A stretch of 64,000 nucleotides of DNA. It comes from Cyathus striatus (Eukaryota; Basidiomycota; Agaricomycetes; Agaricales; Nidulariaceae). Positions within the stretch are counted from its first letter, which is position 1. Every line of letters starts with the position of its first letter. Location of the stretch: assembly GCA_025738555.1 (NCBI GenBank), contig JAOVFP010000018.1:806001-870000 (forward strand), read 5' to 3'. Positions 1 to 64,000 of this stretch are shown piece by piece. Made by a program: the position numbers and the translations under genes. The notes under the pieces were generated by a model. The model was not told the DNA's origin and made no database searches. It was given only the letters and a program-made list of their open reading frames with translations.

Positions 1-2114
1 ACTATTTATTTATGTGATTCTTTTCTTTTAGAGGTACTCTTGTATAAAAGGCAAGGTATTAACGCTGTGGGATGGCGATGGGAACTCCCAGCAACACATC
101 TTCAATATACATGTATGTGCGATATATCTGTACGCACTATATTCTATTCTAATATATCTTGGTTAGACAAAAGAAGACACTGATGCATGGGATTCTGTGT
201 ATGATTTCATGCTGGGTTCATATTCTGATATAAACGGCAGTGGTATTAAACGGCCGCTGTTTCTTGATAACCCCGACAAGTCGACAATTTTCACCTGTAC
301 CCAGAATCAGTTTGACAAATTGCTTACGCATCAAGTTCAGGACATAATCCGCACTCGTAACATTGTTATTACAGGGAGTGCTGGAAAAATTCTCCACTTC
401 GATGAAGGTGGGCTTGAAACCCTTGGAGACCTTTATGAACACACCAATATGCAGGGTTCGTCTTCCCTGCTACCACCTGTAATGTATGCTGACATAAATG
501 CAGATCATTCTATTCCCATCCCGAAAAATGATGAGAACTTCCAGAATAGGTTTGTCTCTGGCCGTTTAGTGGATCTACTCATGTCATCAAGAGCTCCTGA
601 GAATATGAAAAAGAGCATTAATGCTCTTTCTTTTGAGGCTCCTCATGCAGCAGTAGAGGAGAGCTCTTATGCTACTGATGTTCGTGCAGTAATCTGTACT
701 AGACATGAATCGGACTGCATTCACATACTTCCAACAGCCGATATTAGATTTGGTCTAGCTGCAACAGAGGGTGCAAATCACCTGTGGCACATAGATAGCA
801 GAGGAGAGGGAACTATTATTCGCGTCTGTACTGGAAAGAAGCTTTGGGCAGTTGCAGAACCCATAAATCCTGAAGACCTTTCCGCCATCTCTACTTGGAC
901 AGACCCTGACGTCAGTGTCAGATATCTTGACCTATCCAAGTGGAGAGTAGAGATGATTCTTTTGAATACTGGCGATACCCTGTGAGTTTCTATATCTTCA
1001 TTAAAATCCCTTCTAATCCTTTGATGATAAGCATCATGAGACCCTGTACTCTCCATGCTGTTTACACTCCAGAGGATGCTATTTGTCATGGTGGACATTT
1101 CCTGCCCATGTCCTGCATTCCAATGGTAATATATGGGGCATTCCATACCTTTTTCAGTGGCCAAGTTGTCACGAACCTGGATGTCTGCCATTCACAGCAG
1201 TCACGTATGAATCTTCTGGCATGTTATCTGTACAAAACTTTGGGACTTGGAAATGTTCAAAAATCTGGCAAGTAAAATTTATGTGTGCTCTCAATACAGT
1301 ACTAAATATACATTTAAGGATGAAGGTCATCTTCCTGATGTTCAAACAACGAGTGGCCTTAAAGATGTCATACTTTTTGTCTGCTATATACATCTTCAAC
1401 CAATCATCTGCAACTCCTCCTATGAGGAGACTCAGGACAATGATATGCTCAACACGCTATCCTTGCTCAACATGGCACCCGATGTGGCTCTGACTGAGCA
1501 CAATGTATGCGCCTTGAGCCTTGAAATGCATATGCAGAATATCATAAGTAAAGGTCGAACTTATTTACTTCTGGAGTCGATCTTCAATTATGTGGAAATC
1601 GTGGACAGTGATGGAAATCGAGTAAAACATCCCATGATCAATCTAGTAATCCCAATGTTGGCTCGCTTAATAATCTTTTTAAAAGGTTATTACAAGCTCG
1701 CATTCTTCTCTGACGTCGAGAATATAGAAGAGTCTCAGCACTATACCATTTTTAAATCCCAACTGGAATGGGTGTGTAGGGATTGGGTTGGACTGGAGAT
1801 GACACTGAAGCATCTAGAGGAGAGGGAGGTTATATGCGACAACCTGGACAAATGCATACCTGAATTCAGCATCTCTTCGTCTGATCCTATAGTCTTTGAT
1901 CCAGAACCAGGTATTTACTTTCTTTGCCTTCTGTAACTGGTTTTAAAAGCCGGCTTTCTGCTTAGGGTTGGTTGAGGACTGGGATGATGCCTTCCGTCTT
2001 GGACTAGGAACTGGAGAATTGGAGTTCCTGCTGTTCTATAAAGCCATGGTGAAGAAAATCCAGAATGGTACTAGTGAGTCTCATGTTTACGATTCTGATA
2101 AGCTAACATATTAA
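1..2114 (+). CDS. JmjC-like domain protein, 5' end outside the window
   Basis: Multi-exon gene. A likely upstream exon ends at about 112 and the next exon runs to 981. A 50-nt intron (982-1031) follows, and splicing joins GDTL to IMRPCTLHAVYTPED in frame. The cupin/JmjC core has a HID motif (Fe(II)-binding HxD) followed by GEGTIIR and KKLWAV, then the distal His in TLHAVYTPED and the family-typical HGGHF. Later exons reach about 1909, an intron ends near 1964, and the last exon ends with TAA at 2112-2114. JmjC proteins are 2-oxoglutarate/Fe(II) oxygenases, often histone or protein hydroxylases. Mushrooms carry expanded families of this architecture with unknown substrates. The HxD...H triad looks intact, so activity is possible. 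The left edge cuts the gene, so the true start is not visible. Confidence 0.75.
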
Positions 2115-3160
2115 CTTTAAGAACAAGTCTTGGGAAAGCACTCACGTTCTAGAGATATTTGACCTTAGTCTAGCTAGTTATTCAAAGTGAGCATCTATTG
2201 CACAAGTATAATACTAGTTATTATGTAAGAACTGTTTATAAATTGCAATATGCTCCACTGTATGGTCCGTATCTGTGGCACCGACCTGTAAAGTATAAAT
2301 TTTGAGCAATTTTCAAACATCGCCTGAGACTCTGTCCGCACGTCGGTGTACAGCGGACACAGCTGGTGCGGGCACATTATTTTCTTGCTCTTCTAGCGCG
2401 TGTCTGTACGCGTGGGATTGCAACTCGTAGTGGTACCCACTTTAAAATAGGGATATGTATCGTCCACTTGTAGGACTCGCTGATGAACTGGAAGTTCCAA
2501 ACTGCCACTATGTCTCCTCTGCCCCGCGTATCCCTCTGCTGCTGGCTGCTTCCCTAACTGCTCCTCCTACGTGTGCTCACACCATACCGCCTATGAAAGA
2601 AGCCCATATCCTCCACCTGCTCCTGCTCCTCATCGTCGACAGTGACAGTGCTGGTCCTTCTTGTCTTGTGAATGGCAGGGAAGCAGCAGCAGCCGGGGTC
2701 GGTGTAGGAGCCAAAAAAGGAGCGGGGTTGTGTCATTTGGGCTTGGACAAGTGGGTGAATTGTGAGAGTGGGGGGGGGGGGGGGCGGGAAAGTGAAGAAC
2801 ACGACCTATTGCACGTCCGAGGTGAGAGTTGGAAAGGTGTCAATGGGACTGGGACTTGGCAAGTCGGACTTGGTTAACAAGAAGAATATGTCACACTATT
2901 TTCTAGAGAGTTCAACCGAAGCCTCTGATAAAGGAAGAGCATCTCGAAGGGAGTTCTCTCCTGCTTCATCGACATCACCGAGGGAGAGGCAAGAGCACCC
3001 ATACGACGCCGTAGCCTCCAATGCGAGGTATCAAGAACACGAGAGGTGGTACGTGATGCATCTGATGCATCAGTACCTGAGCACCCACTATAAACAGAAG
3101 GTCAGTGGTGTCGATGGGCATTGAGGATGAGCGCTACAGCACGTGTGTCGATACAAATCC
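2115..3160. other. Stretch without a recognisable gene; 15-base G run
   Basis: I see no convincing gene. Open frames between 2455 and 3124 are compositionally biased and cross a run of 15 G at 2770-2784 (on the minus strand this encodes polyproline). Nested short inverted repeats lie near 2335-2375 (GTCCGC...GCGGAC and CCGCAC...GTGCGG). Confidence 0.4.
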
Positions 3161-3164
3161 AGCC

Positions 3165-3640
3165 TCGTCGACAGTCTCTATGCAATACTTAACAGGCTAG
3201 AAAAGGTTGGGTTGAGTTCGAGCGGACGCGGAGCAGTCGAGCCGCTGGGCGGGTGGGAACTGCTCCGCGATTTTTCCCGAAATCACGTAGAGACCAAGTA
3301 ATCCATAGATTAGCAAAATTTATCAATTCCATTAACCATTAAGCCGTTCACAATTCAATTAAAAATGTTTACTATCCATGAGTCTGCAAGCTAAGCTAAA
3401 CTATAGGCCCTGATATATGATGCCAGGGTCCTCTCAAGATATCTATTAGGTTCATTATGAAGCTGGGGATTAGGGAGGGAGGGATATAAAATAAAATAAG
3501 CTTGAGACGATGAATAATGAAGAGCAAAAGAGCGAGTGTGTGTGCCAATGGTGGTCGATGAGAGGAGGACCACCCATAGCCGAGACCTCGCTCAGCTGGA
3601 CGTCAGGTGCCGGATATGTGCGTGGCCGGCACCCTTACTC
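3165..3640. repeat. Dispersed repeat family A, copy 1
   Basis: Shares long stretches with 44025-44540. Examples are GGAGCAGTCGAGCCGCTGGG then CGGGTGGGAACTGCTCC, a flanking AAATCCAG...TCGTCGA block on the left, and GAGACCT(C/T)GCTCAGCTGGACG on the right. The two copies are colinear but diverged and have no coding potential. This is probably an old non-autonomous transposable element. Termini and target duplications could not be fixed by eye. Confidence 0.6.
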
Positions 3641-3829
3641 AATGAAAGAACCAAACAGAGACATATAGTCTGACTAAGTACGGGAAACTAACTAGTGCTA
3701 GTGAGTATTGATATTGAGCACTTGAACATTCTTATGCGAAGACCTCTTCAACTCTCGTCGTCTGCTACTTTAACCCCAAATGTGATGGGGATCGTTTTTG
3801 TGGAAGGGAATAAATTCTCTCTGCCGCAC

Positions 3830-3945
3830 GTTTGGGTATTCCCATCATGTGTTTGGGTCAATGATGGCAGCATCTTTTCATCTGGAAATATAGGTACTTC
3901 AAACATTTAATGTTTAACAGTTATCTCTGATGAAATATTTTACAT
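3830..3945. repeat. Dispersed repeat fragment (GGGTATTCCCA plus a conserved 3' block)
   Basis: Contains TTTGGGTATTCCCAT followed by CATCTGGAAATATAGGTACT and CAGTTATCTCTGA. The same pair of blocks occurs at 12428-12612 and, inverted, at 43895-43990. It lies just past the 3' end of the SUN gene; in the 12.5-kb copy a piece of the SUN tail is attached to it. Confidence 0.55.
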
Positions 3946-3967
3946 GGAATAACACTATTTATCTCCA

Positions 3968-4822
3968 TCAGTTGGTGCCCAGTCTACTTATCATACCATA
4001 CAATCCAATGCTATAAAGGCAAGTTGTACTCGCTCCATAGTTGCTCTCCACTTTGACTACAACTATGTCTACCTTGCAATCCAGCGCCGCCGTCGATTCC
4101 CAATAATTCACCCACGTAGATGTATACACATCAAACTCGGCAACCACCATTTGTACAAAAGATTTTGTTGACTTCACCATCTCCTCCCAGCAACGAGAGG
4201 AGCTGCAAAACTTCTTCGGGCTAGCCATTTCAACATTGGTTTTAGACCGAAGAGTGTTGGCTTCTTCTTTATTCACCAAACCCCACAAAGATATTTGCTT
4301 GGGTGCCTGCGTAATTTCTTCTGCGGAGACTGCGCTCGAATCGACGTAAGCAATCGTAAAATTATTTACACGAATTGATTTTGGTAGCTTAATGGCAACA
4401 TGCCCAGAAGCTCCTTGAAAACTCCAGCACTTGTCCATGCTTCCCTGTAGAATTATTTCAGGCGATACGATATTAAATTTATTTGGAGGCTCAGCCTTAA
4501 ATATTGTGAAACGAGTGTCGATGGGCCTTAGTTCATGTGTAGAGGTTGTCAACTCTGGTATAATAATCCCGTCCAGCACGAGGTTTTGTCTTGTTACCAG
4601 CTTCTCGCCATTGGAGAGGAAATGATTGAAGACGAAACCATGAAAATTGTCTGTTAGTTCCGAGCAGAGATCTACTCCTTCAAGGTCTGATATCGTGTAT
4701 GGACACAGCAGCTGCACGGTGGTGTATGCTGATATCTTCCAGGTACCTGTGAGGAAAGCCATGAAGATAATGATTGCAGCTTTTAGACCCCTCTTTCCAT
4801 GAAGAAAATTTTGACGTCGCAT
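3968..4822 (-). CDS. SUN-domain protein
   Basis: Single open frame of 284 aa with an ATG at 4822. A hydrophobic segment lies at about residues 13-30 (AAIIIFMAFLTG), which fits one membrane anchor. The C-terminal half is a SUN domain: CWSFQGASGHVAIKLP at about 132-147, an FTIAYVDSS strand, the QISLWGL motif, and the closing KVESNYGASTTCLYSIGLYG block at about 260-280. SUN proteins bind KASH peptides in the nuclear-envelope lumen (LINC complex); a minority act in the ER or cell wall. It is short for the family and lacks a long coiled coil before the SUN domain, so trimerisation would have to be supplied otherwise. The promoter lies towards 4830-5040. A fragment of its last exon is duplicated at 12640-12745. 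Confidence 0.85.
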   Translation of the reverse strand: MRRQNFLHGKRGLKAAIIIFMAFLTGTWKISAYTTVQLLCPYTISDLEGVDLCSELTDNFHGFVFNHFLSNGEKLVTRQNLVLDGIIIPELTTSTHELRPIDTRFTIFKAEPPNKFNIVSPEIILQGSMDKCWSFQGASGHVAIKLPKSIRVNNFTIAYVDSSAVSAEEITQAPKQISLWGLVNKEEANTLRSKTNVEMASPKKFCSSSRCWEEMVKSTKSFVQMVVAEFDVYTSTWVNYWESTAALDCKVDIVVVKVESNYGASTTCLYSIGLYGMISRLGTN

Positions 4823-5039
4823 CGTCTACTACTCCTCAGTGGTGGGTTACGGATCTTTGTGTTCCACTCACATCATCGTTACTAATGTTGCCTCTGCAAG
4901 TGACTGAGCGCTTCGCCATGCTGCCATCTGTCTTGTTTTTGAACTCATGAGATTCAGGCAAGATGAAGTTGTCCAACGCATATGGGTTGTTGGATGCCAT
5001 GATTTCTGTACAAGTTGCGATAGGTCAGTAAGGCAAAAC

Positions 5040-5330
5040 AGTTAAGTGGCATATGTGTTTGTGGCCTTCTGGTCTTTCATCATAACAACGCCTTTGGAAA
5101 TGATTGGCACATGGTAAAATACCAAGCCCTTTGATTAACCTCCTTTGTCTACATACATATATCGATACGGACACTGTGGAAGGTGCACGTGGGTTGTGCA
5201 TAGCATATGTGTATGTGACCTCCCAATCTTTCATCATGTCATTGTCAATTAATCCCTTTGGATATGATTGACACGTGAAAGGATGGGTGAATTGCCGAGC
5301 CCTTTGATCTTCTCGCCTACATATAATATA
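5040..5330. promoter_or_regulatory. Direct repeat in the intergenic region between the SUN and WD40 genes
   Basis: Two related blocks about 154 bp apart start GCATATGTGT at 5049 and 5203. Each continues with TCTTTCATCAT, CCTTTGGA(A/T)ATGATTG(G/A)CAC and AGCCCTTTGAT. They lie between two divergently transcribed genes (SUN minus, WD40 plus), so they may form a shared regulatory region. An alternative is a decayed tandem duplication with no function. Confidence 0.45.
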
Positions 5331-5370
5331 ATATTTCTCAGCTTCAGTCCCTTTTAGATCGTAATTTCCA

Positions 5371-6877
5371 ATGCCCCGTAAATTCATCGCTGGACCTCCC
5401 CTCTCTTGTCGTCAATCTTCTGTAGTCCGAAGTGCCGCATTCTCGACTGAAGGAATCTACCTTGCCGCCAGTTCAGGAAACTCGGTAACTGTCTGGGACG
5501 CTGTTTCGTCCGAACCATACAAACCTACATATGAAACAAGGATGCCCCAATCCAATGGACTAATTGTTCACTGGCTGAGTAACTCCACTTTTTGTTGTGG
5601 CTATGACAATGGAACGCTTGTCACATTTAACATAAGTATAGAGAAGCAGGTACTATACATTTCCCTGTGTGTTTGTATTCTTCTCATTTTCCATGTAGAA
5701 ACTTTCGTACCATGTTGGAAAGGCTTCTGAAAGCAAGATTGTATCCCTTGCTTACCATCAAGACAATCGATTGCTGGCACTAGTGGGTACTGACAAAATA
5801 TCATTATTTTTCAAAGAACGACAAGGTATGTAACTTTCTTCCTTGTACAATGCCTGACACTCACATTATGCAGAGCTTACGAAATGGAGAAAACGCACTT
5901 CACTCCCTTTCACCGATTTTGTGCATTCATCGGATAACCATAAAATGATTCCCATCCAAACCATAAGGTTTGTGCTGGATGGTAGATATATCCTTTGTGG
6001 ATTCCACCAGGGGGCTTTCCTTTATCACTTGGATGGAGTCAGAGTCCAAGTACTTAAGCATAACAAAGGTAATCAATCTTAGTCACTTCTTCTGTACAAT
6101 GATCTTACTGTATGCTGACCTCAGTCCCTGCTGGCTTGGAGGGCCAGGATACACTTTGTGATCCAGTTCATACCATTGCAGTAAGGCTAATATTCTGGTA
6201 CAATATAGGGAACTTATCATTGAGATGTGTTCTAGGGATTTGCTAATAGGAGTGGTCATTGCCTACTTGTTATGGCCTCGCACTCAATTCATTTATGGAA
6301 TTGTGTGGAACTTGACATTAGAGAACCAAAGGTGACCAATGAAGAGAATCTGTCACAACGAAGTAATCATTATATTATTGCCATTCTTTTTATTGTTATA
6401 GGGGCTCTGGGGGTAACTGTAACTGTGATTAATTAATATGTTCTTAGCTATATACTTACGTAGAATTTACTCCATAGAGCTTTGTCAGTACCATCATAAA
6501 TTAGATGCAATGTTTATCAGAACTTCATTGCTCCTTATGTTGACGATCCATTTTCAAACTATGCTTAGACATATCACTGAGGGAGGTGGCTTATTTAATC
6601 CCTGCTCCTCACACAGGAGACATTCTTTGGAGCTCTTGAGTCATTTGCAAGCTTCCTGGGGGGCTTCAACAGAAATATGCACAAATGCCCTCCCACTCCT
6701 GCAACGCACTCTATCCAGGCAATTGCATATCACAACACTCTTCATGCGCCTCAGCCAAGCGCACATCTGGATCCGCGTCGAAAAATATCCAGAGTACTGC
6801 CAGATCCAAGTGCTGCACAAAGAAAGCACCCGTACCATCTTAGAAGTCAAGTACCCCGATTGAACTCCAGGTTCTAA
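5371..6877 (+). CDS. WD40-repeat protein
   Basis: Start ATG at 5371. Exons I can join in frame are 5371-5649, 5699-5825, 5874-6068, 6125-6180 and 6236-6331; the last exon is probably 6617-6877 (TAG... reading ETFFGALESFASFLGG to the stop). The first exons carry WD40-like strands: AAFSTEGIYLAASSGNSVTV then WDAV, WLSNSTFCCGYDNGTL, VSLAYHQDNRLLALVGTDKI, IRFVLDGRYILCGFHQG and LLVMASHSIHLWNC. This gives roughly five to six blades of a beta-propeller, a scaffold without catalytic residues. The stretch 6332-6616 could hold one long intron or a small extra exon that I could not place. WD40 scaffolds are too generic to assign a pathway. The C-terminal tail (basic, Pro/Arg-rich) is not part of the propeller. 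Confidence 0.7.
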
Positions 6878-7685
6878 CAAGAATATGGTTGTTTTTGGCA
6901 ATCAGCGCTATGGAACGAACCACGATGATGGAAGGGAACAGGCTGTAAACTGGCAGCTACTGTAAGTCAGGGTCCTTAAAGGAACGGAAAAACAATCTAT
7001 TATGTCGCTAGATCAAGGCTAGATAAATTGTAATATCTTCCCCAACTTTATGCGGTTAGCTTATCAACTAGTAACGCGATGTCAAGCACCTGTAGCTGAG
7101 TCTGTGGCTGTAAGTCACTAGGCTTGACTATGTGGTCCCTCTTGCATCCCGACGTGTATCCTTAATGATTAAGTGGAATAAGGAATGCAGGGAAGCGCTT
7201 TCCCAACATGTTCCAAGCATTTTGATCTTGTCAATTACTTACCATCATATTTTAAATGGCCGTACTTATTATGGTTGCCGATGCCGAACAGAACCGAAGT
7301 ACACCTAGTACACCTATCAGTTGTCTATCAGCCAGCCTATCCAATCATAGAGCTATTTTAATGTAGTATGTACAAATGTGGGTCCAACGTTTTCCCGCCG
7401 CATTGCGTCCCTGAGTCATTGCGGCTATTCTCAATCGGCTCTAATGATAGAGCATTGTTATATTCCAAGTCAAGTTCAGGGAATAGGCTTCTCTGCTGTT
7501 TGTTGCCTTGCTCTCTCCTAGCTCTGGGGCCATCCACTAATTCTGTTACTTAATTTCAAACCCCACATTCTTTTTGACCTTTGATATCTGCCGCTGCCAC
7601 CTACATGGCTTGAGGTAAGTACTAAGGATCCTGATTAAGTACTTTGCTGTCCCTGTTCTGAAACTCATACTGGCTGTATTTTTCT
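6878..7685. other. Intergenic, no gene seen
   Basis: No open frame with coding character or splice pattern. The start of the downstream membrane gene may include a very short exon near 7606, which I could not settle. Confidence 0.4.
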
Positions 7686-8879
7686 AGCCCTCTATGTCGT
7701 TGTTGTTATTTCTCATATCCTCGCTATGGTCTCTGCTGTCTGGCGCATTCGGATTCATGTTGCTTCCGGGATGCATAAATGGGAAGACCAATGGGTGGGC
7801 AGCACCTTCTTACTCGAGATCATTTTTTTAGTTATGTATATTTGCAGTGAGTTTTCTCAGTGCACATTTGGGTATTGCTTTATTGAATAACCATACTGAC
7901 AGCATTTGACAACCTGAAACCCCCGAAAATCATTATAGTCATTACTACTATAGTGGCTACGCTGTCTTTATGGTATGTTCCACACTTAACTTTCATTTAC
8001 TTCTTATTAAAAAAAAAAGTAGGTTCATAAGGATTGCCATGGGTGTCCTTGTAATCCGTATTCTCTATCCATGTCGTATCCGGACAATATATGTGTCTAC
8101 CATGTTCATCTTTTTTGTTATGGCAATCGGTCAAATTGTTCTCAAGAATTTGTTTGGAGGCATAACGACAATGGGAGTGTTCACTTGGCCATCATGGATG
8201 GGCATTTTACAGATTTCAGGTATGTGGTCTCTCTTCTTTTGTCTTTCCGTTTGTGAGATGAGTTCTATCAATACTAGTTGATGTCTTTGCTGAAGGATGG
8301 TTGGCTATTATGCCAGCATACATACTTTGGAAAGTATATCTTCCTGGGCGACAGCTACTTTTTATAAAAGTGTTGTTTGGTTCTTCAATTCTTGCCGCCA
8401 TCCCCGGAGTTGCATATGGGATTTTCCTGACTCAAGGAAAGTCCATGTGGATCTCAGTAATGTCGCACTTCCAGGTATGTAAGAGTCATATCAAATAATT
8501 GTTCAAGCGGTTACCATTCTAATTTTATTTGTCACTGCAGGTTACAGCAGCGATGGCTGTCTGCAATGTAGTTGTGATTGGTACACACCTATATTCGAGG
8601 ACAGGACATGAAAGCACTAGGCAGGGAGAATCCTCAGTAATTTCAAGCACCGGCAGACGATTTCATTCACCACGCCAATCGAATATGTCCTTAGCAGCTA
8701 CTAGCATTATAGATGCTGAAGCATTCTATGAGCTGACTTATTGCACAGTCTCTGACTCATTTGTGCTGGCTTCGGCTCGACACTGTAAAATTCGTAGTTT
8801 CCCTGAGCCTGTCAGATCAGCCAGCATGGAACAGGACTTGCAAGGATTGAGCAGAATGAGTGCTTTTTTTAATTTTTAA
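7686..8879 (+). CDS. PTH11/rhodopsin-like fungal integral membrane protein
   Basis: Exons reconstructed from splice sites are about 7689-7846, 7903-7972, 8023-8219, 8278-8474 and 8541-8879 (TAA). They encode successive hydrophobic helices: VVVVISHILAMVSAVW, FLLEIIFLVMYI, IIIVITTIVATLSLW, VSTMFIFFVMAIGQIV and VLFGSSILAAIPGVAYG, plus VTAAMAVCNVVVIGTHLY, then a hydrophilic Ser/Arg-rich cytoplasmic tail. The MHKWEDQWVG segment after helix 1 resembles the W(D/E)D loop of basidiomycete PTH11-like proteins. These are predicted seven-helix membrane proteins, some with receptor-like roles; ligands are unknown. The start codon is uncertain, because the first visible exon begins right after a TAG acceptor. 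The intron before 8023 has an A10 run. Confidence 0.65.
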
Positions 8880-9221
8880 ATATTTCCTGTTGTTTTATAC
8901 ACCTCCCCTCCCGGTGACAGAATATGTTGCACTCTCAGAGCCGCTTACAAAGACCGATCATTAAGTTAGCTAGAACTATTAATCCAGTTGTATGCAGCAA
9001 TAGGAAGGGGTCAGCTGGCTGGAATTGGTAAATCAACATAAGACCTGAATGGACATATCCCTTCACAACGTATAACTTTACGTACCATATAGATGCTGTC
9101 CTCAGGGATGAGCCAGCAGTAATCTTCTTCAACGATCGCAGTGCAAGTACAGAACGGAATGAGGGCGCAGTAGGTAGAAAAGGTATGCATAGTGAGTTAT
9201 CAATGGCAACTGAGTACTGAA
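8880..9221. other. Intergenic, no gene seen
   Basis: No supported coding, RNA or repeat signal. Confidence 0.35.
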
Positions 9222-9375
9222 TTTGGGAATACCCAATCTACAGTCCTACTGAGTGCTGAACGTATCATGTCGAGTTGAAATGATATTTTCAACATGAAGC
9301 CGTTGGCAAACAAAGCGATATGTTAGGCCATAAATATTGATAAATATACACAAGCACATTGGATAGCTGGAGCTC
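9222..9375 (-). repeat. Family B dispersed repeat, copy without the hairpin
   Basis: Begins TTGGGAATACCCAA and continues with blocks shared with 30510-30770: GCTGA(A/G)CGT, AACATGAAGCCG then TTGGCAAACAAAGC, and AATAAATATACACAAGCACAT. In the 30.6-kb copy a 41-nt hairpin plus short flanks lies between the AAGC block and the AATAAATATACAC block. Here the same two blocks are joined by about 20 nt without a hairpin. Confidence 0.6.
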
Positions 9376-9610
9376 TTTACGCTTACCTGGGTGTTCTGTA
9401 CAGAATCCAGGAGGCCGGAAATTGGCTGGGATATCACTATAATGAAGGAAATGTTCCGTACGGAATTCTTACAGATTCTGCACATATTTGTACGGAATGG
9501 AAAGTTCTGTGCGGATTACGCAGAATTCCGTAACAAAGACTTCCTCGGATTCCGTGCGGACTATTAACGATACTTATTATACTTTTATTGTAATAAAATA
9601 AATTGCATCT
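9376..9610. other. Short region rich in CCGTACGGAATTC-like palindromes
   Basis: Variants of TCCGTACGGAATTC recur about five times in both orientations between 9440 and 9560, for example GTTCCGTACGGAATTC, TGTACGGAATGG, CAGAATTCCG and GATTCCGTGCGGA. No coding potential. This may be a decayed palindromic repeat. Confidence 0.35.
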
Positions 9611-9612
9611 CA

Positions 9613-9710
9613 TATGTTTCGAACCTCAGCCCACCCTACGCTTACTAGTAATCAAATATACAGTGCACTTAACCAACTGAGCCAGTATGTCATTAGCGCC
9701 ATAACATAAC
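9613..9710 (-). repeat. tRNA-derived SINE-like unit
   Basis: On the minus strand TGGCTCAGTTGG (9684-9673) matches a pol III A box, and GAGGTTCGAAA (9627-9617) matches the B box, about 45 nt apart. Acceptor and T stems do not pair properly, so this is not a working tRNA. An AT-rich tail follows downstream. It reads as a tRNA-derived SINE or a decayed tRNA. Confidence 0.5.
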
Positions 9711-9829
9711 CGCCAGTGACGTGACATATGCTCGTCATCTGTCACCGGCCATTGGTAACCGATAACTGGCGACCGGTGATGCGTCACCACTGCTTCTCGC
9801 TGTCGACTACGGTGCGTTCCCACTGCGTC

Positions 9830-11600
9830 GCTCCCCCCCTCCACTTCTCTCTTCCACCTTCTTCCCGCCTTCTTCTCCCACCACCTCGTCCCGCCTCAAC
9901 CTGTCCCCACCTCAACGTTGCCCTCAAGACTGATGCCATGCCGCTGGCCACCAGGTACGTCCCCTTCCTCTACTCACCACCATCCCTTGTATCTGATCTT
10001 TACACAGCATTGTCTATGGTCTCATAGACATGCCAGTGCTCGCTCGAGGACCATCCCCAGGCTCTCCTACCTCAACCACCGCTCGTGCTGCCCCTCCCCT
10101 GCATCATAACGACGACGCCACCGCTGACACGAACTGTGTCAATGCCACGTCATCCGGCCCCCACCTCCCCTGCGTCACAACAACACGCCCCTCCCTCCTC
10201 CCCCCTGCATTATGGTAGCGGTGACACTATGTCATATGGACCCCTCCCCTCTCCCTGCATCACGAGGACGGCTGCACCATGGCGAGAACGGTGTCACCAC
10301 CACCATCATCCACGTCACTCAACCGACGGTGCTACAGCATCAGAAGATGATGACGCCGCTGGCATGAATGGCGTCAGTGTCACGTCGTCCAGCCCCTCCT
10401 CCGTCCTCCCTCCCCACGCCACACCAGCCCGTGGCGATGCATGCCAAAGTGTTACCTCCCTCCCCCATCCTCGCCTCCATCCTTCCGTCCTCGCTCCTCT
10501 TTCGGCAAGCCCAGGTCACCCCCCTATGCATAGACACATCGTCGGCATACCCTCCCTACTGTGTCGCGACAACAACAACAACACTGCGTCACCCGGCACC
10601 CCCCTCCTCCCCCTATGTGTCGCAACAATAACAACAACAACGGCAACGCCATGTAACCCCCCTTCATCACGTCGGCGATGGTGCCACGTCATCTGACCTC
10701 CCCCCCTCCCCTCCTTCGTGAAGACGGCGGCGCTGGTCGCTCATCCCCCTTCTCTCCCCTCCTCCCCCCTGCGTCACGTTGGCAATGGCGCCACGTTGTC
10801 CAGTTCTTCCAGGCCCGTTCTCCCTGCATCACGGAGACGACGGCGGTCCCACCGTCCACATCAACTGTCGCTGGTGTCATGATACCTCACCCACCTCCCC
10901 AAACGACGAATCCTGCCACCTGCATACACTCGTTGTCACCCCATTCAACACCATTCCCCATCGCCACCCTCCTTCAATGCCCCCACTCGATGTGCGCTGC
11001 TACATGTACCCCCTTCAACACCCGCCCTCAATATGCGCTTGCCACCTGTATCCCCATCATCACCCCTCAACGCATGCTTCTACCCGCATACACGCATTGT
11101 CACCCCCTCAACGCATTGCCATCCGAGGCGCTGTCCAGGGAGCGCACCAGGTGAGGAGAAGAGAGCCAGATAGCACGATGAGAACACAGATGGAGATGAA
11201 GGAGGCGAGGAGGAGATTGGGTGGATAGAGAACGAGGGAGGCGCGGACGAGAATGGGGAGCGGGTTTGGGGGAGCTGAAGGTGGGATGGGAGTAGGGTGC
11301 AGATGGCAGAGGTCTGTGATGGCGGAGGGTAGGATGGAGTCTGACGAGCCGGTTTGAGTGTGGGGAATAGGGAGGCAGGAAGAAACCTCCCATCAACACC
11401 CCCCCTCGATGTGCGCCTGCCACCTGTGTACCCCCATCATCACCCCTCAACGCGCGCTTCCACATGCGTACCCCATCGTCACCCCCCTTCAACGCCACGC
11501 CCCTTCAACACCCACTTGACGCGTGCCTGCCACCCGCATACCCCCACTATCACCCCCTAATGCACACTTCCCTCCATCACCATTACACTCATAACACCAC
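9830..11600. repeat. C-rich low-complexity block with a degenerate minisatellite
   Basis: The plus strand is strongly C-rich. From about 10900 to 11570 there is a degenerate repeat with recurring CCCCCATCATCACCCCTCAA, CGATGTGCGCCTGCCACCTG and similar phrases. Between about 11150 and 11395 the bias flips to G-rich on the same strand (GGAGGCGAGGAGGAGATTGG), then returns to C-rich, which looks like an internal inversion. The long open frames here appear in several frames and on both strands. I take them as artefacts of composition. Confidence 0.55.
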
Positions 11601-12136
11601 CACGCCCAAGTACTCATCATGGTCATCGCCAAGGTCATAGGGGAAAGAGGGTAGAGGAAGGTGGAAAGTGGCCATCACTGGTGATACGGCGTAGTGGAGG
11701 AGGTAGACACCAGGAGGAAGCGAGGTTGAGCGATGCCAGCGACATAGCAGCATCGACTCCATGCGTTATTCAACGTGTTGATGCCACATCATCGCCAATG
11801 TCTCCATGCCTCACCACCACCACCACCCTTCCTTTCTCCCCTTCTCCCTGTCGTCATAGCACAACGGCGCCGCCACCTTACCTTCTCCTCTATCTCTCGC
11901 CAACCACCATGCCATTATTACCATATAGGTATTTTAAATGTATTAACTTATTAGTGTTATTAGTATAGTAGATTGATGTACTGCTATAGTTAAATTGTAT
12001 ATTAATAGTATAATAATAAATATATTTGTTTTTAAGTGCATTTTGTGGGATTATGAGACTGTAGCTAGTATCAAGTCTAAGAGGTGTCCAAAGATGTGGT
12101 ACTTTGAAAGTGGTGCATATCAAAAGAGAGGCGTAG
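11601..12136. other. Intergenic, partly AT-rich
   Basis: Contains an AT-rich patch at 11930-12040. No supported gene. Confidence 0.35.
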
Positions 12137-12215
12137 ACGGCAAGAATCAAACCCAGCTAATGAATGACTTCGTTAGAAACCCTCAGGCAACCATTATGCC
12201 AACATGGCTTTCTAA
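12137..12215 (-). repeat. tRNA-derived SINE-like unit, second family, copy 1
   Basis: Minus strand: A-box-like TGGCATAATGG (12201-12191) and B-box-like GGGTTTGATTC (12154-12144). The stretch between shares ACCCAGCTAA(T/C)GAA(T/C)GACTTC with 24441-24465, showing a dispersed family. Confidence 0.5.
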
Positions 12216-12269
12216 ATTAAGATGCACATATCTATATCATTGTGGAGCGCAGATAAGTTAAACGATCTG

Positions 12270-12450
12270 GTCATGAGCGTTGTTTCCTCGCCGGAAACGA
12301 TGCTCGTGACTTACATGTCTGCCAACAGCTTCATGTTCAAACATTGACAACGATCTTGACAAATTTCAACTCCAGACGCGAAACGCTCAGCGATCAACCA
12401 AGCGTGTGCCTTTCCTCACTGTCGTTAGGGTATTCCCAACTTCAGTTGCC
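12270..12450. repeat. Family B repeat with 41-nt hairpin
   Basis: Hairpin at 12270-12310: GTCATGAGCGTTGTTTCC, loop TCGCC, GGAAACGATGCTCGTGAC. Then come CTTCATGTTCAAA and GCGAAACGCTCAGC, and the terminal TTAGGGTATTCCCAACTTCA at about 12424-12443. This is the reverse complement of the unit at 30510-30700. Confidence 0.65.
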
Positions 12451-12559
12451 CCTCTTTCGCCAGTTTGCCCCGTATGTCGCTCTTAGTGTTGGAAACTAGA
12501 CCGGTCCAACCCATGTGTTTTGTCACTAACGAACACTGATTCAACCTCTTCGACTCTCA

Positions 12560-12745
12560 TGATCTTCATCTGGAAAAATAGGTACTTCAAACATTTAGCA
12601 GTTATCTCTGACGAAATATGATACATAGAACAATGCTTCATTTCCTTCAGCCAGTTCCCAGTCTATCCTACCATACAATCCAATGCTATAAAGGCAAGTT
12701 GTACTTGCTTCATGGTTACTCTCCACTTTTACTACAACTTTGTCT
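12560..12745 (-). pseudogene. Duplicated 3' end of the SUN-domain gene
   Basis: The reverse strand encodes KVVVKVESNHEASTTCLYSI and GLYG, matching the closing motif of the SUN protein at 3968-4822. Downstream non-coding sequence matches too (CAATCCAATGCTATAAAGGC and the CATCTGG...TAGGTACTTCAAACA block). Only about the last 35 codons are present and the catch-all open frame around them is not SUN-like. This is a truncated copy, carried or flanked by the family B/GGGTATTCCCA repeat. Confidence 0.75.
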
Positions 12746-12778
12746 GCCAAGTAAATCTGCTCGTGTATAGCACAGGGT

Positions 12779-13982
12779 CTATATATTGCTATTGGCGTAT
12801 TTGGTATATGTCTTTGGCTTGATCCATCTTGGTTCCCCCGCCTTAGATAACTTGAGAATATAGTTGTCGGCGGCAATGGTATGTTCAAATCCAGGGAATA
12901 TTCGATCCCATTTAAGTGCCGATTCATGTCCACTTTCATCTTTCACCCTCCACCAAGTTTGATATTGATCGGTATTCTTGATGTGGTGGACATAGAAAAT
13001 TCCTTCTTCCAGAATAGTGCCCAAAGGATGTGGTGGAGGCAGGTCGAGTTGTTCAGGTCCTTCTGACCTATAATGCACTAGCCAGTGATTGGTGCTGTAG
13101 GTCTTATTTCTGAACCTTTGATTCATGTCATATAAATCAATTTCGGTCTCCTCGCTGAGGTGAGTAAAAGCTAGATTATAGGCGTTGAGCCTCTCACTTG
13201 CACATTTTGTAGCTCATTCTTTTTATCCATAGTTGGTCTGCATAAGAGCATTATGAACTTTCATATGGTAATGTTCATTCATGTTACGGCCTACAATGTA
13301 TCCACGTGTTCATCATCTTCCAAGGCTTGCCCCCATGTTTTGTATCTGCGTCAGCATGATCTGTGTTGACCTTCTCAGCTTGTTTAGGTTTCCAAGATTA
13401 ATGCAACTCACACTGGTTTGAATTTTCCTTTCATATTTTGAAAAATAATGGTGTCTTTCGCAGGTTGAGTGTCCGGTAAGATTTTTACTTGTTTTTCCAC
13501 AGCTTCTGTTTCAATTGGGACTTGACTAATCAAACATATAAATTTCAAATTGATAAGCACCTTGAATGTGACATACAAAGCATCTGACGACACAGAAGAC
13601 GCAGCATCAGGGCCAACAAATTTGGTTTCAAATGTGCTACAAAATAAAGACTTGATTGTTTTTTGGTGAATAAAAGAATAAAGGTGACGTACTTGACTTC
13701 TGACTTTTCAAGAGATAACAAGCTATAAACATCTTCGTCACTGGGAATGAGTTCATCAGAACTTGAAGGACATCTGAGTGGTGTATTTATGACAGCCACT
13801 TCTTGGGCACATGAGAATGAGAAATCAGTAGTACCATGGTACTCAATGGAAAAAGGTTTGAACACCATACTATGTTTTGGAAGAACGATGATCAACTTAA
13901 TTGCAAGGTGATATATACTGAAGAATGACAAAGCCACCAAACGAAGACAAAGGGCAAAATTTATGACTAATATTGTAATCAA
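12779..13982 (-). CDS. Unknown multi-exon protein
   Basis: Five exons can be joined by eye on the minus strand. They are about 13982-13694 (ending LSLEKSEVK), 13636-13560 (TFETKFVGPDAASS...YVTFK), 13525-13430 (VPIETEAVEKQVKILPD), about 13370-13300 (HADADTKHGGKPWKMMNTW) and about 13190-12779 (NHWLVHYRSEGPEQLDLPPP...QTWWRVKDESGHESALKWDR, ending ...YANSNI). The first exon has a hydrophobic N-terminus if translation starts at 13982; an internal Met at about 13869 (MVFKPFSIEYHG) is an alternative start. The last exon has the look of a compact folded domain rich in Trp, His and Tyr. I do not recognise the family. It ends only about 30 nt from the duplicated SUN tail and starts about 15 nt from the coiled-coil gene, so it could even be a continuation of that gene. 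Confidence 0.5.
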
Positions 13983-13996
13983 TAATGTCTGACCAA

Positions 13997-15334
13997 TTAA
14001 TTATTTTCTAATCCCAAGGCCTGCCGGGGCCACTGCTTCCCGATTGGTACCACCACTTCCGTATGTCCCGGAGAATGTCCAGTCGCCAGCAGCTCGTTGA
14101 TTATGCAGACTATAGCTAGCACTGTGACAGTGATCATCAACATAGTTGAAAATTTCTGGTGATAAAGGGAGAGAATCTGGAATTGCAGCTGAAACATCAA
14201 GACGTTGAATAAATGGACTAAATGCTTTGACCATATTTGTACGATATATATGGCAGAATACTTGACCTTGATCATTAAAATGCATGTTTTTCGCCCAATA
14301 TTACAAGAATACTCTTGAAGCACTATGATCTTGAGCAAATGTTTGGTGGTACACAACCCTACTACCCGCAGTCGTGTTTCCAAAGTTATAATCTGGCTTT
14401 CTAGGTTCTGTGCAGCTCTCTTCAACAACGATCCCAGTTTCTCTGGCAGGTATGAAATACTTTTTTTGTCAAAACCTTTCAGTGTTTCATCAATAGCTTC
14501 TCTGAAGCCTTCATTGACCCTCTTATTGCCTTCCGTCGCGAGTAGATCTACCAGAAGTTGCCCATGGGAAGATTTGACTTTGAATCTCTCTAGCCTTTGC
14601 ACAATTCTGTCCTCCAATGATTCCAGTTGTTCCCGAAGGCAGTGAGCACTTCTGCCTTCTAAATCGTTCAGTCTTTCATCAAGCATTTTTCTGAAACGTT
14701 CATCGGACATCTGATTGGCTTCTATAGTTAATAACCCTACCAGTGGTCGGTCTTCCAAAGATTTGACATGGCCCCCTAATCTCTGCGTGTTCCTGTTCTC
14801 CAACATTTCCGGTTGTTCCTTAAAGTATCGTTCTGCGAAATCCTTTAGCCTCCTGTCAAGAGCATCCAGGATGCTAGGTTCCAAGGTGTCTAGGAGGGAC
14901 CTAGGTAATGTTTCCAGGAGTTTTTTCTCGGCGCTTTTTATATTATCATGTATGTATCTTGACAACCTTTTCTCCGAAGTTTTCAAAAGGTTTTCAATCT
15001 CCTTTACTTGGTCATTCCAAGGTGGAAAATAATTCTTCTCCACGATATCCTCAGTCCGATATCTCCCATGTGCCTTTTCCCAGCATTTGTATTGCTCCAC
15101 CCAGAATCCCTCAAGTCGTTTCTCCATAGCCAGAAAGTGTTCAGTCAACTGTAGTGACAAATGTCCTTCGATATCGGTTATCGTCCGTTCTAAGCCTTCT
15201 AGAGCACCATGTCTTATGTCTGATGCAAGTTGGAACAGTGCATCTTCAGTTGAGTTACACTGATTTAGTCCAGTGAACTTGCCTTTGTTGCCTTGTGCAT
15301 TCAAATCACTCAAATGGTGATGAGGATCAAGCAA
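13997..15334 (-). CDS. Long coiled-coil protein
   Basis: The main exon gives about 330 residues of heptad-like, charged helix with repeated LEGR/LEDR blocks, such as MSDERFRKMLDERLNDLEGR, LRDLEDRIVQRLERFKV-like and REAIDETLKGFD. Repeats of about 60-70 residues suggest an internally duplicated coiled coil. The reading frame then changes; a second frame (14285-14001: AFSPFIQRLDVSAAIPDSLP...HCHSASYSLHNQRAAGD, ending GLGIRK) looks coding, so an intron near 14290-14330 is likely. The first in-frame codon at 15334 is not ATG, so a short 5' exon lies upstream. Function unknown. A structural or tethering role is inference from the coiled coil alone. Confidence 0.6.
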   Translation of the reverse strand: MLDPHHHLSDLNAQGNKGKFTGLNQCNSTEDALFQLASDIRHGALEGLERTITDIEGHLSLQLTEHFLAMEKRLEGFWVEQYKCWEKAHGRYRTEDIVEKNYFPPWNDQVKEIENLLKTSEKRLSRYIHDNIKSAEKKLLETLPRSLLDTLEPSILDALDRRLKDFAERYFKEQPEMLENRNTQRLGGHVKSLEDRPLVGLLTIEANQMSDERFRKMLDERLNDLEGRSAHCLREQLESLEDRIVQRLERFKVKSSHGQLLVDLLATEGNKRVNEGFREAIDETLKGFDKKSISYLPEKLGSLLKRAAQNLESQIITLETRLRVVGLCTTKHLLKIIVLQEYSCNIGRKTCILMIKVKYSAIYIVQIWSKHLVHLFNVLMFQLQFQILSLYHQKFSTMLMITVTVLAIVCIINELLATGHSPGHTEVVVPIGKQWPRQALGLENN

Positions 15335-15670
15335 TGGATGATGGGTTCTTTGTCATAAGATTCTAACATCTGATTCTCATGATTGTCTGCATTTCCCGGG
15401 TAAGCGGTAATCCTTTGATCTTAACCTTCCATGGATAAGAAAGCCACCTTTTCCACCTATTTCCTTTAACGATGAATTTGACTTTTAGGTAAACCGAATT
15501 GAAAGGCCAGTTCCATTGTCTGTTTGATTCATTACATGTATGATCGGCGATTGTTAAGAATCCATCTTCGACGTCAGAACTAGAAAGGAATTACTCTTCC
15601 TTTGTAAGAATACTGAAATATAAGTACTTTGGTATATTATGCGTTTTTGTTTCTTGCATAGAAAGCGGTT

Positions 15671-16095
15671 ATGGACATAAAGATCGAATTTCTTGAAGAT
15701 CCAGAACACCAATGCATACTTGTGGAAGTCGCAGATGAAGCTTCAACTTCAAATTCAGCAGTAAGAACATATATTAATGCCATATCTTATTGTTACTAAG
15801 TTTTATTCGAACAGCTGGCAGAAGGTCGAAGAAAACACAAAACCTCTCTTACCAATGCCCAGTATCTTGACAAGAATGAGGGCTTAATTTCATTAGCTAT
15901 GTACAAAATAAATAAATTACAAGACAAGCTTGATCATAAAAATGAAGTAGGTATATCTTTGAATGTTATACGTTTTAACAACTAATGCATGTAAACCTAC
16001 AGGAAAATCGTACTCTCAAGCGGCAAGTTCAAATTCTTGAGGAGAATATACTCGAGTTACTACAAGCTCTAGAATCTTGGCACCACCAGCAATGA
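15671..16095 (+). CDS. Small three-exon coiled-coil protein (about 104 aa)
   Basis: Exons 15671-15760, 15815-15946 and 16003-16095 are separated by canonical GTAAG...CAG and GTAGG...CAG introns. Each exon is a whole number of codons (30, 44 and 31 including the stop). The protein starts MDIKIEFLEDPEHQC. It has a central helix YKINKLQDKLDHKNE and a C-terminal heptad helix LKRQVQILEENILELLQALE, ending HHQQ. Clean splicing and phase make it a real gene, though short. A partial copy of exon 2, its intron and the start of exon 3 lies at 42375-42500. It may be divergently expressed with the coiled-coil gene at 13997-15334, since the two 5' ends face each other over about 340 bp. Confidence 0.65.
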
Positions 16096-16208
16096 CATGA
16101 TGTGACTTAATCATAGTTGGTGAAGTATATAGTGTTATGTACTTTACAGTGTGTATGATATATTGGCCTCGACTCATGACAATGGAAGACTAGTCCAGTA
16201 AATAATAC

Positions 16209-16245
16209 CCAGAGCCGGCTGTCGCCGGCAAGGCCCACTAATTAA
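16209..16245 (+). repeat. Helitron-like 3' terminus candidate, copy 1
   Basis: GCCGGCTGTCGCCGGC forms a short GC hairpin. It is followed 12 nt later by CTAA and then T (AAGGCCCACTAA|T), matching the Helitron 3' pattern of hairpin plus CTRR inserted before T. A second copy is at 44612-44641. No Rep/helicase gene is visible here. Confidence 0.35.
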
Positions 16246-17541
16246 TTGTGCAAAACATTTAATGGAAATTGAATGCTGAAATTATGTTATGTATAGGTAT
16301 TAGGAATACTGTTGAAGAAATGTAAACAGGAAGGCGAAGGAGGCGAAGCCAATTGATGGAAAAAAGTGGGAAATATTCTCAATACCATCGTGAACAGTAG
16401 GATTACTGAGTTTGTTCTAAGTTAGATATAATGCAAGAACAGCAGCAATTAGCAGAGAGATAAAACGACCAAATAACTGATCATTGAATACAGGTAGAAG
16501 CTACTACAGAGAAAGAAAAGGGGAGGGAAGAACTGAAGGTTGGGTTTGAGCGCTTGAGCCCCAGTCAAAAGTCGCACAGGTCTGGTCCAGCCAGATCTGG
16601 CATTTCCGGGGAGGTCCGAGCAGGGCTGGAAACAACTGCTTTTACACACTCAATCTTATCTGGTTGCGACTTCTTTATCATGTTCACACCAAGTTCATAC
16701 CATAGACTTGCGTGCATGACTTATCCTACCCAATCTTATGCATTATGTCCTCATCTCCACAGTCTACTTCATCAACTGTGTCGCTCCTACCCGATTGGCA
16801 CGATGTCGCGACTATATTTGTCCAGACAAAACAACACGACTACTGTAAGTGTGACACTAGGGGAATTCAAAGTTGGCTGTTTTGTCGCGTTGTGACCGGT
16901 TGCTACGGACAAATTGCTACAGTCTTGCCGAAAACCGTGATCGGAAATTTAAACGGAGAATTTCGCTAAACATATTCACTATATTTTATTCTTTCCCACC
17001 TCTATATCTCGTTAAAAATTTGGAGGTTGTATAGATATTATTATGTATAGACAATATATCTAGTAAAATGTATATTTTCGTAAGGTGAAAGGATGTGGTC
17101 CCTGTCAGCACCATCTCAATGTTATAAACTCCGAACTGATCGCTGATTGTTCTCCTTATAAGGCAACGATACAGAAATCACTGTATGTAGTGTATCATGT
17201 TATGCCAACTTTGAATTCCCCTACTGACACTACCTCTCTTGCTTCTGTACCACCACCATCCCCACTCCTCCCTTGTGGTGTACTTGTGCAGTGCGAAACA
17301 ATGTCCGGCCTTTCTTGCTTCGGTACCACCACCTTCCCCCCACTTCCCCACTCCCCCGCTCTGATCTTCTCCCCCTCTCTCCCCCTCCCTCTCCTCTCTC
17401 CACCCCTCTTTCTCCTTCCTCTCACTCTTCTCCCTTTCTGCCTAGCTTGTTATTCCTTCCTCTCTGCACCTGTTATTTTTCTCTCTGCACCCTGTTCTCT
17501 CCTGGTCCCTTCCCAGTTATAACAATGCTAACGCAACACAG
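16246..17541. other. Intergenic, with a pyrimidine-rich stretch
   Basis: No gene supported. 16530-16640 has weak resemblance to the GGTTGGGTTTGAGC portion of repeat family A. 17220-17520 is very C/T-rich and ends in a CAG acceptor used by the metalloprotease fragment at 17542, so part of it is probably its upstream intron. Confidence 0.4.
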
Positions 17542-18168
17542 ACGATAACACATGAAGTAGGCCACTGGCTAGGCCTATACCATCCCTTCGAAGGCATGTT
17601 GTGTGAAGGCCAGGGCAATTAAGTTGAGGATACACCCCCACAGAGTACACCTACGAATGGATGTCCTAAGACTAAGGATTTGTGTAAGGGTGGAGGAGTT
17701 GATTCTATTTGTGAGTTTCGCTTTCTTTCTTTCTGTCTAAAGTGAGGGAGGGGATGATGGTTGTGTTCTTTCGTTCTTTCGGGATGATGTGGCCGCTCGT
17801 TGTGTTTGTGAATGAGGAAGGGAGTGTTAATGCACGCTCGGAGAGAAGGACATGTATCATTGATTCCCCTTCAACTTGTTTTTGCAAATTGTTGATTTCG
17901 GAATTACATCCGGAGTGACGCCCAAGTGGGCTCTTCATTCATCACCCCCTCAATTCCCTTTCCCCATTTCTATCTTCATTTTCTGTCTCACGTGGTGATC
18001 AACACTGATGCGGATGCTCAAGCAGATAACTTCATGGACTACCCATACGACAGCTGCATGAACAATTTCACCCTTGGTCAAGTTGTCAGAATGGAGGATC
18101 AGCTGGCTACATATCGGCCAGTCTGGGTTTCACATTCGACTCTTCCCCTTCCCTTACTTTCCTGTTAA
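17542..18168 (+). pseudogene. C-terminal half of an M43 (pappalysin-like) metalloprotease, inactivated
   Basis: The exon at 17542-17710 begins THITHEV-type sequence (TITHEVGHWLGLYH), the HExxHxxGxxH zinc site of MEROPS M43/metzincins. It continues EDTPPQSTPTNGCP, CKGGGVDSI. After an intron (17711-18025) comes NFMDYPYDSCMNNFTLGQVV, the Met-turn region, ending at 18168. An in-frame TAA at 17620-17622 breaks the frame between GQGN and VEDTPP. The N-terminal half is absent upstream and lies downstream instead (18315-19039). The zinc site is intact but the fragment cannot make a complete enzyme. Confidence 0.8.
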
Positions 18169-18314
18169 GGCTTGTGTTTTACGACAAATTCCGCTCGTTC
18201 TTTTAACATTTCACTCGCTACCATGCAGTTCCTACTTGGAACTTCTCTTTCTCCTCTCTCCTGTCGTTTGTATCCACCTCCCCTCTCTCCACTCCCTTGT
18301 TCTTGAACATAACG

Positions 18315-19039
18315 ATCTTGAATGAAGCAACCGCAATGTGCATCTGTGGTTCAATGCCCTCCCTCGAGAAGATCCTCAAAGCCGAAGCTCATTTCGCCGG
18401 GAATCGCATTTTCACTTCTACCGACAAGGTATTAGGCGTAGTGAATGTACCAGCATATGGGCCACCTCAACCTGTCAGCATGCATTTCCACGTGTTAAGT
18501 GACAATGCCACTATGATGGGATATGTGAAGTGCGTTTTTCCTTTATGCTATGGAGGAGAAGAATGAAGCTGATGGGCCTGAGCAGTGATACGCAGATCAC
18601 AGAACAGCTAAAAGTCATAAATCAAGATTATAGCGCTACCGGGGTTGCGTTCAAGTTGGTAAATGTGACGAGGACAGTTAATGAAATGTGGTTTGATAGG
18701 GCTGGGCCTGGTGCTACGAGGTACGTCTGCTATTCCCCCCGTTTCTTCTTCCGATTCTAAGTTGCTGTTCGTGTAGGTCTATTCAAACTGCGATGAAAGC
18801 CAAACTATGCATTGGTGGAGTTAAAGATCTTATCACCTACATCGTCGGGTACGTCCTCTCCCATTTCCTCTTCAACTTACTCACTAACCTCATGAAGATT
18901 CAATGGAGATGACACGCAAGGCCTCCTAGGATACTCAACTTTCCCCGTAGACTACGAGGGAAACCCAATAGATGATGGTGTCGTCATATCGTACACTTCA
19001 CTTCCCGGTGGCAGTATGGAGTTTTTCAACTTAGGAAGG
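18315..19039 (+). pseudogene. N-terminal half of an M43 metalloprotease, lacking the catalytic part
   Basis: Exons about 18315-18529, 18569-18720, 18777-18848 and 18898-19039 join in frame. They read CICGSMPSLEKILKAEAHFA, then VSMHFHVLSDN, QITEQLKVINQDYSATGVAF, SIQTAMKAKLCIGGVKDLIT, and GLLGYSTFPVDYEGNPIDDG to GGSMEFFNLGR. These match the M43 N-terminal region up to the exon boundary just before HEVGHW. The next exon, which should carry the zinc site, is missing: 19040-19300 is pyrimidine-rich intron-like sequence with no HExxH. The exact order C-half then N-half indicates rearrangement. Confidence 0.8.
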
Positions 19040-19705
19040 GTGAGTTCTTTTCATTCATCTCATTTCATATCGCCACTTCCTTTCTAAATTCTCCCCTTTA
19101 TCTCCTACCTCCTCCCTATTCCATCGTTTCTCGTTCCTTTCTACTTTCTACGTCTCATGCCATTCCATCCCTCTCGCTATCTTGTTATTTAGCTCTCTCT
19201 CACTATCTTTCTCTCTTGTTTCATTTGCTAATCTCGGTTATCAGGTCATACAATTCAAGTGGACACTATGACCTGACACATTCCATAGTTTAGGCATCGG
19301 GTCAGTTAACAGCACGCCGCTCTGATACCATTTCACACTAATTTATTGGCCCTTCAAGTTTATGCAGGCGTCAAATATGGTGGATTACATGGATTAGAAG
19401 GATTTGAGAGATGGAGGGAGTGAGGGAGATGAATGGGGATGGGGATTAGGAGTGGCGGAGTTGGAGGGAGCGGGTGGGGGAAAGGAGCAGAGGGAGGGGA
19501 GGGAATACATTAATTACAGCATATATCTGTACATTCCTGTAATTGTCGGATTAGTGCTGAATATATTTACTTCATTTTGTGTCTCAGCAAAGTCCCCTAG
19601 ATGTCCCTTGATAAAAACCTGGAAACTATATCTCGCATGATACAGCCTGATATCCCTAGGCCGATTTTTCACTGGGGCTGAATACCGGAGAATCCGACTA
19701 TTAGT
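19040..19705. other. Intron-like pyrimidine tract, then a purine-rich tract
   Basis: 19040-19250 resembles the C/T-rich intron before the catalytic exon. 19400-19500 is G/A-rich (GGAGGGAGTGAGGGAGATG). No gene. Confidence 0.4.
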
Positions 19706-19880
19706 TGAGTCACGAGCGTCGTTTCCGTTGAGGAAACGACACTCGTGACTCACATTGGTGACAATATAACCAAATATATGCAAATAGTCCATATCAAATC
19801 TGTTGGCCATCGTGTTATGTCTCACTCTAGTAGCTTGAATAGATCTTTGATCAGCTGTTGTTTGGGTATTCCCATCTTCA
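19706..19880. repeat. Family B repeat with 41-nt hairpin
   Basis: Arms TGAGTCACGAGCGTCGTTT and its near-perfect complement (one mismatch over 21 bp), loop GTTGA, at 19706-19752. GTTTGGGTATTCCCATCTTC follows at about 19857. It lies about 100 bp before the Tnp2 transposase start. Confidence 0.65.
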
Positions 19881-19981
19881 TCTTTCAGAGATTATATTCA
19901 GTTCGAACAAAGTGAAAGTCAGTTATCTAATTCATACTGATTGATCTATACTGATCTCACCTCTTAGAGTACCACGCACCT

Positions 19982-22900
19982 ATGGCACCATTACCTTGAA
20001 AGAGTGCATCAAGGTCTCAGAGGCCTAAGAAGTCATCTAGCAGGCACAATGAAGATATATTTTGTTCCTGTTCTCTTTGTAGGAGGAAAACATATTTACA
20101 TGGACCAACCGGAAAAGTTATTCCAGGTCAGAAGGTGGCTTTTAATACCTATAGATGTCATATGTTGAATGAAAAGGCCTCTGAGCGAGCAACCCTTCAT
20201 TATGAGCACATTTTAGATGAAGAGACAGCCCATGACTTTGTTCCTCCCAGCACAGATGATGCAAACTCTTCACCCCACATCCTGAGCCCCCCATCTCCAG
20301 TCCTTTCAAGATATCCATCATTGAGCACACTTCCCCGAAGTTTAGGTCGCAAGCCTCTTAAAAAAGACAATAAACGAAAAGCCCTATATGATTCAAGGGT
20401 TAAAGATATTGAAACTCAAAGTCAGTTCATATCGACAGAAAAGATATCAAATGCAGTGGAGGAGAGCTCCCTCATTTTTATAACACCTCCTACAAAGGAC
20501 AGCACGCCCATCTCCAACATAGGCAACTCTTCATCCTTCGATCTTAATCCAAAATCACAGTGCAACTTGGTTGTATCTCAATATCAAAACTTTATCTCCA
20601 GAGCGATTCTTGAAATAAATGATATACTATTGAATGCTCTGCAAGATGTTTCTTTGACTGCAAGGCAAACTTCAAGAAGGCTACTTGCTTATTTTCAGCG
20701 AGAGAATCAGGCTATTTTACAGATAAAGAAGGATGAATGGGAACGACAAAGGATAAGGATAGTAATTTCTGGCAAAGTGGGGCATATTGTTGATACCAGT
20801 ATGTTTACAATGATGTGTTCTACATTAACATTCAAGCTAATCTTTCTAAGGTAAATTTTTGTCATCTGCCTTGAAGTCGATGGAACCAATCATATATCTC
20901 TGCTACCTGTTAACTATGGCTTTATACCTTCTCTTACACATGTCTATGGATGATGCAGATTTCACCCTTGCACTTCTGAAGGCAATTGTATCTGCTGCCT
21001 TGGTTGATTCCACAAAGTTTGACAAAGCTGCCATCATATCTGGTATACCAGCTGATGTTCGAACAGTAGAAAAAGCTTTTGTTGTTGAACCTGTGACTTG
21101 AACATTTGTCTGCTGTCCTGTCTGTTTCTGCACTTACGGGCTGGAATCTGGATCAACTCCTTCCTATCCAGAAAAGTGCTCTTACCAGTCTACCCCAACC
21201 AGTAGTATATGTGGTGCTTCTTTACAATCTCACAGGGGACCAATCAGAGAGTTTGTTTACCAAGATTTTAAGGAATGGGTTGGAAGTCTTTATTCTAGGC
21301 CAGAGATAGAAAGTTATCTTGACCGGGATCCTTTTAGTGGCGATGATGACACACTACATGACATTTGGGATGGATCCGAGTTTAAAAAGTTCCGTGGGCC
21401 TGATGGGAAACTATTCATGGAGAAAGAAGAAAGCAGCCAAGGGCGATTACTATTTGGTCTCAATTGTGACGGTTTCAATCCTTGGGGTATGAAAGAGGGG
21501 AAGCAGAATGCTTCCATTACTGCATTATACATGGTCTGCTTTAATCTGCCTCCATCTATACGGTACAAACCAGAGAATATATATCTTGTTGGCATTATTC
21601 CCAGACCTCACAAGCCATCCACTCATGAAATCAATCATTTCCTGAACCTGCTAGTTGACGACCTTCTGGTATCGTGGCAACCAGGCATTTATCTTTCCAA
21701 AACATCCAAGTATCCATCTGGTCGATTAGTTCAGTGTGCATTAATACCTCTAATTTGTGATCTCCCAGCAGCAAGACAAGTTTCTGGATTTGGAGCTCAT
21801 TCTGCAGCTGAATTTTGTTCTGAATGTCATCCTCATCAACGATATCGACAATCTGGATCCTAGCACATGGAAATGCAGGTCTGAGGACCATCACAGAAAT
21901 GTTGCCAATATGTGGAATAATGCCCAATCTGAGAAAGAACATAACATTCTCTTTGATAAATATCATATTCGCTGGTCTGAGTTACTTCGTTTACCCTACT
22001 GGAACCCAACCCGGTTTGTGGTTTTTGACTCAATGCATGGGTTCTACCTAAGGTTATTTTCTCAGCATGTTCGAGAAATATGGGGGATGGATATTAAGTT
22101 TGAAGATGGGCCTGGTATCTCATTTGATCCTATTAAAGACCAGCCAGCTGAGGATGAAATGGTCTCAGCACATAAAGTTCTTCGGACAGGTACAGACACG
22201 AAGCTAAAAAGTCTTAAAGCCAATGTTTTACGACAACTATGTCATGACCTTCATCTACGGTGGGGGGTGAAGAAAAAGAATGGCTTGTATCAGCAACTTG
22301 TTAACTATGTAAGTGATGTATCAATGGAAATAGCTCAATGTTTATCTTTATTTCCTGCAGCGCATACAACATGGCTGGTTCAATACAGAAGGCTCCATGC
22401 TTCTTCATGAAGATAGTGACAAGAACCAAGAAGTGGAGTCTGAGAAGACATTTGGGCATTCAATGGATATACTTACAGTCCAGCAACAAGATAAAGCACA
22501 TCAATTATTTGAAACTGCTACTAAATCAGCTATAGACAAACTGAAGAAGGCAGCCCTAGTCACAATCTGTGCGATAAGGCTTTCCCACATTCCACGAGAA
22601 GGAAAAAATGTTTCTGAACTTCAAGTTAGCATACATGAAGCAGTAAGTGCTAAGTCTATCTAAATGCCGACTTCATAAAATGTACACCTTCTTAGAGAAG
22701 GAAGGAGGGCATTACAGATGAATTCCATAAAGTAATCCAGAAGAAAAGCCCTAAGTATACAAGGGTGTTGGGTAAGAATATGTTGAAAGAAATTCAAAAT
22801 GACATGGCAAAAACATGTTTGCCTGGTTGGTTTTCAAAAGGGCCAGCCCGACCTGGTGAAGCTTCCTCTGGTAAATTTTCTGCAGATCAATGGAGAGCAT

Positions 22901-24009
22901 TCTGTTTTGTAAATCTACCTGTTACTTTGATCCGGCTATGGGGTCCCATGAATTCTGACAGTAGAGAACACCGTATGCTGGATAACTTCATGGACTTGGT
23001 CACAGCTATTAAGATTGCAACTAGCCACTCAGTATCGATTGAAAGCAACATCTTATATCAATCTCATATGCACAAATATTTAACCACATTATTGGAATTG
23101 TACCCAGGCACCACTATCACTCCATACCAGCATTTTGCTCTCCACTTTGGAAATCATCTCCAGCAATTTGGACCCTGCCACTCATGGCGTTGCTTTCCAT
23201 TTGAAAGATTCAACTACCTTATACAGCAAATCCCAACAAATAGGAAATTTGGTTTGTACCGTATTTTCCTTTGCACATTCAGTACTTTGATCTCATGGAT
23301 TATAGGAGAACTGGAAAAAACAAAATTCAGCAAGTTTTGCAAGGGCCAGCATCTACAGGCTCTCTTTCATGGGATCAGTTTATCAGACAAAATGCTCCCA
23401 GTGATGAAGGCATTCAAACGCCGTTTCGAATCTGATATAAGAGGGTCACTGATAAGTGACACATTAGCCTTCAATGAATATTTCAACTTTGTGGGCAACC
23501 AAATTACATGGGAAAAAAGGGATATGAAGGAGCTATCTGATGACTTCTATCATATACTTATGCAGTGGCTGGAGTCCAATAGACAATCCTGTCACATTTC
23601 CAGATTGGCCTTTATCCACAAACAAATCAATCGTTTAGGACAGGTTTTTGAAGCAGGAAACCAGGGTAGTAATAATGGCAACATAATCTTTCAAACTGGT
23701 TCGGACACAACAGATGCAGGTGTCATCCAGTTGATTTTTTCACATACCCGGCAATCAACAAGAGAGCCAGCAGAAAGAACTACTCAAACTTTTGTTGTAG
23801 TCAAGAGATATGGCCAGCTAAACAATGATGATGAAAGTCACAACTACTATTCTAAATTTCATAAGGCTGGCATGCTTCGCTATAACTCACTATCAAAATC
23901 AGAGATTATCATTCCAATGGATGACATTATCTGTCACTTTGCTCTGACCGTGATAACCATTTCAGCTATATCAAAAAGTTGTATTCATATTCTTCCTCTC
24001 GATAAATGA
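19982..24009 (+). mobile_element. Tnp2-type (CACTA-superfamily-like) transposase gene, decayed
   Basis: Starts MAPLP at 19982. A CxC-type zinc motif (FCSCSLC) is followed by a Ser-rich linker. Then come a second zinc-like segment CCPVCFCTYGL and the Tnp2 core: YKPENIYLVGIIPRPHKPST, INHFLNLLVDDLL, VQCALIPLICDLPAARQ and GFGAHSAAEFCSECH. After that come FVVFDSMHGFYLRLF and a long C-terminal part to TGA at 24009 (PYQHFALHFGNHLQQFGPCH, FERFNYLIQQIPTNR). Two canonical introns are seen, about 22308-22360 and 22642-22696. Damage: in-frame TGA at 19997-19999, in-frame TGA at 21099-21101, and a one-base frameshift near 21828 just after SECH. TIRs were not identified. Family assignment is from the GIIP...LVDDLL...CDLPAAR signature typical of basidiomycete Tnp2 proteins. 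Confidence 0.75.
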
Positions 24010-24428
24010 TTAGTTGTTCATACCTCAGCTTCTGCCACCTCAGCGCACAAAGTCTTTTCCAGCAATTCAGCCCTTTGTACCGTCAAGTAACCCTTCTAGT
24101 AACTTTCCCCCCCACCTCTCCTGTTTACATATACATATGCCTGTTTGTCGTAGCTACTTTTATGCATGCATACCTGTCTCTACCGATTTCTCAGCCTAAG
24201 TCTGCGTGCACACTGTGCCATGTTTCAGCCATGTGGGAAGATAACAAATCACAATCCGAGGTGGCACCTCCATTTGCGTCTTGGGTCAGAACCTGACTCA
24301 TACCCCCCAACATACTCAGCTATTATCTCGCAGCGAAACGAATGTAAGACCTCAACGGACAACAAATACCCTTACAGTCATTCATATATAAACTTTTAAT
24401 AAATAGAGGGAAAGCTGTTTATATTGGT
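24010..24428. other. Downstream of the transposase, no gene seen
   Basis: Probably the 3' part of the transposon plus flank. I could not find its terminal repeat. Confidence 0.35.
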
Positions 24429-24510
24429 GGTGGGAATTGAACCCAGCTAACGAACGACTTCATTTGAAAGCCGCGCTCAACCTATCATGTTGCACCTCTC
24501 ATGTTCTTGG
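24429..24510 (-). repeat. tRNA-derived SINE-like unit, second family, copy 2
   Basis: Minus strand GGGTTCAATTCC (24443-24432) is a good B box within a paired T-arm-like TGGG...CCCA. The adjacent GAAGTCGTTCGTTAGCTGGG matches the unit at 12137-12215. The A box is weak. Confidence 0.5.
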
Positions 24511-24516
24511 TACTGC

Positions 24517-24840
24517 GCATTAGAGGCTATGGTGTCGTATGGGTGCTCCCGTCTTTGCTTTTTGTTCCCATGTGGTGTTCTCAACGTTCATTCAATGGTA
24601 TTCAATTCTTTGTATTAGTGCTGTCTAGTCTCGAGAACCATCGAAAACCCAGATTTGCGGCTTTGATGCTTGGAATAAGTCCGAAGAGGCTCCTTTGTGC
24701 ATAAAGAGAAAGGTCAGTGTGTTACATGTCTTTCTTTATTCTCAACTGATCCTTTGTTGGCGGTGGCTCAATGTCTATGATACAGAGCTATAAATACCCC
24801 AGTGCAAACGACGCGACATTAGATTTCATCCTTATCCAGC
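24517..24840 (+). promoter_or_regulatory. Promoter region, duplicated in front of the gene at 45914
   Basis: Shares an extended, gapped alignment with 45586-45890: TGGGTGCTCCC(G/A)TCTTTGCTT, TTCTTTGTATTAGTGCTGT, AGAGAAAGGTCAGTG, ACATGTCTTT, CTCCTTTGTTGGC-type and GACATTAGATTTCATCC/GACATTCTATTTAATCC. TATAAATA at 24789-24796 lies 45 bp before the ATG at 24841, a plausible TATA box. Confidence 0.6.
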
Positions 24841-26851
24841 ATGGCTATCCAAACTCCTGAAGCAGCAGCTTTTATAGCCCGACTCATATCATTGCCATCA
24901 GGGCCAGTATGCTTAGATGTGGTGCTAAAACCTTCCATTGAAGACAAAGCCTCCCTTCGTTGTCTTTGGGCCACTGACAAATGCAGCCCTCGCCTTTCAG
25001 ATCCCTACGTGGGCCTTATAGACGTTTTCAAAGCCCCTTCATGTATTCGCAAAACAAGGCCTCGTAGCATCTCCGAAAACGATCTCAGCACATACCACAT
25101 TTTTCCTCTTTCCCAGGAGAACCGGAGGGCAGAGGGAGATGCATGTTTAGTAGACTCCCTGGAAGAATTTAAAAGAAACTGGACCTGTTTTACGGAGGGA
25201 AGTCTGTCCCAGTTGCTTGACTGGAATAATGTTATTGCATGTGGGGGAAGTATTCAGGCATGTGTAATGCCATTGTCAGAGGAGGTTACGAAGGGTGGAA
25301 GTAGGCAGGCTGTGAGGGAGTGGTATCACTATTCAAAGTATTCAACATCAGATGTAGATCTGTTTTTGTGGGGACTGGACAAGGAGCAGGTGAGTTTCTG
25401 TTTTTGTGTGCTGAGTTTGAAGATCTACTGATAGTAGTGCAGGCTGAGAAGAAAATAGTCCAAATTTTTGAATCTGTTAGGGACTCTGTTCTCCAGGGCG
25501 TTACGTGTGTAAGGACCAAACACACGATTACCATTCATTGTACGTTCCTTTACCATTACCTTCTTCCCTAACCTGACATGTAGTAGCCCAATTCCCCTAC
25601 CGCCCCATACAAATTGTTTTAAGACTCTATAACTCCCCGGCGGAAATCCTTGCAGGGTTTGATGTTGATGCCGCTTGCTGGGCATACAATGGTTGGTCCA
25701 TTATTCTCCTTTTTTCTTTTACCAATCTAATTTACAATTCCCAGGAGAGCGTGTCTTTGCATCTCCACGGTCAATCATAGCCCAGATGCGGCAGTGCAAC
25801 ACGATAGATGTGACACGTCGTTCACCATCCTATGAACTCCGTCTAGCAAAATATGCTACAAGGGGATTTGAGGTATACGCGCCCACTTTGCAGAGGGATC
25901 TGGTTAATGCAACCATCTGTATCCTTCTCTTTCTCTTTCTCTTTCCATATCTTTAAAACATACGACGTATTAATAGATATTCGAAAGACCCATTTCAAAA
26001 AATTTCGGCCTCGCACGCCTGTTAGTCCTTGAACAACTCCAAGCACATAACAGTCTTCATGGCAAACAGAATTCAGTAGTAGAGAGCAAGTTGACATCTG
26101 AGTTGGAGCTGTCGATGAATAATTACGAGGTTACGAATTTACGAATCCCTTATGGTCCTCAGTGGAATGCAAGGAGTGTGAATAATCTTGTTCATTCTAT
26201 CGATTTGAGGATGAATTTTCCATTTTACTTTTCTATGTGTACTTGACAGTTCGTCCTGAGAGCCCTTATAGCAAAGCGTAATCCAAATAATAATGATAGG
26301 AGGTTGCATCGTCATCTTGCATTCTTTGGGACTGTGCAACGATGCATGGAAGATTGTTGTGAGGTTTGCTTTTTGTTTCTATTATTCTCTATTCCTGGTC
26401 ATGACAACCTATACTTAGGAATGCCCTGAACCTATAGACGAAGACGAGAAACGAATGCAAAAGGAGGAAGACAAACACTTCGTCCGTGGCAGAGTTTCGT
26501 ATGCTACCATTTTTTCCTTCCTCTCTATTTATGCTAACACCTGCGTATGTATGTAGATTTGTGGAACAAGATGCAGGAAGGCAGAGTATATCCGGCTCAT
26601 TCAATCCTATAGATGTTGGAGAATGGACTGAACAGGCATATGCTTTTGAATGTGCTGATATGACTAGCGACGGGGAGAACAACAATGAAGAGCATTCAAG
26701 TAATGAAGATCTTCCAGAAACCGAGATGAACAATGAAGACAACATGGAATTACAGGGTGCTGAGGGTAACTTTGTGTCTGTAAATTCTGTCAGATATGTG
26801 GAAGTCCAGTTCATCTTCTTCACATTGGGGAGTCGAAGTGAGGGGGGGTAA
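24841..26851 (+). CDS. Basidiomycete ankyrin-associated-type protein with an NTase-like GGS...DVD signature, probably damaged
   Basis: Exons 24841-25389, 25443-25539, 25587-25691 and 25745-25918, then from about 25979. Start MAIQTPEAAAFI. Key features are GGSIQACVMPL followed about 30 residues later by STSDVDLFLWGLDKEQ, then VTCVRTKHTITIH, FPYRPIQIVLRLYNSPAEIL, GFDVDAACWAYN and MRQCNTIDVTRRSPSYELRL. The GGS plus D-x-D spacing resembles the nucleotidyltransferase fold; whether it is catalytic is unknown. This family is common in mushrooms, sometimes annotated for ankyrin repeats. Later exons read FFGTVQRCMEDCCE, CPEPIDEDEKRMQKEEDKHF and GSFNPIDVGEWTEQAYAF to the stop at 26851. Damage: the start of the fifth exon needs a 2-base shift near 25983 to regain the GLARLLVLEQL frame, and a TGA follows near 26247 unless it lies in an intron. 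It may be a recent pseudogene. Confidence 0.65.
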
Positions 26852-27548
26852 ACCCGTAGATAGTGTAACCTCACCACCACGACCAGGAGTAATATCAATA
26901 TACATTTAATCTTCAGTGGGCTGTATGGCATTGGTGCACCTCCAGAAGATAGATGCTATTCGCCTTTATGAGTCGTACTCAGTAACCACAGGGTCTTTCG
27001 TGGCAGTCACGACCTTCAGGGGTAATGTTATACATGCATGCACTTGCTCGTATACGACCCCCGCGCTCTATTTTAACTTAACATCAAGCAGCACATCGGT
27101 GCCAATGTATGTTGTCGCCATCACCAACTGAGGCGTTACAGTGTTATGGATATTGTACTCTAGTGTGTGATGATTGCTATGTATGCAATCCTTACTTCCC
27201 CCTAGTTACCCAGCTTGTGCAAGATCACAAAATTGGCCATCTGAGCTTAACACCCCAAACACCAATACAACAGGTAATCAGTTATCTGGCCTGAGGATCC
27301 AACGGATGGGTTAGACTAATTTTGACATGAAATCAAGAAATAGGTGTGTATCATTTTATTCGTGGCATAATAGCCTGAAACTTGTAAGAGTGAACCTTAC
27401 ATATTATTTTATCTATTAGAACAGAATAGCGCATAGGAACTCAAACAGTGATGTAATCTTCCTTATTGTCGCAGCAACCCATAGCCCATTACAGCCAATA
27501 GATTTTTATGTCCACTGACCCTTATGGGTTAATATATGTTTGGCTGTA
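26852..27548. other. Intergenic, no gene seen
   Basis: Short open frames only. No conserved motif or repeat was recognised. Confidence 0.35.
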
Positions 27549-30382
27549 CTACTGAATCATAGACCGGTATTTACAAAAGTTAGGATGATTGTCTTCAAGA
27601 AACTTTTCGCACTGCCCCTCTACAGAAGCGAACAGCTTTCGAGTTGCACATGAGCCATTCATTCTTGATTTCCAGGTTCCCACTCTTATAGGAACACCAC
27701 GTTCGTCTTTTACTGATGGGTTATTAAGGTCCTTAACCAGACGAACGAAGTTATTTTCCCGGTAGTCTATCCATCGACCATAGTTTTCAGGTGAAGTTTC
27801 AAATGCATGGACAGATGGGAACCAAGAATATCATCCATTTGGAGTGGCAGAATTCCCTGCCTACAGATCAGTAGGTGTACAAATACTGTGAAAAAATTAT
27901 TACCGTTATGACAGAAATATGCCCCCAACAGCATGTCTAATTCATCGTGAGAAAGATCATCATCAATGTACTCCTCATTGCTTGCAGGATCTCTAGCAAT
28001 AAACATTCTTTTTTCATCATCATAGATACCTGTTGGGCCATCCAGAACTTGCTGTACAGTTACAATGTTAACAGCTAATTGCCAAAGATAGCCTCCCCTC
28101 AATAAAGCTGCCCGGGAACGAGGTTGGAGAAGAAGTTCATTTCTTTGGGCGGCGTACACATTGTAATCCCTTATACTAAATATATATCCAGGTGGCCGGA
28201 TAGGAATTGTGTAAGTCGTATGAGCTCGCCTTGGGGCTTTTTCACAAATTGATCTGGAACATATTGTTTGAAATTGAATACCCCTTTCTACCAAGTACTC
28301 AGCAATTTGAACATCTGTCATATTTGCTGGAAGCCGGCATAATATTAAAGCATCTCTAGCAGTGGATACTCCTATCTTCCAACACATTGTAGCTTCTGTC
28401 CCCAAATCCAAGACGTATAAAGGTCTAGTTGCTTTGGTTTCCTTATCGTTGTGCGTTAAGAATCTCAGGTTAGAGAACCTTGAAGTACTGGAAACTGACT
28501 GCGAGTAGGGAGCCAAGTCATAGCCAGGGATAGAAGGAAGACTGCCCTTTGAATCTCCCCCTTGCAGTTTTGTGAGGAAGTCCATACAGATGGCAATGAT
28601 TGGGCTGTTCGCTGATTCCCCTTTATTGTCTAGCATACCCAAGACTCTTAAGAAGAGGTGTCTATTTTTTTCCTCGCCCTTGCAGGAAGCAAGACGAGCC
28701 GAAGAAGGAACTGTGAAGCCAAAATGCAGATACAGTAGATAGAGAATTTCTTTGTCCAAGGAGGATAGCTGTACTCCAGGTACCTGCATTAATGGGTTGG
28801 AAAAGCTTGGAGACCGAGATCGTTTAGATTGTGGAAATGGAGCAGGGTTGATGGATGTAGATGAGATGGTTCCTGGGGACGGAAGAACCTCTGGGTTTGT
28901 GGACGTAGGAACATCCTGCATTATCGGGAATGTGGGAGGCAAAACATCTTCTGGTATTGAGGATGATTCCAATGGTTGTAGACATAAACGTTTAGCAGCC
29001 GGTTCATTAGAATCAATAGATGGACAAGTGGGTTGAACAGCAACTTCAGTTGAGTCGTCGATATTTATGAGAGGTATCATGGAACCTCTAGCTTGTACAG
29101 CCTGTGCTTTAGATACTTCAGATTGATTGTTGCCAACATCAAAGAAGGTCTCTGCATCATCCCTAAGCATACCAAACTCTTCTGCACAATCCCATTCATT
29201 CCTTCTAGGATTGTAGATGGACGCGAAATCTCCATAGTCATATAGAGTGTCTTCTCTCTCCGCTTTGAATACCTCCTCTCTCCACCAAAGTCCTGATCCA
29301 TCATCCCTCATTACCCAGACAAAGACTTGGGCTGATACTGTAGGTTTTAGACGCTGCCGGCTTAAACGCCTTTGCCTCTCCACAGGTGATTCTGTTTTAA
29401 TACATTCGACATCAGCTGCTTCGAGTCTCGAAACGAATTCCCTAGGAGATATATCAAATGTTTGATGTGGTCGTTCCTGTGATGATCTTTTCGTTTGAAG
29501 CCCGATATATTCAGTTGTTTCAGGGGAGCTTGGATATTTGAAAAGATAAGTTTCAGCTTCTTGAAGTTGGTAGGGAAGAGGTGCCAGGCCCGCTAGATCG
29601 GGGTTCGATCGCTCCACTGATCCCCATCTATACCATACAGGTACCCTGAATCTACAAAACCACTCAACGTCCATTTCAGTATATTTCTTGTGATTAAGGT
29701 CGAAGTATATGCCAACCCTTGGAGTGGAGGTCGAAAAAGAGTAGACCACACTCCATCTTAGCATATCAATGTCGTGCTGAGAGAAGTGACCGGCCTTCAT
29801 GAGCACTGAACACCAATTGCTAATAAAGTTGGCATTGCCTTTCCTGTAATCTTCTGTTTCCGAAAAAGCGATTATATAGGAGAAAGCTCCTATCCAAACA
29901 GAGAAAATATTTCTCAATGACCTAGTGGCGAAAATGGCATTTTTCAGGTTTGTCGAACATTTATCATAACGGCCAATAATAGAAGGGAATGGACAGTCTA
30001 TGAAGTGGCTGTAGTGCTTTTGCAACTCAGAGATTCCATCTCAAAGATGCATATGTAGCACTTCCCATTGTGCAATTAGATCAATATCCATATAATATCC
30101 AATCCCATTGAAGCTTCCTGGACTGCCGTAGCAGAACTTGATAGAGCTATCATGCAAACACCGCAAGAAATAACTAGAATAGTCAGTGTTAATTGAAATG
30201 AAACTCGTCCAGTCCCCTCGACCACTGTACGAGCGAGGTTGGAAGATAGCAGATGTTTCACCCATTTGGAATACTGTTCGAATGTCGGTGTCTTGCCTGG
30301 GAGGAAGCTTGATGTTTCTATTAGTATTTGGAGAGTAGTATATGTCTCCATTGATGATCTGAACACCACCATTTCGTTTCAT
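27549..30382 (-). pseudogene. Large conserved basidiomycete protein of unknown function, with two in-frame TGA codons
   Basis: ATG at 30382 (MKRNGGVQIINGDIYY). The frame stays open to about 27910 except for TGA at 30043-30041 (HMHL*DGISELQKHYSHF). Conserved-looking blocks are TPRVGIYFDLNHKKYTEMDV, EWFCRFRVPVWYRWGSVE, NPDLAGLAPLPYQLQEAETY, a Ser/Pro-rich linker with KRSRSPSF, and RRAHTTYTIPIRPPGYIF to LSHDELDMLLGAYFCHN. After an intron near 27860-27905 a second frame carries YSWFPSVHAFETSPENYGRW, GVPIRVGTWKSRMNG, ending at TAG 27551-27549; a TGA (27833-27831) sits directly before YSWFP. With CGA in both places the whole gene would be open. I recall this as a frequent multi-copy mushroom family without known function. 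No catalytic motif is apparent. Confidence 0.65.
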
Positions 30383-30509
30383 GATTCTGCAGCAGCAAGA
30401 GATTAGGAGACAAGTAATCCAATACTAAGAGCGATGTACAGGGCAGACAGGCTAAGTGGATGATCCAAATTGAATGGTGACTGAATGTTAGCCATAGTGA
30501 AGAAAGAGG

Positions 30510-30770
30510 GCGACTGAAGTTGGGAATACCCAAATGACAGTGAAGAAGGTTGAGTGCAGAGCTGAGCGTTTCGCTTCTGGAGTCACAATTTTCGAGATCG
30601 TGGTTTCAACGTGAAGCCGATGGCAAGCAAAGCCATATAACCTTAAACTTTAAGTAGTCACGAGCGTCATTGCCATCGAGGAAACGACGCTCGTGACCAA
30701 ATTGTTTGGCAGCTATGTCTGGAGGCCATTAATAAATATACACAAGCACATCGGATATAGCGATGTACAC
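30510..30770 (-). repeat. Family B repeat, full-length copy with hairpin, inverted
   Basis: GAAGTTGGGAATACCCAAAT at 30519, then GCTGAGCGTTTCGCTTCTGG, CAACGTGAAGCCG then ATGGCAAGCAAAGCC, then the hairpin at 30657-30697 (GTCACGAGCGTCATTGCC, loop ATCGA, GGAAACGACGCTCGTGAC), then AATAAATATACACAAGCACA. This is the reverse complement of the 12270 copy. The part after the hairpin matches the hairpin-less copy at 9222-9375. It lies directly upstream of the minus-strand gene at 27549-30382. Confidence 0.65.
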
Positions 30771-31957
30771 TAGCTAACTCACTTATTTCAAGATATTGTT
30801 GTATGCATTTTGGCGAAGCTCACGAAGTGGCATGGGTATTCCCATACACTTCAAGCCTAGTCGACAGGCATCAAACCAATCACGTACTCGCTACTCAGTA
30901 CTCTGTCGTTGGCTCCTCATGCATTTGGTTGCACAGAGTTGAGCTCAATCCCGTCCGTGTTCGTCCATGTTGTGTTCCGACCTACTACGTATACGTTTAT
31001 GCATCCTTTGCAGGTTACTCATTTGGGATAAAGGCCCTCCCTACCACATCTGGTATGATGGTGACATTTATGATACGGTGTTTAGACATTGATCAATTCA
31101 TTTCTAGATCATTTTGTATACATTTTGACAGAGCTCACGAAGTGGCATGGGTACTCCCACACACTTCAAGGCTAGTCAACAAGCATCAAATCCCTCTGCT
31201 ATTCCTGCAAGATCACTCCTTCTCTCTTTGGGATGCTGTTTTAACTCCTGCACGACCCACCGCTCAAATAAAATGGAATCTCTAGTTATGTCGCAAGGCG
31301 GGGATTGTTTTCGGTATTTCATGAGTCAGTTTGGATGTTGCAATTAGAAATGCTTATGCTTGCACTATTGTTTGCTACAGTGGCAGGAAGATTGTAATGG
31401 GATTGAACTTTACGCGACCCGAGATGTCTCCAGTAGTAGTTATATGGCCTTCGGATGCCAGGCTAGTTAGTGCGTTGGTGGCCCACTTGCACATACTACC
31501 CATATTATGTATTAAACCTATTAGATGTGACACCACTGTTCCTGATGCGACTCCCGCGCTTTGTTCAGCCCGGCGTCGTGCAGAGTTGATTCCATCTGAC
31601 GGTGTTGAGCTTCACTTGCTTACACTATAACGATGTTGCTCATTGAGGACAACCGCAGGCATCAAGCTCCATCCTGCCGCTTTTATTCTCAATCCTACCA
31701 AGGTGCTCGTACTGCGATATCATGCGGCAATCCCCGCAAGACACGAGGCGACTAGTTATCCATCCATGAAAGGAGCCACTAACTGGCTTTGTTGGATCTC
31801 CCTTTCCTTCACTGTAACCATCACCATCTTTCGTTATCGAGACTGTAGTGCAAACCATAACTATGATATTGACTCGTTCTGCCAAAGTATGTCCTGTGCC
31901 ATCACCGTAGTGCTGTATGATTGTTAAAATGTGGTCACAGGTGGCCCTACAAGAAGG
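30771..31957. other. Non-coding region with a 95-bp direct duplication
   Basis: 30788-30885 and 31100-31200 are diverged copies: TTTTG(G/A)C(G/A)(A/G)AGCTCACGAAG, TGGCATGGGTA(T/C)TCCCA(T/C), ACTTCAAG(C/G)CTAGTC and GCATCAAA. Open frames crossing them are not gene-like. Confidence 0.45.
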
Positions 31958-32206
31958 CAATGAAGTAAGCTATGATGTTGTTGCAAGTTATGCCTGCTGA
32001 TGATAAACTTACTTTACTCTAGTCGTTACATCAGCTTAGTGTCACAGAGAGGAATTTATGCAAGATTCTTGCAATCACTCTCCACAAAAAGGGAGTTGCA
32101 GACATGGTCGATTCGCTGGAAGTTTCCTTTGGGAAGATTCCTAACACTGTTGCTGGGAGGAATATAGTGCCGAACCTTCGACGATTATTATTAAGATTGA
32201 GCTCGC
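31958..32206 (+). pseudogene. 5' part of an LRR/F-box-like gene, split by the chromovirus
   Basis: An exon from 32023 (after CTCTAG) encodes LSVTERNLCKILAITLHKKG and RNIVPNLRRLLLRLSS, and runs open to the element. An upstream exon with ATGAAGTAAG near 31960 is possible. The frame has 61 codons plus one base at 32206; continuing at 41089 completes a CTG codon and the frame stays open to 41303. Hydrophobic-Leu spacing (LRRLLLRLSSLTTISINLST) is LRR-like, as in fungal F-box/LRR proteins. No F-box is visible in the part present. Confidence 0.65.
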
Positions 32207-32882
32207 TGTCACGTCCCGTTCCAACTACTAAGGGTTGAACAACGAAGAAGGGTCTAACGATGAGAGAGCACGTAAGTAAACGGCTCGGGGGTAACGAACA
32301 AAGTACGGGAGTAATGGAACGTTGGCTTCAACTTATATGTTGCGCCCCTTGAACTTCTCGTTCCGTATTTAGAAGAAGGCGGAGCTGATGCTGATAACTC
32401 GGAGTTGGAACAAGTCCCAAGCGAAGGAAAGGGTATTAACGTAGTTGATTCGAAACTGTAGTCTACTTACAATATAGAGTAGTTTATATAGTATTTACTT
32501 TGTCCCGGATGCGGAGGGAGTTAGTGTCTATGGGTTTGTGGCATACTGAGGGATAAGTAACTCCAGAGAATGTAGACTACAGTAGACTAGTTTCACGCCT
32601 CTAGATTACAGTCAACGTATAACGCCGATAGTTACGGTGATGACGAGGAACGGGGTAAAACTAATGGGGACGGGAGTTATAGAATGAACTAGAAAGAATG
32701 GAAAGGCATAGAACGAATAGTAGTAATAAAGGGAAGGGACAAGTAAACAATGACAAGTAAACATTAAGTAAGTAAGAGTTCCTTTTATAACAAACGTATA
32801 CAGTCCGGAGGAAACGTACAATCCTCGGATGAAAACATAACAGACTTGCGTCGGTCCTATGGGCTTTGTCACGGATATGACA
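32207..32882 (-). repeat. 3' LTR of the chromovirus
   Basis: 676 bp, TG...CA ends, over 99 percent identical to the other LTR. The side facing the internal region is preceded, in element orientation, by a purine tract. Confidence 0.95.
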
Positions 32883-32885
32883 GTA

Positions 32886-32895
32886 TCCTCCCTTT
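32886..32895 (-). promoter_or_regulatory. Polypurine tract
   Basis: Minus strand AAAGGGAGGA, 3 nt from the 3' LTR, in the position where plus-strand DNA synthesis is primed in LTR retrotransposons. Confidence 0.6.
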
Positions 32896-33052
32896 AAGGC
32901 CGAGCCTCGAGGCCTTGAGATCGGATAAGAATAGTTTAAACTTTGCACGTGCCTCGGCACTAAATCCTAGAGCCGAAATATAAAGGCGGAGAAATCAGCG
33001 AGTGTTCAAAACATAAAATCGCAACCCATCAACTCCACTTCGCTTAGTAAGC

Positions 33053-34839
33053 ATGCCTCCTTCTACGTCGCTGTTCCCGTTCTCCCAGAAAACCTATCTC
33101 CGGAGGAACTTAAGGAAAAACTTTGGGAGAGTTACCAAGCACGTCTTCGTGATCAGACTCCAGCGACGGCGTTGGGACAAAGCGAGGGAGTTACTGAGAC
33201 GATTGGAAAGGAACAGGGGGAGAAAACTGAGGACGAGAGCGACGACGAGGATGATGAGAAGGAGGAAAGTGACGAGGTCATGGTGAAGAAGGAGTATGGT
33301 GGTGAGGAAGAGTTGGAGGGTTCTGATGAGGAGGGGAAGAGGATGAAGATGACGACGATGGAGAAAGTACCCGTAGCAAGAGCAACAACGCCGACGATCC
33401 CGACGATCTGCCCATCCTGCCTAACGAAGAGGATAACGCCGGACAGGATATGGATGTGGAGGGAACTTTGGCTGAGAGCCAAACGTTGAGGACTCAAGAC
33501 ATGGATGTCGACCCTCCAGCTCAGGAGGAAACGGGCGAGAGTATTTTGGACCGGGTGCGCAATATTTATCTCCAGCGCACAAGGGAAGCTCCTGAGACTA
33601 CAGCCCAGCGCGATGCTCACTTTGCCCAAGCGAGGGCAGAGTATGAGGGTGTAGTCACAAGGTTTGGAGTCGAACGTTTTCGCCAGCAGGATCTAGCAGT
33701 AGCCTTACAACTTCACAGAGAACAGGACGAGGCCATCTTTAGTATCCCGGTGAAGCCATCGCGTCCGGTGTTGGCTGTGGTTCATGACGCGGCGGTGGTG
33801 ATGGGAGTCTCGGAGGTAAGTAGGGTTCTGCCGGAGCAAAACTCAAAAATAACTTCTACTCAAAAGGTAGGAGATCACTTTCACCGTTTTGGCCGGGCTG
33901 TTCAACGTTTGAACCAGGACATCGAGGAGCGTAGTCGTACTGATACGCCTGTGATCGAGATGGGAGAGGCAGAGGGTAGAGGCGAACCGGAACAAACGAA
34001 CGTCGAACCGGAAGAAGTGGCAAGTAACCAGTCTTCGCCTGCCAGGCCGCCTCTCAAGCGTCCACGTACCGGAACTGGCCCCAAAAGGGCTAGTAGGCCT
34101 CGAGTCAGTGGTCGAGCACGTGGTCGTGGCCGAGCTGCCACTCGAAGTTCAAGGGCGACCAGCAAGGCCACTATTGAAGATTCTGACGAAGAGGCAGACG
34201 GGGAAAATGTTAGAAATGACAATAACGCCGAACACGAAGATGATGGTGAAGCGTCGAAGGGGAATACAGTCGGGGAAGATGAGTCTGAGCCGGAGCAAGT
34301 AAGAGGCAAGGGTAAGGCGAAGGGAAAAGGTAAAGGCAATGAAAAGCCTAGGATACCGCCTTGTTATCTTGAGCCGGTGGATCGATGCCCAGAGTGCGAG
34401 AAGAGGGGCTTATCGCCTTGTATAGTCAACGTCAAGTAAGTCTCTTTTTGTTTTACCTAACTCCGGAACTAATGGTCTTCATAGCGGCAAAATCACCAAG
34501 GGAGTCCGGGCCTGCGATTATTGCAGGGTACACAAGGCCAAGTGCTTTGAAGAGCCTCTTACCCGTGGCCGTGTATGGCCAGTAGAGGAAGGACCCAATG
34601 GCTCTGGGAGCTCGTCTGGGGGATCTTTTCCTCCTGACGCTCTTGAAGCCATCCGGAACTTGGTGGAAACGAACAAGGTCAACTCGGAGTTAGTGAGAGA
34701 GAATTCGGCGTTGATGAGGCAAGCCATGGGTGTATGGGAATCGATTGCAGAGAGGTTGGGAACATTGCTGAGTGCAATGCCTGGGGCTGATACTTCGGCG
34801 GAGATTGATGAATCCGGAAGTGAAGAAGAGGAAGAGTGA
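33053..34839 (+). CDS. Antisense accessory gene of the chromovirus, with zinc-cluster-like motif
   Basis: Runs opposite to gag-pol, between integrase and the 3' LTR. ATG at 33053. The frame carrying EELKEKLWESYQARLRDQ and a Glu/Asp-rich stretch gives way near 33335 to the frame EEDEDDDDGESTRSKSNNAD that continues to 34435; two frame changes (near 33080 and 33335) mean introns or indels. A clean 49-nt intron (34436-34484) joins CPECEKRGLSPCIVNV in frame to GKITKGVRACDYCRVHKAKC, giving Cx2Cx7C plus Cx2Cx6C. The second half copies the start of a fungal Zn2Cys6 cluster. Other parts are an acidic region, RGRGRAATRSSR basic segments, KGKAKGKGKGN, a C-terminal leucine-rich helix and a Glu tail. Probably a nuclear DNA-binding protein. 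Its role in the element is unknown. Confidence 0.7.
34436..34484 (+). other. Spliceosomal intron inside the antisense gene
   Basis: GTAAGTCTC at 34436 to ATAG at 34481-34484. Splicing restores the zinc-cluster-like frame. It can persist because it is antisense to the genomic RNA that is reverse transcribed. Confidence 0.7.
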
Positions 34840-34964
34840 GCCGGGAGAAATGTAGCTACCGCGGGAAAAATGTATTTTTGTATTTATTGAACTTTGAATT
34901 GTTTTTGGCGTATGAGTTTTCTAAGAGAAGAAGCGGATGAAAATGAGTTAAAGCGGAACAAAAT

Positions 34965-37900
34965 CTATGGTGTGTCTGGGCTGGGCTTATCAGGGTATTT
35001 AGAATGGAACTCCTCGATAAGTTCAACAGCGTGCTCTAGCTCTGTGGCAGCTAACCAAGTTAACTCTTCATCGGTGCCTTCATATCCAGACCAGCGGACC
35101 AGATAACGAAGTTTACATTTGCACCGACGATCTAACTTGGAGTCACAAATTTCACTGACTTCGTACTCGATGTCGCCATCAAGTTCCACTGGAGGCGGCG
35201 GAGATATTTCTCGTTCAGGGAAAGGATTTTCTGTGGCTGGCTCGAGCATAGAGACGTGGAAGACAGGATGTACTGAACGAAAGTTCGTGGGGAGGCGTAA
35301 GGTACGAGAGTGGGATCCAGTCTCGGCAATAATCTCATATGGACCATAATACTTCTCAGCAAACTTTTTTGCGGGACGAGTAGTTTTAAAGAACTTAGCG
35401 CGGACAAAAGCCTTTGTTCCAACCTTGAACTCCGGAGCTGGCAACCGACGGTTGTCTGCTCCAACTTGATAATGCTTTTGAGCAAGTGCTATTTCAGTTT
35501 TGAGGAGCTCGTGAAGTTCTTGGAGGTCAACGGCAAATTCCCGTGCTTTAGCTGCAGTAACGTCTCGTTCCGGATGAACTGTTATTGCTGGATGATAACC
35601 CTTGTTGGCGAAGAAGGGGGTTGTATTAGTGGTCGAGCTCGGTGTATTATTATACGTGAACTCAGCGAGAGGGAGTAGAACGGCCCAATTATCTTGCTGG
35701 TAATTGCAGTATATTCGAACATACTGTTCTAATACTTGGTTGATCCGTTCTGTTTGTCCATCGCCCTCTGGGTGGTAACCAGAGGTAAAGTGTAACTTCA
35801 TGTCAAGCACTTTGCCTAATGAACGAAAGAAGTGAGAGATGAATTCTGAACCTCTGTCAGAAGTAACATGTCCTGGAACACCATGTTTAGAAAAACGTGC
35901 AAGACAAAGAGTTGAGCGAGTTGAGCGGAGGTGATGGTGTTATAACAGGGAATGAATATTGCCTGCTTGCTGAAACGATCTACAACGACCAGTACGGAGT
36001 TATACTCTTCTGAACCGGATTTAGGCAGCGTCTCGATGAAATCCATGGATATTGAACTCAAGGGCGAGCCGGAATTGGAAGTTGTTTCAATGTGCCATAG
36101 GGTCGATGTCTTTGGGGTTTAGATCGCATGCAAGTTGTACAGGACTTACAATAATCCTTGATATAAGTACGTAGTCCAGGCCAAGTATATTCACGCCTAA
36201 TGATGGACAGGGTCTTGTTTTGACCGGGGTGTCCAGCGAGGATGTGATCGTGCTTGTACTGAAGAACGCGAAGGCGAAGGGAATTGTCATTGGGAACATA
36301 GATACGTTCGTCGAGACGGAGTAATTTGTCCGTTCCGACTGACCAACGACCAGTGGGATCTCGGAGATGAATAGCAGCAACGGTGTCAGTAGGTTGAGCG
36401 ATCAAGATATCATGATGAAGTTGCTCAACGTCCATAACCATGCTAGCTCCGAGGATGGGTAGAAAGAGAATAGTAGCTCGCAATGAAGTAGTAAGTTGTT
36501 CTTGAGTGAAAACTGGCCTAAAGTTATGCGGATTGACTTTGGCATAGTCGTTATCCCCCTCTTTAGGATAGACGTCCCAGCGTCTAGTTAAAGCGTCTGG
36601 TTTAGCTCCGAGTTTCCCCGGACGAAAACGAATAACTAAATTGAATTGAGAAAGAGACTCTGACCAACGAGCTTGACGGCGAGTAAGAATTTTGGTGGTA
36701 GAAAAGTATTCGAGGTTCTTGTGATCTGTGACCACGTCGATTGGAATACCTGAACCCTCCAAGTAATGCCGCCATACTTTAAAAGCTTCGAAGATAGCTA
36801 GGAGTTCTTTGTCATGGGTGTCGTAATTTAACTCCGGGGCAGTGAAGGTCCTGGAGTGGAATGCTATAGGGTGGATATCGCCATCGTCAGCGATGATAGA
36901 GAGAATAGCTCCTAGTGCATAGTCTGAAGCATCGGTCTCTACTATAATCTGCGCATCTGGCACCCAGTGTGTAAGCACTGGAGCAGTACTGAAAGCATCT
37001 TTCAGATGTTTGAACGCCGCACGGCATGCGGGGGTAAAATCCCACTTCAAACCCTTTCGGGTAAGACGTGTTAACGAAACGACAATATCCGAATAATCCC
37101 GGATGAAACGTCGATAGAAATTGGCGAAGCCAAGGAAAGACTGAACGTCTTTCACTTTTCTAGGCTCAGGCCAATCCTGAATCGTTTGGACTTTGTCCTT
37201 AGACATTGTGAGGCCGTACGGAGAAAGAACGTAACCGAGGTACTCAACAGATTCTGTGTGGAATTCACACTTATCCGCCCGGGCATAAAGACCATGCTTC
37301 CGTAATCGACGCAAGACTTCTTTAACGTGTCGACGGTGTTCCTCGATGTTATTTGAGTAGATAAGGATGTCATCGAGGTAAACTATTACGCACACGTCAA
37401 GTAAATCTTTGAAGATATCGTTCATAAAACGTTGAAAAGCTGCCGGCGCGTTGGTAAGTCCAAATGGCATTACTAGCCATTCAAAAGAGCCATAACGAGT
37501 GCGAAAGGCAGTCTTCCATTCATCTCCGTCAGTAATACGGACAAGATGGTAAGCGTGGCGAAGGTCGATTTTAGAATAAATTCGAGCCTTGCGAGGGCTA
37601 TCAAGGAGGTCGGCAATGAGAGGGAGAGGGTACCTGTCCTTCTTGGAGATGGCATTAAGTCCACGAAAATCGACACAAAGCCGAAGTGAACCATCCTTCT
37701 TCCGGACGAAAAGCACTGGTGCCCCGTGCGGAGAACGTGAAGGACGTATAAAGCCAATGCGAAGATGTTCGTCTATGAACTGTCGCAGTGATCCAAGCTC
37801 GGATTGAGAAAGAGAGTACACCGTACCAACTGGAGGGGCAGTGCCCTCATCCAGGTTGATTTTGAGATCGTAAGGACGGTGTGGAGCAAGTGTATCTGCT

Positions 37901-38426
37901 CGGGTTTTGCTGAAGACGTCAGCAAACTCGTGGTATTCCGAGGGAACATTAGAAAGGTCAATGGTCTCTGTGGTCATAGCAGCAGCAGCAGACGCAGAGA
38001 CTACAGCACCGAGATGTATCCTGAAGGTTTGAGACCCTTCAAGTTTGCTAGCTCTAAGAAACGCGGCAGCGTTGATCATAGAGATGCTCGGAGGTGGAAG
38101 TGAATCCGACGGAGGAAATGATGGCTCATCTGGTGAAGTATGTGGCAACGAAGGAATATCCTTCGGAACAGGGGTCGACGGGAGCGGAGTAGATTCTTCT
38201 GTAGCAGTGGTTTGGAAGCGAAGTATGCGTCTCTGTACCCAGTCAATCAACGGATTGTATTGGGTGAGCCAGTTAAATCCTAGAACCACGGAGCAAGAAG
38301 AATCAAGCGGAGTCACATATAGTGCAAGGGAAATACATTCACCAGATGGAAACGTTACAGGTAAATTTATACACTCTGTAAGCATAGAATTTGTGGTGCC
38401 GTCAAACAGTCGTAATGCTATCGGGG
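34965..38426 (-). CDS. pol: pol: rest of protease, reverse transcriptase, RNase H, integrase, chromodomain (frameshifted)
   Basis: The largest frame (38385-36058) has the RT core (CVDFRGLNAISKKDRYPLP, MPFGLTNAPAAFQ, VIVYLDDILIYS), RNase H (VETDASDYALGAILS, VTDHKNLEYF) and the integrase HHCC zinc finger (HILAGHPGQNKT, CKSCTTC). A one-base shift at about 36060 moves into the frame with SMDFIETLP (first integrase Asp). A second shift in a T run at about 35900 moves to the frame with HVTSDRGSEFISHF (second Asp) and PEGDGQTERINQVLEQYV (catalytic Glu). The C-terminus is a chromodomain (LRYLVRWSGYEGTDEELTW), which in chromoviruses directs integration to marked chromatin. Stop at 34965. All catalytic motifs are present but spread over three frames. 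Confidence 0.93.
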
Positions 38427-38654
38427 TTATTGGAGTGGTAGGTAGGTGATTTGTCCGAACGAAAACGAATCAATGAAACAATGAGTAGAACCGGAGTCAA
38501 TGAGGGCAGCATAGGTAAGAATAGTGTTCGGTGTTACATGAGATGGAGAGGTGAGCGGTATATGTACAGCCTGGGGATCAGAAAGAGCGGACGCGTTAAG
38601 TCTTACCTCCATATGAGCACAAGGAGAGGAACGCGGCCCTCGACTTGTGCGGAG
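38427..38654 (-). CDS. Protease region, in frame with gag behind a UAA codon
   Basis: The frame continues in register from gag after the single TAA at 38657-38655. The aspartic protease signature is ALIDSGSTHCFID (DSG). It runs into a stop at 38429. The continuation (TNHLPTTPITPIALRLFDGT) is in the pol frame, so there is a one-base shift near 38455. Family members keep these two parts in one frame. Confidence 0.75.
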   Translation of the reverse strand, partial: LRTSRGPRSSPCAHMEVRLNASALSDPQAVHIPLTSPSHVTPNTILTYAALIDSGSTHCFIDSFSFGQITYLPLQ

Positions 38655-40355
38655 TTACAAGGACCGCGCTCTATTTTTTGAACTCCCTTTCTTGGGGCTC
38701 AACGAGGCAGACGCCTCGGGGGAAATAGCAGCTGCATGGGCTCTTGCAGCTGTGGAGGTAGCCTTGCGGCAATCCTTGGCCATGTGGCCAGGCCTGGCAC
38801 AAAACAAGCAGAGCTTGTTATCCAAGCGACGCTTGCGTTCCTCTGGGAGTAACTTGCCATCAGGCCCAAGCTTACCAGTTAGGTCAGGAGCCTGAGAGGC
38901 AGGAGGCCTAGGTTGGCTCCTGTTGGGTCTGTGGGGCGAAGAACCAGAGGAAGTGCTGGGAGGGTTTATCCGAGCAGTACTAGAGGTTGAGGCCGCCGGC
39001 CTAGAGGGAAACGTTCCCCAGCGCTGATTACTAGCAGCCGGAGGAAAGGTCCTCGTAGGCGGAGCAGGAAGCTTATGGCGCCTTTCCTCAATGGAACGCT
39101 CAGTGTAGCGCTCCCAGTGATGCTGATCGAAACCTTGGGCCAAAGCCTTCATGGGTTGAAGGGATTCGGGTCGAGGGATTTCCCTACCCGAGATCTTGTC
39201 CTTAATGCGTGGACAGAGACCGTAGTAGTATTGCGAGGTGAGGGAAGGATCGTCCCAGTTCAACAAGGTAGCGTACTTGTTGAAATCGATTTCGTACGAA
39301 GTGATGCGATGGTGGTTTTCCATCTTCAATGCACGAATCTCTAATTCAGCTTCTGCGCGCGGGTTAGTTTGACCGAAATGAGTCCGGAGCAAACTAACGA
39401 AAAAGAGCCAATCGTCCATCCAGCGCTCATAAACGTCCTCGTCGAGGTGCGTACTAAACAACGCCCCTGCAGCTCCCCTGAGGAAAGTCAAAGTATAATC
39501 GACTTTCGCCTGGTCACTGTTGTAGAGATGGGGGTTGTTTCTAAAATTCAAGCGGCACTGAGTCAAGAAAGCATCTAGCTTGTCGGTGCTAGAGCCATCA
39601 AAAATATCAGGCGCGTGAACTTTCTTGTCGCGTGGTGAAGGAGGGGGAGGTGGTCGTTCCATGATGCGCTCTACAATGGTAGTGAGAGCGCCGACCACAT
39701 CCTCTCCATCATAACGGCGTCGACGAGAGTGGCGTGAGGATGCGCGAGATGAGCCATGAGATGAGGGAACAGAACCTCCATTTGGGCCAGGTCCTCCAGG
39801 AGAAATTCCTCCAGGGCCTGCAGGATCATTGTGATCCGAGGGAGGTACTTCATCCTCGACATCGCCAAACTGAGAATCATTATCAGAGGGCTCATGATTG
39901 GAGCCGTCATCAGAAGGTTCATAACCATTGCCCCCGTTGCCATTATCTCCTGGTGGTGGTGGTGGCGGAGCGCTCCCAGCACCTGAAGGTATAGGTGCTT
40001 TAGGGGGTGCTAGAACCGGAGTTGTAGCTCGTGGGTCGGAGTCAATGGTGGCATGTGGGACGAGTGTCGGGTCAAAAGGAAATACTAATGGCATAGGTCG
40101 GGCAGTGCTGACGTACTCGAATGCTGGTTGCAGCACACGTTGAGCGCGTCCGGCCGAGATGGGAATTCTTGAGACCAATGCACTGGCCGATTCCGGAACA
40201 GGAGAACGAGAGACAGAAAGAGGCCTAGGGACGGCCGGAGTACTGGTGGCAGTAGCAGATTGCTGTGAAGCCAAACGGTTACTGCGTCGGGCTTGCAGTG
40301 GAACAGTCCGCTGCTGGTGACTGCGTTGGTGTGCAGTTTCAGTACGTGTAGCCAT
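38655..40355 (-). CDS. gag: gag polyprotein
   Basis: ATG at 40355, 566 aa, intact. The N-terminal third is low-complexity (Ser, Pro, Gly; basic near the start). The capsid region follows: VHAPDIFDGSSTDKLDAFLT, QAKVDYTLTFLRGAA and ERWMDDWLFFVSLLRTHFG, which match the retrotransposon gag family. A C-terminal CCHC zinc knuckle CLFCARPGHMAKDC (about residues 518-531) would package RNA. It ends at TAA 38657-38655. Confidence 0.93.
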   Translation of the reverse strand: MATRTETAHQRSHQQRTVPLQARRSNRLASQQSATATSTPAVPRPLSVSRSPVPESASALVSRIPISAGRAQRVLQPAFEYVSTARPMPLVFPFDPTLVPHATIDSDPRATTPVLAPPKAPIPSGAGSAPPPPPPGDNGNGGNGYEPSDDGSNHEPSDNDSQFGDVEDEVPPSDHNDPAGPGGISPGGPGPNGGSVPSSHGSSRASSRHSRRRRYDGEDVVGALTTIVERIMERPPPPPSPRDKKVHAPDIFDGSSTDKLDAFLTQCRLNFRNNPHLYNSDQAKVDYTLTFLRGAAGALFSTHLDEDVYERWMDDWLFFVSLLRTHFGQTNPRAEAELEIRALKMENHHRITSYEIDFNKYATLLNWDDPSLTSQYYYGLCPRIKDKISGREIPRPESLQPMKALAQGFDQHHWERYTERSIEERRHKLPAPPTRTFPPAASNQRWGTFPSRPAASTSSTARINPPSTSSGSSPHRPNRSQPRPPASQAPDLTGKLGPDGKLLPEERKRRLDNKLCLFCARPGHMAKDCRKATSTAARAHAAAISPEASASLSPKKGSSKNRARSL

Positions 40356-40396
40356 TGGAAGAAAACAAAAACAAGCGGAGAAGATTCAAGGAAGTG

Positions 40397-40406
40397 AGTT
40401 TCGAAT
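40397..40406 (-). promoter_or_regulatory. Primer binding site, complementary to the predicted 5' end of the element's own RNA
   Basis: Minus strand ATTCGAAACT, 2 nt inside from the LTR edge. Its complement AGTTTCGAAT occurs in the LTR (40658-40649, minus strand), 33 nt downstream of TATATAAA (40691-40684), where transcription should begin. This is the layout of Tf1/sushi-type self-priming, in place of a tRNA primer. Confidence 0.65.
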
Positions 40407-40408
40407 AC

Positions 40409-41083
40409 TGTCACGTCCAGTTCCAACTACTAAGGGTTGAACAACGAAGAAGGGTCTAACGATGAGAGAGCACGTAAATAAATGGCTCGGGGTAACGAAC
40501 GAAGTACGGGAGTAATGGAACGTTGGCTTCAACTTATATGTTGCGCCCCTTGAACTTCTCGTTCCGTATTTAGAAGAAGGCGGAGCTGATGCTGATAACT
40601 CGGAGTTGGAACAAGTCCCAAGCGAAGGAAAGGGTATTAACGTAGTTGATTCGAAACTGTAGTCTACTTACAATATAGAGTAGTTTATATAGTATTTACT
40701 TTGTCCCGGATGCGGAGGGAGTTAGTGTCTATGGGTTTGTGGCATACTGAGGGATAAGTAACTCCAGAGAATGTAGACTACAGTAGACTAGTTTCACGCC
40801 TCTAGATTACAGTCAACGTATAACGCCGATAGTTACGGTGATGACGAGGAACGGGGTAAAACTAATGGGGACGGGAGTTATAGAATGAACTAGAAAGAAT
40901 GGAAAGGCATAGAACGAATAGTAGTAATAAAGGGAAGGGACAAGTAAACAATGACAAGTAAACATTAAGTAAGTAAGAGTTCCTTTTATAACAAACGTAT
41001 ACAGTCCGGAGGAAACGTACAATCCTCGGATGAAAACATAACAGACTTGCGTCGGTCCTATGGGCTTTGTCACGGATATGACA
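40409..41083 (-). repeat. 5' LTR of the chromovirus
   Basis: 675 bp, TG...CA ends. In element orientation it contains TATATAAA (40691-40684) and the predicted RNA start near 40658. Confidence 0.95.
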
Positions 41084-41919
41084 CTCGCTGACAACAATTT
41101 CAATCAATCTATCAACTTGGTTGTACGGAGACTGCAAGTCATTGTTTAACTGCTTAGCCTTGCCTACCCTTCGTATTTTTCGTGGAATTGGAATTCCTCA
41201 CGCTTACATTTCAAGATTCATTGCCCGGCATCCTCTATTGGAGGCAATTGACATTGGAAAATGTCGCTTGTCTAGTTGTCCTCTTCGCCGTGCGAAATGG
41301 CTTTGACTCCTAAATGAATCTGCTGGTGTGCCCTGTGTTTTGAATATCGGAAACCCCCAAAACATTAGATGGATATCTCTTCATATTGAGCACTCTTCCC
41401 TGTTCTTAAAAGATCAAATCCCAGATTTTGTTGCAGTTAGGATTGTCCACCTAGACCTTTCGAATGCAGATAGCGAAATATTTCGAAAAGTATTACGCCA
41501 CATGCCAAACATTCATCGTCTTGAACTTTATGAGTTCAATCCGCCTGTAAGCTTGTCCACTATACGTTACTGTTCTTTCTGACTTTCCGATACTCTAGAT
41601 GCATTACAAAATTGATTATTTAGCCATTCTACGTGCATCACTGCGAGGCTTGAAGCAATTAAAAGAGCTGACGTGGAGAACAAAGCAGAAACTAGTCCAG
41701 CCATCTGGCTGCATGCTCTATGAGAGGATACTTATCGAACATTTGGCTGGTGATCCGCATGATCGGAATTTCCTTCTGAACTTGAAGGACATTCGACTCT
41801 ACTACCCCACTGAAACACCTAACTATGAGCAGACCAGCTGGTGGAAATGTGCTGATTTTGAATGGGGAAGGACAAGGGGCTTCTTGATGGAAGTTGGGGA
41901 CCCTACCATCATTGCTTAA
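41084..41919 (+). pseudogene. 3' part of the LRR/F-box-like gene split by the chromovirus
   Basis: Continues the frame of 32023-32206 after one CTCGC copy: LYGDCKSLFNCLALPTLRIF, ISRFIARHPLLEAIDIGKC. TGA at 41304-41306 (KWL*LLNES) interrupts the same frame, which then stays open (NIRWISLHIEHSSLFL, RIVHLDLSNADSEIFRKVL, NIHRLELYEF) to a donor at 41547. An intron 41547-41598 follows, then the last exon 41599-41919 (GLKQLKELTWRTKQKL ... DPTIIA). Hydrophobic beta-strand/helix alternation is LRR-like. The gene is inactivated by the insertion and independently by the TGA. Confidence 0.7.
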
Positions 41920-42119
41920 TCTAACTGAATTTCTTGGCCCAATTTTCGACTTTCCATGTACAACACAACTTCTTACTGTTACAAACCTCGAGCTTTCCCC
42001 TTATTAACATCATTATATTTTAGTTTAGCTGGTTTTGTGTGGCATTTATTAAGTTTTCAGTCAGGTTCCGAAGATTATATATTTCCCATCTCTAGGCCTT
42101 GGAAGATGTAAAGACCTTT
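41920..42119. other. Intergenic
   Basis: No supported feature. Confidence 0.3.
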
Positions 42120-42540
42120 GATACATAGAATGTTACAAAACAGCATAGGAAATAGTTCGAGTGGTGGAGCCTAGCTCTGACGTCAAGCATGAATGAATAC
42201 AACAGACAATGGAACTGGCCTTTCATATATTCAAAGGAGGGTATTTTTAAACCTGCACGACTTCACAAAGCCATTTAAAATCCTTTCAGATCGATTGCCA
42301 CTTATTTCCAATGTACGGAAAATCATGATAATACGATGTTGGAATATCATGACAAACACCTGGTCAAAGAAAAGGCAAATGTACAAAATAAATCAACTAA
42401 AGGACGAGCTTGATCATAAAAATGAAGTAGGGTGTTTTTAAATACTAAACATCTTAACAGCTAATGCATTAGTAAAACGTACAGGAAAATCTTGATCTCT
42501 AGACATGTCTATGACAACAAAGAAATGCTAGTCCGGTAAA
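42120..42540 (+). pseudogene. Chimeric fragment with a copy of the 15.7-kb small coiled-coil gene
   Basis: 42375-42500 reproduces MYKINQLKDELDHKNEV, the end of exon 2 (MYKINKLQDKLDHKNE in the parent), plus the following intron and AGGAAAATC acceptor side. After that it matches sequence from the 3' flank of the parent (GACTAGTCCAGTAAA-like). A central part is deleted. The upstream 42200-42360 stretch (LRR-like, LPLISNVRKIMIIRCWN) is of other origin. Confidence 0.6.
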
Positions 42541-42699
42541 CATACGTCATACTTATTACCTTTTTTGATGAGTACAAAGAGAATGTTCATAATCAAAGGT
42601 CATAAAGTTTATATAACATGAGATCTTAAAGGTTCATATTTTCGTTCTCGCACCCTTCAAGTCATTTCTCGAATTTCCCTGGGATTTACCTGTCTATAC

Positions 42700-43532
42700 A
42701 TGTCCATGACGTTTCTTGGATTTATGAATTCTTTGAATTTCTGCCAAATCCCCTCACCAAAGAAAGTGTCCAATACGCCACTCCCATTGGAGCAACAAAA
42801 ATCAGGCAATGTTTTTTTTTTAAAATCATTTCTTCATATGCTAAAGAATATAAAACTTCAGCTGAACTGTCACAGATTCAGTTTCCAATTCCTGAAATTT
42901 CTATTTCACCCTCTACTGGATCTTTGGGCTCCATTTCCAATTTAACAGCTATGGGCACTGAAGAACATCTTCCAGTACAACCTATGTACTGGAGAGTGCA
43001 CCCTCCTTATTACCCGATGGAGGAACTGTACTTATTGAATCCTGGACCTTATAGACCACCTGTTATTACAGGAGGTCATTACAGTGGGAAATGTTTAAGC
43101 AGGTTAGCTTCCCTATATTTATTCTCTACTAAATATTGAAATAGATATAGTTATGAAAAAGCACTTTTACAATTGCTTTTCGTCGTTTTATTAGGAGTAT
43201 TTCTCTACTTAGTTTATGAGGAATTTGAGTGGAGAAATGCTACGGAGATACTTCGTACGCTTAAAATTTACTCCTTTAATTCATTTCGCAATCACCGATC
43301 TACATCAGGTAACATTAGAGACTCAGAGGCATGTGCCTTCCAATACAACATCAATAGGTGTATATCCATCAATATTCCAGATATGATTGAAACATGTAAG
43401 GTGTGGAAGACATGCATGGAAAAAAATCCCAGATTCTTTTCCAAATTAAATGTTATTGTCGAATTGTTCGCAAATATTCTCAATGCATTTTTTGAAAGAA
43501 TGGGTATCAAGACATTAGTAAGTCATTATTAA
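42700..43532 (+). CDS. Brr6/Brl1-like nuclear-envelope protein
   Basis: The last two exons join at a 50-nt intron (about 43102-43151): YRPPVITGGHYSGKCLS then SYEKALLQLLFVVLLGVFLY. The hydrophobic LLQLLFVVLLGVFLYLVY is a membrane helix. It is followed by an amphipathic stretch and the disulfide-rich domain CAFQYNINRC ... CKVWKTCMEKNP ... VELFANILNAFFERMGIKTL. This matches the Brr6/Brl1 layout (first Cys pair, second CxxWxxC pair, then helix and second membrane contact). The family acts in nuclear pore assembly and lipid homeostasis at the inner nuclear membrane. The N-terminal exon (MTFLGFMNSLN at 42700) meets a T10 run at 42811 where the frame changes by one, either a slip or an intron, so the beginning is uncertain. 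The domain is diverged and short of the usual length. Confidence 0.65.
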
Positions 43533-43894
43533 TGTTTTCAAAATTCTGTAACAATGTCATAACTTGAGCTAGATGTTTATGTTTATTTTACTAGTCGGTG
43601 TATTGAATATGTGGAGCTGAAGAGTAGTTCTTCAGGTATTATGATCTCATCCCGTCTAGGCATCCATACTAAAGTTAAGTAATTAGTAACTAAAGAGGGA
43701 TAAAGAGTATCGCGGAGAATCAGAACTTATGTTCATACTTATAAATGTGCTTGTGCAATGATAAATAATAAATTAGAATTAGTGACCGTGTATAGTTGGG
43801 GTAATAGATATTGATTAATATTAAGCTTTGATATAGACACCGCTGTCCCAGTTCTAGGCATGACAGATATACTTGTTGTAGTAAAGTAGTCGTC
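43533..43894. other. Intergenic
   Basis: No supported feature. Confidence 0.3.
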
Positions 43895-43995
43895 AGAGAT
43901 AACTGTTAAATGTTTGAAGTACCTATAAGTATTTCCCAGATGAACAGAGGTTTCCGTCATTAACCAGTCCTAAAGCACGGTGGGAATACCCAAAT
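43895..43995 (-). repeat. Dispersed repeat fragment (GGGTATTCCCA unit), inverted
   Basis: GTCAGAGATAACTGTTAAATG and TTGAAGTACCTAT, then GGTGGGAATACCCAAATG; the reverse complement of 3830-3945. Confidence 0.55.
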
Positions 43996-44019
43996 GTTCA
44001 GGTAAACTTGAATGAAAAC

Positions 44020-44641
44020 ACCAAATCCAGCTTCGTCGATGGTCTCTACACAAACACAGGCTAAAGAAAGGTTGGGTTGGGTTTGAGCACACTCAAATGG
44101 ATGCGGAGCAGTCGAGCTGCTGGGCGGGTGGGAACTGCTCCACGATTTACCTGTGTTTACACAGAGACCAAATACTCAATGGCTACAATAATTACCCTTT
44201 GACTTATAACCACATCCATTCTAACTAAGTCGTACGAGAACCTAGTAAGATTTTTACGCGAAGTCATTATGATTAGCAAGATATAAAAAAAACATTAAGC
44301 TAAGCTATAAAGTCTGGGTCAAAGTCATATCCTTAAACTACACATTTCGTCAACAATTGGGGATCAGAGGGGGGGAGGGAATAAGCGAAAAATACTTTAA
44401 GAGCGAATATTAAGCTAGCGCTTCAAACGAGCGTCCACACAGGTGGTGGTTGAAAGAAATAGAGCAGCTGCGTGGCCATAAAGCGTAGAGTCGAGACCTT
44501 GCTCAGCTGGACGCCGGATGTCGGGTACTTATGTTCCATATATAACCGTCATCCTCGCTCAAAGATCAAACATGTGATTCAGTCGCATTATATGTTTACA
44601 TAATAACAAATAAGGCTGGCTATCGCCGGCAAGGCCCACTA
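44020..44641. repeat. Dispersed repeat family A, copy 2, followed by a Helitron-like end
   Basis: 44025-44540 aligns with 3165-3640 (see that entry). 44612-44641 carries GGCTGGCTATCGCCGGC (hairpin with G-U pairs) and AAGGCCCACTAA, the same terminus as 16209-16245. Here the next base is C, not T. Confidence 0.5.
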
Positions 44642-45585
44642 ACAATGAGAAATTTGAAGTGGGCAATATGTACTTGAATGACGTAAGAAATATCTACAGG
44701 AACTATTTAAGTAAAGAGAGAGGTCATGATAAGTGAGGTAGAAGGTCAGTGAGGGGAAGATACCACCTGTTGGACTTATTTGCCAGGCAGGCACAAAAGA
44801 GGTAAGACTCCCGGGACGAAGGCATGAAAATTTATCAATCTCAAAAGGTTGCATCGGGAAGACAGGCAAGTATCAAGATTGTAGAGGCAAAGTTATGACA
44901 TTTACAAGGTAAGCAAAAGAGTAGATATAAACATTCACAATATGTAGGCATTGGAATTGGTAAAGGAGCAGTGCAATGCCCCGATATAAAAAGAGGTAGC
45001 ACAAATTAGCATGGTAATGAAGTTAAAAATACAAAAGAAGGTATGACATAAGTAGAAACACAAGATATAAAAACGCAGTGTACAACGGATACTGGAGACA
45101 GAGAGATGGACACTCAAAGGTTGCTGAAAGGGGACTGACAAAGGTGAACTAAGGAGGATGCCGAAATAATTCAAACTCAACTGCACAGCATGAAATTTAC
45201 TGCCAAAAGTTTCAGAAATACGGTCCCCATAACCCTACTAACTAAAGTTAGTGGGAATATTCAAACGTTCAACGCAGACATCGATTATCCTCCGCTGTTC
45301 AAACGTTCACCACTGACCGCTTTTCATAATGCTGGTCCCGTTCTTCATACCTCATATTGGATGCTCAAGCGTCATATAGGTGCTCCCATCTTCGCTTGGC
45401 TTTCCTGTGTGGTCTCAGTCTCAGATCTTAACATTTGTCATCCAAACCTTTGTTTCGCTCAATGGAGAGCTTAGTATACAGACACCACTGACCTTAGGTT
45501 TATACCAATAGTAGCTACTAAAGTACTCAAGTACTCATGCATCATGTCCCACCTTTTGTGTCCTACATGCATGTTACTTTGCATC
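44642..45585. other. Intergenic, no gene seen
   Basis: 45358-45440 holds a third, shorter piece resembling the 24.5/45.6-kb promoter repeat (AGGTGCTCCCATCTTCGCTT). No coding signal. Confidence 0.4.
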
Positions 45586-45913
45586 AGAGGCTCTGGCATT
45601 GCATGGGTGCTCCCATCTTTGCTTAAGCTTCTTGCTCCCATGTGGCATTCATTGTCATTCGATTCTTTGTATTAGTGCTGTTTCGTCTCTAGAGAACCAT
45701 AGACAGCTGGATTTGTCCTTAACGAATCCTTTGTGCATGTAGAGAAAGGTCAGTGCCACATGTCTTTATTCTCACTTGCTCCTTTGTTGGCTGTGGCTCA
45801 CTGTTCTATCATATAAATGTTCGAACACAAATGACATGACATTCTATTTAATCCATACCCAGCCTTTCAACCTCTGACACATTTCTGAAGACGACAATAC
45901 ATCTTTTTTCCTC
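45586..45913 (+). promoter_or_regulatory. Promoter region duplicated from or with that at 24517-24840
   Basis: See 24517-24840 for the shared blocks. TATAAA at 45812-45817. The homology extends to about 45870, where the other copy has its ATG; this copy lacks that ATG, and the gene here probably starts at 45914. Confidence 0.55.
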
Positions 45914-48900
45914 ATGGAAGAGCACTCTGAAGCAGTGCGACATGGTGAGTATTATTGTTGTTAGATATCACGTCAAAGTGCTACAGCTGTGTTATTTGCT
46001 TCAAAAGCCGGTGGTACCTCGTCCACCGAGCATTCTTTGCCTGCAAAAACAGGTACATGGAAAGGAGGGTTTCGTAAGGGAAATTTTCGATACAATCCCC
46101 TTGTGCAACAAGGTTTCAAAGCCAACGATGGTACCAAAGCCCATGCCATCAAGGAAAAATGGCGTAACAGAACATCGAATAGGGTCGTCCTGTCTGATGT
46201 TTCTGAAGAAAATGCTGATGACGGTGGTGAGTTTGTAGGTGAAGGCACTAGTGGTAAGACTCTCCATATTTTCAGTTTCCGACCTCTGATCTAAAATAGT
46301 GCTTATACCAGATTGTCCACACTTCGATAATGTTGATGAATCAGCGGGGGAGTTTCTTCAGCATCCTCTTCTTTTGTCGGAAGCTATTCCGGCCAGCTGT
46401 GGTAAATGGCGAGACCCAGAAGCGGGAAAGGCTAAGAGTTACAGATACAACCCCTTGGAATCGAAGAGAGAGAGAGGTAGCCCAGAAATGGACATAAATG
46501 CTTTAGTTGGAGTATCCGTGAAAGCAAAGGCTGGTGCAGCGAAGGAAAGGAGGGAATCTCTTCATGATCGAGAAACCGTGGCTGGGAACCACAGTGATAA
46601 GTTAAACAGGTTTATATCTTGTTCTAATTTTCATTCATTGATCTAAAAACATCAGTAGTCACTCACTCTTCCTCTGGTGATGCCGAAGAAGCGGTTGCAA
46701 CTTACCCTGTACCTGGAGGCAATCAGGGAAAAATTGCAGATGCCTCTGAGACTGGGACGGGAGGTAAAGAAGGTATGCACCTTCATTTATTAGTTTTCAT
46801 TATCGTCCAAGCTAAGACCATACCAAATGGTAACAAAGTCTCAGAACAGGATGCCATCAGAAGGAAGCACTGTACACGAAGATCGAATAGGGTGGTCCTG
46901 TCTGATGTTTCCGAAGAAGATGTTGATGACGGTGGTAAGTTTGTAGGTGAAGGTATTAGTGGTAAGACTGCTCATACTTTCAATATTCGTCCTCTGGTCT
47001 AAAATATTGCTTATACCAGATTGTTCCCACATCGGTGATGTTTATGAATCAGGGGGGGAGTCTCTTCAACATCCTCTTCTTTTGTCGGAAGCTATTCTGG
47101 CCAGTTGTGGTAAATGGTGAGACCCAGAAGCGAAAAAGGCTAAAAGTCGCAGATACAACCCCTTGGAATCGAAGAGAGAGAGAGGTAGCCCAGAAATGAA
47201 CATAAGTGCTTTAGTTGGAGTATCTGTGAAGGCAAAGGCTGGTGCAGCGAAGGAAAGGAGGGAATCTCTTCATGATCGAGAAACCGTGGCTGGGAGCCAC
47301 AGTGGTAAGTTAAACATATTTATTTCCCATTCTAAATTTCATTCATTGATCTAAAAACATCGGTAGTCACTTACTCTTCCTCTGGCGATGCCGAAGAAGT
47401 GTTTGCAACTTACCCTGTACCTGGAGGCAATCAGGGAAAAATTGCAGATGCCTCTGAGACTGGGACGGGAGGTAAAGAAGGTACGCACCTTCATTTATTA
47501 GTTTTCATTATCGTCCAAGCTAAGGCCATACCAAATGGTACCAAAGTCTCAGAACAGGATGCCATCAGAAGGAAGCACCGTACACGAAGATCGAATAGGG
47601 TGGTCTTGTCTGATGTTTCCGAAGAAGATGCTGATGATGGTGATGAGTTTGTAGGTGAAGGCACTAGTGGTAAGACTGTCCATATTTTCAATTTCCATCC
47701 TCTGGTCTAAAATATTGCTTATACTAGATTGTTCCCATGTTGGTGATGTTTATGAATCAGGGGGGGAGTCTCTTCAACATCCTCTTCTTTTATCGGAAGC
47801 TATTCCAGCCAGCTGTGGTAAATGGTGAGACCCAGAAGCGAAAAAGGCTAAAAGTCGCAGATACAACCCCTTGGAATCGAAGAGAGAGAGAGGTAGCCCA
47901 GAAATGAACATAAGTGCTTTAGTTGGAGTATCTGTGAAGGCAAAGGCTGGTGCAGCGAAGGAAAGGAGGGAATCTCTTCATGATCGAGAAACCGTGGCTG
48001 GGAGCCACAGTGGTAAGTTAAACATATTTATTTCCCATTCTAATTCCATTCTTTGATCTAAAAAATATGTGTAGCTAGTCACTCCTCTGGCGGCTTTGAA
48101 GAGGCGGTAGTTAACTCCTTCCAAAATGCCCTTCCCTTTGCTGTATGTGAAGGCGATCAGGACAAACTCGTGGATGCCAGTGAGACTGAAACGGAAGGAG
48201 AAGAAGGTACACATTTTTCATTTTCATTTTCATTCTCAATAATTTATGTGGTCCAAAGGGCATATTAGTAAGGGAATAGCTAGAGCCAAAATACCAGATA
48301 CAGTTGCCCTTCCTAACACAGAGCTTGTAGGTGATGAATGTAGAGGTAAGAATGTCCTTTGTTCTGATTTCTGTCTTCTGTCCACTGACCCAAAAATACA
48401 CCCATACCAGATTCCTCCTCCCTTGGCGATGGTGTTAAAATTCAAGATAACACTTTCAGAGATCCTCTTCCCTTCAGCGTTAGGGCTGAAGATGATATCG
48501 AAAGTGAAGTTAAAGGTACAAGAGAATCTCTTAACTTCCAGATTAGTTATTAATTATGAGTACCTAGCAGATCAGCCACTTCATGTTATTGATGAAGAAG
48601 AGAGCTTTATGCCCTTGTCAGTTGTAGGCCACCCAGATGACATCTCAGAAGACAGTTTGGTATATCGTGCTACCCTGCCACGCCGTCTTAGTTTGTATTT
48701 CTACTTGTCACGGTCTATAGGAAAGATACTAACACTGCTATCCTAGTCACCCAGCCATACATGAATAAGAAACAAAATAACTCCCTGGCTGCCTCACATC
48801 GGAGATGGAAGCTAAACGGTACCAGTGTGGGCAGAGATTCACGGAACTATCCTTTTAGATTTAAAAAAAAGATAAAACCTGTTCCTTTCGCATCACTTAA

Positions 48901-51187
48901 GCATTTTAAAAGTCAAAAACGAGCAAAACTTCATGATACCATTAGGGAAGGTATTAGGGCGACAACTAGGGTTCCTGTGGATTCATCCATGTCAAGAGTT
49001 CCACAAGGCCAGATCACACTTCAAAAGCTAACATGTGAGATTACAGTTCACGTCACTCACGATAGTAAAGATGCTGAAACAGTGCTAGCAAATCATGATG
49101 CCGAAGTGCCTGGACCTGCCAATTTTCTAGTCGACGTGACTCCTGATGTATTTACCTCTGACGACTATCCTACACAATTGCAAGATGATATCGATATTAC
49201 TATTCCTGGACCATGTAAATGTCAGCTATGCTCAGACTCAACCTTGTCTATAGGCTAGTCACTAACACTAATCTTCGTTTATTTAGTTGCTAGTGTGACA
49301 GTTGCCCCTGATGATCATCCTCCAGATGACGAGAGGCCGATTCTTGGCCCGTATAGGGGTTAGTTACATTGACACCCTTTTGTTATGTGATATAAAACTT
49401 ACTTGTATCTACAGTGAAACCTGGCAGTTATGACAACAACATTTCCATTACTGATGATGAACCTGAATGGCATGGAATCATCTCAGAGATAGATGGTCAT
49501 AGCCATGATGGAGAAGCGATGGAGGTAGATACGCCTGACAGCAGGGATTCGGAAAGTATGTATACCTTACTAATCACTGAATGCTTTACTTATGTCTGGT
49601 GGTAGTGGACGTTGATGAGGACGAAGTTAAGGACAGTCGTACTCAGCGTGATTGTATGTGGACTAAAGAGACTCTATCGTCTAACCTTGCTTACAATAGG
49701 CACTGCTCCAGCTTCTTTTGGTAGCAATGATGACTCCATACTTGGGCTGCTGGAGAAAAGTGGCAATGGAAAGTTATTGGTAAGTGCTATTTGTCCGTTA
49801 CCATAACTGTCATTGCACATTTATTTTCCTATAGTCATTGTGGTATAAAAAGCTTGTAGATGATCCAGTTAGTAACTCAGAAGCCAGTCCTTATAGTTTG
49901 ATGCTCATGATGCCGAATATGTACAGGAGGGGGTTGCCACAAAAGGTGATATCACTAATCTACTTGTTGCAGCAAGGCAAGGCAATCTGCAGCAACCTCC
50001 TCTAGTTGGAGCATCGCCTCTGAGAAACTCGGATAGAACACGTGTATGGGATTACACTCCTAAGCATAACTCTCTGGAGTCTCTGGATCTTAAGGTATGT
50101 TGATGCGACAGCTCAGACCTGCCACTAGCTGACACTGTCCTAGGGGAGAATACAGTCATACACACAGCAGATTGCGCTCCTTGACCAAAACCAGAATTAT
50201 GTGGTGCCTTCACGGCAAGCTTTAGACGATCTCAAATATAAGAGGGTGCTTCCAAAGTTGCCAAAAGTTGCTCTAGACCTTAACACGAACAGCCTAAAAT
50301 CGTCCCCATGGAATAAATATATTTCAACTCTTATAGTGATACCATTCTGCCAAGAATACGACTACAACGTTGATTTGGATGGCTCTGATGTGTCAAAAGC
50401 ATTCATGACTCATCTGATTACCATCCAAAGCCGATATAAGAAAGCTGTTAACTCCCCTTCTACTCCAGATGAAAACAAGATGTGGTTGATCGGAAAGCAT
50501 TAAAAGCACAAAACATAAGGCGTCGATCTGTATGTGCGCACTTTGAATGATCTACCTATCATGACTAATGTCTCTGTACAGCTCCGTGATCGCCGAGCTA
50601 GGGCCCTCTCTAGCTTCGCATCCTGTAGCCCCACACTTCAGAAAGCAAGCAAAGCTTGGCTCAACATTCCTCCCAATGCCATGAGTGATGACGAACCCCA
50701 GGAAGATAGTGACAGAGAGGAATATGGCGCTGTATTGCATCACGAGTGGCTCAATCCTGCGCTCAGGGGACCGAAGGAAGTTATCGATTGCCTCCATATG
50801 GCTACTACCCATTTCACTTCTAATGGTGACCCAGTCCAAGGCCGTCCACCACGTTACCGGCGATATTCTCGAAAGAAATCCAATCGGAGTGCTGTTCTAG
50901 GTCTTCCTATAAATTTTTATAGTCCATCTTGGCTGGATAGTTTGTCGGACGAAGAGAAAAAGGATCTGAAGATGAAGCCTGCCATTGAATTCGTCTTTCC
51001 CACCAAAATTCTTCAGTATGTATCCTTCTTATTCTGCTAAAGGCTACATATCTCACATATCTCTTCTAGGACTGCCACTAGGTTTAGAGGAGTTAGTAAC
51101 AAGTCAGCTAGACCACTTCCAAAGAATCACCTCAACGTCCTTAGCGAACGACTTGATGGTCCATGCTTTTCTTATAATTCACGTTGA
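45914..51187 (+). CDS. Large multi-exon gene with internal 708-bp tandem units and a conserved mushroom C-terminal region
   Basis: ATG at 45914 (MEEHSEAVRH), followed by many small exons separated by GTAAG/GTAAA...CAG introns. Exons 46319-46606 and their copies encode acidic and Lys/Glu-rich segments (PEAGKAKSYRYNPLESKRER then GSPEMDIN, and AKAGAAKERRESLHDRETVA). Three units (unit 1 partial) repeat every 708 bp to 48060. Later exons continue through 48761-49258 (NKKQNNSLAASHRRWKLNGT), 50201-50500 (SPWNKYISTLIVIPFC, AFMTHLITIQSRYKKAV) and 50537-51016 (LNIPPNAMSDDEPQEDSDRE, RYSRKKSNRSAVLGLPINFY then SPSWLDSLSDEEKKDLKMKP). The last exon is 51071-51187. The end part matches a frequent basidiomycete family with an MSSDE...LP.NFY..WL signature; its function is unknown. 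TGA codons inside units 2 and 3 suggest the tandem part is decaying. It might be two genes. Confidence 0.55.
46130..48060 (+). repeat. 708-bp tandem units within the gene
   Basis: Units 2 (from 46643) and 3 (from 47351) are almost identical; unit 1 is partial and more diverged. An exact 708-bp spacing is seen at the CGA/TGA site (46410, 47118, 47826). Each unit holds two exons and their introns. 708 is a multiple of three, so a unit could be added without shifting the frame if splicing is unchanged. Confidence 0.85.
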
Positions 51188-51319
51188 CTACTGTGACTTC
51201 TTATGTACATGGTTTGGATAATGATAATGTCAACATATCTTTTGATTAGAGGCTATTACACATTGGACTTGTGAAGTGCAAGGAAGACTAATGTTGTCCG
51301 TTTCTTTCAGTTACTCTAG

Positions 51320-53600
51320 TTGTACTCTATAGTCCATGCCGGCACAGCGAGGTTCCTGATAGTTCTATTGTACGCTGCTAAGTTCTCGGTATGTGCTGAG
51401 GCACTTGCGTCTGGGTCTTATCTGATGGGTTTCTTTTGCTTCAGCCATCTCATCTGTGTATGTGGTGTTGTGCCACACCAATGCGCTATAGAGGCTAGTG
51501 GTGATCACGGTTCATACTACTGCTCAGAACGACTACTGTCCACAAGATACCTCAAAGGTAGCTTGCAAAATCTTATAGTTGCTCTCGCCACATGGTCAAC
51601 AACCGTACAAGGGCAAAGGGTATAGCGGGGTCCATGGTGGTTGTATGCCTGGGTGTTCTCGTAGATGATAGGATTCCTATATTGTAGTTGTGCCTGGACG
51701 AGGTGCTCTGTCGAGCACGAGTGCCAAAACCACCCTCCTCCCTACCCACTAGCATCAAAAAGCCATCCAACATCCCACTAGCCCTCTGTGCATTCGCAAA
51801 ATGCATCCCCTGCTCTCATTCTCCCCACCCCATACCTTGGCAAACACCTATCCTTCTGAGGCTCACAGCACTGAGATCCCACTCGCGCTCACATGGATGA
51901 GGAACCCCAGTTTGAAGCCAAAGCTGGCGAGTTGGTTGGGAAGGTCAAGTATGCTCGGTTAAGGAGGTCGTTGGAGGGGTGACATCTGAGTTATGACACA
52001 AGAATCTTTCCGTCGTTAATGTGTGGCTGTGAGCTTGAGGTGTTGCGTGTTGCAAATAAGCTCGTTTGCATGAAGGCGGGATTGTGAATGACGATGCGCA
52101 AACAAAGTCGGCTTAACTCCCTTCGACTTCTCTTAATCCTTCCTCATCCACTCTCAATTCTACCACCCACTACATCTTCCGGAAATGCCTTTGCTCTTTG
52201 GTTGCAACATACCTGCTGAAGCTCGTGTTCAAATCTCTCTCGCTGTGTGTCGATACTTGGCATCTGTTCATATTTTTGTGCCCATCGCTGTTGTCGAGTG
52301 AGTTCCTTACATCCTAGAACAGTCACATATGGTCGCAGTTACGCAAGAGTGGAAGTAGCCTTTCTTGATGCAGGTTACTCGCATCTGTTCTCAACCGTAC
52401 TCTACGCGTAGACGGATAATGAATCATGCGTAGTAATGGTAAGCAGCTCTATTTTCATGTTATTTTGTTTCTGACGGCCGTTCTTTGTGAAGAATCTTTT
52501 ATATAGTAGTTACTCTAAAAGCGTTGTGAACATGATATAGTACATAACATGCAATGTAGCGCAATGTGATATTTCTTTTTGAACACAGGCACGCTGGCTT
52601 CATCATTGTTAACCATGATGACGATAAACATGTATATTCTTCATGTTTCTCTACCTCCCCATGGAACACAACCAGATACACTACTCAATACCTCTTGCGC
52701 CACCGTGGTTGCTGTCGTGGGACGACGCTATATGCACGTCTGCAAATTTCCTACTTGTGTTATGCTCGATCAACATGGCTCATTGTCTCACATTGGTACT
52801 CTGGATTTCATTGTGTAAACCCTACTGCTATTCAGCCTCGCATGTCTTTGCTCCACATGTGCTAATACTTAGTGCATCCGACTTTTGTCCTAAACACGCT
52901 GAAGCGCACAAATGATGATATCTTCGGATTCTTGTCTTGGCCACCTGCCAATCAACGTCCTTCCCTGATCAATTTCGAGATGTTAAAACTCGCCATTCAC
53001 CGAGTGTCACTTGATGCTGAGATCCCACTCATGCTTGCATGGATGAAAAACCCCAAAAGAGCAGACGCATGCTGTCGCATTGGCGATTTGGGGAGGAATT
53101 TCACTTCAACACTGTTGATTGAGGCACTGGGGAAGGTCGAGTATGCGCAGTTGAGGAGGTCGTTGGAGGGGTGACATTCAAGTTGAAGGAGATGCAAGCA
53201 CCATCTTCCCCTTCCAGCACAAAGACTAGGGCTTTGTATGTATGCATGCTGAGTTCTTAGTACGTGCTGAAGTACTTGCATCCAGGTGTAAGCTGATGAG
53301 CTGTGTCATGCCAATGCATTATAGAGGCCACTGGAGATCACGATTTATACTACTGCTTGGGGCGGCTATCCGACTTTTGTGGTTGCTCTCGCCATATGGT
53401 TGGTGGTTGTACAACCGGTGTTCTCAGTGCGTACCACAGTACTTCGCATCTTTTCATCGTAGCTGGTCCAGTATGCTCGGTTGAGGAGGTCGTTGGAAGG
53501 GTGGAGGCTAGCTCCCACTTTAAACGACCTTCGCCAATTCTGTCCCAACAACTCACATCCCAATCGCCAGCTCTCCGAATAGGAGAGCCGTAGAACAAAT
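51320..53600 (+). pseudogene. Decayed, repeatedly duplicated gene fragments
   Basis: Direct duplicates: 51378-51610 with 53247-53420 (GCTGAGTTCTTAGTACGTGC versus GCTAAGTTCTCGGTATGTGC, then CGCTATAGAGG/GCATTATAGAGG and GTTGCTCTCGCCA). GAGGTCGTTGGAGGGGTGACA occurs at about 51965 and 53156, with a related GAGGTCGTTGGAAGGGTGG near 53485. A possible exon at 52182-52298 (MPLLFGCNIPAEARVQISLA) and a last exon to 53174 (LKLAIHRVSLDAEIPLMLAW, STLLIEALGKVEYAQLRRSL) look coding. Frames between them (52590-52865) are broken. Family not recognised. Confidence 0.4.
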
Positions 53601-54238
53601 ACCAGCCTAGATGTCATCTCCTTTGTCCTGAAAACCAGAATCAAGCAATGGCATGGTCAACTACAACCCTGAACCTCTACTTCCCGAAGTCACCCCCCTG
53701 CGCAAGCATAAGAAGACCAGCACCACCTGGAAGAACGTCGTCACCGTCGAGAACGAGGCGGAGAAAGCGGAGGGTATGGCGTAGGCACATAGCAGGAGAG
53801 CAAAGCCTCCTACAAACACCAGTGCATCTGGGGCGTGGACACGGCTCGTCTACATCACTGTACTTGACTCATCCCTAAGCTGTGGTTTGCTGTATCTACA
53901 ACCTGTGTCGAAAAGAAACATGATTTTTGTTGGAGAAACCCTAAGGTAGAGCGGTCTTTATCATTATGAAGACATACAAGTTCACGACATGAGACTGGCT
54001 TAGCCACTGGTGCCCCGATTCTGGGCTTCAAACCCGGAAGTAGAGCGAAGAACCTGAATATTAGATAGCGTTCAACTTTCGCTACTATTTAATTTCGTCA
54101 TGGAATACAAAATCGATACGGTTTCTTATCTTGAAAACAGATGTTCAGATTTGATAACCACCAGCAAATTTAATATTTTTGTTTTATTGTACTAATTCTG
54201 CCATTTCTAGTTTAACTCTTTTGATATTGGTATCCCAC
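53601..54238. other. Short coding-like stretch, otherwise intergenic
   Basis: 53652-53782 reads MVNYNPEPLLPEVTPLRKHK then KTSTTWKNVVTVENEAEKAE to TAG. It is short but of normal composition and could be a first exon. 53990-54060 has tRNA-like phrases but no convincing fold. Confidence 0.3.
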
Positions 54239-54415
54239 GATCACGAGCGTCATTTCCACCTGGGAAACGATGCTTGTGATCGGAAACTCAAGTTTGCGAT
54301 TGTTTGTCAATAGCCTTAATTTTGACGCATCAACAAGATATGTTTCAATTCTCCTTTATACCGTTCATTTATCACCTAATTCTGGCCTGTCGATTGGGTA
54401 TTCCCAACTTCAGTA
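54239..54415. repeat. Family B repeat with 41-nt hairpin
   Basis: GATCACGAGCGTCATTTCC (54239-54257), loop ACCTG, GGAAACGATGCTTGTGATC (54263-54281), then GATTGGGTATTCCCAACTTC at about 54392. The orientation is as at 12270. Confidence 0.65.
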
Positions 54416-54889
54416 CTGAATATGCCTCCTCCCTCTACCTACCGTGCCATCATTCCATTCCGTACTTGCGCTGCAGTCGTCAGGGAAGATTGTTTCAAGT
54501 TCATCCCTGAGGGCCGCCTATTTGCAGTTTGTAATTTCATAGGGCTATTTTTGAACTAGGACTAACTATGCGGTAGTCTCTCTTTCGCTCCCTAGATCAG
54601 TTTGAAAGCCACATAAAGGCAATGTCTTGCGGTGTTACTAGAGATGCCAGTATCATGCCAAAAGTCGAAGTCCTTCGTGTTGATTGGTAAGCGGTGTAAC
54701 AAAATGGAGATATGTGTGAGTGATGGCAGGTGTATGTATTTACAAAGACTTATATATACTCAAAGGGGGCTTTTGTGATGCACCACAAAGGAGACAAAGG
54801 TCATGGTCTTATTAAAACGATGAAATTTGCTACGCCCTTCAACTCAAAACTTCCCCTTCTACGTAATACTCTCATCTACATCTACTGAC

Positions 54890-55273
54890 ATGACTACTCC
54901 TACTCCAACCATTGACGAGTTAGTCATGGCTTGGAGAGACATCAGTCTTAAAATTATGAGTGCCGGAAATCTGTTGGACGATAGCATGGGTAAGCTAAAG
55001 GAGGAGGTTGCAAGGTATTTCCCTCCTCACCTACGATATTTCTGGATGTTGATATTCTCCTATCGAAGAACATCCAACGAAATGGAGCAATCTCTTGAAT
55101 GTATCATGGATACCTGCGTCAAAGTGGATGAGCGGAAGGACAAGGTTTCTACCCTTAGAATTGAATTATTCAACCTCCGTATGAAGGTTGAGAGCTCTAA
55201 GGGAGATATAATAAGGCATGTACACCATTTTCAGAATTTGATTAATTCTTACCTTCTCCATTATAAGGGCTAA
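54890..55273 (+). CDS. Small helical/coiled-coil protein (127 aa)
   Basis: I choose ATG at 54890 (MTTPTPTIDELVMAWRD) because the frame upstream is not conserved-looking and this ATG is in a good context. The protein is almost all helix: MGKLKEEVARYF, EMEQSLECIMDTCVKVDERK, TLRIELFNLRMKVESSKGDI, ending LLHYKG. No intron needed. Upstream GCACCACAAAGGAGACAAAG (54779) resembles a block before the next gene (55830). The two genes also share a helical, MxxxxTIDE/MSDIDIED-like start, so they may be old paralogues. Confidence 0.5.
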   Translation: MTTPTPTIDELVMAWRDISLKIMSAGNLLDDSMGKLKEEVARYFPPHLRYFWMLIFSYRRTSNEMEQSLECIMDTCVKVDERKDKVSTLRIELFNLRMKVESSKGDIIRHVHHFQNLINSYLLHYKG

Positions 55274-55632
55274 GATGCCTGAAAAAAATGTATTGTCTGA
55301 TATTGCCAATGAATCGTTCAAGTGTGTAAGCTGCCAAGTGAATCAGCATTTTTCTAATTAATATCTGATCATTTCAAGTTGAAAGGGGCATTAGTGATAA
55401 CTATAAAGATAATTGAAGTTGCAGTGTTGACGATGCTAGTAATCTTGACCATGTGCTGGCACATCCTGGAAACATCTACGTTGTAGATTTTTATATTCAA
55501 TATTAGTATACATGCATAATACATCAATGCTAAAGTTCTTCAACTCGGTGATAAATGTCTCCTCATGTGTTGGTAAGAAATTTTTTCAGTGTTGTTACGC
55601 CTTTCTTTTCTGCTGGTATAAATCACCATGAG

Positions 55633-55860
55633 GTTTTGCCAAAGGGGTACTAATGCGGTCTTTCCTTTCTGTTCAGGTGTTCATCGCCTTGTAGGTCACT
55701 ATTGATGTTTTGCCAAAGGGGTATTCACGCGGTCTTTCCTTTCTGTTGGGGGTGTTCCGAACCCCAGCGATTATATGTACGGGTTGCCTTGCAGCCTTTT
55801 GACAAAGGCTTAATCTCAAAGGGTGATGTGGCACAATGGAGACAAAGGGTATGTCTGCAT
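55633..55860 (+). promoter_or_regulatory. Duplicated 50-bp upstream block
   Basis: GTTTTGCCAAAGGGGTA followed by GCGGTCTTTCCTTTCTGTT occurs at 55633 and again at 55707 (74 bp apart). ATGGAGACAAAGGGTATG at about 55837 lies near the start of the following gene. Confidence 0.5.
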
Positions 55861-55937
55861 ATTTAAATGGATGGCTTGTCTGTCGACCACTATGATATTC
55901 CCCACAACTCCCCCACCTAATTATCAAATTCCCACCA

Positions 55938-56556
55938 ATGTCTGACATAGACATAGAAGATAGCATTTCTCGTCTGGCTCAACACCAGCACGAAGTCACT
56001 TCCTGCATCGAGGATAAGATGTCATCCATGTACCGCGAGCTTCAACAACATCTGGCTGACACTGCTGAGTATGGAGCACTTTACTTCACAATCTCTCATA
56101 ACTGATGAACTTCATTCTTAGTCAGAAGGTAGTAATGAATGAAAAAATGCAAGAACTCCAAGAAAAACTACCAAAAGATACATTTGCGTTCTTGGAAGAC
56201 AAGTGGCGTTTATTGGAGAAAGAATTCTGTTATTTAAGAAAAGAAGCTGAGGATTTGAGGGAAGAGGCTGCAAAGTGTGTATTTTATTTTCTTTCATGTT
56301 GGTAGAATACTAATAGGCTTCATTATCAGCTTGAAGCAACCAAGGACATATGCGGACAGCTCGGTAAGTTGTGATGAAAGAGTTCTATGTCTTTCTTACT
56401 GATGGCTTGTTGAAGTTTGAAGCAGTGGAGAAGATGATAAAGAAAGTGTTTATGGTGGGGGTGATGGCATTCATCATCCTTTATCTTTTGAATAGTCTTG
56501 GACACTTACAGTGCCATCCGTCACTTCTGAAAATCGGTTTCGGCGGAAAGGACTAG
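55938..56556 (+). CDS. Tail-anchored coiled-coil protein
   Basis: Exons 55938-56068, 56122-56278, 56330-56363 and 56423-56556 join in frame with canonical sites; branch-like CTAAT occurs in the third intron. The order is MSDIDIEDSISRLAQHQHEV, a helix KMQELQEKLPKD...EDKWRLLEKEFCYLRKE, AEDLREEAAKC, LEATKDICGQL, then AVEKMIKKVFMVGVMAFIIL then YLLNSLG as a single C-terminal membrane helix, and a short tail ending GFGGKD. A cytosolic coiled coil with a C-terminal anchor is the layout of tethers and SNARE-like or KASH-like proteins. No PPPX KASH end is present and no SNARE zero-layer was recognised, so the partner is unknown. Its 3' half is duplicated at 57915-58230. Confidence 0.6.
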
Positions 56557-57410
56557 TTTTTCTATCAATTTCTAGTAATAGTAGTTATATATGCATATGC
56601 ACATGTTATTATGACTTTGCCTGACACGATAGATTCAGTTTTTGGTTTCGTTCACTACAGATGAATACTATGATGCAATCAAAGGAATCTGCCCTTGTAA
56701 CTTCTGGGGCCCGGCACTGTCTGCTTACTAATCCTACCAAACTCCCCTCTTATGGTTTCGAGCTCCTCAGCTTTCCACTACCAACTGTACACACAAACCA
56801 TGCATCGAAATTCTGAATCACTGCAAACGATCTTCTAAGCCTACTAGAGCTCCCAATTATTAATGAATCACAAAAAATATGTCATATCCCAGTTCCCAGA
56901 GTAGATTTTTTGAAGAATGTCAAGATGGTTCTAATATTGATTAAGTACCTTTGCTTGCTGTAACTTCAAGTAAATTATTGTTAGAGTGTGTATAATGCGA
57001 CTTTTCACATTTACACACTGAAATAGATGATTTTTTGAACCATTCTAACATTCAGCAATTGCAGAAATGACACGTGACACACACCAAATTTCGGCATATT
57101 CAAGGGCTCTGTGATGCGTGACTGCCGAACTATTTCAATTGGTACAGTACAAAGAATGTAAATGAGGACTATCTCATGGTCATGTGCTCTCAATTTGTTC
57201 TCCGACTCTTCAGTTCTTTGTAACAACGAGAATCAATCACATATATTTTGCCTTACCTCTCTAACTCATCTACACAGGCATGTGCTCCAGATTCTACAAC
57301 ACCATTCACCTATTCAAATAACTGCAAGCAAGGTTTTCATCAACAACGTCGATGCTTCCAAGTGTTCTTAAGAGAGCCATAAGTAAAATCTAGTTCTGAT
57401 AAGATCATGG
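56557..57410. other. Intergenic, no gene seen
   Basis: No supported feature. Confidence 0.35.
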
Positions 57411-57600
57411 GATTGTCACCTCAAAATTTTCATTCTCAATATCTAAAATAATACAACTCAATGATCTGCAGTTTAACAATCTCAAAATCTCCAAATCTCA
57501 ACATTCTCAGAATTTCAATTCCCAAAATCTCCAGTTTAACAATCTCAAAATCTACAAAATCTCCAAATCTCACAATTCTTCAGAGTTGTTAAGTATGGAA
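57411..57600 (+). repeat. 57-bp minisatellite, block 1
   Basis: Begins CACCTCAAAATTTTCATTCT. It contains CAGTTTAACAATCTCAAAAT units and closes TTCTTCAGAG. The flank after it (GGAAACC...GCACCACACTCAGAAGCATC) reappears after block 3. Confidence 0.7.
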
Positions 57601-57689
57601 ACCTGGAGCACCACACTCAGAAGCATCAAAATATTTTGTGCTCTGAATGTCAGCTGTTTGGCAGATCACTTATAATCATAAATAAAAAA

Positions 57690-57850
57690 TGACAAATTTC
57701 TCAACATTCACAGAATCTCCAGGGTCTCAGAATATTGGATTCTTAGCAGTATCCAAAATCCAAAATGTGAAACATTGCAATATACTGAGTTTTGAGAATG
57801 TCGAGAATTGAAATAACAAATTTCTCAACATTCTCAGAATCTGAATTCCT
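57690..57850 (+). repeat. Minisatellite-like remnant, block 2
   Basis: Degenerate AATTTCTCAACATTC/AGAATCTCC phrases, much less regular than blocks 1, 3 and 4. Confidence 0.45.
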
Positions 57851-57914
57851 TCCTTGTGAACTTATCAATGCAAGGAAGAGAATGACAGTTGGAGGAATTC
57901 AGTGATTGATAACT

Positions 57915-58230
57915 ACCTAACAAAAGAAGCTGAGAATTTGAGAGAAGAGGCTGCAAAGTGTGTATTTTATTTTATTTTATGTTGGTAGAGTACTAATAAG
58001 CTTCATTATCAGCTTGAAGCAACCAAGGACATATGTAGACAGCTAGATATGTTGTGAAGAAAGAATTCTAGATCTTTCTTACTGATGGCTTGTTCAAGTT
58101 TGAAGCAGTGGAGAAGATGATAAAGAAAGCATTGATGGTGAGGGTGATGACATTCATCATCCTTTATCTTTTGAATACTTTTGGATGCTTACAACACCAT
58201 CTGTCACTTCTAAAAATCAGTTTCAGATCT
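57915..58230 (+). pseudogene. Duplicated 3' half of the tail-anchored coiled-coil gene
   Basis: Nearly repeats 56235-56545: AAGAAGCTGA(G)GA(A)TTTGAG, the TGTGTATTTTATTTT intron, CTTGAAGCAACCAAGGACAT, the AAGCAGTGGAGAAGATGATA exon and the ATTCATCATCCTTTATCTTT membrane-helix codons. It lacks the N-terminal exons and the original stop, and runs into the minisatellite at about 58222. Confidence 0.8.
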
Positions 58231-58460
58231 CAAAATCTCCAAAATCTCAAAATCCTCGGAATTTCAATTCCTAAAATCTCCAGTTTAACAATCTCAAAAT
58301 CTCCAAAACCTCCAAATCTCAGCATTCTCAAAATCTCCAGTTTAACAGTCTCAAAATCTACAAAATCTCTGAATCTCAACATTCTCTGAATTTTAATTTC
58401 CAAAAATCTCCAGTTTAACAATCTCCAAAATCTCAAAATCTCAAAATTCTTCAGAGTTGA
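58220..58460 (+). repeat. 57-bp minisatellite, block 3
   Basis: TCTCCAGTTTAACAATCTC units with AAATCTCCAAAATCTC filler; ends TTCTTCAGAGTTG. Confidence 0.7.
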
Positions 58461-58648
58461 TTGATTAAGTATGGAAACCAGAAGCACCACACTCAGAAGC
58501 ATCAAAATATTTTGTGCTCTGAATGTCGGCTGTTTGGCAGATTGCTTATGCCTTCACCTAGATATGTGCTCAGGTCATGAAATTCATTAGTGACTTACTA
58601 ATAGCTAGAGGAGTACAAATGAAGGCAAATTGGTGATTACATAAGCAT

Positions 58649-58691
58649 GGTCACGAGCATCATTTCCATTGTGGAAATGGCCCTCATGACC
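58649..58691. repeat. 41-nt hairpin, solitary copy
   Basis: GGTCACGAGCATCATTTCC (58649-58667), loop ATTGT, GGAAATGGCCCTCATGACC (58673-58691). Two mismatches in the stem. I see no attached GGGTATTCCCA block nearby. Confidence 0.6.
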
Positions 58692-58894
58692 TGAGAAATA
58701 GATTGTGCCTTGGCCTTCTTATAGTTATATATTGTAAGTAGGTATCTATATTACCAATGAGTTATGGTTGGGTGGTAGTGAGGTTAGCAACAAGGATTGA
58801 ATAGGGCTCTTTATTGTTACCTTTATGATTCCAATATTCTGGTATATTTAGATTGAAGACTGTTGATAATATTATCTGAATCACCACTAAGTAC

Positions 58895-59395
58895 CTCAAA
58901 ATTCTCATTCTCATTATCTAAAATAATACAATTCAACAATTTAAATTTATAGAATCTGCAGTTTAACAATCTCAAAATCTCCAAATCTCAACATTCTCAG
59001 AATTTCAATTCCCAAAATCTCCAGTTTAACAGTCTCAAAATCTACAAAATCTCCAAATCTCAACATTCTCCAAATCTCAGCATTCTCAAAATCTCCAGTT
59101 TAACAATCTCCAAATCTACAAAATCTCCAAATCTCAGCATTCTCAAAATCTCTAGTTTAACAATCTCAAAATCTACAAAATCTCAAAATCTCAGCATTCT
59201 CAAAATCTCTAGTTTAAAAATCTCAAAATCTACAAAATCTCAAAATCTCAGCATTCTCAAAATCTCTAGTTTAACAATCTCAAAATATACAAAATCTCAA
59301 AATCTCAGCATTCTCAAAATCTCCAGTTTAACAGTCTCAATATCTACAAAATATCAAAATCTCCAAAATCTCAAAATTCTTCAGAGCTGATTTTC
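58895..59395 (+). repeat. 57-bp minisatellite, block 4 (about seven units)
   Basis: Unit begins CTCCAGTTTAACAATCTC and ends CTCAGCATTCTCAAAAT, 57 bp. Adjacent units differ by a few bases; units 3-6 are the most alike. An inner 8-base rhythm (AATCTCCA/AATCTACA) shows a nested origin. Ends CTTCAGAGCTG. Confidence 0.85.
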
Positions 59396-60160
59396 ATAAT
59401 TATTGGATAACTTTGTAAGTAATATAAATATAGTATAAAATACCAAAAGTGATTTTTTATTTCATAATTGTTGAACAGGTATATAAATAATATGATAAAA
59501 TTATAGTATGTTTAAACAATTCATAATTATTTTTATCCATAGATAATTAATATTAAAATATTATTAAAACATAAAACTATTTCATAATTAATTTAATACA
59601 TTTTAATATATATTATACTATATAATACTATATTATCTTAGATATATTTATTTAAATAATTGCTTCATACTTTTCTGCATACTATTGGAAAAGCATGAAA
59701 TGATTCTGATTTTCATAATTATTACATACTCTCATGTTACTTTACAGACATATTATTTTATGAATTCATCATACTTTTCATTATTATTTTGCACAAGATA
59801 TAGAAAAAGTATAGTTAGCAAAAGTGTCACACTGCAGATTTTCATAATTTTTATGTATTTTTTCACACAGTATCAAGATATAATAATATTTATAAGTTGC
59901 GAAAAATTATGATATAAATGATTCTTTTTAACATATTTTTTGGGAAAATATTGGGATAGTATAATAATAGGAATTGTGACTCTCACGTAAGATAATAATT
60001 TTCATAACTGTTCTGTAATGAGTGGTCTATTATGAAGATATAATTCAGCCATAATTAACTTATAATTTGTTGCAAATTATGAGTTCAAAAAAATAACTTA
60101 TTTATAGCATAATTTTTCAGTATTTGGTGGGAAATTATGAAGTCATGCACCCAGTGTCAG
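59396..60160. other. AT-rich block with recurring TTTCATAATTA
   Basis: About 760 bp of very high A+T. TTTTCATAATTA/T variants recur at least eight times at uneven spacing (for example 59390, 59460, 59515, 59578, 59710, 59838, 59998). No gene. Confidence 0.6.
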
Positions 60161-60676
60161 TTTTCCAGCCTCATGCTTGCAGCAAGGCAATTTCTTTGTG
60201 CTAATGAGCCGGTAAGTAAGGTCAATTTGGTGTGACATTTGTCACTGATTATCAGACGATGAGCCACTTGACAGTATACCTGACAGGTTATACTTCAGGT
60301 TACATGACAGCACGGAACCTGACAGCAAAATGCCCGCCGTGAGAATAAGCGGTTCACTATTGTTCCTAAAGACTGCAATGCGATCAAATATTGCATATAC
60401 TGTAGCTGTGTACAACTTCGGAGTTACATAAGAATCTAACATACAAGAGAATATTGTTTATTTGTTAAATTCCACAGCAGAGGCGCATCGTGGTAGCGTC
60501 TGGATAAACCACTGATCGAATGATTATTCCACTGGCACCCACAGTTAACCAAAGAGAGAATAGAAGATGCGCTCAATACCATAGTAATATTTTGCGCCCA
60601 CACTAGGATTGCTTTATTAAGGATCCTCCGAAGGAAAACCTAGTCCTGCCGTTTCCGCGAACTCTATTCAATCACG
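60161..60676. other. Upstream region of the 7TM gene
   Basis: 60268-60330 repeats the phrase ACCTGACAG(G/C) three times. No gene. Confidence 0.35.
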
Positions 60677-62099
60677 ATGTCTTCATCTATGGTCTTTCCA
60701 GTATCATGTATTTTTGCAGCACGATATCTACCAGGTAATGACCAACTGATTCACATGTATTTTCTGCTCAATAATCACTCTCAACTGTTGGAATGTCTGT
60801 CATATTATGGGATCATATATTGACATTGGATGAGGAGTTTCGGTTTATTTGGCTTAACAAGTCAATACGACCGCGTTCCAAATTTCTGTTCGCTATGAAC
60901 CGTTATGCTTCGGATATCATGATATCGTACATGGCCTATGGTAATTCATTCCTTGTTATTGAAAACCTGTCTAACCGTAGTCATTGTACTTTCCTAGCGT
61001 TCAGTGGGTCAGGTCTCATTATGTCGGATACAGTGAGTTGGTTGACATCATTCCTTTATGACTACTTACTCTAGAATTTGATACAGAGGTGTGTTCCTCT
61101 GAGGTTAATATTCTTGTAACATTCATTTACCCCAGCGTAGCTGTCAGATATTTACTTGGCTCTTCGCTACGTTCTCTGCGATTTTCGTCAGTGTCTTATT
61201 GTAAGCCTTTCATTGCAATGCTGGTCGGCGCGAAATTTACCAACTTTATCTCCCCAGTCTTCATAATTCTGTGTATATCTACGCTGTGGGACAAACGCAA
61301 AAATGTGGCTTACATCTTATTGGGAGCATCTGTGGTCTGCATATCCGTCACCACTGCCTTTACGATTCTGACAGCGCATGATTTACAACGTAAGTTATAG
61401 ATATATCTTATGATCCACGAAGATTTAAATAGTACGTCCTATCATCAGCCCACATGCACTTCAACGTAATTCTTCATTCCTGTGCAGTTGGAAACAATTA
61501 TGTACCCAGATCACTGTCGGTTGCCTTGGGATCTACGGTACGCCGAGATGTTGTTTTTATCTTGGATTTGAGGCTCATATATGTTCAGTCTTTGTTTGAC
61601 TTGTTCATTCTCCTAATGGTATTACTCAACGTCTTAAGTCGGCCTCGCAGCATACATGTGAAGGTTATCCAGGAGCTTCAGCGCGATGGATTTCGAATGT
61701 TCTTGGTATGTCTATCCAAATTTCCCGCTGGAAATAATCTTACGTGTTTTATTTTAAAGGCGCTGTTCCGTAAGTCACCTTCACACCTGCGCCCACATGT
61801 TAATGGTTACTGATACAGTACTACGACTCGCGAATCTTTTAATGTCGCTCCTTGGAGATGTACGCATTTCATAATTTGTTATATATTTAAACTGACGAGA
61901 TTCTATGCCGTCTACTAACTTTCATATCCTGCATTCGTGGGTTGCTTAGTATTGGAGGCCTTTATACAGGACTGTTTGGGCGCTATTTTCAATGGCGAAC
62001 TCAAGGCTTCACATGCGTGTCGAGAGCCTGCGGTTCTATCAACCACCCGGGCTTGACCTCGCGGAAGATTTAGTTCTATATATGAGATCGGAGAATTAA
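60677..62099 (+). CDS. DUF6533-type seven-helix membrane protein
   Basis: ATG at 60677 (MSSSMVFPVSCIFAARYL). The next exon carries the DUF6533 signature LWDHILTLDEEFRFIWL and the KFLFAMNRYASD segment. Further hydrophobic exons are FTNFISPVFIILCIST, NVAYILLGASVVCISVTTAF, and LRLIYVQSLFDLFILLMVLL with the QELQRDGFRMF loop. After two more introns the end reads IFSMANSRLHMRVESLRFY (the usual SRLxxNLR position) and stops at 62097-62099. The layout matches basidiomycete 7TM proteins of unknown ligand, often many paralogues per genome. The frame is open in all exons I joined; exon borders at 61010-61130 and 61700-61990 are uncertain. Confidence 0.75.
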
Positions 62100-64000
62100 G
62101 ATTGTATAATTATGATGAGCTGTGCTATTCTGGTTGAAATGCCGTGTTACTATGATTGTGCTAGTTCTTGAGATTGTCTCGAGAAGCTGATGGTTTAAAT
62201 TTGGGGCTCTGTTCGTAATATTTTAAGCTTGATAACCGCACAACCTTTAATTATAGATCTCCTACAATGACCGTTAAGTCCCCAAATACAAGATTTGATA
62301 TCAATGGAAACGGTGATTCGTTAAGGAAATACGATGATATAATAATAATGTAGAGGGTTATAGTGTGCTATTGAGTCATAAATTCTTCCATACAGCGCCG
62401 AATGTCACGAGGCGATTTGGACCCACTGTCGAACAGCCGTCTCGGATTTCTCGCAGCTTTGATTGGTCAACAAAGTAGTCACTTTATAGTCTTTATTCAC
62501 ATGGTGTTCTATTTCCGTTGTACACATTTACTTTGATGCGCTGGTATCATCACTTGAAATAAAGGAGGTTATACTTAGGTTGGTTTTAGGCGCTTACTCG
62601 GTGTTCAAGCGCTCACAATCCGCAAGTGTTCACATCAAGTTTGCGTTAGCAACGCAGACCGGAATCTACGTTTAATCTGTTGACTTTTCTCCGTCGGACG
62701 CGACTCCAACTGAATAGAGAGGCTCTGACACCGGTACATTGCATTTCTCTTCGAGAGTCGGGGTAGGGCGGGACGGATACCTCGGAGGCTCGGACCGCTG
62801 ATTGCCGAAGTAAGTGCTAAGAAGTCGTCACGCTCAAGTCACACTCTCTCCCAGCGACAACCATGTTGAACTTGTGTTGAACCACCTCACTTACCCTGTA
62901 CTAACCTCAAACTTACCACTTCGCCATTTTTCAACTAAGACTCAACTTTTCTAATATCAATGAAGGCTACAAGACACCGTAAAACTCGACGTTGAGCTCT
63001 CTGAGCCGTGCTGTAACGGAATTGAGACGGAGAAGGCTAAGAGAAGGCAAGGGGAGGAGCCCGCGGGGCAGGTTGCGTTGTTATCACTGGATTGTTGGTA
63101 AGTGCTTCTTTCCCAGCTCGTACTTCCGGTCTCATTCTTCCTCTCCCCATTGTATAGTCAGATCCTTTCACGAAGTCGCACTAATAGAGCTGTCGTTCAA
63201 CTTCATTAACACTGTTCACCGATATATATCCCCTCACGCCTTGATAGGGCCTACCCAACCAATCTCAACTACCCCTTGCGATGTTAACATGAAGAGCAGG
63301 GAAGACTATGCATGGAGAAGTGGGCGTCACGTATGTATGGCGTCGCTTTGCGCTATTGTTGTGCTTCCCCTTCTCACGTCCCCCACCGAGGCGCCCACGT
63401 AGAACGTCCCCTAGTCGCGTCCCAGTGCCCAATCCCCTCTATACGTCCTGGTGGATTTATGAAGGGGATAGAATGGACCTTGGTGGCGCGCATAGAACCA
63501 TGATTGCATTTAATATTGCTATACATGAGCGTACGGGTTTCCAAATTGTCGTCGTTCAACTTAGAGTAAAAGGGTCGGCGGTGAAGAGTCCATAAATTAT
63601 AGTTTTTGACCAGAGAAGCGAGGATAGCAGTCACTATCCGAGAATTTGGAAGCTGTGTACGTCGCTTAGCACTGAATAAGTCAAAAAATTAACGATACTT
63701 ATTGCGGCTTTGACGTTCGTGGACGCCGGGGATTGTCGGAAAGTATACTGAAAATACTGGCCACTTTGTCTTGGTTTTGGCCCTTTTTGAAACTTCAGGT
63801 TGATCATCTAAATATGAAAAGTTCAAAATACAAATCATTTTGAAGGTATGCTTCAAGCCTTCAACCCCGAAACCCAGTACGAAAACAAGGCGGTTAAAAG
63901 TTGATACTGGCTTGTCACGGAGATTGGCACTGTCGTGGCAATGACATTGACCAGATTTACTACGACCGTTAAGTTTACAGGCTTATAAGATTGTTCAAAA
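62100..64000. other. No supported gene to the right edge
   Basis: Open frames at 62992-63600 start without ATG or overlap one another and show no motif. A gene beginning near the edge cannot be excluded. Confidence 0.35.

Follow-up and report, generated by a model that had tools for sequence, protein, structure and literature searches.

Why should a retrotransposon carry, on the strand opposite to its own genes, another gene that is interrupted by an intron, and what might such a gene do? The question is raised by a stretch of 64,000 nucleotides from Cyathus striatus (contig JAOVFP010000018.1, positions 806,001 to 870,000), here called the window, in which an earlier note had described an antisense, intron-bearing gene with a permuted zinc-cluster-like motif.

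The minus strand of the window holds a chromovirus with paired LTRs, a polypurine tract (PPT) and a target duplication. The LTRs are identical at 672 of 677 aligned positions (99%), and the 5-bp duplication CTCGC flanks both LTR ends. The hallmarks of a Ty3/Gypsy chromovirus (reverse transcriptase, RNase H, integrase and chromodomain) are all found as Pfam matches above the cut-off. The parts of the element, and of the gene on the opposite strand, are as follows.

32207..32882, minus strand: 3' LTR, paired by its identity to the 5' LTR; left flank CTCGC
32883..32900, minus strand: PPT region adjoining the 3' LTR
32979..32986, plus strand: candidate TATA box of the antisense gene, TATAAAGG, 67 bp 5' of the ATG; a consensus match only
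33053..34839, plus strand: full extent of the antisense accessory gene, which has an open frame in the sister copies on C11 and C21 and relatives in element groups A, C, D and E
33053..34435, plus strand: exon 1, with an acidic N-terminal part, a basic stretch and the first Cys triplet CPECEKRGLSPC (Cx2Cx7C)
34436..34484, plus strand: intron of 49 bp in phase 2, running GTAAGT...CATAG and containing a branch-like CTAAC; predicted from sequence signals
34485..34839, plus strand: exon 2, with the second Cys triplet CDYCRVHKAKC (Cx2Cx6C; Zn_clus match), a long predicted helix and an acidic tail
34965..35810, minus strand: pol ORF piece with the integrase C-terminus, SH3-like domain and chromodomain (SH3_Tf2-1 and Chromo above the Pfam cut-off)
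36058..38385, minus strand: pol ORF piece with reverse transcriptase, RNase H and integrase zinc-binding domain (Pfam RVT_1, RT_RNaseH, Integrase_H2C2)
38655..40355, minus strand: gag ORF of 566 aa (Pfam Retrotrans_gag, E 5.7e-8)
40409..41083, minus strand: 5' LTR, 99% identical to the 3' LTR; right flank CTCGC

The antisense gene thus lies within the interval bounded by the PPT and the integrase stop at 34965, and the layout of the element bears out the earlier claim of a gene opposite gag-pol, between integrase and 3' LTR. The intron proposed at 34436-34484 between the Cx2Cx7C and Cx2Cx6C triplets likewise holds, as judged from its signals and its phase. One point has to be corrected, namely the reading of the gene straight on from position 33053: the window copy has a frame break near the 5' end of exon 1, and the frame of the ATG at that position does not reach the rest of the exon. 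The defect belongs to the window copy and not to the family, which has intact members: exon 1 is open in the C11 and C21 sister copies, where it starts with MPPFYV. Pol of the window copy is also broken into separate ORFs, while the C11 and C21 copies have an open frame of 1285 aa.

Other features were noted in the window as well. A 300-nt repeat occurs three times at 46170-47885, with a spacing of 708 bp and 88-89% likeness between the copies, and at 30785-30875 and 31100-31190 there is a direct repeat of 91 nt whose two copies are 86% alike and separated by 315 bp. A 752-aa ORF preceded by a 113-aa ORF (27767-30382, minus strand) looks like one host or mobile-element gene.

A search of the genome (107 Mb, 24 contigs) with exon 1 of the window returned 51 rows, made up of nine rows for near copies (group A) and 42 at 25-32% identity. 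An integrase C-terminus 74-85% identical to that of the window lies on the opposite strand in 20 of the 21 distant loci fetched, the sole exception being L029, where it was not found. Element groups were defined by integrase identity to the window, in a scan that scored 138 of 824 candidates together with 20 further places.

Group A: the window family; gene present
Group B: 91-97% integrase identity to the window (eight loci fetched); gene absent
Group C: 73-86% integrase identity; gene present
Group D: 70-73% integrase identity; gene present in half of the listed copies
Group E: 68% integrase identity, two loci; gene present
Group E2: 69% integrase identity, two loci; gene absent

The position and orientation of the gene are the same in groups A, C, D and E of this one genome. 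Among the matches listed, exon 2 lies downstream on the opposite strand for all 68 integrases assigned to group C (median gap 340 bp), and the 34 assigned to group D divide equally into 17 that match most of exon 2 and 17 that match its last 42-71 codons only, with no match in reverse orientation; both sets were hand-picked from the 138 rows by identity and end point. Genome searches with exon 2 gave 103 rows for group C, 153 for group D (many of them relics) and 28 for group E (most with stops). For 29 of the 103 group C rows no nearby integrase was seen among the matches listed, which can be explained by the scoring of just 138 of the 824 integrase candidates. An LTR pair and a target duplication were read in one element each of groups C, E and B, and in the single D element examined the LTRs match at 96.7% and no target duplication was seen. 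TATA-like boxes between PPT and ATG, again consensus matches only, were also seen in two elements of group E and in one each of groups C and D.

Two observations concern these elements more generally. A GGCCGAGCC(T/A)CGAGG-like stretch beside the PPT (window 32883-32913) is common to groups A, C and E and looser in B and D; it has homologous places in L041, L050, L054 and L057, in gene-bearing and gene-less elements alike, and is perhaps a cis signal of the element. Furthermore, L039 (C5:6459900-6465900) and L040 (C21:663500-669500) are 99.7% identical over nearly 6 kb, element flanks included, and judging by this likeness they are a recent duplication between contigs or part of a larger repeat.

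A phase-2 intron of 46-51 bp with donor GTAAG or GTGAG and acceptor AG separates the two triplets in groups A, C, D and E, and the introns of group C contain CTGAC or CTAAT branch-like signals. It was recovered by pattern in 36 of the 40 loci tried, corresponding to 35 places as L015 and L017 are one (28 of 30 loci in the first set, not L013 and L014; 8 of 10 in the second, not L058 and L051). One exact spliced junction of the main group C type is matched nowhere in the genome, against 30 matches for a donor-side, intron-bearing pattern; this is a comparison and not a census, as the patterns are unequal in length and reach. These counts agree with the earlier view of a retained intron, and would fit a gene that was never copied via its own mRNA. 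Its persistence can be explained by the antisense orientation: in the genomic RNA the intron is present as its reverse complement and is no substrate for splicing.

The antisense gene is under purifying selection as a protein in group C. Over 210 pairs from 21 copies exon 1 has a median dN/dS of 0.30, and exon 2 has 0.22 over 224 pairs from 22 copies, with every counted pair below 1, although the pairs are not independent and recombination inflates dS in exon 1 (median 0.55, versus 0.11 in the adjoining integrase piece). The same integrase piece has a dN/dS of 0.21 (22 copies). Pairs with dS >0.03 were counted (210/210 for exon 1, 224/231 for exon 2), exon 1 had to exceed 300 nt (L029 is too short), and coding parts were ended at the first stop, so that decayed ends are uncounted. 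In the other frames dN/dS is about 1 or more, excluding the mirrored frame, which has third positions in common with the gene and gives 0.40 (exon 1) and 0.31 (exon 2), above the plus-frame values of 0.31 and 0.21 in the same comparison. A gene on the sense strand is ruled out by these higher mirrored-frame values and by 91 + 34 stops in all, the plus frame being stop-free by construction and the mirrored exon 2 being without a stop in some copies. The earlier note had staked its reading on dN/dS below 1 in related elements; the values of 0.2-0.3 in group C, on which this was run, are in line with it.

Alignments indicate that the protein changes fast between groups: the antisense proteins of A and C are about 30% identical, compared with about 85% for their integrases. 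Between the A and C proteins and that of D, hhalign recognises similarity only at the cluster and its surroundings (probability 92%, E 6.7e-7), the resemblance of A and C to the E protein is weak (E 0.002, probability 14%), and no similarity between the D and E proteins was recognised by hhalign. The homology of the E gene hence rests on its place, orientation, intron phase and layout.

Group C also has a mosaic structure. The divergence scan covered 18 of the 23 group C loci (from L018-L038 and L057, without L024, L029, L030, L034 and L058), and mean pairwise divergence, in L057 coordinates, is 0.03-0.06 from 4838 into the integrase, 0.08-0.15 across most of the LTR, 0.19-0.35 in the first part of exon 1 (3138-3538) and 0.23-0.25 around the first triplet and the intron (4038-4237). 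The last segment exists as two types (5 and 13 copies) with sharp edges, 40-44% apart and about 10% divergent within. The smaller type has its intron and triplet in common with the L024/L029 subfamily, so the mosaic is most simply explained by recombination of subfamilies with an end point close to where exon 2 begins. Across the 18 loci the first-triplet type is not correlated with LTR distance (Spearman -0.02) or integrase distance (-0.12), and the idea that the type tracks the LTR is hence not supported.

The six-cysteine pattern is present in 34 of the 36 predicted spliced products, and the products of the other two (L048 and L054) are frame-shifted or cut by a stop. It was met in 0 of 20000 shuffles for each of five spliced products, and in the L010 product six of the seven cysteines lie inside the motif. 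With the first half of its profile, Pfam's Zn_clus hits the second triplet in A (profile positions 1-13, E 0.0017) and in C (1-15, E 0.0071); with the second half it hits the first triplet in D (17-33, E 0.013), and the other five of the eight pieces, those of E included, have no match. All of these scores are under the Pfam cut-off of 21 bits (9.6 and 13 bits for whole proteins, 16-18.8 bits for pieces). The Zn2Cys6 domain (PF00172) has the spacing Cx2Cx6Cx5-12Cx2Cx6-8C with its basic half first. Group D fits this spacing (linker 9), while C has a linker of 13, A has Cx2Cx7C and a linker of 14, and E has Cx2Cx11C; the basic half is second wherever the profile matches, E being without a match. 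Among solved chains Gal4 is the best for the second triplet of A (E 0.07), and when solved structures were searched with a whole C protein or with the cluster of D, no meaningful match appeared. The order of the profile matches in A, C and D therefore upholds that part of the earlier claim in which the halves are swapped, while membership in Zn2Cys6 is not established because the motif stays under the Pfam cut-off; a swapped Zn2Cys6-like cluster is supported by these similarities, not proven. A helix of 48 residues is predicted after the cluster (residues 50-97 of the folded piece; pLDDT about 79-93, whole-model mean 70.7) in a model of window exon 2 alone from a single sequence. The protein also has basic stretches, and an acidic tail after the predicted helix.

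The integrase tree, with six database integrases as outgroup, has the form ((C,(A,B)),(E,(E2,D))), where the fork joining E to D/E2 has support 84/83, B has 93/87 and the other named forks, except D alone, have a bootstrap of at least 97. The simplest reading of this distribution is that the gene was ancestral and was then lost repeatedly, although an independent gain is conceivable for E. In group B it is about 940 bp from the end of the integrase to the outer edge of the 3' LTR, of which the LTR itself makes up about 610 bp, and a relic of the last codons of the gene is seen in four aligned loci (L039, L041, L043 and L045). In the two E2 loci the integrase is followed by about 800 bp, again counting the LTR, in which there is no ORF of this kind. 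The 3' end of the gene is retained beside the integrase stop in gene-less B loci, in L051 and in 17 of the 34 assigned D elements, as if this end were hard to lose; L051 retains the TATA-like box also. The gene is not needed in cis, because gene-less copies include young ones (a B element has LTRs with four mismatches in 611), and it turns out to be dispensable in several lineages. More than half of the differences of near copies from the window are changes of CpG to TpG or CpA (103 of 188 in L004, 116 of 211 in L005 and 131 of 235 in L007), and the E copies are rich in TGA stops; this decay suggests cytosine methylation.

A database of 5.8 billion proteins gave no relative of the gene at E 0.001 when one A protein was aligned with three from C as the query (7987 candidates examined), nor at E 0.01 with four aligned group C exon 2 sequences (7980 candidates examined). 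The database does contain mushroom sequence: with the integrase C-terminus of the window as a control it gave 3807 relatives, the closest at 72% identity, and those that carry a name come from Trametes, Cyclocybe, Pisolithus and Paxillus. The protein may evolve too fast for the exact-word filter, intron-bearing genes of this kind may be ill-predicted, or the range of the gene may be restricted. Viral contigs contained no relative of the window integrase.

On balance we lean towards an old, selected antisense accessory gene of a chromovirus clade, whose product is predicted to be a nuclear DNA-binding regulator acting in trans on its own element family. An mRNA would start from a TATA-like promoter that belongs to the gene and sits between PPT and ATG, and only the spliced message would bring both halves of the six-cysteine zinc cluster together. 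The protein would then enter the nucleus, dimerise by the helix after the cluster, bind DNA via the basic second half of the cluster (the halves being swapped relative to Gal4) and control transcription of its family, much as has been proposed for gene23 of Grande or HBZ of HTLV-1. We infer transcription, splicing, zinc and DNA binding, nuclear action and the target from the place of the gene, its intron phase and dN/dS, the TATA-like boxes, the similarity to Zn_clus and Gal4, the helix, the basic and acidic stretches and the antisense genes of plants. Against such a regulator stand the motif under the cut-off, the first-triplet type that is independent of the LTR, the absence of the gene from B, from E2 and from half of the D copies listed, and the lack of any homologue found outside this genome. 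In addition, no CGG/CCG triplet pair, as is typical of Zn2Cys6 sites, is common to five LTR-to-ATG regions. A more far-reaching form of the proposal is tentative, and probably claims too much: a clade-wide, splice-dependent and selected transcription factor with a swapped-half cluster may have been lost repeatedly in lineages that then lived off others, and reshuffling of exon 1 and the first triplet may diversify its DNA-binding specificity. If true, the specificities would diversify much as expected where element families compete with one another or with their host.

Other functions have to be weighed against a transcriptional regulator. VANC proteins serve as anti-silencing factors of VANDAL transposons, and by analogy the product may bind element DNA and keep cytosine methylation or heterochromatin off its own family. 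Methylation pressure is likely given the CpG decay in L004, L005 and L007, and a DNA-binding-like motif with fast divergence between groups would agree with such a role; gene-less B and D copies are, however, also numerous and partly young, unless they are served in trans, and we regard this as a fairly unlikely function. That the protein instead binds nucleic acid to help nuclear import, integration or packaging, and not transcription, seems quite unlikely: the gene-less elements transpose and the motif offers no pointer to RNA binding or packaging, even though the zinc motif and the basic and acidic stretches would suit such a helper and accessory roles are proposed for such proteins in passages of PMC7264820.

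Two further explanations do without a working protein. The antisense transcript itself could pair with the genomic RNA and feed small-RNA silencing, as antisense transcripts are discussed as sources of dsRNA in the same source (PMC7264820, passages). A protein is nevertheless required by the dN/dS of 0.2-0.3, compared with about 1 in the non-mirrored frames, and by the conserved Cys pattern and intron phase, which makes this highly improbable. The broken exon 1 of the window copy and the lack of any relative among 5.8 billion proteins could also point to a chance ORF or a dead captured host fragment. This is hardly credible at all in view of four element groups with the gene, an identical intron phase, purifying selection and the 0 of 20000 shuffles. 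Returning to the proposed trans regulator, the function of an antisense retroelement gene becomes directly testable here, owing to the DNA-binding-like motif, an intron whose removal would report expression cleanly, the many related copies with and without the gene within a single genome and the codon-level evidence that the protein matters.

Compared with Zn2Cys6 factors such as Gal4 (PF00172), the predicted product is alike in its six cysteines in two Cx2Cx6-7C-like triplets, its one basic half and the helix that follows, and it differs in the opposite order of the halves, a score under the Pfam cut-off, an intron-split motif and its location in a retrotransposon. It is thus a candidate for a swapped version of a DNA-binding domain that is very common in fungi. 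The word 'permuted' was absent from the matches listed in a literature search on zinc clusters. HBZ of HTLV-1, in the passages that describe it, is similarly an antisense-encoded nuclear regulator toward the 3' end of a retroelement. The mRNA of HBZ is spliced. However, HBZ is a bZIP protein with a promoter in the 3' LTR, whereas the candidate promoter here lies outside the LTR and no bZIP family is among the Pfam matches up to E 10 of one A and one C protein.

A search by titles, abstracts and a few passages, with most subscription papers outside its reach, found no report of antisense genes in basidiomycete elements. Zhao et al. in 2011 are said to have described brtn as an additional antisense gene of Boty-like Gypsy elements in Botrytis cinerea. 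Passages of several papers likewise state that Boty of Botrytis carries the antisense gene brtn (PMC7264820, PMC8365987, PMC4227169, PMC5987419). Compared by these descriptions only, brtn resembles the present gene as an antisense gene in a fungal Gypsy element with gag-pol and chromodomain, though its host is an ascomycete. Antisense genes of Gypsy elements have long been on record with no function assigned (PMC7264820, passages). In plants, gene23 of Grande has a nuclear product, its own promoter and an unknown function (PMC7264820, passages), and DNA binding is predicted for TRP28 of Retand (PMC11963269, passages); the literature thus agrees with the earlier statement that antisense ORFs are known in some plant Gypsy elements. 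As far as these passages go, gene23 and TRP28 are like the present gene in place, orientation and presence in most copies of a family, and they have other domains, with no intron mentioned in the passages on TRP28 (PMC11963269). Antisense genes at this place are therefore already known from plant Gypsy elements and from brtn, and the present gene is a variant of them, in which a conserved intron splits a six-cysteine cluster and the host is a basidiomycete.
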